A stretch of DNA of 64,000 bases from Bacillota bacterium. GTDB taxonomy: Bacteria > Bacillota > Proteinivoracia > UBA4975 > VEMY01. The notes beneath the pieces were generated by a model, which was not told where the DNA came from, did no database searches, and worked only from the letters and a program-made list of their open reading frames with translations. The translations under genes and the position numbers were made by a program. The stretch is taken from the NCBI GenBank assembly GCA_009711825.1, contig VEMY01000002.1, positions 1-64,000 of the forward strand. Direction: 5' to 3'. Positions 1 through 64,000 of this stretch are shown here, in pieces (the stretch's first letter is position 1; each line of letters opens with the position of its first letter).

Positions 1-53
1 TTGATGTATACTTTGGTTGTAAGATATTGTTTGCCATAACTATATTTTACACC

Positions 54-100
54 AAAAGACGGCTTCTGGATACTACCAGTCGCCGTCTTTTGTGTTTTTT
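54..100 (+). terminator. Rho-independent terminator
   Basis: Perfect 10-bp arms, AAAAGACGGC (54-63) and GCCGTCTTTT (82-91), are followed by a T-rich run. It terminates a gene that lies left of the window. The GTG at 92 falls in its T-tract, so it is unlikely to be the start of the next gene. Confidence 0.85.
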
Positions 101-148
101 TCAGAGGCCGCTAGTGCGACAGCCCCTTTTATATTGGAGGGAAGATTT

Positions 149-1051
149 GTGCTGCTGAGTATATTCTTGATTCTACGTCTGGGCATTGTGATTCAGTACG
201 GCATGCGGAAATTACCGCTGCCTGGTCTTTTGGGCCTCTTGTTTCTGGGCGTCGCCTTGGGACCCCAGGGTTTTGATTTGTTGGCGCCGGTGGTATTGGA
301 CTATTCCCAGGATCTGCGGCTGCTGGCTTTAATCGTAATCCTACTGCGGGCCGGTCTTGGCCTCAACCTTAATCAGGTGAAGACCAGCGCCCTGGGATTG
401 GGTGTAATTCCTTGTCTTGTCGAGGGGTTGGTTGTAACTGTTGCTTCTCGATTTTTGCTGGAGTTTTCTTGGCCGGCGGCAGCTAGTCTGGGTTTTGTGC
501 TGGCGGCTGTTTCGCCGGCGGTGGTTGTGCCTTCGATGCTCTGGCTGAAGGAATGGGGTCTGGGTATGAGTAAGGGAATACCGGTGATGATTCTGGCCGG
601 GGCCTCTGTAGATGATGTGGTGGCTATTACCTTTTTGTCCAGCGCCCTGGGCTGGGCAGCCGGTTCGGCGGCGGGGGTGCATTGGCAACTCTTAATCATT
701 CCGGCGCGCATCCTTGGCGGTATTGCCCTAGGCCTGGCAGTTGGCTGGGTTTTGTTGAAACTTATGCCTTTGGTTTCCCGGTTTAACAAGGGTTACGGGG
801 CACTTGCCGCCTTTTGCGGCCCAGATGCTGAAACTGGGTTTCGTGATATACTGTGGATGCGTTCCCAAGAAACAAGTGATGAAGCTGGGTTGCGAGGAGA
901 ATTGCTGGCGCTTGCCAGCCAGCTATCTGCATTCAGGTATCAGAATTTTGAACTGCAGCAGAGCAACCGGGAGTATGAAATGCGCGAAGGTTCGCTGCAG
1001 TCGACAATTACGATGCTCCGACAAAAGCTAGAACGTGAAGGTGGTAGATGA
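149..1051 (+). CDS. Truncated or chimeric cation:proton antiporter (CPA-like), membrane protein
   Basis: The first ~225 residues look like the N-terminal half of a CPA-type sodium/proton antiporter: repeated hydrophobic segments, an LRAGLGL loop, an AAVSPAVVVPSML stretch and GASVDDVVAIT. Family members are usually about 400 residues. Here the membrane part stops after RFNKGYGALAAF and runs into ~75 polar residues ending in a likely coiled coil (FELQQSNREYEMREGSLQ). That suggests a deletion joined two genes; transport activity is doubtful. The start chosen is GTG 149, because GGAGGG (136-141) lies 7 bases upstream, whereas the in-frame GTG at 92 sits in a terminator. The 3' end overlaps the CBS gene by 17 bases. 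Confidence 0.6.
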   Translation: MLLSIFLILRLGIVIQYGMRKLPLPGLLGLLFLGVALGPQGFDLLAPVVLDYSQDLRLLALIVILLRAGLGLNLNQVKTSALGLGVIPCLVEGLVVTVASRFLLEFSWPAAASLGFVLAAVSPAVVVPSMLWLKEWGLGMSKGIPVMILAGASVDDVVAITFLSSALGWAAGSAAGVHWQLLIIPARILGGIALGLAVGWVLLKLMPLVSRFNKGYGALAAFCGPDAETGFRDILWMRSQETSDEAGLRGELLALASQLSAFRYQNFELQQSNREYEMREGSLQSTITMLRQKLEREGGR

Positions 1052-1499
1052 TGCGTCCGAAGCAATTATGAGCCGCGACGTAATAACTGTGAATCCTGAC
1101 TCCACAGTGCGAGAAGCCGTTGAGCTAATGCTCAAGCACCGGATTAGCGGGCTGCCGGTGGTGGATGGCGAGGGTAAACTGGTGGGGCTGTTAACCGAGA
1201 ATGACCTAGTTCTGGGAGGAAAGCCCAGTTTGCCGGTGCATTTGCAGGTGTTGGAGAATTTATTGGGCAGTCAGGATCCGGAGTTACGCACAGTGCAGCT
1301 GCGTCAGTTGGCCGGACAGTCGGTGAGCAAACTGATGACCAGGGAGGTTACAACTGCCCGACCCCAGACCCCGGTGGGAGAATTGGTGAATTTGCTTGTG
1401 GCGAACGATTTTAAGCGCATATCGATCATTGAGAATGGTCAGTTGGTGGGAATTGTCACCCAGGCGGATATTGTCAGGGTTATGGCCGAAAAAGATTGA
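1035..1499 (+). CDS. CBS-domain pair protein
   Basis: About 154 residues made almost entirely of two CBS domains. The first spans roughly residues 8-65 (MSRDVITVNPDSTV, RISGLPVVDGEGKLVGLLTE) and the second residues ~97-153 (LMTREVTTARPQTPV, FKRISIIENGQLVGIVTQAD). Such small proteins usually bind adenine nucleotides as stand-alone sensors, but the ligand and partner cannot be told from sequence. The GTG start at 1035 overlaps the end of the antiporter-derived frame and no strong ribosome binding site is seen, so translation may be coupled. Confidence 0.85.
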   Translation: MKVVDDASEAIMSRDVITVNPDSTVREAVELMLKHRISGLPVVDGEGKLVGLLTENDLVLGGKPSLPVHLQVLENLLGSQDPELRTVQLRQLAGQSVSKLMTREVTTARPQTPVGELVNLLVANDFKRISIIENGQLVGIVTQADIVRVMAEKD

Positions 1500-1587
1500 A
1501 TCTAGGGCTCGGGGTAAATATTTTACTTGAGCCAGTTTGTTGTCTAGACCAGATAGGCCACTCATATAAATTAGATGAGGTGGTTGT

Positions 1588-2163
1588 ATGTCTGGCTTTG
1601 CCAACGGCTGGTTCTTTACTTGGTTTATTTTTATGCTGGCGTGTGCCGGTTTACTGCGCCCACCAGTTACCGATGGCCATATGCTGGCGGTATTAGGCGG
1701 TGGTTTCTTTTTGCTGTTAATTCAAGGTGAGATGTATCGCAAGCTCCTGAAGCGGCGAGGTCTAAAACGCCGATCATTTACCCGGCATCCGCTTTACCTG
1801 CCTCTTGGCCTAGCACTGGTGACGCTGGTAATTCTACCTCTGTATTTGTCAGGAACAGAACTCTCTCTGATTTTATGGTTGCTCTTGTTAAATGCTGCGC
1901 TGGCCGGCGTCTACCCCTTGCTGGTGATGCTGGGGCAGGAAGTGAAAGATTATGTGCACAGCCGCTGGCTGGATTTGCTTTATCCGCTGGTCTTTTTATC
2001 TGTTGTCGCCATTGATTGGGCGGAGCAGGGTCGCTCGCTCCTGTGGCTGCTGGCTGTGCCCCTGATATTCGCTGTCCTTGGTCTGATGATGATTCGCGAA
2101 GCGAGAGCGATGCTCGGGGCCCGTTCGGATGATCAAATCACCCGGACGCGTCACGTAATTTAA
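1588..2163 (+). CDS. Polytopic membrane protein of unknown function
   Basis: 191 residues with about six hydrophobic segments, including WFIFMLACAGLL, the stretch around 55-80 and two pairs in the C-terminal half. A basic cytoplasmic loop (KLLKRRGLKRRSF) follows the second segment. No family motif is recognised. The ATG at 1588 has a GAGGTGG-type ribosome binding site at about 1575-1581. It stands alone between the CBS gene and a small ORF, with no clear terminator on either side. Confidence 0.6.
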   Translation: MSGFANGWFFTWFIFMLACAGLLRPPVTDGHMLAVLGGGFFLLLIQGEMYRKLLKRRGLKRRSFTRHPLYLPLGLALVTLVILPLYLSGTELSLILWLLLLNAALAGVYPLLVMLGQEVKDYVHSRWLDLLYPLVFLSVVAIDWAEQGRSLLWLLAVPLIFAVLGLMMIREARAMLGARSDDQITRTRHVI

Positions 2164-2224
2164 TTCTATCTCCCCGACAGGAAATAATTGTGAATTTAGC
2201 GAATATATCAATTGAGGGGGGATG

Positions 2225-2353
2225 ATGTTGGGTATTCATTTGTGGCGAATTGGTTTGCTGTATGCTTTTAGCTTAAAGCTGGTTATCTCAAGACAGCTAG
2301 AGTTTCTGGACAAGCATGTCGGGCGTGCGATGGCGGAAGGAGCCGTATTATGA
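2225..2353 (+). CDS. Small ORF (42 aa), translationally coupled to the next gene
   Basis: A 42-codon frame beginning MLGIHLWRIGLLYAFSLKL and ending in TGA 2351-2353. It is preceded by a very strong GAGGGGGG at 2214-2221; ATG 2222 is an alternative start one codon earlier. Its stop overlaps the ATG of the following membrane-protein gene (ATGA), the usual sign of translational coupling. The peptide has a hydrophobic N-terminus and a charged C-terminal half (ISRQLEFLDKHVGRAM). No family was recognised. A weak resemblance to Spo0E-length peptides was considered but the signature is not convincing. Confidence 0.45.
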   Translation: MLGIHLWRIGLLYAFSLKLVISRQLEFLDKHVGRAMAEGAVL

Positions 2354-2826
2354 GAAAGCATATGCGCTGGTTGTGGTTTTTGTTTCCTTTGGTGCCTCTG
2401 ATAATTTGCTGGATTTTGGAGCTACACCTAGAACCGGGCAACTGGCTGGACAAGTCTTTCTTTTGGTGGAACAGCAACGCTATGTTTACCGGGCCGCTGT
2501 TTTTAGCCCTCTGGTTTTATGTCGGCACCCAGATGGCCCGTGTCATGGGGGGAAGGATTCTCTTTGCCCTTGGCAACGTGCTGGTTCTGATAAACGCGGG
2601 GATATTCTTTTACGGCTCCCTAATTATAGCCACACCCCGGGAGCTAATATATCATATTACATTGACGCTGCCGGTGCTGCGATTTGCGGCTTTGGTCATC
2701 CCTTTTGGCGGAAACGGGGCGGTTTTCAGCGCCTATTTACTAATTTTGGCGGCTTTAAACGGCGGCTTGTTCTGGGGGCTAAGCCGGAGGCACGGGGACG
2801 GTTCTTCTGCTTCCTTTACAAGCTGA
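2350..2826 (+). CDS. Small polytopic membrane protein, repeat-encoded C-terminus
   Basis: 158 residues with about four transmembrane segments (WFLFPLVPLIICWIL near the start, then about 45-63, 70-90 and 110-140). No family was recognised. The ATG at 2350 overlaps the stop of the small upstream ORF, and GGAAGGAG lies just upstream. The last dozen residues (RRHGDGSSASFTS) are encoded by a copy of a dispersed palindromic repeat that also occurs three times in non-coding DNA here. The original C-terminus has therefore probably been replaced or extended. Confidence 0.6.
   Translation: MRKHMRWLWFLFPLVPLIICWILELHLEPGNWLDKSFFWWNSNAMFTGPLFLALWFYVGTQMARVMGGRILFALGNVLVLINAGIFFYGSLIIATPRELIYHITLTLPVLRFAALVIPFGGNGAVFSAYLLILAALNGGLFWGLSRRHGDGSSASFTS
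2787..2814. repeat. Dispersed palindromic repeat, family A (copy 1, inside a gene)
   Basis: A slightly diverged, inverted copy of the 28-base element whose arms are GGGAGCA and TGCTCC around a CCGTCCCC core; it reads GCACGGGGACGG on this strand. It supplies the last codons of the membrane-protein gene 2350-2826. Other copies are at 4701, 30625 and 31195. Confidence 0.75.
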
Positions 2827-2849
2827 TCCCTTTTTTTTATCGAACTATC

Positions 2850-2904
2850 TTGCATAACATAATAGCGCATGGTATACTTAGGGTGCTATCTTGTATAACA
2901 AGAT
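2850..2904 (+). promoter_or_regulatory. SigmaA promoter with PadR-type operators
   Basis: TTGCAT (2850-2855), a 17-base spacer and TATACT (2873-2878) make a near-consensus sigmaA promoter for the padR gene. A perfect inverted repeat, ATCTTGT-ATA-ACAAGAT (2888-2904), lies just downstream. A second related sequence, TATCTTGCATAACAT (2847-2861), overlaps the -35 box. This arrangement fits autorepression by PadR; that is an inference, since no binding data exist. Confidence 0.65.
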
Positions 2905-2927
2905 TCCGGAGTAAATGGGGTGTTTGG

Positions 2928-3281
2928 ATGGAGCGCAGAAGGACGCAGTTACTTAAAGGCGTGCTGGATATGTGCATGTTGAAAATTCTCGCGGCAGGGG
3001 ATTGCTACGGCTACGAGATAACTAAAAAATTGCAGGCCCAGGGGCTAGAGCTGGCCCGGGAAGGGAGCATTTACCCTTTATTAGCCCGGCTGGAAAAGGC
3101 AGGGTTTGTCGATAGTTATCTTGTGCGCTCCCGGGAGGGCCCCAACCGCAAGTATTACCGACTCAGTGTTGCCGGCCGGGAACAATTGTCCGATTGGGAG
3201 CGGGAATGGGTGGAGTTTTATCGCTCAGTAAATCAGATTATAGGAGGTGGCAGCGATGGCAGAGATGCAAACGGCAATTAA
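2928..3281 (+). CDS. PadR family transcriptional regulator
   Basis: 117-residue winged-helix regulator of the PadR family. It shows the typical LLKGVLDMCMLKILAAGDCYGYEI N-terminal helix pair, the EGSIYPLLARLEKAGFV recognition region, and the wing YYRLSVAGREQL. PadR proteins usually repress their own small operon until they bind an effector. ATG 2928 is chosen because GGGGTG lies 5-10 bases upstream and the frame upstream of it is non-coding. It overlaps the following HAAS-domain gene by 26 bases and is preceded by a good promoter with a perfect palindrome. Confidence 0.9.
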   Translation: MERRRTQLLKGVLDMCMLKILAAGDCYGYEITKKLQAQGLELAREGSIYPLLARLEKAGFVDSYLVRSREGPNRKYYRLSVAGREQLSDWEREWVEFYRSVNQIIGGGSDGRDANGN

Positions 3282-4092
3282 GGATGTCGTGGAGAAGTGC
3301 AAGATTTACTGGATGTTTAGCAATTTGCCCCGCAAGGCGCTGCTGGAAATGGAATTGGAATTGCAGGGCCACCTGGAAGAGGCCATCGCTGACGGAAAGG
3401 CATTGGAGGATGTTGTCGGCAGGGACGTAATTGCCTTTGCCCGGACCTGGGCCGAGACCAACTACCGGGCCCGGACCTGGCAGGAAAAAATCTTTAATCT
3501 CTTTTACCTGGTGCTTCTGGCATTCATGGTCACTTTGCCTTTCAATCACATCACCTTCATGGCTTGGGCAGTGCCTGTCTACTGGAGCAACTTGTTAATT
3601 ATCGCCATTATAACTTGTCTGGTGGCATTCTTGGTTCAGCCCGGAGTAATTGCCCGGATTTTTGCCCTAGATTCTGCTGTCAAGCAGTGGTTGATATTTT
3701 TCGCGGTGTTTATGCTTACAACCCTTGCCTTTGTCGGCCTTTTGCTGATACCGCATCATTTTGAGCATCAGCCGCTGTTTTATTGGCCGTGGCAGGCAAC
3801 GGTGGCGACAGCTGTAGTTACTTTTATTGTCGCCCGGGTGGCAATTGGCAAAGAAACGCGGGAGACCGAGGCCGCTGAACACATGGTTCATGAACAGGTG
3901 GCAGAGCGGCCAGGAGGCGGACATTGTCTGTTGATTCTACCGGCAATCGGTTTGATTGGTTCTGGGACTGTCTGGTGGTTTGTCGGTGAGACTGCCAAAC
4001 AAATTGCCCAGATGGTGTTTGTCTGTTCGGCGCTTGTGCTTTGGACCCGGATAATAATTTGGCCCGCGTTGCAGCGCTCTCGCAAGAAGTAA
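3256..4092 (+). CDS. HAAS/DUF1048-like signalling membrane protein, PadR partner
   Basis: 278 residues. The cytoplasmic first ~75 residues resemble the HAAS/DUF1048 type domain that often accompanies PadR regulators (ELELQGHLEEAIADGKALEDVVGRDVIAFA). About six transmembrane segments follow, from roughly residue 85 to the C-terminus (LFYLVLLAFMVTL, IIAIITCLVAFLV, WLIFFAVFMLTTLAFVGLLL). AGGAGG at 3242-3247 selects ATG 3256. The gene starts inside padR, so the two are almost certainly translated together. It may be the target or modulator of PadR in membrane stress; that is inference. Confidence 0.75.
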   Translation: MAEMQTAIKDVVEKCKIYWMFSNLPRKALLEMELELQGHLEEAIADGKALEDVVGRDVIAFARTWAETNYRARTWQEKIFNLFYLVLLAFMVTLPFNHITFMAWAVPVYWSNLLIIAIITCLVAFLVQPGVIARIFALDSAVKQWLIFFAVFMLTTLAFVGLLLIPHHFEHQPLFYWPWQATVATAVVTFIVARVAIGKETRETEAAEHMVHEQVAERPGGGHCLLILPAIGLIGSGTVWWFVGETAKQIAQMVFVCSALVLWTRIIIWPALQRSRKK

Positions 4093-4146
4093 AGGTTCCG
4101 AAACTTTCTGGTTCAGTTAGACGTCAGCTGGGCAGGGGTGATTGAA

Positions 4147-4617
4147 TTGAAACTCAGGCGGTTGGTGTCAGTTGTTCTCGGGCTGTTAATTTTGCTTGGC
4201 GCAGCATACGGGTTGGGTTTTTTACCGTTGCCTGTTGCCAATCTGAATGATTGTGAAGCTCAGGTGGCAGCAGCAGTCTTTGACTGGCTTTTGGAAGAGA
4301 CCCGGGACTGGGGTCCTCGTTATCTGGAAGTGGCAGGGGCTAACCCCAATTTGGCGACGTTGCAGGCGCTCTCTATTGATGAACCCTGGCGCTTGCGCTC
4401 CCGGTCCTGGGTGACGATGCGGGGTGTCTATGATCGCCGAACGTTCAAAAGAGGTGTCTTGCTCAGTATCCAGTCTGTAAAAGTGGACGACGACAAAGCG
4501 ACCGTATATGCCAACAAATATCAGTCCGGATTAGGCGGGGAGTACTATCGGGTGATTTTGTGGTTAGACGGGAACATGTGGAGAATTAAGCAGGTGGAAC
4601 TGTTGGCTATTTCCTGA
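4147..4617 (+). CDS. Secreted or membrane-anchored protein of unknown function
   Basis: About 156 residues. An N-terminal hydrophobic segment (LVSVVLGLLILLGAAYGLGFL) acts as signal or anchor and is followed by a soluble ~125-residue domain. The pattern SWVTMRGVYDRRTFKR … VDDDKATVYANKYQSG … YYRVILWLDGNMWRIKQVE resembles NTF2-like/DUF4829-type beta-rich domains, but no family is assigned. AGGGGTGA (4134-4141) best fits the TTG at 4147; GTG 4138 in the same frame is the alternative. A terminator follows. Confidence 0.6.
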   Translation: MKLRRLVSVVLGLLILLGAAYGLGFLPLPVANLNDCEAQVAAAVFDWLLEETRDWGPRYLEVAGANPNLATLQALSIDEPWRLRSRSWVTMRGVYDRRTFKRGVLLSIQSVKVDDDKATVYANKYQSGLGGEYYRVILWLDGNMWRIKQVELLAIS

Positions 4618-4628
4618 ACGTAAGCTTT

Positions 4629-4664
4629 GCGCCGTGGGGAGATCTCACGGCGCTTTTGTTTTTG
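4629..4664 (+). terminator. Rho-independent terminator
   Basis: GCGCCGTG (4629-4636) pairs with CACGGCGC (4646-4653) and is followed by TTTTGTTTTTG. It ends the padR-to-4617 gene group. Confidence 0.85.
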
Positions 4665-4700
4665 CCGGAGGGGAACGTCACAGTGGTACGGGAGGAGGAT

Positions 4701-4728
4701 GGGAGCAGCAGAACCGTCCCCGTGCTCC
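4701..4728. repeat. Dispersed palindromic repeat, family A (copy 2)
   Basis: 28-base element with outer arms GGAGCA and TGCTCC around GAACCGTCCCCG. Nearly identical to the copies at 30625 and 31195. It lies between a terminator and the Lrp gene; a partial duplication of its end (GGTGCTCCGG) follows at 4729-4738. Confidence 0.8.
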
Positions 4729-4823
4729 GGTGCTCCGGGGAATGTGGCGGTTTTGGGTCGAAAATGCAGTGAAAGTGTTGCTTTTTGGGTAGATTCGCCG
4801 TAAAATGGGAGGTAACGGGGGGG

Positions 4824-5288
4824 ATGTGTGTGGATAGGCTGGATTTGATGATTGTAAGCGAACTGCAGGCCAATGCCAGGATCAGCACCGCGGAGCTTGG
4901 CCGCAAGATCGGACTCTCCACCTCTGCTACGGCGGAGCGGATCACCAAGCTGGAGAAGGAAGGGGTAATCCAGGGTTATAGCGCCATTGTGGATGGGGCC
5001 CGCCTGGGGGCAGGTATCACTGCATTTATTCTCGTGCCCGTGGGCAATATGACCATAGACGAGATGGCAGAGTTGATTATCTCCATCCCCCAGGTTCAGG
5101 AATGTCACAAGGTTTCTGGTAATGCTTGTTTTATGGTCAAGGTAAAGGCCGGCTCCATGGATGAGCTGGAGCAGACCATTGACAGGATAAATCAGACTGC
5201 GCCCAATACCTATTCGTACATAGTGCTTTCAACCGTCAGGGAGACGGCTGCAATACCAATAAATCTTAAGGAGGAGAAGGATGTTTAA
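4824..5288 (+). CDS. Lrp/AsnC family transcriptional regulator
   Basis: 155 residues. N-terminal winged HTH (LDLMIVSELQANARISTAEL, GLSTSATAERITKLEKEGVI) and a C-terminal RAM/AsnC ligand domain (IPQVQECHKVSGNACFMVKV). Lrp proteins sense amino acids and control nitrogen and amino-acid genes. ATG 4824 is used because GGGAGGT (4807-4813) lies 10 bases upstream. The 3' end overlaps the glutamine synthetase start by 8 bases, so the two genes form one unit, and the regulator may respond to glutamine or a related amino acid; that last point is inference. Confidence 0.9.
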   Translation: MCVDRLDLMIVSELQANARISTAELGRKIGLSTSATAERITKLEKEGVIQGYSAIVDGARLGAGITAFILVPVGNMTIDEMAELIISIPQVQECHKVSGNACFMVKVKAGSMDELEQTIDRINQTAPNTYSYIVLSTVRETAAIPINLKEEKDV

Positions 5289-6708
5289 GAGTTTTGAAGA
5301 GCTGAAGGGTTTTTGCACTGCCAACGAGATTCGGGTCATTGACTTCAAGGTTATTGACATGTCCGGGCGCTGGCATCACCTGACAATCCCTGTAGAACGG
5401 CTGACCGAGAAAACCGTGGAAAAGGGCATTGGCATGGACGGCTCTAGTTATGGATTTCTGTCAGTTGAGAAGTCGGACATGGTGTTTCGGCCCGATTTGA
5501 GCACAGCCTTTGTCGACCCCTTCGCCCAGGTGCCGATGATTTCGATAATCTCCGACATCTATTCGCTGGGTGAGAAGACCGAGCGTTTTGCCGGTGATCC
5601 CCGCTATGTCGCCGAGAAAGCAGAGCGTTATCTCAAGGACACGGGTGTTGCCGACGAATGTCTGTTGGGCCCGGAGCTGGAATTCTACATCCTTGACCAT
5701 GTATCGTATAGAAATGACCCCCATCACACCGAAGTAGTGTTGGATTCAGTCCAGGCACACTGGAACAGTGGCAACCGGGAATACCAGAACCAGGGCTATA
5801 CCGTTCGTCCTCACGGCGGTTACCATGTGGATATCCCTGCGGATTCCAGCTTCGATTTGCGTAATGAGATTGTCCTTGCCCTGGAGAAGCACGGCGTGCC
5901 GATTAAGTACCATCATTCCGAAAACGGCGGCCCCGGTCAGGTCGAGATTGAGCTGTCCTTTGGTGGCTTGCAGCAAATGGCCGACCGTACCCAGCTGGTC
6001 AAGTACTTTATCAAGAACCTCGCCCTTCAGGACGGGCGGACGGCTACATTTATGCCGAAACCCTTCTTCGGCGAAGCGGGGAGCGGCATGCATGCCCATA
6101 TCCAGTGGTTCAATCAAGGCAAGCCGGTATTTTACGGCGACAATTACGCCGGCCTGAGCGATACCGCACTCTTTGCCATTGGCGGCATCCTCAAGCATTC
6201 GGCGGCGCTCCTCGCATTTACCAACCCCAGCACCAACTCCTTTAAGCGTCTGGTGCCGGGCTATGAGGCCCCGGTGAGCATCGGCTTTGCCAGCGCCAAC
6301 CGCAGTTCGGTCATCCGCATCCCTGGTTATGCAGACGCCCCCGAATCCAAGCGTTTTGAATTCCGGCCCATGGATGCTACCTGCAATCCCTATCTGGCCT
6401 ATTCGGCATTGATTATGGCGGCCTTGGACGGCATTAATAACAAGATTGACCCCACCAAAGAGGGCTTTGGCCCCTTTGATTTCAACCTTTACACCCTGAG
6501 CGAAGAAGAGCAGAAGAAGATTAAATCCTTGCCCAAGTCCCTGGACGAGGCGGCCGATGCCCTGGAGCGGGATCACCAGTTCCTGCTTGCCGGCGGTGTG
6601 TTCACCAGCGGCCTAATCCAGGACCAATTGCGGCGGATTCGCTCCGACGCTCAGGAAGTTAACAACGTGCCCCATCCCCTGGAATTCGCCAAGTATTACG
6701 ACCTGTAA
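5281..6708 (+). CDS. glnA: Glutamine synthetase, type I
   Basis: 475 residues; ATP-dependent synthesis of glutamine from glutamate and ammonia in the cytoplasm. Visible motifs: GMDGSSYGF (beta-grasp), GPELEFY metal ligands, ENGGPGQVEIEL, MHAHIQWF, the substrate loop VSIGFASANRSSVIRIP and FEFRPMDATCNPYLA. NLYTLSEEEQ matches the NLYDLP-type segment that carries the adenylylated Tyr in GSI-beta enzymes. The length (475) is closer to GSI-beta than to the ~443-residue GSI-alpha usual in Bacillota. It starts inside the Lrp gene, behind AAGGAGGAGAAGG, and is followed by a terminator. Confidence 0.92.
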   Translation: MFKSFEELKGFCTANEIRVIDFKVIDMSGRWHHLTIPVERLTEKTVEKGIGMDGSSYGFLSVEKSDMVFRPDLSTAFVDPFAQVPMISIISDIYSLGEKTERFAGDPRYVAEKAERYLKDTGVADECLLGPELEFYILDHVSYRNDPHHTEVVLDSVQAHWNSGNREYQNQGYTVRPHGGYHVDIPADSSFDLRNEIVLALEKHGVPIKYHHSENGGPGQVEIELSFGGLQQMADRTQLVKYFIKNLALQDGRTATFMPKPFFGEAGSGMHAHIQWFNQGKPVFYGDNYAGLSDTALFAIGGILKHSAALLAFTNPSTNSFKRLVPGYEAPVSIGFASANRSSVIRIPGYADAPESKRFEFRPMDATCNPYLAYSALIMAALDGINNKIDPTKEGFGPFDFNLYTLSEEEQKKIKSLPKSLDEAADALERDHQFLLAGGVFTSGLIQDQLRRIRSDAQEVNNVPHPLEFAKYYDL

Positions 6709-6714
6709 ATTACT

Positions 6715-6767
6715 AGAGGCTGCATCTTAAACTCAGTTCATTCGCTGAGCAGAGGCAGCCTCTTTTG
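6715..6767 (+). terminator. Rho-independent terminator after glnA
   Basis: AGAGGCTGC (6715-6723) pairs with GCAGCCTCT (6755-6763) and is followed by TTTG. The loop contains a second small palindrome (CTCAG…CTGAG). Confidence 0.7.
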
Positions 6768-6774
6768 ACGTTCT

Positions 6775-6800
6775 CGGACAAGGGACCTGTCCCCCTGTCC
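6775..6800. repeat. Dispersed palindromic repeat, family B (copy 1)
   Basis: 26-base element, CGGACAAGGG-ACCTGTCCCC-CTGTCC. An identical copy lies 47 bases downstream (6848-6873), and an inverted one at 39731. Confidence 0.8.
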
Positions 6801-6847
6801 TGATTTGATTAATTTCTGCGATGGTAGCAAAATATAGATATAGATAC

Positions 6848-6873
6848 CGGACAAGGGACCTGTCCCCCTGTCC
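6848..6873. repeat. Dispersed palindromic repeat, family B (copy 2)
   Basis: Identical to the copy at 6775-6800. It ends just before the ribosome binding site of the gene at 6888. The ~180 bases between glnA and 6888 hold only the terminator, these two repeats and a short AT-rich spacer (AAAATATAGATATAGATA) that may contain a promoter. Confidence 0.8.
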
Positions 6874-6887
6874 TGCGAGGTGATGAG

Positions 6888-7430
6888 ATGCGTCATAAGA
6901 ACTTTATAATCCTTGCTCTGGCCGGGAGCACGCTGGTCGCCGCTGGCATGGCGCTGTGGCCTTTATTTGTTTTCCTGCCTACGGCCGCGCTGCGTGCTTT
7001 AATTCTGGCGCCGCTCTATGCGTTATTTGTCAATATAATCCTCACCCGGGTGCAGTTTGCCGGCGCGTTGCTTGCCTTTTCGCTGGTGCCCGGGGTGATT
7101 CTGCTAATTTTTACGCCGCTTTTGCTGCCGGTCAGTGTCCTGGCAGGTGTGGCCGCGGAGGCCGTGGCCTGGCTACTGGGTAAGGTTCTGCGCGTCAGTC
7201 CCTGGCAGAAACATAAAACCCTGCGTTGGTTTGGAGCAGCACTGTTTCCAGCTCTGCAATTCCCCCTGATGCTTTCGGCGCTGGCGGTGACGGTTGGCGG
7301 ACCTTCTGCAGGTCTGGTTGCTAGTCCCGGCCTGGTGGCCCTGGTGACTGTCATTGGGATTGTTCCCGGCCTCTTTGGCTGCTGGCTGGGTGAGCAGATC
7401 AGCAGTCGCTTGCGCGGATTAAAAAACTAA
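6888..7430 (+). CDS. Polytopic membrane protein of unknown function
   Basis: 180 residues, strongly hydrophobic, with five or six transmembrane segments (IILALAGSTLVAAGMALW, ALRALILAPLYALFVNIIL, the stretch 55-100 and two segments in the C-terminal third). The basic loop KVLRVSPWQKHKTLRW lies in the middle. The overall shape resembles small substrate-binding (S) components of ECF transporters, but no diagnostic motif was found. GAGGTGATGAG precedes ATG 6888. It is a single gene. Confidence 0.55.
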   Translation: MRHKNFIILALAGSTLVAAGMALWPLFVFLPTAALRALILAPLYALFVNIILTRVQFAGALLAFSLVPGVILLIFTPLLLPVSVLAGVAAEAVAWLLGKVLRVSPWQKHKTLRWFGAALFPALQFPLMLSALAVTVGGPSAGLVASPGLVALVTVIGIVPGLFGCWLGEQISSRLRGLKN

Positions 7431-7507
7431 TCGGCAGGATTAGTCATAACAAAGTTGAAATATACTATATATAACGTAAGTCGCAAAAATCAGGGAGGTG
7501 TTTAAAG

Positions 7508-7882
7508 ATGGTAGATGGCAAGACAATCGTCAGCGAAGAGGTATTCGGCGATATCGCCAGGGCAGCGATGCTCAAGGTGGAAGAGATTATCCGTCAGGAG
7601 CGTAAAGGCTCAATCGCCGATTTGGGCCGCCTGTTCACCGGTCGCTTCAGCTCGAAAGTAACGGTGAAGAAAAGTGACAGCGAAGACCAGGCCAACCCCG
7701 GTGCTGTGAGCTTTGAGCTCAAACTTACCGTAGTCTACGGAGTGAACATACCGGAGGTCGCCAACAAGGTTCGGGAGGCGGTGGCCGAGGATGTTTCTGC
7801 AATCACCGGTTATGATGTCGAACGGGTAGACATCGGCGTCGAGAAACTGGTGCGCCCCGAGGAGCTGCCACAGGAAGAGTAA
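7508..7882 (+). CDS. Asp23/Gls24 family protein
   Basis: 124 residues with the Asp23 fold pattern: VSEEVFGDIARAAMLKVEEI, then a beta-rich central part (VSFELKLTVVYGVNIPEVANKVREAV) and DVERVDIGVEKLV. Family members are cytoplasmic or membrane-associated proteins linked to cell-envelope homeostasis and alkaline stress. GGGAGGTG lies 8-9 bases before ATG 7508, and the gene is monocistronic with its own terminator. The ORF spans the full usual family length. Confidence 0.9.
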   Translation: MVDGKTIVSEEVFGDIARAAMLKVEEIIRQERKGSIADLGRLFTGRFSSKVTVKKSDSEDQANPGAVSFELKLTVVYGVNIPEVANKVREAVAEDVSAITGYDVERVDIGVEKLVRPEELPQEE

Positions 7883-7888
7883 CGAGAA

Positions 7889-7915
7889 ACTGCCGGCCAC
7901 GCCGGCGGTTTTTTA
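7889..7915 (+). terminator. Rho-independent terminator
   Basis: CTGCCGGC, CAC loop, GCCGGCGG (7890-7908), then TTTTTTATTG. It ends the Asp23 gene. Confidence 0.85.
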
Positions 7916-7983
7916 TTGTGTCTACTTGAGTGCTGTTGCTATCGGTTGTAGCCAGTGATATACTCAAGTTGGAGGTGATACTA

Positions 7984-8546
7984 ATGACTTCCAAGCTGGA
8001 GAGCAAAAAAAATATACGTACCAGGACTATTTGGAGCTGCCTGAGCAACCGGGCTATCGTTACGAAATTCTTGAAGGCGAACCAATAAAAGATCCTTCGC
8101 CTGATGTCAGGCATCAACGGGTCTCCCGGCGATTGCAACGTGTGCTGGAGGATTACTTCTGGCAAGTGGACCCAGATGGGGAGGTCTTTAATGCGCCCCT
8201 GGACGTAACATTTGCTGACATAACCGTGGTGCAGCCGGATATCTTTTATGTGCCCGGCGGGGGCAAGGAAATTATTGGCGAGACTAGAATTGCGGGTGCG
8301 CCGACGTTGGTCGTGGAAATTCTCTCACCGTCCACCAGTCGCAAGGATCGCGTGCAAAAGCTGCAAATATATCGGCGGGCCGGGGTGCGTCACTACTGGT
8401 TGGTGGACCCTGAAGCGAAGACCCTGGAATGCTTTGCCCTTAAAGCTGGCCGCTATGTCATGGTCGCTTCCGGCATGGACACGGCGGTGGTTCGGCATCC
8501 CCAGTTTTCTGGCCTGACAGTTGATTTAAGTCGAATATGGCAATAA
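7984..8546 (+). CDS. Uma2 family (DUF820) nuclease-like protein, frameshifted at a poly-A run
   Basis: The main frame (from 8010) reads KYTYQDYLELPEQPGYRYEI, then AGAPTLVVEILSPST, DRVQKLQIYRRAGVRHYWLVDP: a typical Uma2/DUF820 protein of the PD-(D/E)xK nuclease superfamily. There is no ATG in that frame. The only good start is ATG 7984, with GGAGGTGA 5 bases upstream, which lies in another frame and reads seven codons into a run of eight A residues (8005-8012). One added A, or a -1 slip, joins the two frames exactly where the Uma2 domain begins. Either it is a pseudogene or it is expressed by slippage. TTG 8031 as start would cut off the conserved N-terminal motif. Confidence 0.75.
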
Positions 8547-8561
8547 GCGCCCAGAGGCGTA

Positions 8562-8615
8562 TTTTTGTCTCGCGAGGGCTGGTATATGTTTGTACAAATA
8601 CAATTAGGATGTCTA
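8562..8615. repeat. 54-bp direct repeat, left copy
   Basis: Matches 13985-14038 at 48 of 54 positions, same orientation. It contains the perfect palindrome TTTGTACAAA and ends ACAATTAGGATGTCTA. The two copies enclose the IS element and the ABC-transporter operon. The rest of 8547-8678 shows no gene. Confidence 0.8.
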
Positions 8616-8743
8616 TGGTCATCAACATGACGTTTCAGAATAGACGGGAACTAAACAAAGCCCTTCTGCAGAATGATATGCTCCCCTTTGAGTAGACACC
8701 TGAAATAACAAAAATTCAAGACTACGCAAAGGGGAGTATTCTT

Positions 8744-9430
8744 GTGGGAAGAAAGAGTGATATCAGTTATGAGCTGAAAGTCGAGGCCGTTGAAAAATAT
8801 AATCGAGGAGAAGGGTCTCTGCGCAGCATAGCGTGTGAATACGGGATGGATGCTTCCAGCTTACGGCAATGGCTAGCGAATTATGAGGCCATGGGCCCAT
8901 CTAGTCTAGCAGTCACCCATACGAACAACGGATACAGCACCGAACTAAAAACCAGAGCAGTAGAGGCGTACCTCCGGGGGGAAGGAAGCCTCCTTGATAT
9001 GTGTAAGAGGTTTAGCATCCGTAGCAAAACCCAACTTCGGGCCTGGATCAAGGTGTATAATGGTCATAAAGATTTTCGGGCCACTAGAGGCCTAGGGAGG
9101 GGAATCTATATGACCAAGGGGCGGTTGACCACGTTAGATGAGCGGATTGAAATTGTCAGTTACTGTATAGCTAATGGTAAAAACTATGGTGCAACGATTG
9201 AGAAGTATGGGGTTTCATACCAGCAGATATATAGCTGGGTACGCAAGTATGAGTCAAAGGGCGTAGACGGTCTTATTGACAAGCGCGGAAAACGCAAGAC
9301 TCTTGAGGAAATGAATGAGGTAGAACGCCTGCAGGCTGAGAACAAAATGTTAAGAGCCGAGAACAAACAGAAAGAAATGGAGATTGCAGTTATAAAAAAG
9401 CTTCAGGAAATCGAAAGGAGGCGGGGCTAA
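8744..9430 (+). CDS. IS3-family transposase OrfA (HTH protein)
   Basis: 228 residues with three consecutive helix-turn-helix units (YNRGEGSLRSIACEYGM, YLRGEGSLLDMCKRFSI, CIANGKNYGATIEKYGVSYQ) and a C-terminal leucine-zipper-like coiled coil (VERLQAENKMLRAENKQKEME). It binds the IS ends. GTG 8744 follows AAGGGGAG. In-frame ATA AAA AAG at 9392-9400 is the classical -1 frameshift signal that yields the OrfAB transposase. It is longer than most OrfA proteins, as seen in IS150-group members. Confidence 0.9.
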   Translation: MGRKSDISYELKVEAVEKYNRGEGSLRSIACEYGMDASSLRQWLANYEAMGPSSLAVTHTNNGYSTELKTRAVEAYLRGEGSLLDMCKRFSIRSKTQLRAWIKVYNGHKDFRATRGLGRGIYMTKGRLTTLDERIEIVSYCIANGKNYGATIEKYGVSYQQIYSWVRKYESKGVDGLIDKRGKRKTLEEMNEVERLQAENKMLRAENKQKEMEIAVIKKLQEIERRRG

Positions 9431-10317
9431 GCGGCGTCCGTCAGGAAAAGCTTTACCTGACTGTAAAGGAGCTACACGAAGAAAAGGCTTACCCAGTAAT
9501 GAACGTTTGCAAGATATTAGACCTGAACAGGTCATCATATTATAAATGGCTCCACCGCAGCAAAAGTGTCCGCGAAATTGAGAACGAAGATCTGGTCCAT
9601 AAGCTTGGTTATCTCTACGCTGAATTCAATGGGATACTCGGTTACAGACGCCTGACAGACGAACTAAACGTCAGACACAAGAGCAGCTATAACTACAAGC
9701 GTATATATCGTCTTACCCAACTGGTGGGCTTAAAAGCCGTCATCCGTCGGAAACGTCCGCATTACCAGCGTTCTACGCCGGAAGTTACAGCGGAGAACAT
9801 CTTGAATCGTGATTTCACGGCGGAAAAGCTTAACGAGAAGTGGCTGACCGATGTCACAGAATTCAAGTACGGAGATAATGAAAAATTGTATTTGAGCGCA
9901 ATCCTTGACCTCAAAGACAAAGGTATTGTCTCGTTCGCCATAGGTCGTAGAAACAATAATCAGCTCGTATTTGACACCTTTGATTTAGCCGTGTCCAAAT
10001 ACCCGAATGCTCAACCGATGTTTCATAGTGACAGAGGGTTTCAATATACATCTAAGCAATTCAAGACCAAGTTGGACAAGGCGAAAATGAAACAAAGCAT
10101 GTCGCGTGTTGGTCGCTGCATCGACAACGGCCCCATGGAAGGCTTCTGGGGAATTCTCAAATGTGAAATGTATTATCTGGACAAATTCAAGGATTACGAC
10201 ACTCTCGCAGTAGCTATTGAAAACTACATACACTTCTATAATTATGAACGACGGCAAAAGAAGCTCAACAAACTAGCCCCGATGACCTATCGACAATTGC
10301 TCGAAAACGCTGCATAA
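9400..10317 (+). CDS. IS3-family transposase OrfB (DDE integrase domain), made by -1 frameshift
   Basis: After slippage at 9394-9400 the -1 frame reads through ASGNRKEAGLSGVRQEKL into the rve/DDE domain. Catalytic residues are visible: D in WLTDVTEF, D in FHSDRGFQYTS and E in NGPMEGFWGILKCEMYY. An HTH_21-like segment (ILGYRRLTDELN) precedes the catalytic core. An independent start at ATG 9499 is possible but lacks a clear ribosome binding site. The frame is intact, so the element may be active. Confidence 0.9.
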   Translation, partial: ASGNRKEAGLSGVRQEKLYLTVKELHEEKAYPVMNVCKILDLNRSSYYKWLHRSKSVREIENEDLVHKLGYLYAEFNGILGYRRLTDELNVRHKSSYNYKRIYRLTQLVGLKAVIRRKRPHYQRSTPEVTAENILNRDFTAEKLNEKWLTDVTEFKYGDNEKLYLSAILDLKDKGIVSFAIGRRNNNQLVFDTFDLAVSKYPNAQPMFHSDRGFQYTSKQFKTKLDKAKMKQSMSRVGRCIDNGPMEGFWGILKCEMYYLDKFKDYDTLAVAIENYIHFYNYERRQKKLNKLAPMTYRQLLENAA

Positions 10318-10492
10318 AAAGCTGGACCCCATTATGGAGTCCAGCGAAAACAGTTTTCTTTATTTCATCTGTCTACTTGACAGGGGGCAGTTCAGAATAT
10401 ACACAGGAGGGCTTTGCTTCGTCCCACCGGAAACGGATGTTTTTGGAGCAGATTCGATTAAAATCGACATCGAGGTCGCTAGCCCCCTGGCA

Positions 10493-11179
10493 TCAGGTTT
10501 GGACATCGGGGTCCCAGGCCCCATCCAGCATTTTAAAATGTTTTTTGCATTGCCCGGCCAAATCAAGATTATGTGTTGCCAGAAGCAGTGTTTTTCCTTC
10601 TTCAACCAAATCAAAAAGAAGCTTGAGTATTTCTATTCCGGTCTCAGAATCTAAAGAACCGGTAGGTTCGTCAGCTAGGATAACCTGCGGATTATTAACC
10701 AGCGCCCGGGCAATGGCCACCCTTTGGCGCTGGCCGCCGGAAAGGTTTTTGGCCTTTTCCTTGATTTTATCAGCCAGCCCGACCTTCGCTAAAGCATCGA
10801 CGGCCCTTTTTTTACGTTCAATAAACCCCAGCCGCTCATGGCTGTATAACAAAGGGATCTCCACATTCTCCCGGGCCGTGTAGTCTTCCACCAGCGCGAA
10901 ATCTTGCACAACATATCCGTAAAACTTGTTTCTGTATTCGGCCCGCCTCTTATCGGTAAATGTTGTTGCTTCTTTCCCCTGTACATGCAGCTCGCCCCGG
11001 GTAGGCGAAACAATTAAGCCGATAATATTCAGCAAAGTGGTTTTCCCGCAGCCCGATGGACCGGTGACGGCGATACTCTCCCCTTGATTAATATCCAGGG
11101 ATACACCTCTAACCGCATGGGTCTTGCTATTACCCTGAGTATACTCTTTGTGCAATGATACGGCGTTTATCAGTTGCAT
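10493..11179 (-). CDS. ABC transporter ATP-binding protein (MacB/LolD type)
   Basis: 228 residues, one ATPase domain: Walker A GPSGCGKTT (~40-48), Q-loop VVQDFALVEDYTARENVEIPL, signature LSGGQRQRVAIARAL, Walker B VILADEPTGSLD and H-loop ATHN. This is the form that pairs with FtsX-like permeases for peptide or antibiotic handling. Its ATG overlaps the stop of the upstream permease (TAATG) with GAGGAG ahead, so it is translationally coupled. It is the last gene of a four-gene minus-strand operon and ends ~100 bases from the IS right end. The region between is gene-free. Confidence 0.9.
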   Translation of the reverse strand: MQLINAVSLHKEYTQGNSKTHAVRGVSLDINQGESIAVTGPSGCGKTTLLNIIGLIVSPTRGELHVQGKEATTFTDKRRAEYRNKFYGYVVQDFALVEDYTARENVEIPLLYSHERLGFIERKKRAVDALAKVGLADKIKEKAKNLSGGQRQRVAIARALVNNPQVILADEPTGSLDSETGIEILKLLFDLVEEGKTLLLATHNLDLAGQCKKHFKMLDGAWDPDVQT

Positions 11180-12285
11180 TAACCGTCACTCCTCAAATAT
11201 GAAATCAGATCGGTTTTGCTTAACTTAATTACCGGCACTAAGGCCAAGAGTAATGTAAAGGCGAGGGATACCAGCACCAGAGCTGGCAATGGTGGGGGAG
11301 GGGCGGGCATCGGCAATATGTGCGGGGAAATAATAACGGGCGGGGTGACCAGCAGAAAAATATAGATTATTATTCTGGCGTATAATTCGCGCATACCGGC
11401 CCCGCTGAGCAGATGAATGGCATACTCGCGCATGTTGCTGCTCATAAGCTGTAAAATATTTGCCGTAATGCCAAATCCGGTAAATATCAAAGCAATACCG
11501 AAGAAAATAAGGTAAAGTAACGAGCCGTAAAAGATTCCCAGAAAATGTTGCTCGCCATAGGATTGTTGTTTGACCGGGTGTAAAATAAAATTTGATTCTT
11601 CACGCATGGCGATAATGAATTCCGCCAGCTCTGCTCCCCCGGGGTTTATCAGCGTGATGTTGACGATAATTTCCTGCCACAGATCATAACCCCTGAAGTA
11701 AAAATCAACGATTGAACCGGTATCGGCCAGAATGAGCAGTGAGTCGTCCAGGCTTTTCACTTGTCCGAATGTGATGTAGTTCGAACCGGACGGCAACCGG
11801 CTACTTACCGTCAGGGTTTCCCGTTCACGTAGACCAAACTCAATGGTATCGCCCACCGTCAATCCTTCGAGTCGACTGCCTGCAAGCACAATCGGCCCCT
11901 GATTACTTGAAGACTCGAAATTTATGTCATAAACGTCCGCAAAGGCCCCCAAACCGACGACGATATCCATGTCGGGATAACTGTCCAGCCCTATCGATTG
12001 AATCATCGAATAACCGGAGCGTTGTAAATCTAGGATTTCTATCAGCATTTCTTGCGCTTGAGGGGTGGCACTTCGCTGAGCACCTGAATCAAAATCGGGT
12101 GAGAAATAAGTGAGATTATGGTCAGATAGTTTTCCGGCTGCAAACACATATTCGCTGCCATACTGGATCGTGTTGTAATAATAAGAAAAAAGCGCTATTG
12201 AGACAATGAGTTGAAGGGCAAAGAAAATGAAAATAACAGGTCTTTTCCAAATATCTCTCAAGGCAAAACGAAATTGTGTTTTCAT
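11179..12285 (-). CDS. FtsX-like ABC permease (second half-transporter)
   Basis: 368 residues in the MacB/FtsX layout: one transmembrane segment near the N-terminus (PVIFIFFALQLIVSIALFSYYY), a ~200-residue external domain (~45-240), then three C-terminal segments (LLYLIFFGIALIFTGFG, ARIIIYIFLLVTPPVII, PALVLVSLAFTLLLALVPV). The ATG overlaps the previous permease stop by 4 bases. Together with the gene at 12282-13289 it would form a heterodimeric permease driven by the ATPase 10493-11179. Confidence 0.8.
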   Translation of the reverse strand: MKTQFRFALRDIWKRPVIFIFFALQLIVSIALFSYYYNTIQYGSEYVFAAGKLSDHNLTYFSPDFDSGAQRSATPQAQEMLIEILDLQRSGYSMIQSIGLDSYPDMDIVVGLGAFADVYDINFESSSNQGPIVLAGSRLEGLTVGDTIEFGLRERETLTVSSRLPSGSNYITFGQVKSLDDSLLILADTGSIVDFYFRGYDLWQEIIVNITLINPGGAELAEFIIAMREESNFILHPVKQQSYGEQHFLGIFYGSLLYLIFFGIALIFTGFGITANILQLMSSNMREYAIHLLSGAGMRELYARIIIYIFLLVTPPVIISPHILPMPAPPPPLPALVLVSLAFTLLLALVPVIKLSKTDLISYLRSDG

Positions 12286-13289
12286 ATCAACCCCGCCCCG
12301 TTTTTCCAGTAATTTTGCAGTTGAAAGGCAAGCAGGAAGAGAAGAACGCTGCTAGCAACAGTAACGCCGATGACGCCGGCGAACAAAGAAATGTCGATAG
12401 AATCGCGGTAAAACGAGTGGAACACACCATAAAATAATAGTGTCCCTAGCAAAGCACCGGTAATGACAGAGGGCAAAGTGTTTGTTAAGACCCGGGCCAA
12501 GATGCTCCTCTTGGTAGCCCCGAACCGGTGGTGTATTGAAAAAATCCTTGCTTGCCTGGAGATCAAAATGTAGTAAACCAAGAAGCTGTTGAAAAACAAA
12601 AAGAGCACTCCGAAAATCATAGGCGCGTATGGAACTCCCGACGCCATTGAATGTAGAGCCGAACCCATGCTGTCCGGAGGGGGCAGATAATCAACTGTAT
12701 AATCGTTTTCGTTCAACAAAGAGACGATTGGTTGGATGCTATCAGATTCCCCGGGGAAATAATAGGTGCCCTGCACGTCAGCTATGGCAAAAAAAATCTC
12801 TATTTTATCGTGCTGAAGGGTGTGGAGCGGGTGCTCTCGATCATATACTCCTCTAACCGGAGCCCACTGCCCGCCTACGATGGTGACCCCATCGCTAAGC
12901 ATGTCATGGGCGGAGGAACCGGCCTTAATCAGCACCGCGGAGGCTTCGGGCATAAAATCGTCTCGTTCCAGGTATCCACCTTCAACCAGGGGTTCTTCGC
13001 CATATATCCCCGCCGGATCATACAAGGCAAGTCTATTGTAGGTCTCATAGATCAAAAGGGTGTCACTCTCTTGGACCAGATCGAAAATTGAGGACAGTAA
13101 ATCCTGCGCTTCGTCGGGTTCAATGTAATCATGTTTATACACGTTTATCGCCGTATAATTATCGCCGAAACCGAAGGGCGGAACAGTAAGAGCCTGGAGC
13201 CTTACGTCCGTGTACATCCAATATACCGAGAGGGCGCATGCCAAAAATACACTGACCAATGCGATCAGGAGATAATTTTTTCTTGTCAT
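12282..13289 (-). CDS. FtsX-like ABC permease (first half-transporter)
   Basis: 335 residues. One N-terminal transmembrane segment (NYLLIALVSVFLACALSVYW), a large external domain (~30-225) and three C-terminal segments (MIFGVLFLFFNSFLVYYILI, VITGALLGTLLFYGVF, GVIGVTVASSVLLFLLAF). The start chosen is the ATG of MTRKNYLL at 13289, because GAGGAG precedes it by 9 bases; an upstream ATG (13340) in frame has no such site. It differs clearly in sequence from the second permease. Confidence 0.75.
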   Translation of the reverse strand: MTRKNYLLIALVSVFLACALSVYWMYTDVRLQALTVPPFGFGDNYTAINVYKHDYIEPDEAQDLLSSIFDLVQESDTLLIYETYNRLALYDPAGIYGEEPLVEGGYLERDDFMPEASAVLIKAGSSAHDMLSDGVTIVGGQWAPVRGVYDREHPLHTLQHDKIEIFFAIADVQGTYYFPGESDSIQPIVSLLNENDYTVDYLPPPDSMGSALHSMASGVPYAPMIFGVLFLFFNSFLVYYILISRQARIFSIHHRFGATKRSILARVLTNTLPSVITGALLGTLLFYGVFHSFYRDSIDISLFAGVIGVTVASSVLLFLLAFQLQNYWKNGAGLI

Positions 13290-13365
13290 CCATTTGCACT
13301 CCTCTATTGACAAAATAAAAGCCACCCGTTGCCCATTCATGCTACTTACTTATTTGCTCTACTTG

Positions 13366-13755
13366 TCAGTGATCCACGCTTAATGGCCAAGCAGTTCCAT
13401 GGGGTATCCAAGTAAAGTTATAGTTGAATGTAACTGGTGGGTGTGCTGGATTTGGATGATCAAGGTAAGTCATACTGTTACTACGAATTGTGCTGTCATG
13501 TGGACTTTGGCCAACACTTGTATATCTCCATTGTTCTCCGGTTAAGCCATTGCGGTATACAAACCATCCTTGATAAGCATGGGCTCCATTTTCAATGTAT
13601 GAAGATTGAATTTGAACATATCCATTAAAATATAATTGGACATGCTCTGTGCTGGTAGCGAAATTCGGGCTGCTTGCTAGAGCTGGTGTTGTAAAAAAGA
13701 ATATGCATAGTAACATGATTATGCTGCCGGTAATTTTAAGGATAGTTGATTTCAT
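13366..13755 (-). CDS. Small secreted protein, possible peptide cargo of the ABC operon
   Basis: 129 residues with a clear signal peptide (KSTILKITGSIIMLLCIFFFT then TPALA-SS, cleavage near residue 28). The mature ~100 residues have no cysteine and are rich in Tyr, Trp, His and Asn (SSYIENGAHAYQGWFVYRNG, FNYNFTWIPHG). ATG 13755 follows AAGGAGGGATATTA. It is the first gene of the operon with two FtsX-like permeases and an ATPase, an arrangement seen in bacteriocin or peptide-immunity systems. No known bacteriocin family was recognised. It could also be a sensor or substrate protein. Confidence 0.65.
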   Translation of the reverse strand: MKSTILKITGSIIMLLCIFFFTTPALASSPNFATSTEHVQLYFNGYVQIQSSYIENGAHAYQGWFVYRNGLTGEQWRYTSVGQSPHDSTIRSNSMTYLDHPNPAHPPVTFNYNFTWIPHGTAWPLSVDH

Positions 13756-13984
13756 TAATATCCCTCCTTTCTTGATAACTAATGTAAATGGCAACGAGTG
13801 GAAGAAGCTAATTATTTTAATTCTAGAAATATTGCGCCATTAATGCAAGCCATCAAATCCCCTAAAATACTTGGAGTATAGGTAAATACCTTGGTGCAGC
13901 AGTCCTTAACTCCTTATAGCACAATTATGCTGGTTATTGTCAGCAAATCAGGTAGTTGCTCTGGTTAATCTTTCCATTACAGTG

Positions 13985-14038
13985 TTTTTGTCTCGTGGGG
14001 GCCGGCATATTTTTGTACAAAAACAATTAGGATGTCTA
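13985..14038. repeat. 54-bp direct repeat, right copy
   Basis: 48/54 match to 8562-8615 in the same orientation, containing TTTTTGTACAAAAA and ending ACAATTAGGATGTCTA. The gap 13756-14100 otherwise holds no gene; it should carry divergent promoters for the secreted-protein operon and the amidohydrolase pair. Confidence 0.8.
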
Positions 14039-14100
14039 AAGGAATTCCCCGGCTTTTCGCGAATCTAGTTAAGATAGCAAATTTTTAAGGAGGCGGATAC

Positions 14101-15258
14101 ATGCGCGCGATTGTTAATGGAAAAATTTATACCATGGCCGGCCAGATTATTGATGGCGGCACTGTGTTGATTGAAGACGGGAAAATTAAGGCCGTCGGAG
14201 CCGATGTCCAGGTGCCGGCGGGTGCCGAGGTTATTGACGCCGGTGGCAAGGTGGTAATGCCCGGGATTATCGATGCCCATACCCATATCGGCTTGTATGA
14301 GGAAGGATTGGGCTTTGAAGGGGCCGATGGGAATGAAATGACCAACCCGGCCACTCCCCATTTACGCGGCCTCGATGCGATTAACCCGTTGGAGGACGCC
14401 TTTAAGAACGCCGTGGCTGGCGGGGTGACCAGCGTCGCCACCGGTCCAGGGAGCGCCAACGTAATCGGCGGCCAATTTGTGGCGATTAAGACCCACGGCA
14501 ATATCGTCGATGATATGGTGATGCTAGAGCCCTCGGGCCTGAAGATTGCCTTTGGCGAGAACCCCAAGCGGGTTTATAGCTCCCAGAAGAAGTCTCCTTC
14601 CACCCGTATGGCCACCGCGGCCGTGCTGCGGGAGAACCTGGTGGCGGCCAGTAATTACCTGGCCAAGGTAGAAAAGGCCGGCGATGACCCGGACAAGGCG
14701 CCGGAGCGGGACCTGAAAATGGAGATATTGGTCAAAGTCCTGAAAAAAGAAATTCCCTTGCGTGCCCATGCCCACCGGGCCGATGATATTATTACCGCGA
14801 TTCGCATCGCCGAAGAGTTCGACGTGGAAATTGCCATCGAACACTGCACCGAAGGGCACCTGATCGCCGACTTCCTGGCCGAAAAGGGCGTGGCCGCTGT
14901 TGTCGGGCCGACTTTGGGCACTAGGCCCAAGGTGGAGCTCTTCAATATGACCTTCAAAACCCCCGGCATCCTGCACCAAGCCGGTGTCAAAGTAGCTCTG
15001 ACCAGTGACCATCCGGTATTCCCGGTCCAGTACCTGCCGATTGCCGCTGCCCTGGCCCATAAGGAAGGGCTGCCGGAAGGAGAGGCAATGAAGGCGATTA
15101 CCATCAACGCCGCCGAGGTTGTCGGCACTGCCGATCGGGTTGGCAGCCTTGAAGTCGGCAAAGATGCCGATATCGTAGTCCTTAGCGGTCACCTATTCGA
15201 CTGGCGGACCGTGGTGGAAAAAACTCTGATTGACGGAGAGATTGTTTATGAGCGCTAA
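14101..15258 (+). CDS. Amidohydrolase (imidazolonepropionase/COG1228 type), paralogue 1
   Basis: 385 residues, metal-dependent TIM-barrel hydrolase. Metal-site motifs: DAHTHIGLYEEG (HxH, ~60), RAHAHRADDI (~223), IEHCTEGHL (~245) and TSDHPVFPVQ (~301). C-terminal GSLEVGKDADIVVLSG is the usual amidohydrolase beta-sandwich signature. The substrate is unknown; COG1228 members act on imidazolonepropionate or Xaa-Pro type amides. A strong AAGGAGG lies upstream of ATG 14101. It overlaps the next gene by 11 bases, and the two proteins are clearly paralogous. Confidence 0.85.
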   Translation: MRAIVNGKIYTMAGQIIDGGTVLIEDGKIKAVGADVQVPAGAEVIDAGGKVVMPGIIDAHTHIGLYEEGLGFEGADGNEMTNPATPHLRGLDAINPLEDAFKNAVAGGVTSVATGPGSANVIGGQFVAIKTHGNIVDDMVMLEPSGLKIAFGENPKRVYSSQKKSPSTRMATAAVLRENLVAASNYLAKVEKAGDDPDKAPERDLKMEILVKVLKKEIPLRAHAHRADDIITAIRIAEEFDVEIAIEHCTEGHLIADFLAEKGVAAVVGPTLGTRPKVELFNMTFKTPGILHQAGVKVALTSDHPVFPVQYLPIAAALAHKEGLPEGEAMKAITINAAEVVGTADRVGSLEVGKDADIVVLSGHLFDWRTVVEKTLIDGEIVYER

Positions 15259-16426
15259 GATCAAAGCGATTATCAACGCCGAAATTCATACGATTGCCCA
15301 GAAGGAACCGGTTCAGGGAACTGTCCTCATCAAGGACGGCAAAATTGCCGCCATTGGTAAAGTGGATGTTCCGGAAACGGCAGAAATCATTGATGCAGCC
15401 GGCGCCCGGGTCTACCCCGGTTTTGTCGACCCCCACACCCATCTGGGTGTCAGCGAAGAGGGCCTGGGCTGGGAAGGTCGGGATTACAATGAAATGACTG
15501 ATCCGGCTACGCCCCACCTGCGTGCCCTGGATGGCATTAATCCTGAGGAAGACGGCTTCCGGGAAGCAGTTGAAGCCGGTGTGACCACGGTCATGTCCAC
15601 TCCCGGTAGCGCCAATATCCTGGGCGGTGTCACCACAATCCTCAAGACCGGTGGCGGCATGCTCCATGAGCGGGTGCTGCGGGAAGTGGCCGGACTGAAA
15701 GCGGCTCTGGGCGAGAACCCCAAGCGGGTCTACTCGGAGCAAAAACGTCTGCCTACCACCCGTATGGGCAGCGCTGCGCTCTTGCGGGAGAATCTGGTGC
15801 AGGCCCAGAATTACCTGACCAAACTGGAGCGGGGCGAAAAAGATCCGGAAAAAATGCCACCCCGGGACCTGAAGCTGGAGACTTTGGCCAAGGTTCTAAA
15901 GAAGGAAATTCCCTTGCGGATTCATGCCCACCGGGCTGACGACATTGCAACCGCCCTGCGGATTGCCCGGGAATTTGACATCAAGCTGACCCTGGAACAT
16001 GCCACAGAAACCCACTTAATCACCGACAAGATTGTCGAGAGCGGGTTCCCCTGTGTAGTCGGACCCAGTTTCGGTGTGCCGACTAAGATTGAGACCCGGC
16101 AGAAGACATGGGAGACAGCGGCTAAGCTCACCAAAGCCGGGGTACTGGTGGCCCTGACCACCGATCACCCGGTGTTGAATATTTACCAGCTGCTGCACGC
16201 CGGCGCCGCAGTGGTCCGGGAAGGCGGCATGGATGAATTTGAAGCCCTCAAGGCCGTGACCATAAATGGCGCCAAGATCCTTGGTGTTGACGAGCGGGTG
16301 GGCAGTATCGAAGTAGGCAAGGACGCCGACTTAGTTGTCATCGACGGCCATCCCTTCGATTATCTCTCCCGGGTGCAGTACACCCTGATTGACGGCGAAG
16401 TTGTTTATCCAGGATTGAAAGACTGA
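15248..16426 (+). CDS. Amidohydrolase (imidazolonepropionase/COG1228 type), paralogue 2
   Basis: 392 residues, collinear with its upstream neighbour: DPHTHLGVSEEG, RIHAHRADDI, LEHATETHL, TTDHPVLNIY and GSIEVGKDADLVVIDG. Shared stretches such as GENPKRVY and RDLK(M/L)E show a tandem duplication. The start is ATG 15248, inside the end of the first gene, with GGAGAG upstream. The two may form a heteromer or act on related cyclic amides. A strong terminator follows. Confidence 0.85.
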   Translation: MSAKIKAIINAEIHTIAQKEPVQGTVLIKDGKIAAIGKVDVPETAEIIDAAGARVYPGFVDPHTHLGVSEEGLGWEGRDYNEMTDPATPHLRALDGINPEEDGFREAVEAGVTTVMSTPGSANILGGVTTILKTGGGMLHERVLREVAGLKAALGENPKRVYSEQKRLPTTRMGSAALLRENLVQAQNYLTKLERGEKDPEKMPPRDLKLETLAKVLKKEIPLRIHAHRADDIATALRIAREFDIKLTLEHATETHLITDKIVESGFPCVVGPSFGVPTKIETRQKTWETAAKLTKAGVLVALTTDHPVLNIYQLLHAGAAVVREGGMDEFEALKAVTINGAKILGVDERVGSIEVGKDADLVVIDGHPFDYLSRVQYTLIDGEVVYPGLKD

Positions 16427-16429
16427 TAC

Positions 16430-16459
16430 AAAGAGCCGGAGCGTTTGCTCCGGCTCTTT
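16430..16459. terminator. Bidirectional Rho-independent terminator
   Basis: Perfect 13-bp arms AAAGAGCCGGAGC and GCTCCGGCTCTTT with a GTTT loop. It lies between the convergent amidohydrolase and RND genes and has A/T tracts suited to both directions. Confidence 0.9.
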
Positions 16460-16469
16460 AAATACAACC

Positions 16470-19400
16470 TTATTCCTGGACAATATTTGTTGCCTTAGGC
16501 AGTAGACGTTCAAAGGTTTTGTAAATCAGGGGGATGATGAACAAGGTCAGCAAAGCGCCTACAGCCAGGCCGCCGATGACTGTCAGGGCCAGCGGTTGCT
16601 GCATCTCCATGCCGGAGCCGCTGCGAACCGCCAAGGGAATCATCGCCAGGATGGTGGTGAGGGTGGTCATGAGGATTGGCCGCAGTCGGGTCTGCCCCGC
16701 TTCCAGCAGCGCCTCATCCACCGACAGGTCTCGGGCCCGGAGCTGGTTGACGTAATCGACCAGCACAATCGCATTGTTGACCACAATCCCGGCCAGGACG
16801 ACAATTCCAATCGTCGCGATGATGCTCAAATTGGACCCGGTCACCAGCAGGACGCCAATCACGCCAATCGCCGCCAAGGGCAAAGTGAACATAACCGTAA
16901 ACGGATGAATCAGGGACTCGAATTGGGAAGCCATGACCATGTAGACCAGGGCGATTGCCAGCGCCAGGGCCAGCAACAGGCCGCTGAATGCTTCCTCCAT
17001 TTCCATGATCTGGCCCTGGAAGCTCATGTTGTAACCGCTGGCCAGGTTAAATTCGTCCATTATCATCTGGATATCCCGTTGGGCCCGGAACATGTCGGTG
17101 TCGGTCAAATTAGCAGTGACGGTGACATAACGTTGGTTATCGCGACGGTTGATTGCCCGGGGGCCGTGGGCAGTTTCAACTTCGGCCACATCTTCCACCC
17201 GGACTACCCGACCGCTCTGATTGGAAACAACCACCCGGGCCACATCTTCTATACTGTCCCGTTGCTCTGCTTGTAGACCGACGATTACCGAAAGGTCATA
17301 TCCAGAGCTGGAAATATTGGTGGCCGTGGTGCTTTGGAAGGCCGAGCGAATGGCGCTGCCCACCTGCATCGGATTGATCCCCATCAGCATGGCCCGCTCC
17401 AGGTCAACCTGCACATGGACTTCGGGATTTTCCTGGCTGATGGAGCTGGACGTTTCATTGACATACTCTAAATCGCTGATTCGATTCTGCAGTTCTTCGG
17501 CATATGCAGCCAGTTGTTCCAAATCGGTGCCGGTGATTTCCACTTCCACCGAGCTGCCGCCAAACATGCCACCGCCGGCTGCCGAACGTTGCTGGCGGAT
17601 GCCAATCTCAACATCCGGGATTTCCGGGAGCTTGGGCTCCAGCTCCTCCATAAAGCGTGCGGTGCTGATACCCCGCTCTTCGATGGGCGCCAATTGAAAA
17701 CTGATTCGCGCCTGATTGGCCTGGCCGCTGGAGCCGCTACGGCCAAACATGGCGCCCATGCCGCCACCGCCGCCACCGCCAATAGTGGTGCTGATTAATT
17801 CCACATCGGCATCGGCCAGCAGGACAGCTTCAACTTTTGCGACTGCCGCTTCCGTTTCTTCCAGGGTGGCGTCGGCAGGTAATGTGACGTTGATGGAGCC
17901 GGTGCCTTCGTCAAAGGCGGGGATGAATTCGCCGCCCAAGCGGGGAACCAGTGCCAGACTGCCCACAAACAGCAGGGCAGTGACCACCAGCACCAGCACC
18001 CGTTTGCTCAGGGCCCAGGCCAAGGCCCGGCGGTAAAAGGGCAGAATGTTTAGGCGCGACGTCTTAATCGGTTTTAGTCGCTTGGCAAAGACCGCGGAAA
18101 GCATGGGGATGACCGTCAGGGCCACCGCCAGCGATGCCAAGAGCGCAAAACTGACCGTCAGCGCCAGTTCCTCGAACAAAATTCCGGCGATGCCGCCGAC
18201 GAAGACCACCGGCAGGAAGACGGCTACAGTTGTGAGGGTGGAGGCGGTAATTGCCATCGCCACTTCTTTGGCGCCGTTGATGGCCGCCTCCTTGGGCCCA
18301 TCGCCTTGCTCTAAGTGCCGGTAGATGTTTTCGATGACGACGATAGCGTTATCCACCAGCATACCGACGCCCAAGGCGATGCCGCTCAAAGTCATCATGT
18401 TTACCGTTAGGCCGGCGAAATACATGAGGATAAATGTGCTGACCACGGAAACAGGGATTGATATTGCAATGATCAGCGTGTTGCGCACACTCCTGAGGAA
18501 CAGAAGCAGGATCAAGAGCGCCAGCAGCCCGCCAAATAGAGCGTTGGTGATGATTGAGTCAATGGACAGTTGGATGAACTGGGACTGACCATCCACCGGC
18601 GTAAAGGTGAGGCCCGTAAACTCTTCACTCAGGGTATCCAGTTCCGCCCGAATTTGGTTGGCGGTGACTACGGTATTGGCATCGGAACGTTTGTTGAGAC
18701 TGATGGATATATTCGGCTGCGCGTTGAGCCGGGTAATCGTTTCCGTCGGTTGGGCCTGCAGCGAAATTTCCGCCACATCCGCCAGCCGCACCGGCACCGG
18801 CACTGGTTCCGGTTGGCCCGGGATTTCCCGGACAGTGGCGCCAATCATCAGTTCCTTCAGCGCATCCACTGTTTGGGTGCTGACCAACGTGCGGATCTGC
18901 CAGCGGGTATCGTCCTCGGTGACATTGCCCCCAGGCACATTGATATTGGCAATCCGCAGGGCGTTGGTGACGCTTTCCAGTGTAAGGCCAAACTCCTCCA
19001 ATCGCTCGCCGTCCACCACCACGGTCACTTCTTCCTCTAGGCCACCGCTGACTTAGGCAGAGGCGACGCCGGGAACCCGCTCCAGGCGTTGGGCGACAAG
19101 CTCGCCCAGGCGCTGCAGCTCCACGAGATTATGTTCATCGGAGCCCACAGCCACACTCATCAGCGGCATCATCGACGGGTCGAACTTGAACAGCGAGGGA
19201 GCAGAAGCGTCATCGGGCAGAAAGCGGCCCACCTGGTCCAGACTCTCCCGGACGTCGATGGCAATGGCGTCCATGTCTGTGCCCCAGGCAAACTGAAGAA
19301 TTATCATTGAGTTCTCGGGGCTGGAGATTGACTGGACCTCTTGAATATTGCCCAGGGGCCCCCAAGGCCCCTTCTAAGGGCCGGGTAACTTGTTGTTCCA

Positions 19401-19578
19401 CCTCTTCTGGAGCGGCGCCCGGATAGGAAGAGGAGACTGCCATCACCGGCAGATTAATATCGGGAAACAGATCCACCGGGGTGCGGCCCTAGGACACGCT
19501 GCCCAAGAGCAGAACAGCTGCAATCAGCATCAAGATAGTAACTTTACGGTTGACGGCGAATTTTATCAGACTTTGCAC
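16470..19578 (-). pseudogene. RND efflux pump (HAE1/SwrC-like), three inactivating lesions
   Basis: Read on the minus strand from GTG 19578 it starts QSLIKFAVNRKVTILMLIA and continues as a normal RND inner-membrane transporter (PVDLFPDINLP, GMLVDNAIVVIENIYRHLEQ, GIVVNNAIVLVDYVNQLR). The frame is broken three times: TAG at 19489-19491 (codon 30), a one-base insertion in the G/C run at 19351-19367 after RPLEGALG, and an in-frame TAA at 19053-19055 (GVASA-stop-VSGG). The remaining 852-codon frame is open to the end. It would be ~1,030 residues if repaired. It follows an intact tetR whose end overlaps its start. Loss must be recent, because the rest is well preserved. Confidence 0.9.
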
Positions 19579-20189
19579 TGTTTAACGTCCTCCTCATGCT
19601 CCAACAGGTTTTTAAACGCATAACTGGTCTCGGTGATTCCCTTTCCAAGCATGGACAGAACTTCGGCAAGGATCTGCCGGGGCTGGGCCTGATGATTGAA
19701 AATCGAGGTGCTGACCGCCAGATTATGAATCATTGCCAGCAGGCTGGCCGCAATAATTTTTGTATCATGGGGGCGAAATTCGCCAGACTTAATTCCCTGA
19801 CTTAGAAGCGCCGAATAAGTTTGGTGAATTGCTAAAACCCGGGGCAGAAATTCTTGTTTCAGGTTACCAAGCAGCTCCGGTTCGGTGGCCACAAGTTTGT
19901 GGATCAGGGGCGAACGTGCGTTAATATGCTTGAAGTGAGCGGCAATCATGCTGCTGAGACGCGCGCTGCATGAGTTGCCTCTATTCGCTTTCTCAAGCAC
20001 TTGCTGCATTTCTTCCACAGCCGACACCAGGACCTGCTCTACTAAAGCTGTTTTGCTGTCGAAATATAGATAGACAGTGCCCTTGGCGACACCGGCTGCC
20101 TGGGCCACATGCTCAATTGTAAACTGGCTGCCGTGTTGTTCGATGATGCCGGCAGCGGCGGCAAGAATCAGCTTGCGCTTAGCTTCCAT
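19566..20189 (-). CDS. TetR/AcrR family regulator of the RND gene
   Basis: 207 residues. The N-terminal TetR HTH reads FTIEHVAQAAGVAKGTVYLYFDSKTALVEQ (about residues 23-52), with an all-helical ligand domain after it. The 3' end overlaps the GTG of the RND pseudogene by 13 bases, so the pair was a self-regulated efflux operon. A 20-bp palindrome lies directly upstream. The gene itself is intact even though the pump is broken. Confidence 0.9.
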   Translation of the reverse strand: MEAKRKLILAAAAGIIEQHGSQFTIEHVAQAAGVAKGTVYLYFDSKTALVEQVLVSAVEEMQQVLEKANRGNSCSARLSSMIAAHFKHINARSPLIHKLVATEPELLGNLKQEFLPRVLAIHQTYSALLSQGIKSGEFRPHDTKIIAASLLAMIHNLAVSTSIFNHQAQPRQILAEVLSMLGKGITETSYAFKNLLEHEEDVKQCKV

Positions 20190-20203
20190 CGATGTCCTCC
20201 TTC

Positions 20204-20223
20204 CTGACTGACTGGTCAGTCAG
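20204..20223. promoter_or_regulatory. TetR-type operator
   Basis: CTGACTGA-CTGG-TCAGTCAG, a perfect 8-bp inverted repeat around a 4-base centre, ends 15 bases before the tetR start codon. This is a common form of TetR/AcrR operator. It also lies upstream of the divergent acetyltransferase pseudogene. Confidence 0.8.
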
Positions 20224-20347
20224 CAATGGTATCAGTATACATATCACGGAGACCAGTGTCAATAAACTAAATGTCATAATCATAAACCCATGCTGGGAGG
20301 CAGGAGTTCTGCGGTTGTACAGGAATATGTCTGTTGAGGTGTTGAAA

Positions 20348-20828
20348 ATGAACTTCTTTTTCCGCGACTATACGTCTAAAGACTGGAATCTGCTTTTGGA
20401 CATGGTGATGGCCCTCTACTCCGAGGACCCGGAGGGTGAGCCAATGGATGCAGATAAACTTGCCCGCACTGTGCGCCACCTGCACGAGTTTCCGCAGAAG
20501 AGTGGTGATTCTCCAGGTCGGAGCTGAGCCAGCCGGTTACGGCATTTTGCTGCGGCTGTGGAGCAATGAATATGGCGGCGATGTTCTCTGAATCGACGAG
20601 TTGTATGTCCGGCCCCGGCATCGGGGCGTGGGTCTGGGCAGGCGTTTTATGGAGTATGTTGCTACACTTCCGGATATCCGTGCCCTCAGTTTGGCCGTTA
20701 CCCTGGCCAATCAACGGGCATATTCCTGGTACCGTTCACTGGGCTTTCGGCCGGAGACAAACAGAATACTCAGCAAAAATTTAGGGAGGTATGGAGATGG
20801 AGCAGCCATTAACGGCCCAGGCAATTAA
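20348..20828 (+). pseudogene. GNAT acetyltransferase, broken by frameshift and internal stop
   Basis: The frame from ATG 20348 begins MNFFFRDYTSKDWNLLLDMV and leaves the GNAT reading near 20500 (after EFPQKS). The rest continues in another frame: RVVILQVGAEPAGYGILLRL, then a TGA near 20590 (GGDVL-stop-IDELYV), then the acetyl-CoA site RPRHRGVGLGRRFMEYV and NQRAYSWYRSLGFRPE. Motif order and spacing are those of a ~155-residue GNAT enzyme. Its end overlaps the next (also broken) gene. Confidence 0.8.
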
Positions 20829-21478
20829 AGACGAGATTTATCGGTTGGGCGCAGATGTATGTGGTATAGCCGCAGTAGAGAGCTTTGCCGGCGCGCCTGC
20901 CGGCTTTCATCCCCGCGATATCTGGAGCGAGACCCGCTCAGTGCTTGTGTTTGCCAGCCAATTGCCGGTAACAGCGATTGATGCAGAAAATATTGTCCCC
21001 TATACATACGTCAATCAAGTTCTTACCCAGATGGTGGATGACCTCTCCATCCGGATTTGTCTGTGGTTGGAAAGTCATACTCTAAGGGCAGTGCCTATTC
21101 CTTCCGACGATCCGTACCTACATTGGGACGCGGAACGGGAACGGGGCCAGGCAATCCTCAGTCTCCGGCATGCAGGGAACCTGGCCGGGCGTGCTGGGGC
21201 GCAACACTTTGCTCTGGAATCAACGCCTGGGAAATATGCTGCAAATTGGCGCAGTGCTTACCGACCAGGAGCTAAAAGCCGACAAACCGGCCCAGTACCG
21301 GCATTGTCCGCCTGACTGTCAAGTTTGCTTAGAGGCATGCCCCGTGGGGGCATTGGATGGCAGAACTGCGGACCAAAAACTCTGTCGGCCGCTATCCAAT
21401 TATGTGAGTGAGAAGGGATTCGTCCTGAAAAAGTGTTTCCGGTGTAGAAGCAGTTGTCCGCGCCGGTTTGGAGAGTGA
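20797..21478 (+). pseudogene. QueG-like 4Fe-4S epoxyqueuosine reductase homologue, frameshifted
   Basis: The N-terminal frame (ATG 20797, behind GGGAGG) has AIKDEIYRLGADVCGIAAVE and DIWSETRSVLVFASQLP, as in QueG-related proteins. After LSLRHAGNLAG (~21190) the reading moves frame and resumes as GVLGRNTLLWNQRLGNMLQIGAVL, then the Cys cluster CPPDCQVCLEACPVGAL and CFRCRSSCPRRFGE. The junction fits a deletion of about five bases. The conserved ends show it was a full 4Fe-4S protein of about 230 residues until recently. Confidence 0.8.
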
Positions 21479-21616
21479 TAAAATGCGGGAAATAAGATGC
21501 TTGCAGGAGAGATTATGCGGAGTGTGCCCGGATTGTGGTTAACGCTATCCGAATGGTTCAAGGTTTGGCCGTCAGTTTTCCGGCAGGGAATCGCGCCAGG
21601 CGTAATATTTCCGCTA

Positions 21617-21654
21617 CAAAAAGGCAGACTCGTTTTATATAGTCGGCCTTTTTG
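21617..21654 (+). terminator. Rho-independent terminator
   Basis: CAAAAAGGC (21617-21625) pairs with GCCTTTTTG (21646-21654); the inner bases GACT/AGTC extend the stem. It closes the pseudogene zone. The rest of 21479-21711 shows no gene; a TGATATGATATAAT stretch at about 21662-21675 may be the promoter of the tsa operon. Confidence 0.85.
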
Positions 21655-21711
21655 CTGTACATGATATGATATAATTGAACCTGACAATTGTTGGTGCAGG
21701 AGTGAACAATC

Positions 21712-22182
21712 ATGGAATTTACAACCACATGCGCCGCCGAAACCCAAAATCTGGCCCGGCGCCTGGGAGAGCTTGCCTCGCCCAGGACCCTGATTTTACT
21801 CTACGGCGATTTGGGCGCCGGCAAGACAAGTTTTGTCCAAGGGTTGGCCCAGGGCTTAGACGTGGCAGCGAATGTAAACAGCCCGACGTTTACAATTATC
21901 CGCGAATACCGGGGCAGGTTGCCCCTGAGCCATTTTGATCTTTACCGCTTAGATGACCCGGATGAGGTCTGGGAACTGGGCCTGGAAGAATATGTGGCTG
22001 CTGCCGGCGTTGTGGCAATTGAATGGCCGCAAATTGCCGAAGAGTTGCTGCCCCCGGAACGCTTGGGCATTCACATACAGCACCTGGGCGAGGACCGGCG
22101 CCGTCTGCGTCTGGAACCCCGGGGTGACAGGCATAGAAAACTGGCTGAGGAGTTGATGAGCGATGTTAATCTTGGCTCTTGA
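21712..22182 (+). CDS. tsaE: tRNA threonylcarbamoyladenosine biosynthesis ATPase TsaE
   Basis: 156 residues. P-loop GDLGAGKTSFVQGLA (~34-48), the family motif NSPTFTIIREY, HFDLYRLDDPDEVWELGLEEY and IEWPQ. TsaE is the ATPase that recycles the TsaB-TsaD complex in t6A37 synthesis on ANN-decoding tRNAs. It is the first gene of tsaE-tsaB-rimI-tsaD and its 3' end overlaps tsaB by 20 bases. The length is normal. Confidence 0.95.
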   Translation: MEFTTTCAAETQNLARRLGELASPRTLILLYGDLGAGKTSFVQGLAQGLDVAANVNSPTFTIIREYRGRLPLSHFDLYRLDDPDEVWELGLEEYVAAAGVVAIEWPQIAEELLPPERLGIHIQHLGEDRRRLRLEPRGDRHRKLAEELMSDVNLGS

Positions 22183-22870
22183 TACCACCACCAGCGCCTG
22201 CTCCGCCGCCTTGGTGCGGGAGGGGAAACTGGTGGCAGAGGTGACCACCAATATACCCCGGACTCATTCCCAGCGGCTCATGCCCCTGATGGATTCTCTG
22301 TTCCGGGAGGCCGACGCTGAACCTCGGGATTTGCACTTAATTGCCGTGAGCCGCGGGCCCGGCTCCTTTACCGGTCTGCGCATCGGCATTGCCACCGCCA
22401 AGGGACTGGGACTGGCCCTAGACTTGCCGGTTGTCGGCGTGTCGACTCTGGCGGTGTTGGCCCACAATTTCTCTGGCGCCGGACTGGTCTGTCCGGCCCT
22501 CAACGCCCGCCGGGATCAGGTTTACACCGGCCTCTACCGGTGCGGCGATGGCGCGCCCCAGCCGCTTCTGGCCGATCAGGCCCTGGCGGCGTCGGAGCTG
22601 ATGGATTTGCTCAGCGCTTATGATGAGCCGATTTGGTTTTGTGGCGACGGTGTGGACATTGTCTGGCAGGCAGCAGGTAACCTGCCCGCTCCCAGGCGGC
22701 TGCCCCTGCATCAGCGGCTGAATCGGGCCGCGGCCCTGGCCGATTTGGCCCTGGCAATTTACGCCCGGGAGGGTGGCACTCACCCGGACCAACTGACACC
22801 GTTATATTTGCGGGAATCCCAGGCAGAGTTGCAATGGCGTCGCAAGCAGGAGGCCGGGCATGGCTGCTGA
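22163..22870 (+). CDS. tsaB: tRNA threonylcarbamoyladenosine biosynthesis protein TsaB
   Basis: 235 residues, ASKHA-fold pseudo-protease that scaffolds TsaD and TsaE. Starts LILALDTTTSACSAAL, then HSQRLMPLMDSLF and the hallmark RGPGSFTGLRIGIATAKGLG. GAGGAG lies 9 bases upstream of ATG 22163, inside tsaE. It overlaps rimI by 11 bases. No anomalies. Confidence 0.95.
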   Translation: MLILALDTTTSACSAALVREGKLVAEVTTNIPRTHSQRLMPLMDSLFREADAEPRDLHLIAVSRGPGSFTGLRIGIATAKGLGLALDLPVVGVSTLAVLAHNFSGAGLVCPALNARRDQVYTGLYRCGDGAPQPLLADQALAASELMDLLSAYDEPIWFCGDGVDIVWQAAGNLPAPRRLPLHQRLNRAAALADLALAIYAREGGTHPDQLTPLYLRESQAELQWRRKQEAGHGC

Positions 22871-23351
22871 TGTTCAGATCAGGCAGATGCGCCCCGAGCA
22901 CCTAAATGCTGTGATGGCAATTGAAGCCCAGTGTTTTACCACCCCCTGGAGCAGCGGCGTGTTCTCCGGTGAGGTTAGGGAAAACCCCTATGCCCAGTAC
23001 CTGGTCGCCCAAACCGGTGATGGTGAGGTAATTGGCTATGCCGGCATCTGGCTGGTTCTTGACGAGGCCCATGTGACCAATATTGCTGTCGCCCCAAATT
23101 GGCAGCGGCGGGGGATTGCCCGGAAATTGCTGCGGCGCCTGTTGCAGCTGTCCCTCCATGAAGGGGCGCGGCGCATGACCCTGGAAGTTCGTAAGAGCAA
23201 TATCCCGGCCCAAAAACTTTATCTCGGCCTGGGATTTAAGGAAGCCGGCATTCGGCCCCGCTATTATACCGACAATAACGAGGACGCGGTGATTATGTGG
23301 TTGGACGATATTGCCGCTTGGCTGGAAAGGAATGAGCAAGACGATGGCTAA
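22860..23351 (+). CDS. rimI: Ribosomal protein S18-alanine N-acetyltransferase RimI
   Basis: 163 residues, GNAT fold: HLNAVMAIEAQCFTTPWS (family-typical), acetyl-CoA site VAPNWQRRGIARKLLRRL and LEVRKSNIPAQKLYLGLGF. The TPWS and YY(T) motifs match RimI rather than a generic GNAT. It lies between tsaB and tsaD as in most Bacillota. ATG 22860 overlaps the end of tsaB; the 3' end overlaps tsaD. Confidence 0.92.
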   Translation: MAADVQIRQMRPEHLNAVMAIEAQCFTTPWSSGVFSGEVRENPYAQYLVAQTGDGEVIGYAGIWLVLDEAHVTNIAVAPNWQRRGIARKLLRRLLQLSLHEGARRMTLEVRKSNIPAQKLYLGLGFKEAGIRPRYYTDNNEDAVIMWLDDIAAWLERNEQDDG

Positions 23352-24366
23352 AATCCTGGCAATTGAAACATCCTGCGATGAGACGGCAGTGGCGATAGTG
23401 GAAGAGGGCCAGCGTATTCTCACCAATCAAGTGGCATCCCAGGTTGAGACCCATGCCCGCTTTGGTGGCGTTGTGCCCGAGATTGCCTCCCGTCAGCATC
23501 TCTTGACTCTGAATCCCTTGATTCGCCGCGCCCTGTCCGACAGTGGCCTGGACTGGCCGGAGATTGACGCCTTGGCGGTTACCCAGGGCCCCGGGTTGGT
23601 GGGAGCGCTATTAATCGGCGTTACCACCGCCAAGGCAATTGCCTGGGCCCTGGGCAAACCGCTGGTGGCCGTAAACCACATGGCCGGGCATATTTATGCC
23701 AATATGCTCGCCCCCGAACCGCCCCAGTTTCCCCTGCTCTGTCTTGTGGTTTCCGGTGGCCATACCGAGTTGATTTATATGGAGAAGGATCTAGAATTTC
23801 AGACCCTGGGAGCAACCCGGGATGATGCTGCCGGCGAGGCCTACGACAAGGTGGCGCGGATCCTGGACCTTGGATACCCGGGAGGGCCGGCGGTGGACAA
23901 ACTTGCCGGCGAGGGCCGGCCGGTGCTGGATTTCCCCCGGGTGCTGCTGGAACCGGAGACCTTGGACTTCAGCTTCAGCGGTCTGAAGACGGCGGTGATG
24001 AACTATGTCCACAACTGTCGCCAGCGGGGAATCAGCTATATCCCGGCTAATGTGGCTGCGTCCTTCCAGGCGGCAGTGGTAGACGTTTTGGTGGAAAAGA
24101 CTGCCCGGGCCGTGATCGCGAAGCGACCGGCGACTCTCTGCCTGGCCGGGGGGGTAGCCGCAAACTCCAGCCTGCGGACTGCCCTGGCGGCCCGGGCTGC
24201 CGAGCTGGGGGTGCCACTGACGGTGCCGCCGCTTTCGCTATGCACAGACAATGCGGCGATGATTAGCGCCGCTGCCTGGCCTTTGTATCAAAGGGGTGAG
24301 TTTGGCGATTCGGATCTCAATGCCGTACCCGGTCTAAATTTGACGGATTGTGGAGAAACTTGTTGA
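23344..24366 (+). CDS. tsaD: tRNA N6-adenosine threonylcarbamoyltransferase TsaD
   Basis: 340 residues, the catalytic subunit of t6A synthesis. AKILAIETSCDETAVAIV start, GPGLVGALLIG, the metal site HMAGHIYAN, SGGHTELIYM, GEAYDKVARILDLGYPGGP and CLAGGVAANSSLR. ATG 23344 gives the canonical N-terminus; ATG 23332 (MSKT) in the same frame is an alternative closer to the GGAAAGGA site. It ends the operon. A dense array of DnaA boxes starts at its stop codon. Confidence 0.95.
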   Translation: MAKILAIETSCDETAVAIVEEGQRILTNQVASQVETHARFGGVVPEIASRQHLLTLNPLIRRALSDSGLDWPEIDALAVTQGPGLVGALLIGVTTAKAIAWALGKPLVAVNHMAGHIYANMLAPEPPQFPLLCLVVSGGHTELIYMEKDLEFQTLGATRDDAAGEAYDKVARILDLGYPGGPAVDKLAGEGRPVLDFPRVLLEPETLDFSFSGLKTAVMNYVHNCRQRGISYIPANVAASFQAAVVDVLVEKTARAVIAKRPATLCLAGGVAANSSLRTALAARAAELGVPLTVPPLSLCTDNAAMISAAAWPLYQRGEFGDSDLNAVPGLNLTDCGETC

Positions 24367-24393
24367 TAGCTGTAGAAGTTTACCTGTGGGTAC

Positions 24394-24554
24394 TGTGGAT
24401 AAAATTGACGAGGCCTTGTATTTCAGGCCTCGTCAGCATGTGTATAAGTGGGCAGATATTATGTGAATAACCTGTGGATACTGTGGATAAATCTGTGAAA
24501 GCTTGTCCTTTCTGCCTTGATAACTGTGGATAACCCTGTGGATAGTGTGGATAA
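24394..24554. promoter_or_regulatory. DnaA-box cluster
   Basis: Four perfect TGTGGATAA boxes (24394, 24482, 24525, 24546) and at least four near matches (TGTGTATAA 24439, TGTGAATAA 24462, TGTGGATAC 24473, TGTGGATAG 24537), all in the same orientation within ~160 bases. A further weak match, TGTGGAGAA at 24349, overlaps the tsaD 3' end. A perfect 10-bp hairpin (GACGAGGCCT/AGGCCTCGTC, 24407-24434) without a T-tract sits among them. No dnaA, dnaN or gyrase gene is nearby. Non-oriC DnaA clusters in Bacillota are known to titrate DnaA; this role is inferred. Confidence 0.8.
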
Positions 24555-24633
24555 CCGAAAGCGTGTTTGGTTGTTATTGTTATTTGCAGGAAAAATGCAG
24601 CATTTAACGAATTAAACAACGGGAGGGAAATTT

Positions 24634-25383
24634 ATGCATCCAATACTATTTGAAATCGGAAATCTCACAGTCTATTCCTACGGTCTATTACTCGCGTTGG
24701 GCTTTATCCTTATCGTTTTCCTGGGGCGCCGGTGGTCGCCATCAATCGGCGTCAATCCAGAGAGTTTCTTTGACTTGACCGTTATCGCAATTCTTGGTGG
24801 CCTGCTGGGCGCATACATTAACTACATAGTCGCCTATGAATGGACTTATTATTCCGCTAATCCCATGGCGGTCTTCCGTTTCTGGGACGGTGGGCTTGTG
24901 TTTTTGGGCGGCCTGATCGGCGGTGTGTTGGCCGCGGTGGCGTTTATCATCCGCAAGCGTCTACCCCTCTGGGAAATAGCCGATTTGGCGGCGATTCTGA
25001 TTCCCGTGGGTTACGGCATGGGGCGCATCGGCTGTTTTTTGGCGGGATGCTGCGTCGGTCACACCACAGAGACAGTGTTTGGTGTTACATTTCCGGGCCT
25101 TCTGCTTCCCCGGCACCCAACTCAGCTCTATTCGGTGGCCCTCGCCCTGATTTTGTTCCTGTTTGCCCTCTGGTTTCGCAAACGCCGTCAGTTCAGCGGC
25201 CAGGCGTTTCTCTTTTACCTTGCCGGTTATGGTGTCGGACGCTTCCTGATTGAACTTTTGCGGGATAACCCCGAAATACTGCCTAACATTACCATCGCCC
25301 AGTTCACCGGCATTTTAATGATCGTTGCCGCCCTGATTCTCTACCCAATATTAAAGAAACACTTTCCGTTACCAAATCGCTAA
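24634..25383 (+). CDS. lgt: Prolipoprotein diacylglyceryl transferase
   Basis: 249 residues, seven transmembrane segments; transfers diacylglycerol from phosphatidylglycerol to the lipobox Cys of prolipoproteins. Begins MHPILFEIGNLTVYSYGLLL; has WDGGLVFLGGLIGG and the signature GMGRIGCFLAGCCVG, a Cys-containing variant of the usual GR.GNF.NGE motif that is common in some lineages; then HPTQLYSVALALI and GRFLIELLR. GGGAGGG precedes ATG 24634. A terminator follows directly. Confidence 0.93.
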   Translation: MHPILFEIGNLTVYSYGLLLALGFILIVFLGRRWSPSIGVNPESFFDLTVIAILGGLLGAYINYIVAYEWTYYSANPMAVFRFWDGGLVFLGGLIGGVLAAVAFIIRKRLPLWEIADLAAILIPVGYGMGRIGCFLAGCCVGHTTETVFGVTFPGLLLPRHPTQLYSVALALILFLFALWFRKRRQFSGQAFLFYLAGYGVGRFLIELLRDNPEILPNITIAQFTGILMIVAALILYPILKKHFPLPNR

Positions 25384-25407
25384 AGAGCCGCACGGCTCTT
25401 TTTTTTA
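25382..25407 (+). terminator. Rho-independent terminator after lgt
   Basis: AAAGAGCCG, CA loop, CGGCTCTTT (25382-25401), followed by a run of T. Confidence 0.85.
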
Positions 25408-25519
25408 TGGGTGAGTTAATAAGTGGCAATGGAGAAGGAATACTATTATTTAGATACACCTCACATGGGCAAATATCATACTCTGATGTATAAAACTGAA
25501 AAAGCAAGGATGTGAGGGC

Positions 25520-26908
25520 ATGTTTAACGGAGCCAAAAGCATACATCTTATTGGTATCGGGGGCTATGGCATGAGTGCCCTGGCCAAGTTGCTGTTGGAA
25601 ATGGGTTACCAGGTCAGCGGCTCTGATTTAACTCCTTCTGATATCACCCGCCACCTCACCGAGATGGGGGCGGAAATTTTCTTTGGCCATTCTGAGGAAC
25701 ATGTTGAAGGAAGAGATTTATTTGTTTATTCAACGGCAATACCGGCTGAGAATACTGAATTACAAGCTGCCAGACGCCAAGGGACGGTGCTGCATCGTTC
25801 CGAATTGCTGGCCGAGTTTTTAAACAGCCACAAAGGTATTGCCGTATCTGGCGCCCATGGGAAGACAACTACAACGACGATGCTTGCCCAGATCATGGAG
25901 ACTGCCCGCTTAGACCCCACTGCCTTGATTGGCGGTGAAATCAAGAGTTTTTCCGGTACCGCCAAGCTGGGGAAAAGTGAATATTTGATTGCAGAAGCGG
26001 ACGAGAGCGATGAATCTTTCGCTCGCTATCAACCCTGGATTGCTGTAATCACCAATATCGAACCCGACCACCTAGAGCATTATGACGGCGATTTCAGCCG
26101 CCTGCTCAAAGGCTATGGCCGTTTTTTGCACAATGTCTATCCCGAGGGGTTCGCGATTGTGCCCGAGGGCGATGAGTGGTTTAAGCAGATTCGCCATCAT
26201 GGCCGCTGCCAGATTTTGACCTTTGGTTATGAGGGGGGTGATTATGCGGCACGGAATCAGAAGCTGCTGCCCCGTGGCAGCGAGTTCAGCCTCTATCGCA
26301 GAGATGAACATTTGGCCGATATTCGCTTGGCCGTGCCCGGCAGGCATAATGTGTTAAATGCAACGGCCGCGGCGGCTGTGGCCCTTGAGCTGGGGGTCAG
26401 TGTCGAAGCTGTCGTCACTGCTCTCGGCAAGTTTCAGGCGGCTAAACGCCGGTTTCAGGTCCTGGCCGATGGGGACATCCTGATTGTAGACGACTATGCC
26501 CATCATCCCACCGAGGTCAAGGCGACTTTGGAGGCGGCCCGCCGTGCCGGCTCCGGCCGCGTAATCGCAATATTTCAGCCCCATCGCTACACCCGCACCC
26601 AGTATTTTATGGATGAGTTTGCTACCGCGTTCAATGACGCCGACATTGTCATTCTCGACGAAATTTACGCCGCCTCGGAAAAGCCACTGCCCGGCATTAG
26701 CTCAGCCCGCCTGGCGGAGGCAATGGCCGCCCAACATGAGGGCGTAGTCCTGCAGATAAGTGGGTTTGAGAAGATTGTAGCCCATGTCCAGGAACAGTGT
26801 CAGCCCGGAGATTTGATTATTACCATGGGCGCCGGAGACATTTGGAAGGTAAGCCACGAACTTGCAAAGAACTGGCACTGTGGTTTGCAGGGAAATAAGA
26901 CGCATTAG
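25520..26908 (+). CDS. murC: UDP-N-acetylmuramate-L-alanine ligase (MurC), copy 1
   Basis: 462 residues. Rossmann motif HLIGIGGYGMSALAKLLL, ATP loop GAHGKTTTTTML, AEADESDESF, NIEPDHLEHYDGDF, DDYAHHPTEVKATL and FQPHRYTRTQYF: the complete MurC signature set. The AEADESD acidic motif is canonical. It adds L-Ala to UDP-MurNAc in peptidoglycan synthesis. It is followed after ~40 bases by a second MurC homologue. No other mur genes are near. Confidence 0.9.
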   Translation: MFNGAKSIHLIGIGGYGMSALAKLLLEMGYQVSGSDLTPSDITRHLTEMGAEIFFGHSEEHVEGRDLFVYSTAIPAENTELQAARRQGTVLHRSELLAEFLNSHKGIAVSGAHGKTTTTTMLAQIMETARLDPTALIGGEIKSFSGTAKLGKSEYLIAEADESDESFARYQPWIAVITNIEPDHLEHYDGDFSRLLKGYGRFLHNVYPEGFAIVPEGDEWFKQIRHHGRCQILTFGYEGGDYAARNQKLLPRGSEFSLYRRDEHLADIRLAVPGRHNVLNATAAAAVALELGVSVEAVVTALGKFQAAKRRFQVLADGDILIVDDYAHHPTEVKATLEAARRAGSGRVIAIFQPHRYTRTQYFMDEFATAFNDADIVILDEIYAASEKPLPGISSARLAEAMAAQHEGVVLQISGFEKIVAHVQEQCQPGDLIITMGAGDIWKVSHELAKNWHCGLQGNKTH

Positions 26909-26947
26909 TAGAATTTAACGGGGAGGAAACATAGGAGGGTATAACAG

Positions 26948-28330
26948 ATGCACAAACAACATGTACATTTTGTGGGTATTGGCGGCATGGGAATGAGCGC
27001 CATCGCCCGCATAATGCTGGAAAGAGGTTACACTGTAAGCGGAAGTGATTTACGCAGCACTGAGTTGACCGAAAATCTGCAACGGATGGGAGCCAATATT
27101 TATCGAGGCCACAGCCGCAATTACCTCAGGGGCGCAGACTTGGTTGTATATTCCAGTGCGGTGCCCAATGATAATCCCGAGCTTTCCGCCGCCCGGGAAG
27201 CAAATATGAATTTGTTGCACCGGGCGGATATGCTGGCTCGGATTATCAATGAAGAGCGGGGAATCGCGATTGCCGGCGCCCATGGCAAAACAACCACCAC
27301 ATCAATGATGGGATTGATTCTGTCTGCCTGTGGCCATGATCCCACGGTGATGGTAGGCGCTTTCAGCGATGATTTGGCGGGCAACGCCCGGCTGGGCCGG
27401 GGCCCGTTCGTGGTGGCGGAAGCCTGCGAGAGCGATCATTCTTTTCTTAAGTACAACCCCTATGCGGCAATAATCACAAATGTTGACCCCGATCATCTGG
27501 AGAACTATGACGGCGATTTTGACAAGCTTATCGATGCCTATCGCCAGTTTTTGGACAAGATTAAGCCCGACGGGTTCTCGGTGCTTTGTACCGACGATCC
27601 GATTTTGGCCGAGATGCACAAAGAAGTAACTGGCCATCGGGTTTATTCCTACGGCTTTAACCAGGACGCCGATTACCGGGCATACAATCTTGAGTTCTCA
27701 CCGGGAGGCAGCACCTATGATCTCTGCCATCAGGGCGAGAAGCTAGCGGAAGTCCGGTTGAGCGTGCCCGGAGAGCACAACGTTCTCAATTCGCTGGCCG
27801 TGCTGGCCGTTGGACATCGGCTGGGGCTGGACGTTACTGCCCTGGCCCGGGCGATTGTCAACTTCCATGGGGCGCGTCGTCGCTTCCAGGTAATTGGCAC
27901 CCACAATGATATCACCGTGGTCGATGACTATGCCCATCACCCCACCGAAATCATTGCGACCCTCAAGGCGGCCAAATTGCAGCAGAAAAAACGGGTAGTG
28001 GCGTTTTTCCAACCCAAGCGCTATACCCGGACCCAGTTTTTGTTTAAAGAGTTCAGTACCGCATTTGGCGACACTGATATCTTGGTTATGTCGGAGATTT
28101 TCCCCTTCGGCGAGGCGCCGATTCCGGGGATAACTTCCGAGGCTCTGGCCACAGCGATTGAAAAAAACACCGGTCGCCCAATCACCCTCCTGCCCTATAA
28201 GCACGCCCTGATCGTGGATAAGTTCATGGAAATCCTGCGCCCCGGCGATCTTGCGATGATTATGGGCGCCGGCGACGATATCGCCGATTTGGCGAAAAAG
28301 GTCTTTGCCGCCGTCCAGAAGCAAAAATGA
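26948..28330 (+). CDS. MurC-like ligase, copy 2 (tandem paralogue)
   Basis: 460 residues, collinear with the upstream gene: HFVGIGGMGMSAIARIML, GAHGKTTTTSMM, NVDPDHLENYDGDF, DDYAHHPTEIIATL and FQPKRYTRTQFLF. The acidic motif here is AEACESDHSF, with Cys replacing the conserved Asp of AEADESD. The two copies differ throughout, so the duplication is old. It may be the housekeeping enzyme or a paralogue with another amino acid or substrate; Mpl and cyanophycin-type ligases look less similar. Its TGA overlaps the next ATG (ATGA). Confidence 0.88.
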   Translation: MHKQHVHFVGIGGMGMSAIARIMLERGYTVSGSDLRSTELTENLQRMGANIYRGHSRNYLRGADLVVYSSAVPNDNPELSAAREANMNLLHRADMLARIINEERGIAIAGAHGKTTTTSMMGLILSACGHDPTVMVGAFSDDLAGNARLGRGPFVVAEACESDHSFLKYNPYAAIITNVDPDHLENYDGDFDKLIDAYRQFLDKIKPDGFSVLCTDDPILAEMHKEVTGHRVYSYGFNQDADYRAYNLEFSPGGSTYDLCHQGEKLAEVRLSVPGEHNVLNSLAVLAVGHRLGLDVTALARAIVNFHGARRRFQVIGTHNDITVVDDYAHHPTEIIATLKAAKLQQKKRVVAFFQPKRYTRTQFLFKEFSTAFGDTDILVMSEIFPFGEAPIPGITSEALATAIEKNTGRPITLLPYKHALIVDKFMEILRPGDLAMIMGAGDDIADLAKKVFAAVQKQK

Positions 28331-29616
28331 GTGAACAGCTGCTTCACCAGTCGGTAAGTAAATTTAATATCCTGCCCCTGACCTCCCGCTGCGGCGTTGG
28401 CTGCGTATTTTGCAGCCACCGCTATAATCCGCCTGGGGTCAGGGCGGTTTTTTTCGGCGAGCTCCCGGTGGACAAGGTTCAGGAGCTAATGGTATTCCTC
28501 GATGGCAACAAAAAGATTTACATCGGTGAATCAGCCACCTTACTTTGTGAGGGTGAACCCCTGCTCCACCCCCATTTTGACGAAATCCTGGTTGAATTGC
28601 GCCGTCAGCTGCCCCGAACGCCGATTCAACTTACAACCAATGCGGTTAAACTTGCTGCATATCTTGATGCGTTGGCCGCTGCCCGGCCACTGGAGCTGGT
28701 GGTTTCACTGAACAGCGCCAATCCCCGTATGCGCCGGGAGCTGATGGGGGCCCATGGGGCGGAAGCGGCGCTGGGGGCTGTGGCTAGGCTGCAGAAGTTG
28801 GAACTTCCCTGGCATGCCAGCCTTGTGCTCATGCCACATATCACCGGTTGGCAGGATGTGGAAAACAGCATTGCCTTTGCCTGTGAGCACGGAGCCACCA
28901 GCGTGCGGCTGCTCTTGCCCGGGTTTTCCAAATTGGCTTCGGTGGACTGGGCTGCGATCGAGGCGATTCCGAGGGCGGTCCGGGAGCGGCTTTCCGACTG
29001 GCGTCAGAAGTTTCCTCTGCCCCTGACTATGGAACCCCCTTTGCTGAATGATCTCATCCCCCGGGTAGCCGGGGTTTTGCCCAACAGCCCTGCCGCCGGC
29101 GCTCTCAGGCCCGACGATGTTGTTGAGACGATAAACGGCCAGGCGCCATGGAGCCGGGTTGACGCTTTTAACAAATTGTTTGGCTTGGAGAAACCGCTGC
29201 TCCGCGTGCGCCGACAGCAGCGGACCATCGAGCTTACCCTAAATAAACAGGCCCGCAGTCCATCGGGAGTTGTGATGGACCGGGACCTAGACCCTGGAGA
29301 TATGGAACGGGCCCGGGCGCTGGCAGCGGGTGCGGGGAGGGTGCTGCTGCTCACATCAACCTGGGCCGCCCCGTTATGGGAACAGGTTGTGCCTGCCGCC
29401 TGGCAGGTTAAACCTGTGCCGAGCTGGTTCTTTGGCGGTACTATTGCCGCCGCTGGGTTGCTCACTGCCTCCGATTACCTCGCGGTCCTGGAGGAATGTG
29501 ATTTAGCAGGGGTGGAGAGAATTCTCTTGCCGCCTGTCTCCTTCGATCAGTCTGGCCGCGATCTCCGCGGCGAGCTGGTGCCCGACTTAGGTCAGCGCAT
29601 ATCGTTTTCGTTGTAA
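28327..29616 (+). CDS. Radical SAM protein with PDZ-like and DUF512-like C-terminus
   Basis: 429 residues. Radical SAM iron-sulfur motif CGVGCVFC (Cx3Cx2C, ~22-29), GEGEP-like site CEGEPLLHPHFDEIL, then LTTNAVKLA and a TIM-barrel-like part to ~230. A PDZ-like segment follows (VAGVLPNSPAAGALRPDDVV, ETINGQ, ~250-300), then a C-terminal domain with VVMDRDLDPGDMERA and FFGGTIAAAGLLTASDYL, as in DUF512 proteins. In DUF512 proteins I know the PDZ comes first, so this order is unusual. Function unknown; coupled to the second murC by an ATGA overlap. Confidence 0.8.
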   Translation: MSEQLLHQSVSKFNILPLTSRCGVGCVFCSHRYNPPGVRAVFFGELPVDKVQELMVFLDGNKKIYIGESATLLCEGEPLLHPHFDEILVELRRQLPRTPIQLTTNAVKLAAYLDALAAARPLELVVSLNSANPRMRRELMGAHGAEAALGAVARLQKLELPWHASLVLMPHITGWQDVENSIAFACEHGATSVRLLLPGFSKLASVDWAAIEAIPRAVRERLSDWRQKFPLPLTMEPPLLNDLIPRVAGVLPNSPAAGALRPDDVVETINGQAPWSRVDAFNKLFGLEKPLLRVRRQQRTIELTLNKQARSPSGVVMDRDLDPGDMERARALAAGAGRVLLLTSTWAAPLWEQVVPAAWQVKPVPSWFFGGTIAAAGLLTASDYLAVLEECDLAGVERILLPPVSFDQSGRDLRGELVPDLGQRISFSL

Positions 29617-29617
29617 C

Positions 29618-30517
29618 CTAACTCAGAAGCACGCGGATATCCGGCAATGCTTCACTGGCGGCTTTCTCGCCCCGCTCCATGCACTCCTGGAGCTTGTGAA
29701 AGTCTGTCAGGCCCACATCGTATATCTTGGGATTAATCACATAATCGGCGGCCCGGACACCCCGCATCAGGGTTATCTGTCGGGCCATGATATCTACAGC
29801 CTGGGCGGCGATGGTAAATGCGTTGTCCAGGCTTTTTTGCTGTTGGCCGGGATATCCCAGGTTTACCGCCAACACGCGGTTGGCGCCCATTGCCCTGAGA
29901 ACTTCGCTGGGCAAATTGTCCACCACGCCGCCGTCCACCAGCGTGCGGCCATGCTTCTTCACCGGGCTGAATACGCCGGGTATTGCCGTGCTGGCCCGGA
30001 GCGCGTCCACCAGGTTGTTGCCTTCCACCATGGTCAGGGACTGGCTGAGGGCAGCTCGCTCCAGTCTTTGCCCGGCGCTGTGGAAGCAAATCGGTTCTCC
30101 AGATTGAATATCCGTCGCCATTACCGCCAGGGGGATATGGGTGTCGTAGAATCGCTTGTGCATCGTCACCGAATCGATCCACTCTGCCAACTTTGCCCCC
30201 CGGAGCAGACCGTCGGGGAGTTGTCGATAAAGTTGTGGCGGCGCCCGTAGAATGTAGAGAATAAGATTGAACAAAAGGTTCCAAAAGCTTCGCCAGGATA
30301 TGTTTAAATCATAGAGCCTGGCTGCTGAGAGCTCCTGCATGATTTCCTGCATGTGTCGGGCGGAGAATCCCAGGGCATAGAGGGCCGCGACCAGGCTGCC
30401 GCTGCTGGTGCCGGCGATGTAATCCGGCGCCAGGTCATTTTCTTCCAAAACCGCCAGCACCCCGATATGGGCTGCGCCCCGCAGGGCGCCGCCGCTGAGT
30501 GCGAGACCCCAGTTCAT
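29618..30517 (-). CDS. Patatin-like phospholipase (RssA type)
   Basis: 299 residues. NWGLALSGGALRGAAHIG is the oxyanion-hole glycine motif, GTSSGSLV the nucleophile elbow (GxSxG) and VDGGVVDNLP the catalytic Asp motif, all in correct order. It hydrolyses acyl ester bonds of lipids, presumably at the inner membrane face. The start is ATG 30517 with GGGGGTGG a few bases upstream; the longer frame to 30706 is non-coding. It is convergent with the radical SAM gene, one base from its stop. Confidence 0.9.
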   Translation of the reverse strand: MNWGLALSGGALRGAAHIGVLAVLEENDLAPDYIAGTSSGSLVAALYALGFSARHMQEIMQELSAARLYDLNISWRSFWNLLFNLILYILRAPPQLYRQLPDGLLRGAKLAEWIDSVTMHKRFYDTHIPLAVMATDIQSGEPICFHSAGQRLERAALSQSLTMVEGNNLVDALRASTAIPGVFSPVKKHGRTLVDGGVVDNLPSEVLRAMGANRVLAVNLGYPGQQQKSLDNAFTIAAQAVDIMARQITLMRGVRAADYVINPKIYDVGLTDFHKLQECMERGEKAASEALPDIRVLLS

Positions 30518-30624
30518 AAATGCCACCCCCCTGCTACAGACTATGAAAAATTTAACTCTATGTGCCGGGAACCTTTGGTAAGGCGTGTTGACTAATATAT
30601 AGAAGAAATTTGCCCGGAGCGGGT

Positions 30625-30652
30625 GGGAGCAGGAGAACCGTCCCCGTGCTCC
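30625..30652. repeat. Dispersed palindromic repeat, family A (copy 3)
   Basis: GGGAGCAGGAGAACCGTCCC followed by CGTGCTCC; identical to the copy at 31195-31222, 570 bases away. It ends three bases before the ATG of the small membrane-protein gene. Confidence 0.85.
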
Positions 30653-30655
30653 GCA

Positions 30656-30973
30656 ATGGATCTGGCTGCCTTCAGCCGTCAAAATCAAAATGAAGCCCGA
30701 AAACACTCACTGCGGGCCCTGAAATTTCTCGGCCTTCTGGCCGCTCTGCTCTACCCGTTCTACGATAAAACCGTTGAGTTATTGATGGCGGAGCTGCTTG
30801 CCACCGGTTGGGAATATAGGGCGCTTGCCCCCCTGCTTTTAGCACTGGGCTGTGTGTTGGCAGCAGGGTTTGTGCTGGGGACCTTGGGCATAATAATCGA
30901 GGATTTGCTGCTACGGTTTAGCAGCTCAAAGAAACGCCAGCTCCGGGAAATTGCGAATCTGCTGGACGAATAA
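30656..30973 (+). CDS. Small membrane protein of unknown function
   Basis: 105 residues with two transmembrane segments (LKFLGLLAALLYPFY and the strongly hydrophobic 55-85 region) and a basic C-terminal tail (SSSKKRQLREIANLL). No family recognised. ATG 30656 lacks a ribosome binding site because a family A repeat sits immediately upstream. An in-frame GTG at 30623 would place the repeat inside the coding region as an N-terminal extension. The insertion may have separated the gene from its original start. Confidence 0.5.
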   Translation: MDLAAFSRQNQNEARKHSLRALKFLGLLAALLYPFYDKTVELLMAELLATGWEYRALAPLLLALGCVLAAGFVLGTLGIIIEDLLLRFSSSKKRQLREIANLLDE

Positions 30974-31094
30974 ATTTTCCAGGCGCAGCAAACGAACCGC
31001 CCGCAATTTTGCGCATACTATAGAAGCAGACACTAGCAAGAAAGCTTCTTCCCCGCCGACAGTGCTGGGCACTATGCCCAATGCTGTTCATATA

Positions 31095-31129
31095 GATATG
31101 CCCCGGGAATTTATTTCCCGGGGCATATC
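31095..31129. terminator. Long hairpin between convergent genes
   Basis: GATATGCCCCGGGAA (31095-31109) pairs perfectly with TTCCCGGGGCATATC (31115-31129) around a short AT loop. No T-run follows on either side, so it is a terminator only by position, between the genes ending at 30973 (+) and 31222 (-). The rest of 30974-31194 has no recognisable feature. Confidence 0.5.
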
Positions 31130-31194
31130 ATTAGTTAGCCACACATGGTGGCTTTTTTGCTTTGATTTGTGACTCCCGGCCCTGGTTCGTGGGC

Positions 31195-31222
31195 GGGAGC
31201 AGGAGAACCGTCCCCGTGCTCC
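31195..31222. repeat. Dispersed palindromic repeat, family A (copy 4)
   Basis: Identical to the copy at 30625-30652. Its last bases touch the stop codon of pncB on the opposite strand. Confidence 0.85.
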
Positions 31223-32511
31223 TATTGGTTGCCGTTGAGGGCGACGGGGTGGAGACGGCTGTAGTCCCCTTTTTTGCGGCCAATTTTGGCGCAGGGACGG
31301 CCATCCACTTCAACGATGTCGGCGGTGACATCGACTTTGCTTTTCAAGAGCTTAGAGCCAACGCCGTAGAGATCCACCGGCACACCCAGGCGTTCAAAGA
31401 GGCCGATTTTCTTTTCGTCAAAGCCGCCGGAGACCATGATCTTGACCTTATCCAGGCCCACCTGGTCAAAACGCTCCCGAACCCGCCAGACAAGTTCCGG
31501 ACAGACGCCCAGGGAGTCTTCGTTATGGGGAATCACGGACTTGTCCCGAAGGCTACCCGAGGTGTCCAGTCGCACGCCCCAGATTTTATTCTTGCCTTGG
31601 CCAATTACCGGCGAGGGGTCGGTGAGGCCGGGGATGAAATCTTTACCGGTGAACTTCTTATAGAAGTCCCCAATTACACGTAAACTGGTGCCGACACAAT
31701 CGTTGTCCCAGTCCACCAGGATTACCCGGTTCACTTCCGGTGGAATGTGCTCGTCAAAGGCCATGGCGGCTTTCGATGAAGAACCTTGGTAAGAGGCTAT
31801 TAAAGCGTGGGGGATTGTGCCCAGTGCTTCGGCGCCCCAGTAGTCGGCGTTGGCATCGGTGGAGACGCCGAAGGCGCCGGCTTTGAAGGCGGCATAGCCG
31901 TCGGTGGTTTGCACCCAGTGATGGTCAAAGCGGGCGGAGAAGAAGATGATTGGCTTGTCCTGGGCTGCATCGACCACTCGCTTGACGCTGGTGGCAGTGC
32001 TGGTGGCCCGGGCGATAACGCCCAGCAGCAAAGTCTCTAAATAGCCGAAATAAACCGGATCGCCTTTGATGACCAACACCGGCTCGCCAAACCGGACTTT
32101 ATCGCCGTCATACAAGGCGCTTACTTCCAACTCATCCCATTTGTCCACCCACAGGTCCATGAGCGCTTCCCGCAACTGAATACGCTCTTTGGTTCCTGTT
32201 TCCAGACCCTTGCGGTCCAGTTGGTATTCGGCAATGGCGATTTGGTCCTCCACCTTTAGCAACTGTTGGAACAGCTTATCAGCCTGATCCACATCGGTGT
32301 AGTATCCGGTGCCACAGCGCAGGATGGCGCAGGCTTCATCTAAACCGGCTATCACCGAATCGGCCCGGGGGAAAAACTGGTAGATTACCGACTGATGTTT
32401 TTTATCCCGTCGCAAGATATCGACAAAGCGGGTGAAATACTTGTCCGAATAGTAGCCGGCCCGAATCCGTTCAATGGGAACTTTGAATACATGGGGAGCA
32501 AGACGTTTCAT
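31222..32511 (-). CDS. pncB: Nicotinate phosphoribosyltransferase
   Basis: 429 residues; converts nicotinate and PRPP to nicotinate mononucleotide in NAD salvage. Family motifs: SARFDHHWVQTTDGYAAFKA, GVSTDANADYWGAEALGTIPHALI, the phosphate-binding IPHNEDSLG and KIMVSGGFDEKKIG…VDLYGVGSKL. ATG 32511 lies just after the nicotinamidase stop, with GGAGGTGA inside that gene. Together they form a two-step nicotinamide salvage operon (amide to acid to NaMN). Confidence 0.9.
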   Translation of the reverse strand: MKRLAPHVFKVPIERIRAGYYSDKYFTRFVDILRRDKKHQSVIYQFFPRADSVIAGLDEACAILRCGTGYYTDVDQADKLFQQLLKVEDQIAIAEYQLDRKGLETGTKERIQLREALMDLWVDKWDELEVSALYDGDKVRFGEPVLVIKGDPVYFGYLETLLLGVIARATSTATSVKRVVDAAQDKPIIFFSARFDHHWVQTTDGYAAFKAGAFGVSTDANADYWGAEALGTIPHALIASYQGSSSKAAMAFDEHIPPEVNRVILVDWDNDCVGTSLRVIGDFYKKFTGKDFIPGLTDPSPVIGQGKNKIWGVRLDTSGSLRDKSVIPHNEDSLGVCPELVWRVRERFDQVGLDKVKIMVSGGFDEKKIGLFERLGVPVDLYGVGSKLLKSKVDVTADIVEVDGRPCAKIGRKKGDYSRLHPVALNGNQ

Positions 32512-32512
32512 T

Positions 32513-33037
32513 TTACTTCACCTCCGCGCCAAGAATGGTTTGCATATGTGTGAGAGCGAATTTGTGGGCTTCCTGGTCAAAGGAGTCCACAGAGTTTGTA
32601 TGCACAATTGTCGGGATGTCGCGGTTGCGAAGCTCCTCCACGGTGTGCAAAACACAGATATTAGTGCAGACACCGACCACTTCCACAAGTTCCGGATTCA
32701 GCTCAGCAAGCAGCCACTGGAGGCCGGTGTCATGAAACGCGCTGTAGCGGGTCTTACGAATTGAGCTGTGGTTTTGGTACCCGGCAAGGGCGTCGTCAAT
32801 TTCCGCTGTAAGTTCTGCGCCCCGGGTATTCGCCACGCAATGGACAGGAAAGCGTTCGAATTCCAAGTCATCGGGGGCGTGCCAGTCCTGGGTGGTGATG
32901 ACGGGCCAGTTTGCTGCCCGAAACTCCCGGATGCGCTCCCGAATTGGCGCAAGCAGCTTTTGAGCGCCGGGGAAGGAGAGGGCGCCGTCAGGATTAACAA
33001 AATCCCTTTGCATGTCGATAACAATAAGTACGTGCAT
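32513..33037 (-). CDS. pncA: Nicotinamidase / isochorismatase-family hydrolase
   Basis: 174 residues. Catalytic triad visible: D9 in VIDMQRDFVNP, Lys in SIRKTRYSAF (~94) and Cys in VGVCTNICVLHT (~122). Metal-site region TTQDWHAPDD. Nicotinamidases of this family give nicotinate and ammonia; the adjacent pncB supports this role over other cysteine hydrolases. ATG 33037 follows AGGAGGTTGGAGCG. Confidence 0.85.
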   Translation of the reverse strand: MHVLIVIDMQRDFVNPDGALSFPGAQKLLAPIRERIREFRAANWPVITTQDWHAPDDLEFERFPVHCVANTRGAELTAEIDDALAGYQNHSSIRKTRYSAFHDTGLQWLLAELNPELVEVVGVCTNICVLHTVEELRNRDIPTIVHTNSVDSFDQEAHKFALTHMQTILGAEVK

Positions 33038-33136
33038 CGCTCCAACCTCCTGGTCGTTATGAATCTATTTTAACCTTAATTGCCTGGCCTGGCAATTGCG
33101 CGGAATATCATGTGCCGGCAGGGCCAGAATATCGGG

Positions 33137-34150
33137 ATGGAGGCGATTAATTTGCGGGTTCTGCAGGTGTCCGGCCCCGCTGCCGGCGGCATCAAAAAAC
33201 ATATTCGCCAACTGGCCGCGGGGCTCTATGCCCGGGGCGTGGAGGTGCGGATTGCGCCACCGGGGCCGGTAAGCCCGCTAACTATGGCGGCCCTGATCCG
33301 GGACATCCGGGAAGGAGGGGTAGACCTGGTCCATTGCCACGGTTTTCAGGGCGGCGTTAACGGGCGACTGGCAGCGCTGGTGGCCGGGGTGCCGGCTGTG
33401 GTGACAATTCACAATTCCCTGCAGGTGAAGGGCTTGTACACTCGGGGCGCCCTTTGGGCCGAGGGCTGTTTGCGTCGGCGCACTGCCCGCTGGGTGGCCG
33501 TATCTTCTTGGCTGCGGGACTGGTCACTGGCAACCCTGGGCCTACCGGAGTCAGGGATAGAGGTAATTTATAATGGCATTGAATTGACGCCGCTGCCAGA
33601 CTTCTGTCCGCGCCCGGTGGTGGGAACGGTGGCCCGCCTGATTCACGGCAAGGGTATCGATGTGCTGCTCCGGGCCCTGGCTCTTTTGCGGCGGGACTTA
33701 CCAAATGTCCGCGGACTGATTGTCGGCGACGGACCAGAGCGGCCGAAACTGGAGCTTTTGTCCCGGGAGCTGGGCCTGGAGTCAGTGGTTAAGTTTACCG
33801 GCCATGTCGATGATGTCGGCGGATACTTGCGCAGGATGGGTGTTTTTGTGCTGCCCACCCGCAGCGAAGGGCTGGGCATCTCGATAATGGAGGCAATGAC
33901 TCAGGCGGTACCGGTGGTGGCAACCGCTGTGGGTGGCGTGCCGGAATTGGTCGTAGACGGCAAGACCGGCCTGCTGGTGCCGGCAGATGCGCCGGGACGT
34001 CTGGCGCTGGCGATAAAACAAATTCTCACGTCCCGGGCACTGGCCCAACGCCTGACTGTAGGCGCGTGGGAACATTTGCAGGCCCGGTTTGCGCTTGATG
34101 CCATGATAAGCGGCAATTATCAGCTCTACCGGAGGGTGATTGATGCGTAG
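33137..34150 (+). CDS. Glycosyltransferase family 4 (GT-B fold)
   Basis: 337 residues. The N-terminal domain has VSGPAAGGIKKHIRQLAAGL and DLVHCHGFQGGVNGRLAAL; the C-terminal nucleotide-sugar domain has GTVARLIHGKGIDVLLRALAL, VGDGPERPKLELL and the E(x7)E motif in FVLPTRSEGLGISIMEAM. A cytoplasmic GT4 transferase, substrate unknown. ATG 33137 is preferred, being the last start before conserved sequence; earlier in-frame starts exist and no strong site separates them. The 3' end overlaps the next gene by 8 bases, suggesting a joint envelope role. Confidence 0.85.
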   Translation: MEAINLRVLQVSGPAAGGIKKHIRQLAAGLYARGVEVRIAPPGPVSPLTMAALIRDIREGGVDLVHCHGFQGGVNGRLAALVAGVPAVVTIHNSLQVKGLYTRGALWAEGCLRRRTARWVAVSSWLRDWSLATLGLPESGIEVIYNGIELTPLPDFCPRPVVGTVARLIHGKGIDVLLRALALLRRDLPNVRGLIVGDGPERPKLELLSRELGLESVVKFTGHVDDVGGYLRRMGVFVLPTRSEGLGISIMEAMTQAVPVVATAVGGVPELVVDGKTGLLVPADAPGRLALAIKQILTSRALAQRLTVGAWEHLQARFALDAMISGNYQLYRRVIDA

Positions 34151-36221
34151 GCTATTATTCATTGTTTTGTTTCTGTCTCTGATGCTGGAACCGGCTGCTG
34201 CCGCCCGGGTTCGTTTGTTGGTGATGGACGGCGTGCACCTGGAGCACTTGGTCGATGAGGATTTGCCCCATTTCCAACACTTGCTTGACCAGGGCTCCCT
34301 CGCCCTGGTCAACACCAATACCGGTGGCGGTCGCAATAGCGAGCATGCAGCCGTCACCCTGGGCGCCGGCAGTCGGGCCTTGGGCCCGGGGGCTGCATTT
34401 GCCTATCGGGAGGATGAATTGGTGGAAGGTAGCCTCGCCCGGCAGGTGCTGGCCAGGCGTACCGGCATACTGCCGGAGCCAGGCAATTTGGTTTTAGTGG
34501 AAATGGCGGCAATTCATGCCGCCAATGAAGATTTACCCTATGTGGTCCGGCCCGGTTACTTAGCCACCCGTTTGCGGGAGGCCGGTTTTTCCGTGGCGGT
34601 GCTTGCCAACAGCGACGGCGAAGAATTGTTTCGCCCGTCGGCGGCAATCGCCGCCGACGAAAACGGGATTATCCAGGCCGGGCTCTGCGGCTCGGAGCTT
34701 CTGACCAGGGACCCGGATTTTCCCTTTGGCCTGCGGGCCGATTTGGACGCATTCACCCAGGGGCTTGAGCAGTGGCTGGAAGCGGACCTGTTGGTAATTG
34801 ACACCGGTGACACCAGCCGCGTTCAGCAGTATGCTGGGCATCTAAGTAGCGAGCAAAAAGATGCTCTCAGACATCAGGCCCTGCGCCAGCTGGATCAGGT
34901 ATTGGGGGAGATTCTCGCCGATTTCCAGCCGGGGGACTTATTGCTCATCACCAGTCTGCAGGCGGACCGAGAGTTGGGGGCAGAGGAAGGACGCTGGCTG
35001 ACACCGCTGGTCGCCTATGGTGGCGCGTTTTCGCCCGGACTGCTGGGCTCGGCTACCACCCGGCGCCCCGGTGTGGTGGCCAATCTGGACATTACTGCCG
35101 CCATTCTCAATCATTTTGGGCTCTGGGAGCCGGGAGAAATTTACGGCCAGCCGCCTGCGGTATACGGCAATCAGGGGGTTGACCATTTGCTGCGACGGGA
35201 ATGGGAAATGGGCCGGGTCTACCGCTTGCGGACCCCGGTGATTCAAGGGTTCATAGCGGCGGTAATTATCTTGGTCGCCCTGGCGCTGGCCGCGCTTTTC
35301 TGGCGCTGGCGGCGCTTGGGCTGGTTGCGGTTTGCAATGTTGATGGTTCTGTCCACCCCGCTGCTGTTCTTGGCCCTGGGGGCGGTGCCGGGCCATCCCC
35401 TGACGGTGATCTTTTGGCTGGCGGGGGCGCTGGCAATTGCCGGCGCCCTGTGGCGTCTGCCACCCCGCCAGGCAATGACTATCCTGGCCACAGTTACAGC
35501 GCTGGCAGTGGCCACCGATGCGCTTGTGGGCGCGCCCTTGCAGCAGCGTTCAATCCTGGGCTACGACGCCATTTCCGGGGCCCGTTATTATGGGATTGGC
35601 AATGAGTATATGGGCGTTTTGGTGGGCAGCGTGCTACTGGCCGCCAGTGGCCTTCGCCGCCGCTGGCGAATTCCTGTGTACGGAGTGGTAGTGGCTGTGC
35701 TGATGCTACCGGGGGTGGGCGCCAATTTTGGTGGCACTCTGGCCTCGGTGATTGGTTTTTCCTTCGCCCTGGTGGAGTCTCGGGACCTCCACAACAAAAA
35801 ACACCGCCGTTGGGCGGTGTTGGCGCTGATTGGATTTGGGCTGGGATTTATTATCTTGAATCTGGTGGGCGAACGCTCCCATGTGGGCCGGTTTTTGGCC
35901 ACCCTCGCCAGCGACCCGGGCGAGCTTTTGCCCACGATTGAGCGCAAGCTCTCCATGGCCTGGCGTTTGGTGCGCTGGTCCCTGTGGAGCCGGGCCTTCG
36001 GCGCCCTACTCCTGGCGGCAATTGGGATTTTGGTGGCCGGAAGGCGCTTTTGGGCGCGGCAGTTGGGCGCGCACTGGCCCCTGGTTCGGGGTGCAATCGC
36101 TGCTGCCGCCGCCGCTCTACTCCTCAATGATTCGGGGATTGTGGCGGCAGCCACAACCTTGTTGTTTCTGAGCTTCCCCCTATTTTACTATCAGTTTTCC
36201 GAGAGTTCCTCGCTCACCTGA
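34143..36221 (+). CDS. Alkaline phosphatase-like domain fused to a polytopic membrane domain
   Basis: 692 residues. Signal peptide (LLFIVLFLSLMLEPAAAA), then ~340 extracytoplasmic residues resembling the alkaline phosphatase/phosphoglycerate-mutase superfamily (RVRLLVMDGVHLEHL, TGGGRNSEHAAVTLGAGSRA, DLLVIDTGDTSRV, RRPGVVANLDITAAIL). The C-terminal half has about nine transmembrane segments from ~375 onwards, with RYYGIGNEYMGVLVG between them. It may act on a lipid-linked or secreted envelope glycan made with its coupled GT4 neighbour; that is inference. GGAGGGTGA precedes ATG 34143. It overlaps the convergent ABC-F gene by 31 bases. Confidence 0.65.
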   Translation: MRRLLFIVLFLSLMLEPAAAARVRLLVMDGVHLEHLVDEDLPHFQHLLDQGSLALVNTNTGGGRNSEHAAVTLGAGSRALGPGAAFAYREDELVEGSLARQVLARRTGILPEPGNLVLVEMAAIHAANEDLPYVVRPGYLATRLREAGFSVAVLANSDGEELFRPSAAIAADENGIIQAGLCGSELLTRDPDFPFGLRADLDAFTQGLEQWLEADLLVIDTGDTSRVQQYAGHLSSEQKDALRHQALRQLDQVLGEILADFQPGDLLLITSLQADRELGAEEGRWLTPLVAYGGAFSPGLLGSATTRRPGVVANLDITAAILNHFGLWEPGEIYGQPPAVYGNQGVDHLLRREWEMGRVYRLRTPVIQGFIAAVIILVALALAALFWRWRRLGWLRFAMLMVLSTPLLFLALGAVPGHPLTVIFWLAGALAIAGALWRLPPRQAMTILATVTALAVATDALVGAPLQQRSILGYDAISGARYYGIGNEYMGVLVGSVLLAASGLRRRWRIPVYGVVVAVLMLPGVGANFGGTLASVIGFSFALVESRDLHNKKHRRWAVLALIGFGLGFIILNLVGERSHVGRFLATLASDPGELLPTIERKLSMAWRLVRWSLWSRAFGALLLAAIGILVAGRRFWARQLGAHWPLVRGAIAAAAAALLLNDSGIVAAATTLLFLSFPLFYYQFSESSSLT

Positions 36222-38083
36222 GTCCATTGCTCGTATAAATCCTCCAACTGTTGGCTGAGGGCATGGAGCTGGGCGGTGAGGTCGGCCAGAAGCTGATGAT
36301 CGGCACTTGCTTCCTCGATCTGTTGGTGCAATTCTTCCTGACGCTCTTCGGCAGTAGCGATTTCCGTTTCTAATTCCTCCAGGCGCTTTTGGCGGCGGAA
36401 GCGCTCGTTGGGTGAGAGGCCGCTGCGCTTGCGCTCGGCCTTTGGCGCTGCCGCTGGCGCCGCCTGGGGGCGGGCCGCTTGCTCTTCCTGGGCGCGCTTT
36501 TTTTCCAGGTAGTATTGATAATTGCCCAAGTAGCGGCTGACGCCGTCATTGCTCATGGCCAGGGTGATATTGGTTACCCGGTCCAAAAACCAACGGTCGT
36601 GGGAAACCACCAGCACCGTGCCGGGATACTGGTCCAGGGCGTCCTCTAACACTTCCTTGCTGTCGATATCCAGGTGGTTGGTCGGTTCGTCCAGGACGAG
36701 GAAGTTCGCCTCTTCCAGGAACAGTTTGGCCAGGGCCAGGCGGCCGGCTTCGCCGCCGCTCATCACCCGCACCGGTTTGAAGGCCTCTTCGCCCCGGAAC
36801 AGAAAGCGGGCCAGCAGGCTTTGGACCTGGCCCCGGGTCCATGTCGGACGGCACGCCCAAATCTCATCAGCGGCGGTGTTTTCCGGGTTGAGGTCAGTCC
36901 GTTTCTGGCTGAAGTAAGCGATATCCGCATGGTGGCCGAGGCGCACCTGGCCGGAATCGGCGGCGATGTGGCCGCAGATAACCTCCAGCAGTGTCGTCTT
37001 GCCACAGCCGTTGGGGCCGATTAGTCCCGCCCGTTCCCCTCGCTCCAGCTGGAAGCTGATGTTTTTAAACACCGGCTTCTCTGACCAGGCTTTGGCCAGG
37101 TTCTCCACCTGGAGGACATGGCGGCCGCTGGTTCGCTTTTGTCGGAAGCTAAAGGCGGCCTTGAAATTTTCGCCGGGGGGCGGCGCCAGCCGCTCCAGTT
37201 TCGCCAGCTCCTTGCGCCGACTCTGGGCCAATTTGGTCTTCTGGCCGGCGATATTACGGGCGATGAAGTCCTCAGTGCGGTGGATATACTCTTGTTGCTT
37301 TTGGTATTCCTTGGCCTGCTGTTTGCGACGACTGGCCCGTTCCCGTTGGAAGAAGTGATAATTGCCGGGATAGCGCTCCAGATGCTGATGATTCAGTTCA
37401 TAGATTTCGTCAGCCAGCGCTTCCAGGAAGCGCCGGTCGTGGGTAATCATCAAGAGGCCACCGCTATAGTTCCGGAGGTGGTCTTCAAGCCACTGGATCG
37501 CGTCGATGTCCAGGTGGTTGGTGGGCTCATCCAGCAGCAGAATATCCGGGTCCGAGAGCAACAGCTTGGCCAAAGAGAGGCGGCTCTGCTGGCCGCCGCT
37601 GAGCTGCTCCACCGGTTGGTCGAACTCGGTTTCTAAAAAACCCAGGCCCCGAAGGATGCTGCGGGTGCGGGCTGGGTATTGGTAGCCTCCCGCTTCTTCG
37701 AAGCGTTGACTGAGCCCAGAGTATTTCTTCAGACTTTGCTGGTCATTAGGGCGGTCGGTGATTACCTGCTCCAGGGCGCGCAGTTCCTTTTCCATCGCCT
37801 CCAGGTGGGCAAAGACCGCCAGGCCCTCGCTGAGAACTGTATGTCCGGGCACTACTTTAAACTCCTGGGTCTGGTAGCCGAGACGCGCCCCTTTTTGCCG
37901 GATTACCTGGCCGCCATCGGCTTCCAAGCGCCCGGCGAGGATGTTTAATAAGGTAGTTTTGCCGCTGCCGTTGGCGCCCAGCAGGGCAACCTTCTGGCCC
38001 TGCTTGACCTGCAGCGATATGTTATCCAGCACCAGTTCGGCGCCGTAATATTTGCAGATTTGGTCCGCAGCAAGTACAATCAT
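36191..38083 (-). CDS. ABC-F family ATPase (ribosome-associated)
   Basis: 630 residues, two ATPase domains without membrane segments. First: Walker A GANGSGKTT, signature LSGGQQSRLSLAKLL, Walker B ILLLDEPTNHLD. Second: GPNGCGKTT, MSGGEAGRLALAKLF, LVLDEPTNHLD. The linker between domains is basic and helical (SRRKQQAKEYQKQQEY). The C-terminal coiled coil (EELETEIATAEERQEELHQQ-like, ~560-630) is typical of Uup/EttA-type proteins. ABC-F proteins bind the ribosomal E site to relieve stalls or antibiotics; which subgroup is not decidable. Confidence 0.92.
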   Translation of the reverse strand: MIVLAADQICKYYGAELVLDNISLQVKQGQKVALLGANGSGKTTLLNILAGRLEADGGQVIRQKGARLGYQTQEFKVVPGHTVLSEGLAVFAHLEAMEKELRALEQVITDRPNDQQSLKKYSGLSQRFEEAGGYQYPARTRSILRGLGFLETEFDQPVEQLSGGQQSRLSLAKLLLSDPDILLLDEPTNHLDIDAIQWLEDHLRNYSGGLLMITHDRRFLEALADEIYELNHQHLERYPGNYHFFQRERASRRKQQAKEYQKQQEYIHRTEDFIARNIAGQKTKLAQSRRKELAKLERLAPPPGENFKAAFSFRQKRTSGRHVLQVENLAKAWSEKPVFKNISFQLERGERAGLIGPNGCGKTTLLEVICGHIAADSGQVRLGHHADIAYFSQKRTDLNPENTAADEIWACRPTWTRGQVQSLLARFLFRGEEAFKPVRVMSGGEAGRLALAKLFLEEANFLVLDEPTNHLDIDSKEVLEDALDQYPGTVLVVSHDRWFLDRVTNITLAMSNDGVSRYLGNYQYYLEKKRAQEEQAARPQAAPAAAPKAERKRSGLSPNERFRRQKRLEELETEIATAEERQEELHQQIEEASADHQLLADLTAQLHALSQQLEDLYEQWTQVSEELSEN

Positions 38084-38164
38084 ATGTAGTCCCTCCTGTC
38101 AGTTCGATGATAGCCGGAAACCGGCTTGTTGTCAAAGTAAGACAGGAAGTTGGAGGGGAGATTT

Positions 38165-38875
38165 GTGGATAAAGCTTATCATGTGCCTGGCCGCTTTACG
38201 CCGGCGCGGTTTTTGGCTCGGCCCAACCGGTTTGTGGCCGAAGTGGAGCTAGAAGGGGAACGGGTCCGCGCCCATGTACCCACCTCCGGACGCTTGGCGG
38301 AACTGCTGGTGCCCGACGCCAATGTGTTGGTGCGCACTGACGTGGCGCCCGGACGCAAGACAACCTGTGATTTGATGCTGGTGGAAAAGGATGGGACCTG
38401 GGTGTCCTTGGATTCGCGCTTGCCCAATTACCTGGTGGGCCAACTTCTAAGAAACGACGCGCTGCCGCCCTTTACCGGCGTCAGCACTGTGCGGGCAGAA
38501 TTTAGCCACGCCGCCGGTCGCCTGGATTTCGCCTTTACCGACGGCAACGGTCAGCAAACTTTGTTGGAAGTGAAGTCAGTTACCTTGGTGGAGGCCGGTG
38601 TGGCGATGTTCCCCGACGCGCCCACGCTGCGAGGCGCCCGCCACCTTGCGGAACTCACGGCTGCGGTGACCGAAGGTTATCGGACCGCGGTAATGTTTGT
38701 AATCCAACGGGAAGATGCCAGCGTATTTAGACCAAATGGGCGCACCGACCCGGACTTTGCCAAAGCGCTGGCCCGGGCAGCGGAGGCCGGTGTGGAAATT
38801 TACGCCTGGCGCTGTAGGGCAGAGGCCAATAGCCTGACCTTGCTGGCGCCGGTGCCGGTGGAACTGGAGGGTTAA
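38165..38875 (+). CDS. sfsA: SfsA family protein (DNA-binding/nuclease-like)
   Basis: 236 residues. SfsA motifs: ARFLARPNRFVAEVELEGE, RAHVPTSGRLAELLVPDA, DSRLPNYLVGQLL, LLEVKSVTLVEAGVAMFPDA (PD-(D/E)xK-like core with EVKS) and RGARHLAEL. GTG 38165 is chosen because GGAGGGGAG (38152-38160) directly precedes it; in-frame TTG 38150 would lie inside that site. It is two bases ahead of the MscS gene, in one transcript. Confidence 0.92.
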   Translation: MDKAYHVPGRFTPARFLARPNRFVAEVELEGERVRAHVPTSGRLAELLVPDANVLVRTDVAPGRKTTCDLMLVEKDGTWVSLDSRLPNYLVGQLLRNDALPPFTGVSTVRAEFSHAAGRLDFAFTDGNGQQTLLEVKSVTLVEAGVAMFPDAPTLRGARHLAELTAAVTEGYRTAVMFVIQREDASVFRPNGRTDPDFAKALARAAEAGVEIYAWRCRAEANSLTLLAPVPVELEG

Positions 38876-38876
38876 T

Positions 38877-39764
38877 ATGGAACGGATTCAGGACTATATT
38901 CGTATGTTTTTCGACAACCTGGATATCGATATCTGGCAGTTTCTAACCCAGACAGGGTTGCTGCTTATCCGGATATTGGCGATTATAGTAATCGCCTGGC
39001 TGCTTCTGAAGGCAGTGCGGGCGCTGCTGCCCCGTTTGCTCCTCAACGACAAGGTGGATCCCGCCCAGGGCAAGACTTTGGTCTCGCTGCTTCATTCCCT
39101 AATCCGCTATGTTGTCTATTTTATCGCCGGCCTGACAATCCTTGTGCTCTTTGATATTCCTGTGATGCCAATCCTCACCAGCGCCGGGATTGTCGGGCTG
39201 GCAGTGGGCTTTGGCGCCCAAAACCTGGTGCGGGACTTCATCAGCGGGTTTTTCATCCTCTTTGAGGGCCAGTTTCATGTCGGGGACTTCGTCCAGATAA
39301 ACGGCGACTTCACCGGCACAGTGGAGGAAATCGGGCTCCGGGTCACCAAGATCCGGGAGTGGTCCCAGCGTCTCCATTACATAGCCAACGGCGAGATTTC
39401 CCGGGTCACCAATTACAATCGGCAGCGTATGCGCCCGATTATTTCGGTGACCGTGCCCTATAAGTATGAGCAAAAACGGGTGGAGGAAGTGCTGGAACAG
39501 GTCTGCCGCGCTGTCGCCGCGGCCCATCACGACCAGATCATCGAAGACCCCAGCGTCTTTGGCATCACCGACATCGGCGAAAAAGGCATCACCTTTACAT
39601 TGATTGCCCTGGTCCTGCCCGATAGCTACTGGTTCATCGAGCGCATGCTCCGTAAAGAAATCCTCGCGCAATTCGCCAGAGAAGGCATCGAGATTGCCTA
39701 CCCCCACCGGGTCTTCATCAGCAGCGACCCGGACAGGGGGACAGGTCCCTTGTCCGGGACCTAG
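38877..39764 (+). CDS. MscS-family small-conductance mechanosensitive channel, repeat-encoded tail
   Basis: 295 residues. Three transmembrane segments (~25-45, 70-92, 95-118), the pore helix and hallmark AGIVGLAVGFGAQNLVRDFISG, then the beta domain GDFVQINGDFTGTVEEIGLR and the alpha/beta C-terminal domain. It releases solutes on hypo-osmotic shock. The normal protein should end near AYPHRVFIS; the final residues (DPDRGTGPLSGT) are encoded by a family B repeat, so the stop codon has been moved by repeat insertion. Short, probably tolerated. Confidence 0.9.
   Translation: MERIQDYIRMFFDNLDIDIWQFLTQTGLLLIRILAIIVIAWLLLKAVRALLPRLLLNDKVDPAQGKTLVSLLHSLIRYVVYFIAGLTILVLFDIPVMPILTSAGIVGLAVGFGAQNLVRDFISGFFILFEGQFHVGDFVQINGDFTGTVEEIGLRVTKIREWSQRLHYIANGEISRVTNYNRQRMRPIISVTVPYKYEQKRVEEVLEQVCRAVAAAHHDQIIEDPSVFGITDIGEKGITFTLIALVLPDSYWFIERMLRKEILAQFAREGIEIAYPHRVFISSDPDRGTGPLSGT
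39731..39757. repeat. Dispersed palindromic repeat, family B (copy 3, inverted, in coding DNA)
   Basis: GGACAGGGGGACAGGTCCCT then TGTCCGG: the reverse complement of the copies at 6775 and 6848. It encodes most of the C-terminal tail of the MscS protein. Confidence 0.85.
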
Positions 39765-39775
39765 GGTAAGGCAAG

Positions 39776-39799
39776 CCGGACAAGGGACCTGCTGTCTTC
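39776..39799. repeat. Dispersed palindromic repeat, family B (partial copy 4)
   Basis: CCGGACAAGGGACCTG followed by diverged CTGTCTTCC. It lies 19 bases after copy 3, in opposite orientation. Together the pair could form a longer hairpin after the mscS stop codon. Confidence 0.65.
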
Positions 39800-39853
39800 C
39801 CTATTGTCAAATCCTGAGCTTATGATAGACTTTGGCCAAAGGGGGGACATGCT

Positions 39854-40528
39854 ATGGGCAGACTGGATCTTGATTTAATCAAGTATCTGGGCCTGATGCT
39901 GGTGGGTACGGCCTTAACTGCTAAACTACCCCATCATACGGTTTCCCTGGGAGAATACTAGACAGTTCAGGTGGGCAACACAACCTTTTTTCCAGTCCAT
40001 TTATTAACCCTGGCACTATTTGGTTATGCAATCTGGAGTATTTTACATTTTGAACGCTTCAGTAAACATAAAATTGCTGTTTTTCTTTTGCTTGATATTC
40101 TGATTTTCCCGCTTATGCAAAGTGGTGTTAATTTTATGCGCACCAGCGCCCTGTGGCTGTGGAATCACGAGCTGAAATCTATTGACATTGAACAGGCAAG
40201 AATATACGTGTCCAGCTCATCCGAAGAAGCAAAAGTCAATATTTCTCTGGAACTCGCTGATTATAGTCGAAAGCCAAGCACCTTCAATATCCGCCTGCAT
40301 TTGCCTGAGTCTTTGCATAATCATTTCCAGGCAGAGCAGTATGAGTTTGATTACAGCTACAACTTTTCTCGCGGCGCCCGCTGGCATATACAGGAAACCA
40401 TCACTGTGCCCCGCACATGGACCGCTGATCCGGACGACTTCAGGTGGTTCTGTGAGCAGTGGGTTGACATTACGTTGGTTTTTGAGCTGTATAATGAGGA
40501 GCACTCGGTCAAGTTCAGAAGCCGATAG
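39854..40528 (+). pseudogene. Membrane protein gene interrupted by an in-frame amber codon
   Basis: From ATG 39854, with GGGGGGAC just upstream, the frame reads GRLDLDLIKYLGLMLVG and ends at TAG 39959-39961 (SLGEY-stop). The same frame continues without a shift as TVQVGNTTFFPVHLLTLALF to 40528, giving two transmembrane segments and a ~130-residue beta-rich soluble domain. One G-to-A change (TGG to TAG) explains the stop. Translation might restart at GTG 39971, but it lacks a clear ribosome binding site. No family recognised. Confidence 0.6.
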
Positions 40529-40547
40529 ATATCATGCACACCCCCGT

Positions 40548-40563
40548 ACAGGGTCCCTTGTCC
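40548..40563. repeat. Dispersed palindromic repeat, family B (fragment)
   Basis: ACAGGGTCCCTTGTCC, a remnant of the family B element, in the gap 40529-40663. A TATAAT at 40624-40629 in the same gap is a likely -10 box for the following gene; no good -35 box is seen. Confidence 0.55.
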
Positions 40564-40663
40564 TAAAGCAGGACGGGTCGGAAAAGAACCTGCACCGTCA
40601 GCACAATTCTCTCACTATAGTGGTATAATGTACTAGAAAATCATGCCATTGGGGAGGGGTTGG

Positions 40664-41014
40664 ATGGATAACAGCTTTCGCCAGGAGATTGAAGCGTTTA
40701 AGGCCTGGAAACAACGGCGCTGGGTGAAGATTTCTGAGACTGAATATAAACGTGCCAAGGAATTGATACCGCCCGAGGAATTTGCAAGTAAGTTTAAAAT
40801 CAACGATGATGGTGATGAGTTTTACCGCTTGGAGGAGGATGGAAGCGGCGCTGTGGATGACGCCGAGGTGGCGCTCTGGGTGAGTCTCAAACAGAATCAA
40901 CGCCTGAAGAATATCGAGCACTCTTTAGCAATAATCAAGAACATCATAATTGCCTTGTTAGTCATTTATATAATCATGAGTTTTATTGGTTGTGTCGCTT
41001 TTTTCACAGTTTAA
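40664..41014 (+). CDS. Small protein with C-terminal membrane anchor
   Basis: 116 residues. The first ~88 are soluble and charged (RQEIEAFKAWKQRRWVKISE, FYRLEEDGSG); one transmembrane segment ends the protein (IIIALLVIYIIMSFIGCVAF). Family unknown. GGGGAGGGG precedes ATG 40664 and a TATAAT lies 35 bases upstream, so it has its own transcript, closed by a terminator. Confidence 0.6.
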   Translation: MDNSFRQEIEAFKAWKQRRWVKISETEYKRAKELIPPEEFASKFKINDDGDEFYRLEEDGSGAVDDAEVALWVSLKQNQRLKNIEHSLAIIKNIIIALLVIYIIMSFIGCVAFFTV

Positions 41015-41019
41015 TATAC

Positions 41020-41046
41020 AATGGGCAGACGCGGAGTCTGCCCATT
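41020..41046. terminator. Rho-independent terminator between convergent genes
   Basis: AATGGGCAGAC (41020-41030) pairs with GTCTGCCCATT (41036-41046), followed by TTGC. It lies between genes ending at 41014 (+) and 41052 (-). Confidence 0.8.
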
Positions 41047-41051
41047 TTGCG

Positions 41052-42164
41052 TTATTCTACTTCTTTAAATTCCACCGGGTCATAAACCCGCAGCGATTTA
41101 TCGCCGAGTGTTTCGGCGTCCAAGTATTCCTTCATTGTTTCCGGGATGGTAATGGTGTCGGGGTCGCCGTCGCTGATATAGCGGTTCGACTCCAGCTGTT
41201 TTAAGGCGTTGTCCAGGAAGTCGCCGCCGTAGTTGCTGGCGCGAATCCGCGGCATTGCCCGTGGCGAGTAATCTCGGTGGTTGGGAGGATGGGCTGGGTG
41301 GGAGCCGACCAGCAGGATGATATCGTGCTGATATTCTACCCCTTCATAGACGCCGCGATGGGCCAGATGCTGCCACTCTTCCTTAGGTCGGGAGCCAAAG
41401 GGCAGGGCCAGGGAGTTCATTTTATATCCCGGCAGCACAGATTCGATAAATACTTGCCCGCCGCCCATTTCCCGCAGCAATTGTTCTTCGCTGTCTATGT
41501 CGCGGCTCAGATGGGGGTGGGTATAGGTATGGTTGCCAATCTCCATGCCCCATTCCACAAGCTGTTCCAGTTTCCAATTCCGGTGCTCAGCGGTGTACCA
41601 GGAATCGGTTTGGGAGAAGGGATGGGGAAAGTTCAGATAAAAGGTGGCGGCAGTGCCCATTTCGGGATTGCGCTCTGCAAAGTCTAGGATGATTGCCACC
41701 GCCGAGTCAGGATCAAGGACAATTTCACCGGTCTCGTCTTTAATCAGATTGAAGTTATTTCTCGGCCCGTCGTCAAAGGTCAATACCAGGGGGCTTGTCC
41801 CGGCGGGAATGTCAATATTATCGTTGATGACATCGGTCATGCTCACCAAACGAAATCCGGCGTCATAAAAGCGCTGGAGATCATTGCGGAAATTGTCGGC
41901 GGTGCGCACCCATTCTGCCTCCGGTTCGCCGATATTATGGTACATAAAAACCGGAATTCGCCCCAGTTCGTTGGGTTGATACGTGGCAAAGTCAAAGGGC
42001 GGCTCCGGGTCGGGGTCAGGTTCGGAATCGTTATCCGGTGGATTCTGGCCCTGTTGGGAGTCATTTGGGTCGTCGGGCGGAGAAGCAGGCGGCGTTGATG
42101 TGCAGGCGGTAACTGTAAGTATAAGCAGTAGGATTAACAGTAGTGGTTTAAATCTCACGGGCAT
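41052..42164 (-). CDS. Polysaccharide deacetylase family lipoprotein
   Basis: 370 residues. Lipoprotein signal with lipobox LTVTAC (~Cys21), a Pro/Asp/Ser-rich linker (~22-55), then an NodB-type deacetylase domain: RIPVFMYHNIGEPEAEW, the catalytic LVLTFDDGPRNN (Asp pair) and zinc His motif GNHTYTHPHL. It would deacetylate cell-wall or capsular glycans at the outer membrane face. TVTACTSTPPASPPD marks the mature N-terminus. Single gene, convergent with the small membrane-anchor gene. Confidence 0.88.
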   Translation of the reverse strand: MPVRFKPLLLILLLILTVTACTSTPPASPPDDPNDSQQGQNPPDNDSEPDPDPEPPFDFATYQPNELGRIPVFMYHNIGEPEAEWVRTADNFRNDLQRFYDAGFRLVSMTDVINDNIDIPAGTSPLVLTFDDGPRNNFNLIKDETGEIVLDPDSAVAIILDFAERNPEMGTAATFYLNFPHPFSQTDSWYTAEHRNWKLEQLVEWGMEIGNHTYTHPHLSRDIDSEEQLLREMGGGQVFIESVLPGYKMNSLALPFGSRPKEEWQHLAHRGVYEGVEYQHDIILLVGSHPAHPPNHRDYSPRAMPRIRASNYGGDFLDNALKQLESNRYISDGDPDTITIPETMKEYLDAETLGDKSLRVYDPVEFKEVE

Positions 42165-42304
42165 TCTCCTTTCTCTTCTCTACTGCAATTATAAGTCATA
42201 AAAAACATACGGACAATTGTTTGTTCTTTCCATTATTTATTTGGAATTATGCAGGAATTTTGGCAGTTAACAGGGAATGAAAGTTAATAGACGAGGTGAT
42301 GAGA

Positions 42305-43018
42305 GTGGGATTTGAGTTTTCCTGGAAGTATTTCGGCGTGATATTGGCCGCAAATCTGTTGGCACTTATCCCATTTGTAAATGATGCTGCCGGCATATGG
42401 CGGTTGTTCTTGGGTAACGGTGTAATCCTTGCGCTGGTGATTGGCATCGGCCTCGCGCTCTCGCCCTGGCTGGGCATCAGCTTGACATTAGCAGATACCG
42501 ATTCAAAACCCAGGGTTGTATTTTTACGGGCGCTTTTGCTGGGCGGTATGTTGGCAGTTTTCACTTTGGCTGCCCGCGCCATGATTGCCATTTCTTTTTT
42601 TGAGGGACTGGACCTATCCGGTTTTTTAGAGTTTTCACGCCAGTCTTATCCAGGTTTTGGCGGCGGTGTCATGATTTCAATCGCAGACGCTCTCTTACAG
42701 GAGACTGTTGGTCGATTATTCGTCCTGCCTTTGATTGTAGCGCTCTTGGTCACTCTTTTCCCCCAACTCCAGCTATCTCCTGCGGCTTACTGGGTCGGGA
42801 TTGGCATTGCGGCAATCTATAATCGGGGTCAGGATTTGGTGGGCACCATCTTTCAGCCCTTGGGCGCCGGCGAGTTGTTGTCCTTATTCTCTATTTTGGT
42901 GAATATAGTTCCGGCGATATTCTTTGGATGGTTGGTCTGGAAGCGTGGCTGGTTGGTGGGGCTTGCCTGCCATTGGTCGATGGTCGCGACGCGTATGCTG
43001 GTAATTTTTTTGTTCTGA
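42305..43018 (+). CDS. CPBP-like intramembrane protease homologue
   Basis: About 238 residues with seven or eight transmembrane segments. ADALLQETVGRLFVLPLIV carries a degenerate CPBP motif 1 (the usual EExxxR is QETVGR), and HWSMVAT near the C-terminus may be the second His site. The intermediate motif reads AIYNRGQDL, without the usual His. It may be a CPBP relative that has lost activity, or an unrelated membrane protein. GAGGTGA (42293-42299) best fits GTG 42305; ATG 42299 in the same frame is an alternative. Confidence 0.5.
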   Translation: MGFEFSWKYFGVILAANLLALIPFVNDAAGIWRLFLGNGVILALVIGIGLALSPWLGISLTLADTDSKPRVVFLRALLLGGMLAVFTLAARAMIAISFFEGLDLSGFLEFSRQSYPGFGGGVMISIADALLQETVGRLFVLPLIVALLVTLFPQLQLSPAAYWVGIGIAAIYNRGQDLVGTIFQPLGAGELLSLFSILVNIVPAIFFGWLVWKRGWLVGLACHWSMVATRMLVIFLF

Positions 43019-43173
43019 ATGGCAAAAACCTCCGGGAAAAAAATTAAAATTACGCTATGCAAAACCGCCCACTTCAGGTAAGATAAAAAAGTTAAAAACT
43101 ATATTTTATGCATTGCATGCAGGATAATTTCATTTTTTGGGCGAATAATTACTATACCACGGAGGTGTTCGCA

Positions 43174-43428
43174 ATGGATCTTGAGAGTTTATTCATAGTC
43201 GGCCTCTATTCGGCTGTGGCCCTGGCCAGCGGCGCATTTTTGGTCGGTTTTGTGTCCTATACAGCAGTAGCGGTTGTGCGTTGGTTTCATAAGCGCCAAA
43301 ATATCGAGCGCATTTGGGGCGGTTTGGCCGGCGTGCTGCTGCACCTGGTAATCTTCACTTTGACCTTTAACCGGGCCTATCCCGAAGCCAAGGAATTTTT
43401 GGAGCGGGTCATCGGTCGCCTGTTTTAA
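43174..43428 (+). CDS. Small two-TM membrane protein
   Basis: 84 residues: LFIVGLYSAVALASGAFLVGF and a second segment (GGLAGVLLHLVIFTLTF) around a basic loop (RWFHKRQNIERIW). No family recognised. CGGAGGTG lies 6-8 bases before ATG 43174. Upstream (43019-43173) is AT-rich with a TGCATTGCATGCA palindrome near 43109, possibly regulatory. A strong terminator follows. Confidence 0.6.
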   Translation: MDLESLFIVGLYSAVALASGAFLVGFVSYTAVAVVRWFHKRQNIERIWGGLAGVLLHLVIFTLTFNRAYPEAKEFLERVIGRLF

Positions 43429-43441
43429 ACAACAAATATCG

Positions 43442-43475
43442 AATGGCCGGGGGTATTTACCCCCGGCCATTTTGC
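43442..43475. terminator. Bidirectional Rho-independent terminator
   Basis: AATGGCCGGGGGT (43442-43454) pairs with ACCCCCGGCCATT (43459-43471), followed by TTG. It lies between a plus-strand and a minus-strand gene. Confidence 0.85.
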
Positions 43476-43483
43476 AATCAGTT

Positions 43484-44479
43484 TTATACCGGCTGCACAA
43501 AAATTTTGAACTTGCCCCCGCAGATCATACCTTCGCCGGCGGCCAATGTGTTGTTAAGGTTATAATCAAGAAGCTGCGGACAGTTGGTTTGGATAACTTC
43601 AGCAGCGGCCTCGATTACCAGCTTTTCGCCCAGGCCGCCACCGACCGTGCCAATGATTGTGCCGTCGGGCCGCACCAACATCCGTGAACCTGCGTCCCGG
43701 GGCGTGGCGCCGCCTGCTTCTACAATTGTCGCCAGTGCGTAAGTTTCGGCGCCTTTTGCAGCAAGTGCGGCCAGGATTTCATTCATATCCGCCGTCGGCG
43801 GTTGTTTGCTGCGCTCGTTTATTACCTCGGCAATGATGCTGACAGCGATTTCTGCCGGGGTCTGGGCGCCAATTGGCAGTCCCACCGGCGCGAAAACCCG
43901 GTTCAATTGCTCTTGATCAATGCCGCGCTCCCGGGCCCAGTCAAAGACTTCCCGCACTTTCTTTTTGCTGCCGATCATTCCGATATAGGCGGCATCGGTT
44001 TTCAGCGCCAGTTCCATGCACTCCCGGTCGTGGACATGCCCCCGGGTCACAATCACTAGGTAATGACCGGCGCCTATGTTCAGTTTTTCGGCTGCAACTC
44101 CATAATCCAGGGCCATAACTGTGTCGGCATAGGGAAACCGCTCCCGGTTGGCAAAATCACTGCGGTCATCAATCACGGTGACAGTAAAGCCGGTTATTTT
44201 GGCGATTGCCGCCAGCGGTACAGCTATATGGCCGCCACCAAAGATTACCATGTTTGCCGGCGGGATGATTCGCTCGTTGTATAGCAGGTCGTCGCCGCAG
44301 GTGATCAGGCGGTCCGTTTCAACCCCGGTTGGCAGCGGTAAATCTGCACCTGCCAGCAAATGCCCGTCGGGATCCCGGAGGGCTAACTGGTCTTGATGGG
44401 GACCATCAACGGCAATTGTCAGCAGAGTCTGCTGGCCGGAGTGATAATTTTCTCTGAGCTTTGTCCATATATTACTCAT
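43484..44479 (-). CDS. XdhC/CoxI family molybdenum-hydroxylase accessory protein, domain order swapped
   Basis: 331 residues. The Rossmann (XdhC_C) domain comes first: NMVIFGGGHIAVPLAAIAKI, TVTVIDDRSDFANRERFP, VTRGHVHDRECMELAL, YIGMIGSKKKV. The XdhC_CoxI domain comes last: LATIVEAGGATPRDAGSRML, GTVGGGLGEK and GMICGGKFKIFV. In most XdhC proteins (for example PucA) the order is reversed. XdhC proteins bind MoCo and aid its sulfuration and insertion into xanthine dehydrogenases. It lies divergent to the THEP1-like gene and close to the purine operon. Confidence 0.88.
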   Translation of the reverse strand: MSNIWTKLRENYHSGQQTLLTIAVDGPHQDQLALRDPDGHLLAGADLPLPTGVETDRLITCGDDLLYNERIIPPANMVIFGGGHIAVPLAAIAKITGFTVTVIDDRSDFANRERFPYADTVMALDYGVAAEKLNIGAGHYLVIVTRGHVHDRECMELALKTDAAYIGMIGSKKKVREVFDWARERGIDQEQLNRVFAPVGLPIGAQTPAEIAVSIIAEVINERSKQPPTADMNEILAALAAKGAETYALATIVEAGGATPRDAGSRMLVRPDGTIIGTVGGGLGEKLVIEAAAEVIQTNCPQLLDYNLNNTLAAGEGMICGGKFKIFVQPV

Positions 44480-44565
44480 TTTAAAAACACACCTCCCTGA
44501 ATGTGTCTATTATACTATATTTGATTATTGATGAATATTGTCTGTCGATTGAGGAGTTGAGCGCG

Positions 44566-45132
44566 ATGAAAAATTTATTGCTCTCCGGGCGGCCCCGGAT
44601 TGGCAAGACCAACCTGCTTCGCCGTGCCCTGGCTAAGTCCCCGGTCTCCTATGGCGGCTTTTCCGTGCAGCGCCTGGAGAAAAATGGCTGGACATGGGCA
44701 TTCCGGTTGTTGGATTTGGCCTGGGAGCCCTATCAACCGCAAACGCAAATGCCAGAGGCGCATCCTGCGGATGTGGTGATTGAGCTGGGTCCCGATGGGA
44801 AATGGCGAGGCAAGCGGGCGGTCTTTGACGGCAAGGGGCGCCAGGCGGTATTGGCTGCGGTTACCGAGCAGGTGCAATTGATCGTCCTGGACGAACTGGG
44901 TATTTTTGAACGAGACGCCCAGGCCTTTCAGGCCGCAGTTTTTGCTGCACTGGACTGTCCGTGGCCGGTGCTGGGGGTGCTGAAAAATAAATCCAATCCG
45001 TTTTTGGATCGGATTCGCACCCATCCCGATACCCGGATTCTCACGGTGACCGAGGATAATCATGGGGCGGCGGCCCTGGAAATAGATAGATTCTTACAAA
45101 AGGAGCTGTTTAACAATGAAACAATGGACTGA
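44566..45132 (+). CDS. THEP1-like nucleoside triphosphatase
   Basis: 188 residues. P-loop LSGRPRIGKTNLLRRAL near the N-terminus and Walker B QLIVLDELGIFE (~110) are typical of the NTPase/THEP1 group, which sits near MoCo and selenium genes in several anaerobes. The start is ATG 44566, preceded by GAGGAG; the upstream in-frame part is non-coding. The 86 bases to xdhC hold a divergent promoter region (TATTATACTATATTT). The 3' end overlaps the methyltransferase by 17 bases. Confidence 0.75.
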   Translation: MKNLLLSGRPRIGKTNLLRRALAKSPVSYGGFSVQRLEKNGWTWAFRLLDLAWEPYQPQTQMPEAHPADVVIELGPDGKWRGKRAVFDGKGRQAVLAAVTEQVQLIVLDELGIFERDAQAFQAAVFAALDCPWPVLGVLKNKSNPFLDRIRTHPDTRILTVTEDNHGAAALEIDRFLQKELFNNETMD

Positions 45133-45832
45133 AGAATCTTTGGCTTGGTATATCGAAGCGGGCAGGCGCAGCCAATATCCCAAAGCAATCCTCGACAAAC
45201 TGCGTCCGCATCTGCGATCTGATGATGTGTTGTTGGACATTGGTTCCGGCCCCGGCCTCTATGCCCTCGCCCTCTACCAAGAGATCAAAGAAATATATAA
45301 CCTTGATTCCCAGGGGCTGGCGTTGGAATTTTTGCGTGGACAGGCAAAGGCAATGGGCGCGAACAATATCCACATAGTTGAAGGGGTTTGGCCGGATGCT
45401 GATTTTCAGCGGTCGGTGGATGTGGTGCTGGCTGCCTTCAGCAGTGGCCAGGTGATGCGGGACGCAGCAAGCATTCGGAAAATGCTTGCCCTCGGCCCCC
45501 GAATGCTTGTTTTTGTTGCACCGGCGAAAACGGGCAAGAAATTTTTCCGGGACCGGTCATCTCGCGACAATGGTGACCGGCGTCCGGCTCATCAGCAGAC
45601 CCTAGACATCCTTACCGAGCTGGGTCTTACATACAGTTGTGAAGAGCTGGACATAGATTTTGGCCAGCCGGTAGCCAACCTCGAGGAAGCGGCTGCCTTT
45701 CTCAGCGAACAGTTGCGGATCGACGCGCTGAAAGCTCGCCAACATGCTGAAAAGATTGGCTTTCCCACTGATTATGGCTGGTATCTGCCAAATCCCCGTC
45801 ACACTGCTCTAATTATTGTAAAAAATTGCTGA
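45116..45832 (+). CDS. SAM-dependent methyltransferase, class I
   Basis: 238 residues. The SAM-binding motif I is VLLDIGSGPGLYALALY (~38-54), followed by NLDSQGLALEFL (acidic loop) and NIHIVEGVWPD. The C-terminal part is variable and the substrate cannot be told. It is coupled to the NTPase by overlap. No terminator follows; ~100 bases with two inverted repeats separate it from the purine operon. Confidence 0.8.
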   Translation: MKQWTEESLAWYIEAGRRSQYPKAILDKLRPHLRSDDVLLDIGSGPGLYALALYQEIKEIYNLDSQGLALEFLRGQAKAMGANNIHIVEGVWPDADFQRSVDVVLAAFSSGQVMRDAASIRKMLALGPRMLVFVAPAKTGKKFFRDRSSRDNGDRRPAHQQTLDILTELGLTYSCEELDIDFGQPVANLEEAAAFLSEQLRIDALKARQHAEKIGFPTDYGWYLPNPRHTALIIVKNC

Positions 45833-45852
45833 AATAAAGCAGGGAAAATTCT

Positions 45853-45915
45853 TTAAACATAGAAATGTTTAAGTAGCATACAAATATTTTGATGGAGTTT
45901 AAGTCAGGCTTAAAC
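45853..45915. promoter_or_regulatory. Two perfect inverted repeats ahead of the purine operon
   Basis: TTAAACAT-AGAA-ATGTTTAA (45853-45872) and GTTTAAG-TCAGG-CTTAAAC (45897-45915) share TTTAA/TTAAA-type half-sites and lie 20-80 bases before the first operon gene. They are candidate operators for the XRE-cupin regulator encoded in the operon. No convincing -10/-35 pair is visible between them. Confidence 0.6.
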
Positions 45916-45934
45916 AAAAAGGAGGCAGCGTGTG

Positions 45935-47407
45935 ATGATTGATTTGTCGGTTAACCAGGAGCAACTGGACCGGACGGTGGCCCGCGCCCGGGAGAAAAAG
46001 ATTATTATTCCCACACTGGCTCAACAAAAGGACCCTGCACTAATACCTGAGTCAATCAAAGAAAAGCTTAGCAATATCGGCCTTTGGGATCTGAACTCGT
46101 ACAATCTGTTTCGGATAACCTGGCGCAACGAACCTACCCGCACAGGGGGGCTTTTCGGCGGTGTCAATTATCTTGAGTTGCCGCCGGCCCTCACCGGTGT
46201 CCGGGCCAAAATTATCGGTTTGGTGGGCAAGTGGTTTCCCACCGGCGCCCACAAGGTTGGCGCCACTTTTGGCTGCCTGATCCCGCGGTTGGTCACCGGT
46301 CAGTTTGACCCCACCACCAGCAAGGCGGCCTGGCCGTCCACCGGGAACTACTGCCGGGGCGGCGCCTACAACTCGGCGCTGCTGGCCTGCGACTCAATTG
46401 CAATTTTGCCTGAGGGGATGAGCCAGGAGCGCTTTGACTGGCTGGCCCAGGTCGCAGGCGAGATTATTCGCACCCCCGGCAGTGAAAGCAATGTAAAGGA
46501 AATATTTGATAAATGCTGGGAGCTCCGGCGCACTCGAGACGATGTGGTGATCTTCAATCAGTTTGATGAGCTGGGCAATTATCTCTGGCATTATGAGGTA
46601 ACCGGCACGGCCATGACCGATTTGCTGGCAGACCTGCTGGGCGCTCGCGATCGATTTGCCGGATTGGTGGTTACCACCGGTTCTGCCGGCACCATCGGCG
46701 CCGGTGACCGCCTCAAACAGCTCTACCCCACTTGTAAATTGGCGGCAAGTGAGGCCCTTCAGTGCCCGACACTGTTGAACAATGGCTTTGGCGCTCACCG
46801 CCTTGAGGGGATTGGCGACAAACACGTCCCGTGGGTGCACAATGTCTACAACACTGACATGGTCATGGCCATCGACGATAATGATGCCATGTCGGTTATG
46901 CGCTTGTTTAACGAGCCGGCTGGCCAGGAATATCTGCAGAGCCAGGGTGTTTCCGCTTCTGTGGTGGAAAATCTGTCCCTGTTGGGGATTTCCGGCATCG
47001 CCAATTTGCTTTCGGCGATAAAGTTTGCCAAGTATTATGAGCTCACAGAAAATGATGTGGTTATGACAGTTTTCACCGACTCGATGGAAATGTATAACTC
47101 CCGCCTGGAAGAAATGAATCAGCAGTTCGGCGCCCTGGAGCAAGTCGATGCCGCCATCAGCTATTATCGCGACCTGCTGGGGGTATCGGTGGATCATCTT
47201 CAAGAGCTTACGTACCAGGACAAGAAGCGCATCCATAATCTCAAGTACTATACCTGGGTCGAACAACAGGGCAAGGATGTGGAGGAGCTAAACGCACAAT
47301 GGTATGACCAGGAAAATTATTGGGGCAGTATTCAGGCGCTTGCCGGCGAATTGGATTGTCAGATCGAAGAATTCAATCGCCGCACCGGTCTGTTGGCTGC
47401 TCTCTAG
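45935..47407 (+). CDS. Fold-type-II PLP enzyme (tryptophan-synthase-beta-like superfamily)
   Basis: 490 residues. The PLP Lys is in KWFPTGAHKVGATFGCLIPR (~103); STGNYCRGGAYNSALLA and TTGSAGTIGAGDRL are substrate and phosphate loops. C-terminal ~110 residues are helical (EQVDAAISYYRDLLG). It is longer than YgeX (~400) and looks like a distinct family, adjacent to a threonine-synthase-like gene. It may take the place of YgeX (2,3-diaminopropionate ammonia-lyase), which is absent here; that is inference. AGGAGG lies 9 bases before ATG 45935. GTG 45932 is an alternative. Confidence 0.75.
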   Translation: MIDLSVNQEQLDRTVARAREKKIIIPTLAQQKDPALIPESIKEKLSNIGLWDLNSYNLFRITWRNEPTRTGGLFGGVNYLELPPALTGVRAKIIGLVGKWFPTGAHKVGATFGCLIPRLVTGQFDPTTSKAAWPSTGNYCRGGAYNSALLACDSIAILPEGMSQERFDWLAQVAGEIIRTPGSESNVKEIFDKCWELRRTRDDVVIFNQFDELGNYLWHYEVTGTAMTDLLADLLGARDRFAGLVVTTGSAGTIGAGDRLKQLYPTCKLAASEALQCPTLLNNGFGAHRLEGIGDKHVPWVHNVYNTDMVMAIDDNDAMSVMRLFNEPAGQEYLQSQGVSASVVENLSLLGISGIANLLSAIKFAKYYELTENDVVMTVFTDSMEMYNSRLEEMNQQFGALEQVDAAISYYRDLLGVSVDHLQELTYQDKKRIHNLKYYTWVEQQGKDVEELNAQWYDQENYWGSIQALAGELDCQIEEFNRRTGLLAAL

Positions 47408-47419
47408 GCAGGTGCGGGA

Positions 47420-48658
47420 ATGGAATATGTAAAGGGGCTGGTCTGCATCACCTGTCGGCGCCGTTATCCGCCGGCGCCGGACCGCTATCTTTGCTCTGCT
47501 TGCGGAGAAAAGGGCCTGTTGGATGTAGATTATGATTACCCCGCCATCGCAGGCAATTGGTCACGGGAAAAGCTTGCCCGGTGCGCTGACTACTCTTTGT
47601 GGCGCTATCTTCCCCTTTTGCCAATCGACCCGGAAACCCCCCGGCCGGCATTTGCCCTGGGGTGGACTCCTTTGCTCACCGCTCCCCGCCTCGCCCGGGA
47701 GCTGGGAGTGCAGACGGTTTATATCAAGGACGATGGTCTCAATCCCACCGGGTCCTTAAAGGATCGGGCATCGGCGATTGCAGTCGTCAAGGCGCGGGAG
47801 GCAGGGGCGAGCACAATTGCCTGTTCTTCCACCGGCAATGCCGCTTCCTCTTTGGCAGGAAATATTGCCGCCAGCCAGGGGCTGAAGGCCGTAATCTTTG
47901 TCCCCGCCCGGGCGCCCCAAGGTAAAATTGCCCAGCTTCTGATCTATGGGGCGAAGGTGATTTCGGTGGAAGGTGATTATCAGGCTGCCTTCCTGCTCTC
48001 GGCTGCGGCCCTGGACAAGTGGGGCTGGTACAACCGGAACGCTGCCATCAATCCTTACCTAATGGAAGGCAAAAAGACAGCGGTTTTGGAATTGGCGGAA
48101 CAATTGGGCTGGCAACTGCCCGACTGGCTGGTTGTTTCCGTGGGCGATGGCTGCACCATTGCCGGCGCTGGCAAAGCTTTGCACGATCTGGCTGCCCTCG
48201 GTTTTATCGATAAAATCCCCAAACTAATTGGCGTTCAGGCAGCCGGCTGCGCACCGATTTACGATGCCTTTGTCAGTGGCAAGCCGCTGTCCCCGGCGCA
48301 AGAGAATACCCTTGCCGACAGTATAGCCGTCGGCCTACCCCGCAACCCGGAAAAAGCCCTGGCGGCAATCCGAGCCACTGACGGCGTGATGGTGACGGTA
48401 ACAGATGCCGAAATTCTGGCGGCCATGCGTATGTTGGGCCGCACCAGCGGGGTCTTTGGCGAGCCGGCGTCGGTAGCCGGGCTCGCCGGTCTGGCTAAGC
48501 TTGTGCAAAGCGGTGTGGTGGCCAGCGAAGACACAGTCGCCGTTGTCAATACCGGCAACGGCCTCAAAGATATCAAGAACGCGCTCCAGGCGGCCGGCAA
48601 ACCGCTTTCAGTGCCTCCAGAACTTTCAGCATTGGAGCAAATTCTGGAATGGAGTTAG
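47420..48658 (+). CDS. Threonine-synthase-like fold-type-II PLP enzyme
   Basis: 412 residues. The N-terminal zinc ribbon has CITCRRRYPP and CSACGEKG (two CxxC pairs); the PLP Lys is in IKDDGLNPTGSLKDRASAI; phosphate loop CSSTGNAASSLAG; VSVGDGCTIAGAGKALHDLA and AVVNTGNGLKDI. It matches class-2 threonine synthases and related beta-replacement enzymes. In this operon a role in degrading a diamino or hydroxyamino acid from purine rings is more likely than threonine synthesis, but that is inference. It starts 12 bases after the previous gene. Confidence 0.8.
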   Translation: MEYVKGLVCITCRRRYPPAPDRYLCSACGEKGLLDVDYDYPAIAGNWSREKLARCADYSLWRYLPLLPIDPETPRPAFALGWTPLLTAPRLARELGVQTVYIKDDGLNPTGSLKDRASAIAVVKAREAGASTIACSSTGNAASSLAGNIAASQGLKAVIFVPARAPQGKIAQLLIYGAKVISVEGDYQAAFLLSAAALDKWGWYNRNAAINPYLMEGKKTAVLELAEQLGWQLPDWLVVSVGDGCTIAGAGKALHDLAALGFIDKIPKLIGVQAAGCAPIYDAFVSGKPLSPAQENTLADSIAVGLPRNPEKALAAIRATDGVMVTVTDAEILAAMRMLGRTSGVFGEPASVAGLAGLAKLVQSGVVASEDTVAVVNTGNGLKDIKNALQAAGKPLSVPPELSALEQILEWS

Positions 48659-48661
48659 ATT

Positions 48662-49213
48662 ATGGAAAACGCGCGTGAATTGGGCGTCAAGATTCGCAGC
48701 AAGCGCATTGAGAAAAAACTCAGCCTCAAAGAACTGGCGACCCTCATCGACAAGACACCCAGCTTTCTCAGCCAGGTGGAACGGGGTTTGGCGGAGCCGT
48801 CAATCACCAGCCTGCGCAAAATCGCCAACGCCCTGGAAGTACCGATCTTTTATTTTCTGCTCAATCCGGAAGAGCATAATCCGGTTGTGCGCCGCAAACA
48901 GCGGAAGATCCTGTCTTTTCCCGGATACAGCCTAACCTTTGAGCTTTTGTCCCCCAACCTCAATCAGCAGATGGAAATGATTCAGGGCCGGCTTAAGCCC
49001 GGCGCCGCTACCTGTGATAAGCCCCTGACCCACCTGGGAGAAGAGTGCACTGTGGTGCTTGCGGGCACCATGGAAATTCAAGTGGGCAGCGAAAAATACA
49101 CCCTTACCGAAGGCGATTGTATCTACTACTTTGCCTCGATTCCCCATAAAATTACCAATATCGGCAGCGATGAACTGGTGTTCATATCTTCAATTACCCC
49201 CCCGAACTTTTAG
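48662..49213 (+). CDS. XRE-family regulator with cupin domain
   Basis: 183 residues. N-terminal HTH_3 (LGVKIRSKRIEKKLSLKELA, TPSFLSQVERGLAEPSITSL, ~6-60), then a cupin_2 domain (~105-180; THLGEECTVVLAGTMEIQVG, EGDCIYYFASIPHKITNIG). Such proteins control amine, amino-acid and purine catabolism and bind a small ligand in the cupin. It sits in the operon, three bases after the threonine-synthase-like gene, and is the best candidate to bind the inverted repeats at 45853-45915. Confidence 0.9.
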   Translation: MENARELGVKIRSKRIEKKLSLKELATLIDKTPSFLSQVERGLAEPSITSLRKIANALEVPIFYFLLNPEEHNPVVRRKQRKILSFPGYSLTFELLSPNLNQQMEMIQGRLKPGAATCDKPLTHLGEECTVVLAGTMEIQVGSEKYTLTEGDCIYYFASIPHKITNIGSDELVFISSITPPNF

Positions 49214-49224
49214 GAGGGAGCTTC

Positions 49225-50571
49225 GTGTTATATAAAAATGCAACCTTAGTGACGGATACAGTGTTTGAAGCCGACCTGCGGGTGAAGGGGGAGAAGATTG
49301 CCGCCATTGGCAGGCTGGAGCCCGAACCCGGGGAAGCCGTGCTGGATCTGACAGGCAAACTGCTGCTGCCGGGGATCATCGACGCCCATACCCATTATCT
49401 ATTGGAGGCCCGGGGGGCCCTAACCGCCGATGATGTCTATTCAGGCAGTGTGGCGGCGCTTATCGGTGGAGTGACAACGGTGATTGACTACGCAAATATG
49501 ATTGCCGGCGCGCCGCTTTCTGCCGGCGTTGACGACCGCAAGCGGGAATTTGTCGCCAGTGCCGTGGACTATAATCTTCATCTAGTGATAACCGATGAGT
49601 TGCAGACTGCCGATCCGGCAGATTTTGCAGCCCTGAAACAACAGGGTATTACCAGCGTCAAATTATTCACCACCTATCGGGAAGCTGGTTACATGCTGAG
49701 CATGTCCAAATGGCGAGAGATTCTCGCCGCCTGCCGCCAGGCAGGATTGTTGGTCACCGTCCATGCCGAGGATGACGAAATCGTCTCTGCCGCCACCGCA
49801 GCCGGTATTGCCGCCGGTAAAACGGAGCCCGGTCACCATCCTGACCTGCGACCCGCCGCTGCCGAGGTGGAGGCGGTGCGTAAGCTGATATCTCTCTGCC
49901 GGGAGAGCGGTTGCCCGCTTTATGTCGTACATCTGTCGACGGGAGAGGCGCTGGCCCTGCTGACAGAGGCGCGGGCGGAGGGTTTGCCCATATATGTGGA
50001 GACAGCGCCCCATTACCTGCTCTTGGACCGGGCAAGTTTGGCCCGCCCCGACGGGGCCCAATACCTGATGACGCCGCCGCTGCGCACCGAAGCTGATTGC
50101 CACTCCCTCTGGCAGGGCATCGGGGAGGGGGCAATTGATGTGATTGCCACCGATCACTGCGCCTATACGCCGGAGCAAAAGGCCCTGGGCAAGACGGCCT
50201 TGGATATCCTGCCCGGCATCCCCGGCAGCGAGACCCTGCTGCCTCTGATGTACACCTACGGCGTGGACCGCGGTCGTATCGAGCTGCCGCAGCTGGTGAG
50301 TTTGCTGGCCACACGCCCGGCAGAGCTTTTCGGGCTCGAGGGCAAGGGTGCGCTTAAGGTCGGCGCCGACGCCGATTTGGTGGTTTATGATCCCGAGCCC
50401 AGGTGGCAATTGAGCGATGACAGTGTCTATACCCGGGCCGGCTACACTCCGTTTGCCGGAACTGAAATTTGCGGGCAGGTGGAAATGACAGTCCTCCGGG
50501 GACAGATCGTTGTCCGGCGTGGCCGGTTTACCGGCAGTCGCAGCCAGGGCCGATTCGTCCCAGAGATTTAA
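49225..50571 (+). CDS. hydA: Dihydropyrimidinase/allantoinase family hydrolase
   Basis: 448 residues. The metal site is DAHTHYLLEARG (HxH, ~59), the carboxylated Lys is in SVKLFTTYREAG (~151), then VHAEDDEIVSA, VVHLSTGEAL and ATDHCAYTPEQK (Asp). It opens cyclic ureides (dihydropyrimidine, hydantoin or allantoin type). GTG 49225 follows AGGAGGGAG. Its place with ygeY, ygeW and ssnA matches the hydA of E. coli-type anaerobic purine clusters. Confidence 0.88.
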   Translation: MLYKNATLVTDTVFEADLRVKGEKIAAIGRLEPEPGEAVLDLTGKLLLPGIIDAHTHYLLEARGALTADDVYSGSVAALIGGVTTVIDYANMIAGAPLSAGVDDRKREFVASAVDYNLHLVITDELQTADPADFAALKQQGITSVKLFTTYREAGYMLSMSKWREILAACRQAGLLVTVHAEDDEIVSAATAAGIAAGKTEPGHHPDLRPAAAEVEAVRKLISLCRESGCPLYVVHLSTGEALALLTEARAEGLPIYVETAPHYLLLDRASLARPDGAQYLMTPPLRTEADCHSLWQGIGEGAIDVIATDHCAYTPEQKALGKTALDILPGIPGSETLLPLMYTYGVDRGRIELPQLVSLLATRPAELFGLEGKGALKVGADADLVVYDPEPRWQLSDDSVYTRAGYTPFAGTEICGQVEMTVLRGQIVVRRGRFTGSRSQGRFVPEI

Positions 50572-50598
50572 TAAACTCGAAAGAGGGGAGAAGAAAGT

Positions 50599-51810
50599 AT
50601 GGTCGCCAATTTAACCGATGCAATCCGGGAACGTGCAAAACAGTATGAGCGGGACATGGTTAATTTTCTCCGGGACCTGATTGCCATCCCCAGTGAAAGT
50701 TGCCAGGAAAAAGAAGTTGTGTTGCGGATCAAGGAGGAGATGGAGAAAACCGGCTTTGATGAGATTACCATCGATGGAATGGGTAATATCCTTGGCCGGG
50801 TTGGGGATGGCCCGCGAATCCTTGCCTTTGACGCCCATATCGACACGGTGGGGGTTGGTTCCTTAGAAGAGTGGGAGCATGACCCGTTTAAAGGGAAGTT
50901 GGAGGACGGCATTATTTACGGTCGGGGCGCCGTCGATCAGACCGGCGCCATGGCCAGCATGGTCTATGCAGCCAAGATAATCAAGGAACTGGAGCTGGAC
51001 AAAGAATTCACGGTCTATATGGTTGGTTCTGTAAACGAAGAGGATTGTGACGGCCAGTGCTGGCAGTACATCATCAACGAAGTGGGGTTGAAGCCGGAAC
51101 TGGTGGTAATTACCGAACCGACCAATCTCAACATTTACCGTGGCCACCGCGGCCGCATGGAGATACGGGTCACCACCCGGGGCGTCTCCTGCCACGGCAG
51201 CGCGCCAGAGCGGGGCGATAACGCTGTCACCAAGATGGCGCCAGTCATTCTCGGTGTCGACAAACTTAACCACCGGCTCAAAGACGACCCCTTCCTGGGC
51301 AAAGGCACAATCTGTGTCAGCTATATCGAGTGCGAGACCCCCAGCCTGTGCGCGGTGCCAGATAAATGCGAAATCCACTTGGACCGCCGGCTCACCGATG
51401 GTGAAGACAAGGAGTTGGCCATCAGTCAGATTAAAGAGATTTGCGCGGAGGCAGGCATCGACGCTGAGGTCTGGATGCTCACTTACGACCGGCCCAGCTA
51501 TACCGGACTTGTCTATCCGGTGGAGAAATATTTCCCCACCTGGGTGCTGCCGGAAGACCATCCCGGCGTGACCAGTGCGGTGGAAACCTTTACCCAGCTC
51601 TTCGCCAAGCCGCCCAAGGTGGATAAGTGGACCTTCAGCACCAACGGCGTCTCAATTATGGGACTCCACGGCATTCCCTGTGTTGGTTTTGGCCCTGGCA
51701 ATGAAGTTTACGCCCACAGTGTTCAAGATCAGGTTCCCGTGGAACATCTGGTAAAGGCCTGTGAGTTTTACAGCCTCTTTCCCATGGTGTATTGCCGGCA
51801 GACCAAATAA
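50599..51810 (+). CDS. ygeY: YgeY-type selenium-metabolism-linked M20 hydrolase
   Basis: 403 residues, M20 metallopeptidase fold. AFDAHIDTVGVGSLEEWEHD (His-x-Asp), GRGAVDQTGAMASM (Asp bridging), GSVNEEDCDGQ (Glu-Glu), ITEPTNLNIYRGHRGRMEI dimerisation part, and VGFGPGNEVYAHSVQDQVP (final His). The EWEHDPFKG and RGAVDQTGAMAS stretches are those of YgeY rather than ArgE/DapE. It probably cleaves an N-carbamoyl or ureido amino acid in purine breakdown. AGAGGGGAGAAG precedes ATG 50599. Confidence 0.9.
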   Translation: MVANLTDAIRERAKQYERDMVNFLRDLIAIPSESCQEKEVVLRIKEEMEKTGFDEITIDGMGNILGRVGDGPRILAFDAHIDTVGVGSLEEWEHDPFKGKLEDGIIYGRGAVDQTGAMASMVYAAKIIKELELDKEFTVYMVGSVNEEDCDGQCWQYIINEVGLKPELVVITEPTNLNIYRGHRGRMEIRVTTRGVSCHGSAPERGDNAVTKMAPVILGVDKLNHRLKDDPFLGKGTICVSYIECETPSLCAVPDKCEIHLDRRLTDGEDKELAISQIKEICAEAGIDAEVWMLTYDRPSYTGLVYPVEKYFPTWVLPEDHPGVTSAVETFTQLFAKPPKVDKWTFSTNGVSIMGLHGIPCVGFGPGNEVYAHSVQDQVPVEHLVKACEFYSLFPMVYCRQTK

Positions 51811-51855
51811 TCCGTCGGTTAAGCGCATAAAAATTCAATAACAGGAGGAGAAACC

Positions 51856-52845
51856 ATGCATTCGTTGTTCAGAGGTAAACATTTTATCAGCGAGCAGGAT
51901 TGGACCCGGGAAGAATTGGATATGGTTTTGGATGTTGCCAAGGACCTCAAGCGCAAATTTGCCCTGGGGGAGCGGCATAATCTGCTCCAGGACAAAACGC
52001 TGTTTATGATGTTCTTTGAGCAGTCCACCCGCACCCGGAACTCCTTTGAAGCCGGTGCCACTCAGTTGGGTGCCCATGCCCATGACCTTACCCCCGATAA
52101 AATGCAGATCAGCCATGGCGAGGCGCCCAAGGACACAGCCAAGGTGCTCAGCCGCTACGGACACGGCATCGCAATCCGCAACTGCTTCTGGAAAGTCGGC
52201 AACGATTACCTCAGGGAAGTTGCGTACCACTCTCAGGTGCCGGTTATCAGCATGCAATGCGATATCTGGCATCCCTGTCAGGGACTGGCCGACCTGATGA
52301 CCATCCAGGAGAAGTTCAGCAACAAGACCGAGAACCTGAATGTGACAATTTCCTGGGCCTATGCACCCAGCTATATGAAACCGCTAAGTGTGCCCCAGTC
52401 CCAGATTGCTCTGTTCCCCCGGTTTGGCATGAACGTGACACTCGCCCATCCCCCGGAATTTCAATTGATGCCGGAGGTGCTGGAGACTGCCAAGCGCAAT
52501 GCCGAGGCGGCCGGCGTCAACTTCCGGGTCACCGACAACATGGATGAGGCCTTTGAAAATGCCGATGTCGTCGTGCCCAAGAGCTGGGGTTCCCAACTGC
52601 TGACCGATGATCCCGACGAGTCGCTGAAGCTGTCCCAGAAATATACCGACTGGATTTGTAATGAAGAGCGCATGAAACTGACCAAACCCAATTCCATATA
52701 CATGCATGCCCTGCCGGCAGACCGGGGCAATGAAGTAACCGATGCAGTGATTGACGGACCGCATTCGGTGGTGTTTGATGAGGCCGAAAACCGGCTCCAC
52801 ACCGCCAAGGCGTTGATGGCCCTAACCATGGGCGGCCGTCCGTAA
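51856..52845 (+). CDS. ygeW: YgeW-type knotted transcarbamylase
   Basis: 329 residues, aspartate/ornithine carbamoyltransferase superfamily. Carbamoyl-phosphate motif EQSTRTRNSFEAGATQLG (~59), then HPCQGLADLMTIQEK, WAYAPSYMKPLSVPQ and FGMNVTLAHPPEFQLMPEVL (very close to YgeW), and C-terminal HALPADRGNEV as in ornithine transcarbamylases. E. coli YgeW is ~396 residues; the shorter C-terminus here is OTC-like. In purine clusters it would use carbamoyl groups from ring opening to make carbamoyl phosphate and then ATP. GGAGGAG lies before ATG 51856. Confidence 0.85.
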   Translation: MHSLFRGKHFISEQDWTREELDMVLDVAKDLKRKFALGERHNLLQDKTLFMMFFEQSTRTRNSFEAGATQLGAHAHDLTPDKMQISHGEAPKDTAKVLSRYGHGIAIRNCFWKVGNDYLREVAYHSQVPVISMQCDIWHPCQGLADLMTIQEKFSNKTENLNVTISWAYAPSYMKPLSVPQSQIALFPRFGMNVTLAHPPEFQLMPEVLETAKRNAEAAGVNFRVTDNMDEAFENADVVVPKSWGSQLLTDDPDESLKLSQKYTDWICNEERMKLTKPNSIYMHALPADRGNEVTDAVIDGPHSVVFDEAENRLHTAKALMALTMGGRP

Positions 52846-52851
52846 TTTTGG

Positions 52852-52873
52852 AGCCGGGCCCTTAGGCCCGGCT
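52852..52873 (+). terminator. Intergenic hairpin, possible attenuator or processing site
   Basis: AGCCGGGCC, CTTA loop, GGCCCGGCT. No T-run follows (GTACTTTAC), so read-through into the xdh genes is expected. It may only tune or stabilise the mRNA. Confidence 0.5.
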
Positions 52874-52896
52874 GTACTTTACTAGGGGGGGATTAT

Positions 52897-55206
52897 ATGC
52901 AAACTGTGAACAAACCTGCCAAACGGTTGGATGCCCGGGACAAAGTGACCGGAAAGGCCCGGTTTGGCGCCGACCTTTATGTGGACAGCATGCTCTACGG
53001 CAAAGTCCTGCGTTCGCCCCATCCCCATGCCAAGATCAAGAACATCGATGTTTCAGGGGCCCAGGCCCTGGACGGGGTGGAGGCGGTGCTCACCGCCCGG
53101 GACATTCCCGGCAGCCACACCTTCGGCGTTGTCATCGCCAATCAGCAGGTTCTGGCCAAAGAGCGGGTGCGCTACAAAGGCGATGGGGTGGCAATGGTCG
53201 CCGCCCGCAGCAAGGAACTGGCGGAAAAAGCCCTGACGCTGATCAACGTGGAGTATGAGGAACTGTCGGCGGTCTTTGACCCCCGGGAGGCGCTGCAGGC
53301 AGGCGCGCCCCAGCTGCATGCGGATTATCCCGGCAATGAGGCGGCCTATCACTGTGTGCGCAAAGGCGATGTGGAAGCGGGCTTTGCCCAGGCCGATGTG
53401 ATTCTCCAGCGGGAGTACGAGACCCAGACCATTGAACACGCCTATATCGAGCCGGAGGTGGCCCTGGCGACGCCTGGAGACAGCGCCCCGGCAATCACCG
53501 TCCAGGGCTCGATTCAAAACCCCTTTTCCTGCCGTAAAGCCCTCTCGGTGGTGTTGGGCCTGCCCCTCAATCAAGTGCGGGTGGTTCAGTCCTTCATGGG
53601 TGGGTCCTTTGGCGGCAAGGACGAGGTGATGAGCACCCTCTGTGCCCGCGCGGCACTTTTGGCCCTCAAGACCGGCAAGCCGGTGAAGATGGTCAACACC
53701 CGGGAGGAGTCGATCCGCGAAAGCTACAAGCGCCATCCCTACAAAATGCGCTACAAAGTCGGCGCCACCCGGGAAGGTAAACTGACGGCCATGGAGATTG
53801 AGGTTGTCGCCGATGCCGGCGCCTACGCCTCAATGACGCCCTTTGTCACCTGGCGCTCCACCGTCCAAGCCACAGGTCCCTATGAGGTGCCCAATGTCAA
53901 AACCGATATCTACGGCGCCTACACCAACAACTGTTACACTGGCGCCATGCGGGGTTTTGGCTCGCCCCAGGTAATTTTCGGCCAGGAATCGCTGATGGAT
54001 GAGCTGGCCGCCGAGCTGGGCATGGAACCGCTGGATTTGCGCAAGCTCAACGGGTACCGTCAGGGCTCAATCACGGCCACCGGCCAGAAATTAGATAACC
54101 ATCAGGTCAGTCTGATGGAAGTGCTGGATAAAGCCGTAACGGCTTCGGGTTATTTGGAGAAACGCAAGCTCTACAGCGAGCCCCATCAGGGCAAGTTGAA
54201 GCGGGGCATTGGCCTCGCCTGTAGCTTCCGGGGCTGCAGCCTGGGGGCCGAAGGTGTTGACGCCACCGGCGCCATGGTCTCGGTACAATACGACGGCACT
54301 GTCTATGTTTATTCGGGACTGGCGGAAAACGGCCAGGGCCTGCAGACGATATTCTCCCAGATTGCGGCGGAGGAGCTGGGAATTCCCCTGGAGCGGGTTG
54401 TGTTTATGCAAACCGACACCGCTTTGATTCCCGATGGTGGCCCCACTGTCGCCTCCCGCAGCACAATTATGGGCGGCAATGCCGTCCGCTTGGCGGCCGA
54501 AAAGGTACGGGAGACCTTGTTGGGGGCAATTGGTGGCCAGCTCAGGGCCGGTTCGGAGGAGTTGGCCTGGGGCAATGACCGCTTCTATGTCAAGGACGAC
54601 CCCCAGCGGAGCGTCAGCTTCCAGGAGGCGGTGGAAGCCGCCAGAAGTCAAGGTGAGTTGCTCTCGGCCCTGGGCTGGTATAAGTCGCCCCGGGTTTCCT
54701 GGGACGAGGAGCATGGCCAGGGAGACGCCTATTTCACCTATGTCTACGGCTGTCAGATTGCCGAGGTGGAAGTGGACACCGAGACCGGCTATGTCCGGGT
54801 GCTGAAGGTGACCGCTGCCCATGATGTGGGCCGGGCCATCAACCCGGAAACGGTGAAGGGCCAAATTTACGGCGGCGTTGCCCAGGGTATGGGCTACGCG
54901 CTGCTGGAAGAGTTGCAGCAGTTTGACGGCGATATCAAGACCCTAAACTTTGATGAATACCTGATTCCCGGTATCAAGGATGTGCCGGAAGTGGAAGCGA
55001 TTTTGGTGGAGAACCCCGATCGCTTTGGCCCCTACGGCGCCAAGACAATCGGTGAACCGACACTGGAAATTACGGCGCCGGCGATTGCCAGCGCTGTCGC
55101 CCAGGCCACCGGTCGCCGGGTTCGGGAACTGCCCCTGGATCTGGAGCGGGTGCTCTTGGGCCGCTCACTGCTGAAAGAGCGTTATCAAAGGGGGAAGCAG
55201 AAATGA
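52897..55206 (+). CDS. Molybdenum hydroxylase, MoCo-binding subunit (set 1)
   Basis: 769 residues, xanthine-dehydrogenase family. KVLRSPHPHAKIKNID near the N-terminus; MoCo contacts MGGSFGGKDEVMSTL and GAMRGFGSPQVIFGQE; AENGQGLQTIFSQIAAEELG; catalytic Glu in GPYGAKTIGEPTLEI. Hydroxylates a purine or other N-heterocycle with water. Order in this set is Mo-FAD-FeS, with 4-base overlaps. Its position after ygeW and before the 8-oxoguanine deaminase gene fits a purine substrate such as hypoxanthine or xanthine. GGGGGG precedes ATG 52897. Confidence 0.9.
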   Translation: MQTVNKPAKRLDARDKVTGKARFGADLYVDSMLYGKVLRSPHPHAKIKNIDVSGAQALDGVEAVLTARDIPGSHTFGVVIANQQVLAKERVRYKGDGVAMVAARSKELAEKALTLINVEYEELSAVFDPREALQAGAPQLHADYPGNEAAYHCVRKGDVEAGFAQADVILQREYETQTIEHAYIEPEVALATPGDSAPAITVQGSIQNPFSCRKALSVVLGLPLNQVRVVQSFMGGSFGGKDEVMSTLCARAALLALKTGKPVKMVNTREESIRESYKRHPYKMRYKVGATREGKLTAMEIEVVADAGAYASMTPFVTWRSTVQATGPYEVPNVKTDIYGAYTNNCYTGAMRGFGSPQVIFGQESLMDELAAELGMEPLDLRKLNGYRQGSITATGQKLDNHQVSLMEVLDKAVTASGYLEKRKLYSEPHQGKLKRGIGLACSFRGCSLGAEGVDATGAMVSVQYDGTVYVYSGLAENGQGLQTIFSQIAAEELGIPLERVVFMQTDTALIPDGGPTVASRSTIMGGNAVRLAAEKVRETLLGAIGGQLRAGSEELAWGNDRFYVKDDPQRSVSFQEAVEAARSQGELLSALGWYKSPRVSWDEEHGQGDAYFTYVYGCQIAEVEVDTETGYVRVLKVTAAHDVGRAINPETVKGQIYGGVAQGMGYALLEELQQFDGDIKTLNFDEYLIPGIKDVPEVEAILVENPDRFGPYGAKTIGEPTLEITAPAIASAVAQATGRRVRELPLDLERVLLGRSLLKERYQRGKQK

Positions 55207-56066
55207 TCGAATTTGCCCTTACCCGTCCCCGCACTGTTGACGAAGCCCTGGAAGTTTTGGCCGAGTTGGGTCCCCGGGCCCGGGTTTTGGCCGGGGGCAC
55301 CGATTTGCTGATTTATCTGCGGAATGGTCAGGGTGTGGAGATGGTGGACACCGTTGTGGATATCACAGGCCTGGCGGAACTAAAGGAAGTTCGCGCTGAA
55401 GCCGGGGAACTGGCGCTTGGCGCCCTGGTCACCCACGCCGAACTGACACGCAACCCCCAGGTTCCGCCGCTCTTGGCCCGGGCCGCCGGGCACGTGGGCT
55501 CTCCCCAGATTCGCAATCGGGGCACCGTAGGTGGCAATGTCGCCAACGCTGCTGTCTGCGCCGATACTGTGGCGCCGTTGGTGGCCCTGGACGCCCGGGT
55601 GGTGCTGCAGAGCAGGGATGGCCAGCGAATTATGCCCCTGGATGAATTCATCACCGGACCCAACCGCACGCAACTGGAACCGGGGGAACTGCTCACCGAA
55701 ATTCGGTTTGCACCACCGGCCGCCCAAGTCGGCTGGGGGTTTGCCCGCCTGGCCCGCCGGGAGGCGCTGGCCATTGCCCGGATGAATGTGGCGGCGCTTT
55801 GCGCGGCCGATGCTGCCGGCGTGCTCACCGATGTGCGCATTGCCCCGGGTTCGGTCTTACCGGCGCCGGCCCGGGTGACCGAGGCGGAGCAAATTCTCCT
55901 GGGCAAACAGCCCGAGCCCGCGCAGGTAAAAGCGGCCGGACGGGCGGTGGCGGAGAAGATGGTGGCTGTATCTGGCCGCCGCTGGTCCACCGATTACAAA
56001 GAACCGGTAATCTGCGCTTTGGTGGAAAGAGCGCTTAACGATGCCCTGGGGGTGGAGTGGAAATGA
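55203..56066 (+). CDS. Molybdenum hydroxylase, FAD subunit (set 1)
   Basis: 287 residues, CO-dehydrogenase flavoprotein type. FAD loops ARVLAGGTDLLIYLRNGQ (~30-47) and SPQIRNRGTVGGNVANAAVC (~100-119), then the C-terminal CO_deh_flav domain (WGFARLARREALAIARMNVA). Electron path: Mo site, two 2Fe-2S clusters, FAD. ATG 55203 overlaps the Mo subunit stop; its own end overlaps the FeS subunit (ATGA). Confidence 0.92.
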   Translation: MIEFALTRPRTVDEALEVLAELGPRARVLAGGTDLLIYLRNGQGVEMVDTVVDITGLAELKEVRAEAGELALGALVTHAELTRNPQVPPLLARAAGHVGSPQIRNRGTVGGNVANAAVCADTVAPLVALDARVVLQSRDGQRIMPLDEFITGPNRTQLEPGELLTEIRFAPPAAQVGWGFARLARREALAIARMNVAALCAADAAGVLTDVRIAPGSVLPAPARVTEAEQILLGKQPEPAQVKAAGRAVAEKMVAVSGRRWSTDYKEPVICALVERALNDALGVEWK

Positions 56067-56539
56067 AGAAGGTAACAGTGACATTGCAAGTGAATGGGGC
56101 TCCCCGCACCGTAACTGTAGATGCCAACGCCCGCCTGCTGGATACCCTGCGGGAGGATCTGCGTCTCACCGGCACCAAAGAAGGCTGTGGTGTCGGCGAG
56201 TGCGGCGCCTGCTCGGTGCTGCTCAACGGCGAACTGGTCAACTCCTGCCTGGTGCTCACCGCCCAATGCGACGGCGCCCGGGTCGAGACAATCGAAGGGT
56301 TGAGTCCCGACGGCGAGCTCCATCCCCTGCAGGCAGCGTTTATCGACAACAACGCTGTGCAATGTGGTTTCTGCAGCCCGGGGATGCTAATGGCCGCCAA
56401 GTCGGTGCTGGATAGACACCCCGAACCCAGCGAAGAGCAGATCCGGGAAGGTATGTCCGGGGTGCTCTGCCGCTGCACTGGCTATAAGCAGATTGTCGAC
56501 GCGGTTAAAGACGCTGCCCGCCGGGAGGGCAATAAATGA
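56063..56539 (+). CDS. Molybdenum hydroxylase, 2Fe-2S subunit (set 1)
   Basis: 158 residues. N-terminal plant-type ferredoxin cluster (KEGCGVGECGACSVLLNG plus a distal Cys in VNSCLV) and a four-helix domain with the second cluster (QCGFCSPGMLM, VLCRCTGYKQIVDAV). It carries electrons between MoCo and FAD. ATG 56063 is chosen over GTG 56057 because it has the GGTGGAGTGG site and the ATGA overlap. The 3' end overlaps the deaminase gene by 4 bases. Confidence 0.92.
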   Translation: MKKVTVTLQVNGAPRTVTVDANARLLDTLREDLRLTGTKEGCGVGECGACSVLLNGELVNSCLVLTAQCDGARVETIEGLSPDGELHPLQAAFIDNNAVQCGFCSPGMLMAAKSVLDRHPEPSEEQIREGMSGVLCRCTGYKQIVDAVKDAARREGNK

Positions 56540-57900
56540 GTCTGCTCCTAAAACAGGCGGCGGTGATTGTGACCATGGATGATGAGCGCTCCGAGCTCAA
56601 GGATATGGATATCCTCATCCAGGGGCCGGCAATAGTCGACATCGCGCCCGCGATTACGCCGCCGCCGGGAACTGAAGTCATCGACGCACGCAGCAAGTGG
56701 GTGTTTCCCGGCCTAATTAATACCCATCACCATCTCTATCAGACCCTAACCCGCTGTATCCCGGAGATTCAGCAGGCGGAGCTCTTTGACTGGCTGAAGT
56801 TCCTCTATCCAATCTGGGCTGGGCTCACCGGCGATCATGTCTATGCCGGGTCCTTGGTGGGGCTGGGCGAGCTCTTGAAGTCGGGCTGCACCACCGCCTC
56901 GGACCATCACTATGTCTTCCCCCGGGGGAAGTCGGGATTGATCGACCGGCAAATTGAGGCGGCCCGGGAGTTGGGGATTCGCTTTCACCCCTGCCGGGGC
57001 AGCATGTCCCTGAGCGAAAAAGACGGCGGCCTGCCGCCGGATTCGGTGGTCCAGACCGAGGAAGAGATTCTCGTGGACAGCGAGCGCCTGATCAAAAAGT
57101 ATCATGATAGCGAGCGCTTTGCCATGTGCCAGTTGGTGTTGGCGCCCTGTTCCCCCTTCTCGGTGACCAAGCGTCTGTTGGCCGAGTCGGTGGAATTGGC
57201 CCGTAAACACGGGGTAAATTGCCACACCCATCTGGCCGAGACCCGGGATGAGGACGATTTCTGCCGTGAGAAATTGGGGATGCGCCCCTTGGATTACATG
57301 GAGTCTGTGGGCTGGCTTGGTGAAGACATCTGGTTTGCCCACGGCATCCATTTCACAGATGATGAGTTACAAGTGCTGGCCCGCACCGGAACCGGTGTCG
57401 CCCACTGCCCCGCTTCCAATCAGAAGCTGGCCTCGGGGGTGGCCAAGGTGCCGCAAATGCTCAAGGCCGGTGTGCCGGTGGGGTTGGCGGTTGACGGCAG
57501 TGCCAGCAACGACGGCTCCAACCTGCTCACCGAACTCAAGGAAGCGCTGCTGGTGCATAAACTGCACTGGGGCATCGATTCCTTCTCAGCCCGGGACGCC
57601 CTTTGGCTGGCGACCCGGGGCAGCGCCCGGCTGCTGGGCCGGGACGATATCGGGTTTTTGGCCGCCGGTCAGGCCGCCGATATGTTCCTGGTGGATGTCA
57701 ACCAACTGGACTTCGCCGGCTGCAGCGACCCGGTGACGGCGATTGCCGCCTGTGGCGGCAGTCAGGTGGTGGACATGACGATTGTCAATGGCCGGATTGT
57801 GGTTCGGGACGGCAAACTCTTGACTATGGACGAAGGGGAAATCGCCCGCCGCGGCCATCAGGCCGCCGGCGAATTACTACAAAAGGCGGGATTGGCATGA
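56536..57900 (+). CDS. 8-oxoguanine deaminase-like amidohydrolase
   Basis: 454 residues, TRZ/ATZ-type aminohydrolase. NTHHHLYQTLTRCIPEIQQA and ELFDWLKFLYPIW are hallmark stretches of 8-oxoguanine deaminases; further metal and catalytic motifs are ASDHHYVFPRG, NCHTHLAETRDE, AHGIHFTDDE, and VDGSASNDGSNL. 8-Oxoguanine or related oxopurines to urate fits this operon. It is coupled to the FeS subunit and, via ATGA, to ssnA. Guanine deaminase is the main alternative. Confidence 0.85.
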   Translation: MSLLLKQAAVIVTMDDERSELKDMDILIQGPAIVDIAPAITPPPGTEVIDARSKWVFPGLINTHHHLYQTLTRCIPEIQQAELFDWLKFLYPIWAGLTGDHVYAGSLVGLGELLKSGCTTASDHHYVFPRGKSGLIDRQIEAARELGIRFHPCRGSMSLSEKDGGLPPDSVVQTEEEILVDSERLIKKYHDSERFAMCQLVLAPCSPFSVTKRLLAESVELARKHGVNCHTHLAETRDEDDFCREKLGMRPLDYMESVGWLGEDIWFAHGIHFTDDELQVLARTGTGVAHCPASNQKLASGVAKVPQMLKAGVPVGLAVDGSASNDGSNLLTELKEALLVHKLHWGIDSFSARDALWLATRGSARLLGRDDIGFLAAGQAADMFLVDVNQLDFAGCSDPVTAIAACGGSQVVDMTIVNGRIVVRDGKLLTMDEGEIARRGHQAAGELLQKAGLA

Positions 57901-59213
57901 AACTCTTGGTCAACGGAACTGTGCTTACCAATGACGACCCAATGGTGCTGGCCGCCGGTGCTGTGGCCATGGAGGCGGACAAAATCATTGCCGTCGGGAC
58001 CAAAGCAGACCTGCGGGCTCTCTATCCGGAAGCGGAGCTGATTGACGCCCGGGGCGGCATAATTATGCCGGGGATGCTCAACACCCATATGCATATGTAC
58101 AGCGCTTTTGCCCGCGGGATGCCGCTGCCGGGGTTTCGCCCCCGGGATTTTGTCGGCATTCTCGAGGGTCTGTGGTGGAAGCTCGACAAGGCCCTTACCG
58201 CCGAGGCCAATTATTACAGCGCCCTAATCAGCGGTATCGAGGCAATCCAGAACGGCACGACAACTTTGGTGGACCACCATGCCAGCCCCAACGCGATTGC
58301 CGGGTCCTTAGATGAATTGGCCCGGGCCGGCACTGAACTGGGCATTCGCTGCTGCCTGAGCTATGAGGTTTCCGATCGGGACGGCCAGGGCTCAATCCGA
58401 GCTGGCATCGCCGAGAATCAACGCTTTGCCCAGTGGTGCAAGCACACAAAACCGGAACTCATGGCCGCCAGTTTTGGCCTCCACGCCAGCTTCACCCTGT
58501 CGGATCAGACTTTGGAGATGTGTGCCGAGGCTGCCGGTGACACGGGAATCCATATCCATACCGCTGAAGCGGCCAGCGACCGCCAGCACAGTTTGCAGCA
58601 CCATGGCTTGCCGGTGGCGGCGCGTCTGGATAAGTTTGGCCTCTGGCGTCAAAACAGCCTTGCCATCCATTGTGTGCATATCGACAGCGAAGAAATGGCG
58701 CTGCTCAAGGAGCGGGGTGTCAATGTAATTCACAATCCCGAATCCAATATGGGCAATGCCGTGGGCCGCGCCGACGTGCCGACAATGCTGGAAATGGGCC
58801 TCCAGGTTGGCCTGGGCACAGATGGCTATACCACCGATATGTTTGAAGGGATAAAGGTCGCCAATTTGCTCCACAAGCATGACCTTGGCGATCCTGCCGC
58901 CGGAATACCGGTGGATAAACTGGCCTTTAGCAGCAACACGGAAATAGTCAGCGCCCTGTTTGGCAAGAAAATCGGCCGTCTCGCCCCTGGCTGGCAGGCG
59001 GATGTAATTGTCCTTGATTACCAACCATATACGCCCTTGACCGCCGAAAACTGGTTTGGCCATGTGCTGATGGGCATGTCCGGGGCCCAGGTGCGAACGA
59101 CAATTGTCAATGGACGGACAGTGCTGGAAAATCGTGAACTGAAGACTATCGATAAAGAGAAGGTTTATTATCAGGCGAAACAGTGCGCTCAAGAAACCTG
59201 GAAACAGGTTTAA
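57897..59213 (+). CDS. ssnA: Putative aminohydrolase SsnA
   Basis: 438 residues, amidohydrolase superfamily. NTHMHMYSAFARGMPLPG (HxH), TTLVDHHASPNAI, HIHTAEAASDRQH, AIHCVHIDSEEM, NPESNMGNAVGRADVP and LGTDGYTTDMFEG follow the SsnA pattern. SsnA is a core member of selenium-linked anaerobic purine clusters; its exact substrate is not firmly known to me. ATG 57897 overlaps the stop of the deaminase gene (ATGA); a longer upstream frame is not coding. Confidence 0.9.
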   Translation: MKLLVNGTVLTNDDPMVLAAGAVAMEADKIIAVGTKADLRALYPEAELIDARGGIIMPGMLNTHMHMYSAFARGMPLPGFRPRDFVGILEGLWWKLDKALTAEANYYSALISGIEAIQNGTTTLVDHHASPNAIAGSLDELARAGTELGIRCCLSYEVSDRDGQGSIRAGIAENQRFAQWCKHTKPELMAASFGLHASFTLSDQTLEMCAEAAGDTGIHIHTAEAASDRQHSLQHHGLPVAARLDKFGLWRQNSLAIHCVHIDSEEMALLKERGVNVIHNPESNMGNAVGRADVPTMLEMGLQVGLGTDGYTTDMFEGIKVANLLHKHDLGDPAAGIPVDKLAFSSNTEIVSALFGKKIGRLAPGWQADVIVLDYQPYTPLTAENWFGHVLMGMSGAQVRTTIVNGRTVLENRELKTIDKEKVYYQAKQCAQETWKQV

Positions 59214-59229
59214 TCTTGGAGGTGATGAA

Positions 59230-60090
59230 GTGGATCAACAGTATTTAGCCCCTTCCACCCTCAAACAAGCCACAGATTATCTCTGCCAACACAAAGCGGC
59301 AACAGTCCTCGCCGGTGGAACAGACCTTTTAGTCAGGCATTATGACGATCTGGATCTGTTGGAAACGATAGTGGATATTGGCAACCTGACGGAACTGCAA
59401 ACTTTGGAAACGGGCAGCGAAGTGCGGCTTGGCGCCCTGGTCAGTCATTACCAATTGGCCACCGACCGCTGGCTCAATGAACATGTGTCATTGTTGCCCC
59501 GGGCCGCCACCGAGGTGGGGGCGCCCCAGATTCGCCATCGCGGCACCTTGGGGGGCAATCTTGCCAACGCCTCGCCGGCCGCCGATCTGGCGCCGCCATT
59601 GATCGCGCTGGACGCGGTGGTGGAGCTGGTTTCGGCCGACGGCAATCGGGAGCTGCCCCTGGCAGATTTCTTCACCGGCCCCGGCGCCACCAAATTGGCC
59701 GCCGGGGAGCTGATTACCGCCGTGCGTTTCACCAAGCCCGGCCCCAACCAGGGCGGCAGCTTCATCAAGCTTGGCAAGCGCAAGGCCCTGGCAATTGCCA
59801 CCGCCAGCATTGCGGTGTTGGTCACTGTCCAAGGGAACATTCTGGCTGATGTGCGCATTTGCCTGGGCTCGGTGGCGCCGGTGCCTTTGCGGGCGCGGAA
59901 CACCGAAGCGGTGCTGCGGGGCCAGGCGGTGAATGCTTTGCCCCTGGAAGCGGCCCAGGCGTGTCTACAAACAGAAATTTCCCCGATTGACGATATCCGG
60001 GGCACTGCCAGCTATCGTCGGGAGACGGCAGCTGCGATTCTCGTCCACGCCCTGGAGCAGGCAATTACGGAAGCAAGGGGGGAGAGTTGA
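59230..60090 (+). CDS. Molybdenum hydroxylase, FAD subunit (set 2)
   Basis: 286 residues. FAD loops AATVLAGGTDLLVRHYDDLD and APQIRHRGTLGGNLANASPA; C-terminal domain GSFIKLGKRKALAIATASIA. Paralogous to the 55203 gene but clearly diverged. In this set the order is FAD-FeS-Mo, different from set 1, so the two were acquired or arranged separately. GGAGGTGATGAA precedes GTG 59230. The 3' end overlaps the FeS gene by one base. Confidence 0.92.
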   Translation: MDQQYLAPSTLKQATDYLCQHKAATVLAGGTDLLVRHYDDLDLLETIVDIGNLTELQTLETGSEVRLGALVSHYQLATDRWLNEHVSLLPRAATEVGAPQIRHRGTLGGNLANASPAADLAPPLIALDAVVELVSADGNRELPLADFFTGPGATKLAAGELITAVRFTKPGPNQGGSFIKLGKRKALAIATASIAVLVTVQGNILADVRICLGSVAPVPLRARNTEAVLRGQAVNALPLEAAQACLQTEISPIDDIRGTASYRRETAAAILVHALEQAITEARGES

Positions 60091-60566
60091 TGGCGAATGT
60101 TTCGATTACCCTCAGTGTCAATGGCCGTGAATATACCCTGGCGGTAGCGCCGGATCTGCGTCTCATCGTTTTGCTCCGGGACCATTTACACTTGATGGGC
60201 ACCAAGGAGGGCTGTGGCAAGGGTGAATGTGGCAGCTGCACGGTGATCATGGACGGCCTGACTGTTACTTCCTGCTTGGTGCTGGCGGTGCAGGCCGACG
60301 GCGCCAAAATCACCACCATTGAGGGGCTGGGGGGCAAAGAAGCCCTCGACCCCCTGCAGGAGAGCTTCATCCGCCATGGGGCCGTACAATGTGGTTATTG
60401 CATTCCCGGCATGGTTCTGAGCGCAAAGCAGCTGCTGGACGCCAATCCCAATCCCAGCCGGGATGAGATCAAGCAGGGGTTGGCTGGCAACCTCTGCCGC
60501 TGTACGGGATATACCAAGATACTAGACGCCGTGGAAGCGGTGGCCCGGGGAGGTGGGAAGCGATGA
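60090..60566 (+). CDS. Molybdenum hydroxylase, 2Fe-2S subunit (set 2)
   Basis: 158 residues. First cluster KEGCGKGECGSCTVIMDGL with distal Cys in TSCLVLAV; second QCGYCIPGMVLSAK and NLCRCTGYTKILDAVE. ATG 60090 shares bases with the FAD-subunit stop, with AAGGGGGGAGAG ahead; a TTG three bases earlier is less likely. The 3' end overlaps the Mo subunit by 4 bases. Confidence 0.92.
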   Translation: MANVSITLSVNGREYTLAVAPDLRLIVLLRDHLHLMGTKEGCGKGECGSCTVIMDGLTVTSCLVLAVQADGAKITTIEGLGGKEALDPLQESFIRHGAVQCGYCIPGMVLSAKQLLDANPNPSRDEIKQGLAGNLCRCTGYTKILDAVEAVARGGGKR

Positions 60567-62863
60567 GAGCTGGCTATGTAGGCAAAGCAGTGGACAGGGT
60601 GGATGCCCGGACTAAGGTGACCGGCGCCGCCAAGTATCCCGCCGACTTCTATTTTGAGGATATGCTCCACATCAAGGTTCTGCGAGCGCCCCATCCCCAT
60701 GCCCGGATTAAAAAGATTGATGTGGAAAAGGCCCGGGCCCTGGAAGGTGTCGAATTAATAATCACCGGGGAAGACGTGGACTGGCTGAAGAAATTTGGCC
60801 TTATTTTCAAGGATCAGGAGGTGCTGGTCCGGGAGAAGACCCGTTATATGGGCGACGCGCTGGCGATTGTTGCTGCTGATTCGGAAAGAACCGCCCGCCG
60901 GGCCCTGCGCCTGATTCAAGTTGATTACGAGGAGTTGGAGGTTCTAGGCGACCCGCTGCGGGCGATGGAAGCGGATGCGCCATACATTCATGAGCCCCCG
61001 GCCGAGTCCTGCGCCCATCAGTACAATCCGGCCAATGTGCTCTGTGTCCATCACCTGAATAAGGGTGACGTGGATAAAGGGTTTGCTGAAGCCGACTATA
61101 TCTTCGAAAATCAGTACACCACCAGCCATATCGAGCATGTGGCGCTCCAGCCCGAGTCGGGGGTTGCAGTCTACGACCAGGATACCGGCAAGCTCCGGCT
61201 ATGGGCCGCCACCCAGTGGCTCCACGATGCCCAGGCCGATATTGCCCAGTGCATGGGGATGTCACCGGAGCAGGTGGAAATCATCCAGCCCGCCATTGGC
61301 GGCGCCTTTGGCAAGCGGGAGGATCTCTCGGTGCATTTGCCGCTGGCGGTGATGGCCAAACTGACCGGACGACCGGTGAAGATGGTGATGACCCGGGGTG
61401 AGTCGATGATTGCCCAGAGCAAGCGACATCCCGCCATCTATCGCTTTAAGACCGGCGTCAAAAAGGATGGCACGCTGACGGCCTGGCAGACCGAGCTGAT
61501 TAGCGACACCGGCGCCTATGCCTCTTCGGGGCCTGCTGTAGTTCACCAGGGTCTCTATGTGAGCACCGGCCCGTACAATGTCGAAAATGTCCGTGGCGTA
61601 TGTTACACCGTGTACACCAACAACACCTATTCCGGGGCAATGCGCGGGTTTGGCGCCACCCAGTCCGCCTTTGCCTACGAAAGTCATATCGATTATATCG
61701 CCAAGGAACTAGGACTCGATCCCGCCCAGTTCCGGCTGAAAAATTGCTTCCGCCCCGGTTCGGTGACCGCCAACGGTCAAAAACTGACCACCAGTGTGGC
61801 GGTGGCGGAGACAATCGAAACGGCCCGGGAGCGCTTCGGCAGTAAAGGTACGCCCTCTTCTCCCCGCAAGCGGCGGGGGATGGGTATGGCGACCATCATG
61901 TTTGGGTGCGGCTATGGCGAGGGTTTCCCCGACCACTCGATTGTCAACCTGGAAGTGACCGAAGAGGGCCGCATCCGTGTCAAGAGCGCCGCTGCCGATG
62001 TTGGGCAGGGTGTCAAGACTGTGGTGGCCCAGATTGTCGCTGAAGTGCTCAATCTACCCCTAGATTTAATTGAATTGGCGGAAGCCGATTCGGTGACGAT
62101 GAAAAATGCCGGCAGCACCTCTGCCACTCGCCAGACGATTTTTACCGGTAATGCGGCCAAGATTGCGGCCGAACAGTTGTTGGCGAAAATCTTCCACCGG
62201 GCGTCGATGGAACTCTGCCGCCATCATCCTGAGCTTTCGGTCAAAGACGGGGAGATTATCCTCCACGGCACCGACCGGCAGATGACTCTGGCTGATTTGG
62301 CCAAGGTGGCCCGGGTAAAGCAGGATCCGCTGGCCGCCGAGGGTTGCTTCTTCCCCCACACAGATGTCCCCGATGAACAGGGTCAGGGTGAATTGGTCTA
62401 TGTGGCCTACACCTTCAACACTCAATTTGTGGAAGTTGAGGTGGATACCGAAACTGGTCAGGTCGATGTACTGCGGGTGGTGGCTGCTCCCGATATCGGT
62501 AAGGCGATCAATCCGATGGGTGTTGAGGGGCAGAGCGAAGGTGGCACGGCGATGGGCATGGGCATGGCCCTGATGGAGCAGCAGGTATTCAAAGACGGCA
62601 TCACTGTCAATCCTGATCTTGGCACCTACCTGATTCCCACCACCATGGATGTGCCGGATATCGAAACGATCATTGTCGAGAGCGGCGATGCCTGTGGCCC
62701 CTATGGCGCCAAGGGCATTGGCGAGCCGGCGATGATTCCCACGGCGCCGGCAATCATCAACGCCATTGAGGATGCCGTCGGTGTCCGAATCACTGACCTG
62801 CCCGCCACACCCGAAAAGATACTGGCGGCGTTAGCAAAAACTAAGAATGGAGGGGAAGCATGA
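60563..62863 (+). CDS. Molybdenum hydroxylase, MoCo-binding subunit (set 2)
   Basis: 766 residues. KVLRAPHPHARIKKID, MoCo contacts AIGGAFGKREDLSVHLPL and GAMRGFGATQSAFAYES, VGQGVKTVVAQIVAEVLNLP, and catalytic Glu in GPYGAKGIGEPAMIPTAP. Its N-terminal region shares the plan of set 1 but differs throughout, so the substrate may differ. Coupled to the FeS and PreA-like genes by 4-base overlaps. Confidence 0.9.
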   Translation: MRAGYVGKAVDRVDARTKVTGAAKYPADFYFEDMLHIKVLRAPHPHARIKKIDVEKARALEGVELIITGEDVDWLKKFGLIFKDQEVLVREKTRYMGDALAIVAADSERTARRALRLIQVDYEELEVLGDPLRAMEADAPYIHEPPAESCAHQYNPANVLCVHHLNKGDVDKGFAEADYIFENQYTTSHIEHVALQPESGVAVYDQDTGKLRLWAATQWLHDAQADIAQCMGMSPEQVEIIQPAIGGAFGKREDLSVHLPLAVMAKLTGRPVKMVMTRGESMIAQSKRHPAIYRFKTGVKKDGTLTAWQTELISDTGAYASSGPAVVHQGLYVSTGPYNVENVRGVCYTVYTNNTYSGAMRGFGATQSAFAYESHIDYIAKELGLDPAQFRLKNCFRPGSVTANGQKLTTSVAVAETIETARERFGSKGTPSSPRKRRGMGMATIMFGCGYGEGFPDHSIVNLEVTEEGRIRVKSAAADVGQGVKTVVAQIVAEVLNLPLDLIELAEADSVTMKNAGSTSATRQTIFTGNAAKIAAEQLLAKIFHRASMELCRHHPELSVKDGEIILHGTDRQMTLADLAKVARVKQDPLAAEGCFFPHTDVPDEQGQGELVYVAYTFNTQFVEVEVDTETGQVDVLRVVAAPDIGKAINPMGVEGQSEGGTAMGMGMALMEQQVFKDGITVNPDLGTYLIPTTMDVPDIETIIVESGDACGPYGAKGIGEPAMIPTAPAIINAIEDAVGVRITDLPATPEKILAALAKTKNGGEA

Positions 62864-63939
62864 GCAGATTGAACGTGGAGTTTTCCGGACTTAAGCTGAT
62901 GAATCCGGTGATGCCTGCCGCCGGCCCCCCGGTCAAGGACGGCGAAGCGGCAATTGCCGCCGCCCAAGGCGGCGCCGGGGCAATTGTCACCAAGACAATC
63001 TCCGATAAGCCGGCGCCGGTTCCCAAGCAGTGCATGGCAGAAATCAAGGGCGGCTTTTTGAACACCGAGCTCTGGTCGGAGCTTTCGCCGGAACAGTGGC
63101 TGGAGCGGGAGTATCCCCGGGTCAAAGAGGCGGGCCTGCCGGTAATTGTCGGTCTCGGTTATACCGCCGAACAGATCAACTACCTGGCACAAAAAGTGGC
63201 GCCCTTTGCCGATGCTCTTGAGCTTTCCACCCATTACCTGGGCGATGACCCCAGTCCCGTGGTGGCGGCTGTCAAGGCCGCCAAGGCGGCGGTGGATCTG
63301 CCGGTCTACGTCAAGCTCAGTCCCCAGATTGACCTCAAACTCTTTGGCACGGCTGCCCAGGAGGCTGGCGCCGACGGCTTGGTGTTGATCAACTCCCTGG
63401 GCCCGTGCCTGGATATCGACCTTGAGACCGGCAAGCCGCTGATGGGCAGCAAGACTGGTTATGGGTGGCTTTCTGGGCGGGCTATCTTCCCGGTGGCACT
63501 GCGGGCGGTCTATGAGGCATACAAACATGTGGATATCCCGATATTGGGCGTTGGCGGCATCAGCAGCGGCGAGGACGCGGTAAAAATGATTATGGCCGGC
63601 GCCCAGGCGGTCCAGATTTGCACCGCAGCTATCCTCCAGGGCCCCGGCATCTACGGCAAAATTGCCCGGCAGCTAGAGAAGTGGCTGGATGACCACGGGT
63701 ATGAGAGTCTGGAAGAAATACACGGTCTTGCCCATAAACACCAACGGGAAGAGGATTTGCAGCAGTGGCTGCCGGTGGTGGATGCGGAGAAATGCACCGC
63801 CTGCGGCGCCTGTGCCCGCAGCTGCGTCTATCATGCGATTGAAATCCAGGACTATGCAATCATCGATGAGGAGCGCTGCTTCGGCTGCGGACTGTGTATA
63901 ACCCGGTGTAAATTTGACGCCATCAGTCCCAAGGCTTAG
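62860..63939 (+). CDS. preA: PreA-like dihydropyrimidine dehydrogenase subunit with 4Fe-4S domain
   Basis: 359 residues. FMN TIM barrel of the dihydroorotate/dihydropyrimidine dehydrogenase type: LKLMNPVMPAAGPPVKDG, GGAGAIVTKTISDKPAP, YVKLSPQIDL, GYGWLSGRAIFPVALRAV, GVGGISSGEDAVKMIMAGA. The C-terminal ferredoxin domain has CTACGACARSCVYHAI and CFGCGLCITRCKFDAI, two 4Fe-4S clusters. No PreT partner is visible in the window. It may reduce or oxidise a pyrimidine or hydropurine ring in this pathway. ATG 62860 overlaps the Mo subunit (ATGA). Confidence 0.85.
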   Translation: MSRLNVEFSGLKLMNPVMPAAGPPVKDGEAAIAAAQGGAGAIVTKTISDKPAPVPKQCMAEIKGGFLNTELWSELSPEQWLEREYPRVKEAGLPVIVGLGYTAEQINYLAQKVAPFADALELSTHYLGDDPSPVVAAVKAAKAAVDLPVYVKLSPQIDLKLFGTAAQEAGADGLVLINSLGPCLDIDLETGKPLMGSKTGYGWLSGRAIFPVALRAVYEAYKHVDIPILGVGGISSGEDAVKMIMAGAQAVQICTAAILQGPGIYGKIARQLEKWLDDHGYESLEEIHGLAHKHQREEDLQQWLPVVDAEKCTACGACARSCVYHAIEIQDYAIIDEERCFGCGLCITRCKFDAISPKA

Positions 63940-63951
63940 GGGGACGTTGCG

Positions 63952-64000
63952 ATGAGGGAGTTTTTGGCCCAGGCCCGGGGTGAGGTCAAGGCGGACCTAG
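63952..64000 (+). CDS. Start of a gene cut by the window edge, possibly adenine deaminase
   Basis: ATG 63952 opens MREFLAQARGEVKADL before the window ends. The pattern (ARGE..ADL) resembles the N-terminus of bacterial adenine deaminases, which would fit the purine operon, but 16 residues are not enough to be sure. GGGGGAC lies 6-12 bases upstream. Confidence 0.4.
   Translation, partial: MREFLAQARGEVKADL

Follow-up and report, generated by a model that had tools for sequence, protein, structure and literature searches.

The window analysed here, the first 64,000 nucleotides of contig VEMY01000002.1 of a Bacillota bacterium (GCA_009711825.1), carries on its minus strand a four-gene operon in which a small secreted-protein gene is followed by the genes of permease A, permease B, and an ABC ATPase. 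What is new here is a recurrent unnamed protein family, represented by the small protein, within a known type of arrangement. By analogy with lactococcin-972 cassettes, we regard the operon, with moderate confidence, as a mobile, bacteriocin-like cassette that comprises a putative bacteriocin-like secreted protein and a dedicated self-protection ABC transporter.

All four minus-strand reading frames of the original prediction are present in the window (Table 1). The small gene starts with an ATG at 13755, preceded by the AGGAGG site. The genes of permeases A and B overlap by four nucleotides (ATGA) and those of permease B and the ATPase by one (TAATG), which points to translational coupling of the three transporter genes. 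Met18 (13289) is most likely the start of permease A, to judge from a GGAG site before it and from a nearly invariant start at this place in relatives. With this start, the gap between the small gene and permease A is 76 nt, making it very likely that the small gene is co-transcribed with the three transporter genes, and the predicted tight coupling of the four genes is borne out by the two overlaps and this short gap. No Rfam elements were found near the operon, and promoter-like sites at the operon did not rise above chance. The locus showed neither a regulator nor a further immunity gene, and PADLOC returned generic ATPase matches only.

Table 1. Features of the operon and its surroundings (window coordinates).
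Feature	Coordinates	Strand	Description
57-nt direct repeat, left copy	8559–8615		Bounds low-GC segment
IS3-type insertion element	8690–10380	+	HTH protein 8744–9430; DDE transposase 9499–10317
ABC ATPase	10493–11179	-	228 aa; LolD/MacB type
Permease B	11179–12285	-	368 aa; FtsX/MacB type; 4 TM; distant relative of permease A
Permease A	12282–13289	-	335 aa from Met18; FtsX/MacB type; 4 TM; ORF extends to 13340
Small secreted-protein gene	13366–13755	-	Leads the operon; 129-aa precursor; signal peptide ~27 aa; mature ~102 aa
AGGAGG ribosome-binding site of small gene	13763–13768	-	From sequence
57-nt direct repeat, right copy	13982–14038		Bounds low-GC segment

The small-protein precursor starts with a signal peptide of the normal Sec type, without a lipobox, with cleavage predicted between ...TTPALA and SS. 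Its mature chain is rich in aromatic residues, and the secreted leader protein of about 100 residues is as had been anticipated. The description of this protein as cysteine-free holds for the mature window member, in which the sole Cys of the precursor is lost with the signal peptide, and fails for the family, since almost every relative carries a single conserved Cys, in the segment GYVQCQPSY; the window member has Ile where the relatives commonly have this Cys. The motif of the family is GY[VI]QCQPSY...HAARG...GE...T..G....D..I......Y.F.W. None of 12 family members has a match in Pfam or NCBIfam, and the profile built from these 12 found none in Pfam, NCBIfam, or the PDB sequences; no catalytic or wall-binding domain was recognised by Pfam or NCBIfam. 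Five sequences did not suffice for a usable AF2 model of the window protein (pLDDT 44.6), so the fold was taken from the relative L056, whose mature part, modelled with a 14-sequence alignment, is confidently predicted to be all-beta with six strands (pLDDT 85.6, pTM 0.77). A Foldseek search with this model against PDB and BFVD gave no match at E 0.001 or better, the best PDB match being IrmA with E 0.059. The modelled fold is best described as a beta structure without proven affinity, and the earlier assignment of the protein to no recognised family withstood these sensitive profile and structure searches, which yielded neither a Pfam or NCBIfam entry nor a significant fold match.

Comparison of related loci gives dN/dS values of ~0.04–0.22 for the small gene, indicative of purifying selection, and its dN is below that of both permeases in four of the five pairs. 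Over nine loci, the distances of the small protein correlate with those of the two permeases (Mantel r 0.55 and 0.62, p ~0.001), compared with 0.9 among the three transporter genes, so that the small protein and its transporter have for the most part moved together, though less closely than the transporter genes among themselves.

The search for the same gene set in other genomes, proposed with the original prediction, found the small-protein family at 15 loci in scattered Bacillota (the window, G009, G011, G145, G029, G198, G246, L054–L059, G332, and G430, with G332 and G430 carrying divergent forms of the family). Permease A is the next gene after the small gene at all 15, and on contigs that are neither cut short nor masked there, permease B and then the ATPase come next. 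Among 13 genomes of the class, G009 and G011 have the small gene next to permease A, and G010 has a deletion remnant of it, fused to a fragment of permease B. A profile search of 300 genomes of the phylum gave matches in nine (5 of 215 genera), a count that includes one discarded weak match, and matches in another class were found in five of 391 genomes. The genome-contig scan records come from Peptococcaceae and other Bacillota MAGs, Tissierellaceae, Oscillospiraceae HV4-5-C5C, Clostridiaceae JG1575, and Clostridiales DTU032; one 4.6-kb contig with the family is binned as Paludibacteraceae, possibly wrongly. No relatives of the small protein were found in the viral contigs, plasmids, and phages searched, and a pattern scan of the genome contigs for permease A gave no match. 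Recurrence of the gene set in order at many loci, together with the low dN/dS of the small gene, argues that this is not a chance arrangement.

Three weak matches were discarded: one inside a 631-aa fibronectin-like protein (G068), one to the signal peptide only, at a contig edge (G531), and one with E 0.39 inside another gene (G000:C11). In G492 (L069 4236–5761), a 212-aa secreted protein has a C-terminal domain that resembles the small family. The protein encoded next, of 295 aa, contains a MacB periplasmic core domain, with no adjoining FtsX domain or ATPase; this is possibly a different version of the same theme. Radical-SAM-like genes with CxxxCxxC motifs adjoin two of the operons (L068 1–2473 in G332, and L056 1–500) and may conceivably be linked to peptide maturation.

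Several copies of the cassette are broken. The copies in G029 and G304 contain an in-frame TAG and an in-frame TGA, respectively; the small gene is truncated in L058, and permease B is disrupted in G430. These copies come from single draft assemblies, and some of the breaks may be assembly errors. Two close operons (G003 and G005) and two more distant ones (G528 and G400) have no small gene. The original prediction had held that absence of the small protein from homologous ABC operons would speak against it; such operons do exist, and they also fit immunity-only remnants. Remnants of this kind are known in pneumococci, where scbBC occurs in 27.5% of genomes (PMC11796350). The patchy spread, together with the broken and transporter-only copies, is circumstantially the pattern expected of toxin–immunity loci with immunity-only remnants. 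The distant operon of G528 (L085 1717–4946) consists of two 4-TM permeases, an ATPase that clusters weakly (83/78) with those of lactococcin-972 cassettes, and an extra gene, first considered as YxeA-type and then assigned to DUF3139.

The segment 8559–14038 is AT-richer than the window. The GC content is 0.40 in the small gene and 0.46–0.49 in the other cassette genes, compared with 0.57 in the adjoining amidohydrolase and RND genes and 0.55 in the window. The two copies of the 57-nt repeat that bounds this segment are 88% identical, ~5.4 kb apart, and the only two in the whole genome. The repeat contains the palindrome TTTGTACAAA, and its right copy lies just upstream of the amidohydrolase gene. 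The two copies may mark the limits of an insertion, or they may stem from duplication of a regulatory region. The operon in G009 is also bounded by a direct duplication (~420 nt, 97–99%); around the operon of G198, the repeat is 92 nt long (82%). The duplications in G009 (L011 4578–4996 and 10011–10574) correspond to the 5' part of a DUF362-like gene, and their spacing of 5.4 kb is near that in the window. The IS3-type element, the ends of which are approximate and were judged from inverted AGTAGACA...GAAATAA-like sequences, lies within the bounded segment ~110 nt past the ATPase stop and is a neighbour with no part in the function of the cassette. The terminal sequence of the IS3 element (TTTTTTATTGTGTCTACTTGA) occurs a third time ~780 nt to the left of the element, at 7909–7929, possibly as a solo end.

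Both permeases share a topology of one TM helix, an outer domain of ~200 aa, and three further TM helices, and they are related to each other by profile comparison. Taken one by one, they match Pfam FtsX with E 2.3e-5 and 0.0021, both just under the Pfam cut-off; the prediction of two distinct FtsX-type half-transporters is thus weak for each protein alone, and gains support from the topology and from the match of the permease A profile to MacB (5gko, E 2.6e-4). In the ATPase, the Walker A (GPSGCGKT), signature (LSGGQ), and Walker B (ILADEP) motifs are intact. It scores 210 bits against the LolD model, below the equivalog cut-off of 307.75, and also falls below the FtsE cut-off. The 4-TM permeases with an outer domain between TM1 and TM2 and an FtsX-like C-terminal region, their mutual relatedness, the MacB profile match, and the LolD/MacB-like ATPase identify the three proteins, at the level of sequence, as a heterodimeric type VII (MacB/LolCDE-like) ABC transporter. 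Unlike MacB and LolCDE, which it resembles in the large outer domains, FtsX C-terminal region, and LolD-like ATPase, this transporter operates without an outer membrane, its cassette has no MacA-like adaptor gene, and it is linked to a small secreted protein; unlike in MacB, the ATPase is encoded by a separate gene.

FtsX-type transporters serve as mechanotransmitters for extracellular wall enzymes, as in FtsEX with PcsB or CwlO, and the cassette likewise places an FtsX-like permease and an FtsE-like ATPase beside an extracellular protein. The small protein might be a wall-binding or regulatory partner, activated or positioned on the surface of the producer by the FtsX-type heterodimer, with no antagonism involved. 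Its high conservation and its divergence correlated with that of the permeases would agree with such a role. We nevertheless consider this unlikely, since a very patchy distribution and frequent decay are ill-suited to a housekeeping envelope function and Pfam and NCBIfam recognise no catalytic or wall-binding domain in the partner. The cassette also differs from FtsEX in its heterodimeric permeases, in a partner without a hydrolase domain, and in an ATPase below the FtsE cut-off. Another possibility is that, once the signal peptide has been cleaved, the small protein is moved through the membrane or released from it by the transporter, in an extraction like that of LolCDE or MacB, whatever the role of the protein outside. 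The invariant pairing at 15 of 15 loci and the MacB- and LolD-type parts agree with this proposal; the normal Sec signal peptide without a lipobox, the lack of a MacA-like adaptor gene, and the transporter-only operons in G003 and G005 make it rather improbable.

The closest counterparts of the operon are the lactococcin-972 cassettes, defined here by PF09683 with DUF1430/TIGR01654 and TIGR03608 and represented by lcn972 of pBL1, streptococcin B (scbABC), and mediterrocin (mdc). Both have the gene order secreted protein, permease, ATPase, and in both the first gene encodes a small beta protein (predicted in our family) with a Sec signal peptide, unmodified in the Lcn972 type; no maturation enzymes are encoded within our cassettes. 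With the order and topology of the genes matching and the small gene preceding permease A at every locus, the likeness to bacteriocin and immunity cassettes noted in the original prediction holds. Transporter-only loci are likewise known for lactococcin 972 (scbBC, PMC11796350). The DUF1430 permease, in contrast, is one fused 8-TM protein (1+3 / 1+3 TM with outer domains) where the present cassette has two 4-TM proteins, and the mature small protein of ~102 residues compares with 66–89 in lactococcin 972 proteins, to which it has no sequence relation. Lcn972-type proteins, which are Sec-secreted and unmodified, may be as little as 18% identical to Lcn972, as in mediterrocin (PMC12345188). Their downstream genes (orf2–orf3 in the lcn972 cluster, PMC4055356) are taken as immunity genes (PMC4055356, PMC12345188), and for mediterrocin it was likewise argued that a protein with a Sec signal peptide has no need of an exporter of its own (PMC12345188); it was stated in 2024 that no experiment had verified the functions of B and C (permease and ATPase) in any such locus (PMC11796350). 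Both arrangements coexist within the phylum of the window: G025 (L033 2764–6140) has a regular lactococcin-972 cassette, the permease of which is a fused protein of 734 aa.

The small protein was not accepted as a member of the lactococcin 972 family (PF09683). None of the 12 family members matches PF09683 or the corresponding NCBIfam model, comparison of the family with six and then 12 Lcn972 proteins by hhalign gave probabilities under 1, and profile alignment with shuffles gave z ~1, with no signal. As to the fold, Lcn972 (2LGN) is a beta sandwich and the L056 model is all-beta with six strands, but 2LGN is absent among the 50 fold matches listed for that model, none of which reaches E 0.001. 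The transporter stands apart as well: TIGR01654 scores 15.5 bits against the cassette permease (cut-off 189), TIGR03608 scores 206 bits against the ATPase (cut-off 254.85), and in the ATPase tree a single supported branch (96/87) separates the split-permease cassettes from those of Lcn972. A derivation of permeases A and B from a DUF1430 protein cut in two is undemonstrated, because the global profile similarity is weak (permease A with the N-terminal half, probability 69.5; permease B with the C-terminal half, 36), is not half-specific for permease A (C-terminal half, 67.8), and is accompanied by this separation of the ATPases. True but extremely divergent lactococcin 972, with ancestry shared with PF09683 and a permease in two pieces, is therefore very doubtful, despite the identical cassette order, the 4+4 TM compared with 8 TM, that weak similarity, and the low identity of accepted members. 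The resemblance is architectural, and "works like" lactococcin 972 is the best analogy.

According to the bacteriocin-like reading, the small protein would be exported by its Sec signal peptide and leave the cell unmodified, its mature part would fold into a compact aromatic-rich beta structure, and it would act on neighbouring cells, probably at a conserved target of the envelope. The main job of the transporter would be self-protection, with the small protein removed from the target, or kept off it, at the outer face of the membrane. We infer the antibacterial activity, the target, and the protective role of the ABC proteins from several features taken together: the small gene directly before permease A at 15 of 15 loci; the gene order and membrane topology shared with lactococcin-972 cassettes; a Sec signal peptide, with which a dedicated exporter would be unnecessary; the sparse distribution (9 of 300 and 5 of 391 genomes); decay (G029, G304, L058, G010, G430) and transporter-only operons (G003, G005); and a low-GC segment between unique direct repeats, with similar boundaries in G009. 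Three observations count against this reading: many toxins diversify, whereas the conservation of the small protein equals or exceeds that of the permeases; sequence comparison revealed no relation to a known bacteriocin; and the locus has neither a regulator nor a second immunity gene that could be found. The lack of the small gene in G003 and G005 could equally mean that the transporter has a role of its own.

We can speculate, with some hesitation, that the family may form a new bacteriocin class, Sec-secreted, unmodified, and of beta fold, which has no common descent with lactococcin 972 and acquired its heterodimeric MacB-type protection ABC transporter independently. If so, self-protection by this kind of pump would have arisen by convergence in two toxin families, and the extracellular targets of both would probably be of one type, for instance a precursor of the cell wall. 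In any case, an unnamed secreted-protein family with a fixed partner transporter joins the small group of lactococcin-972-like arrangements, and its two-gene permease and compact cargo make the question of immunity or export directly testable. As bacteriocin-like cassettes, such operons would reveal antagonism loci, undetected by the family models searched here, in uncultured anaerobic Firmicutes.
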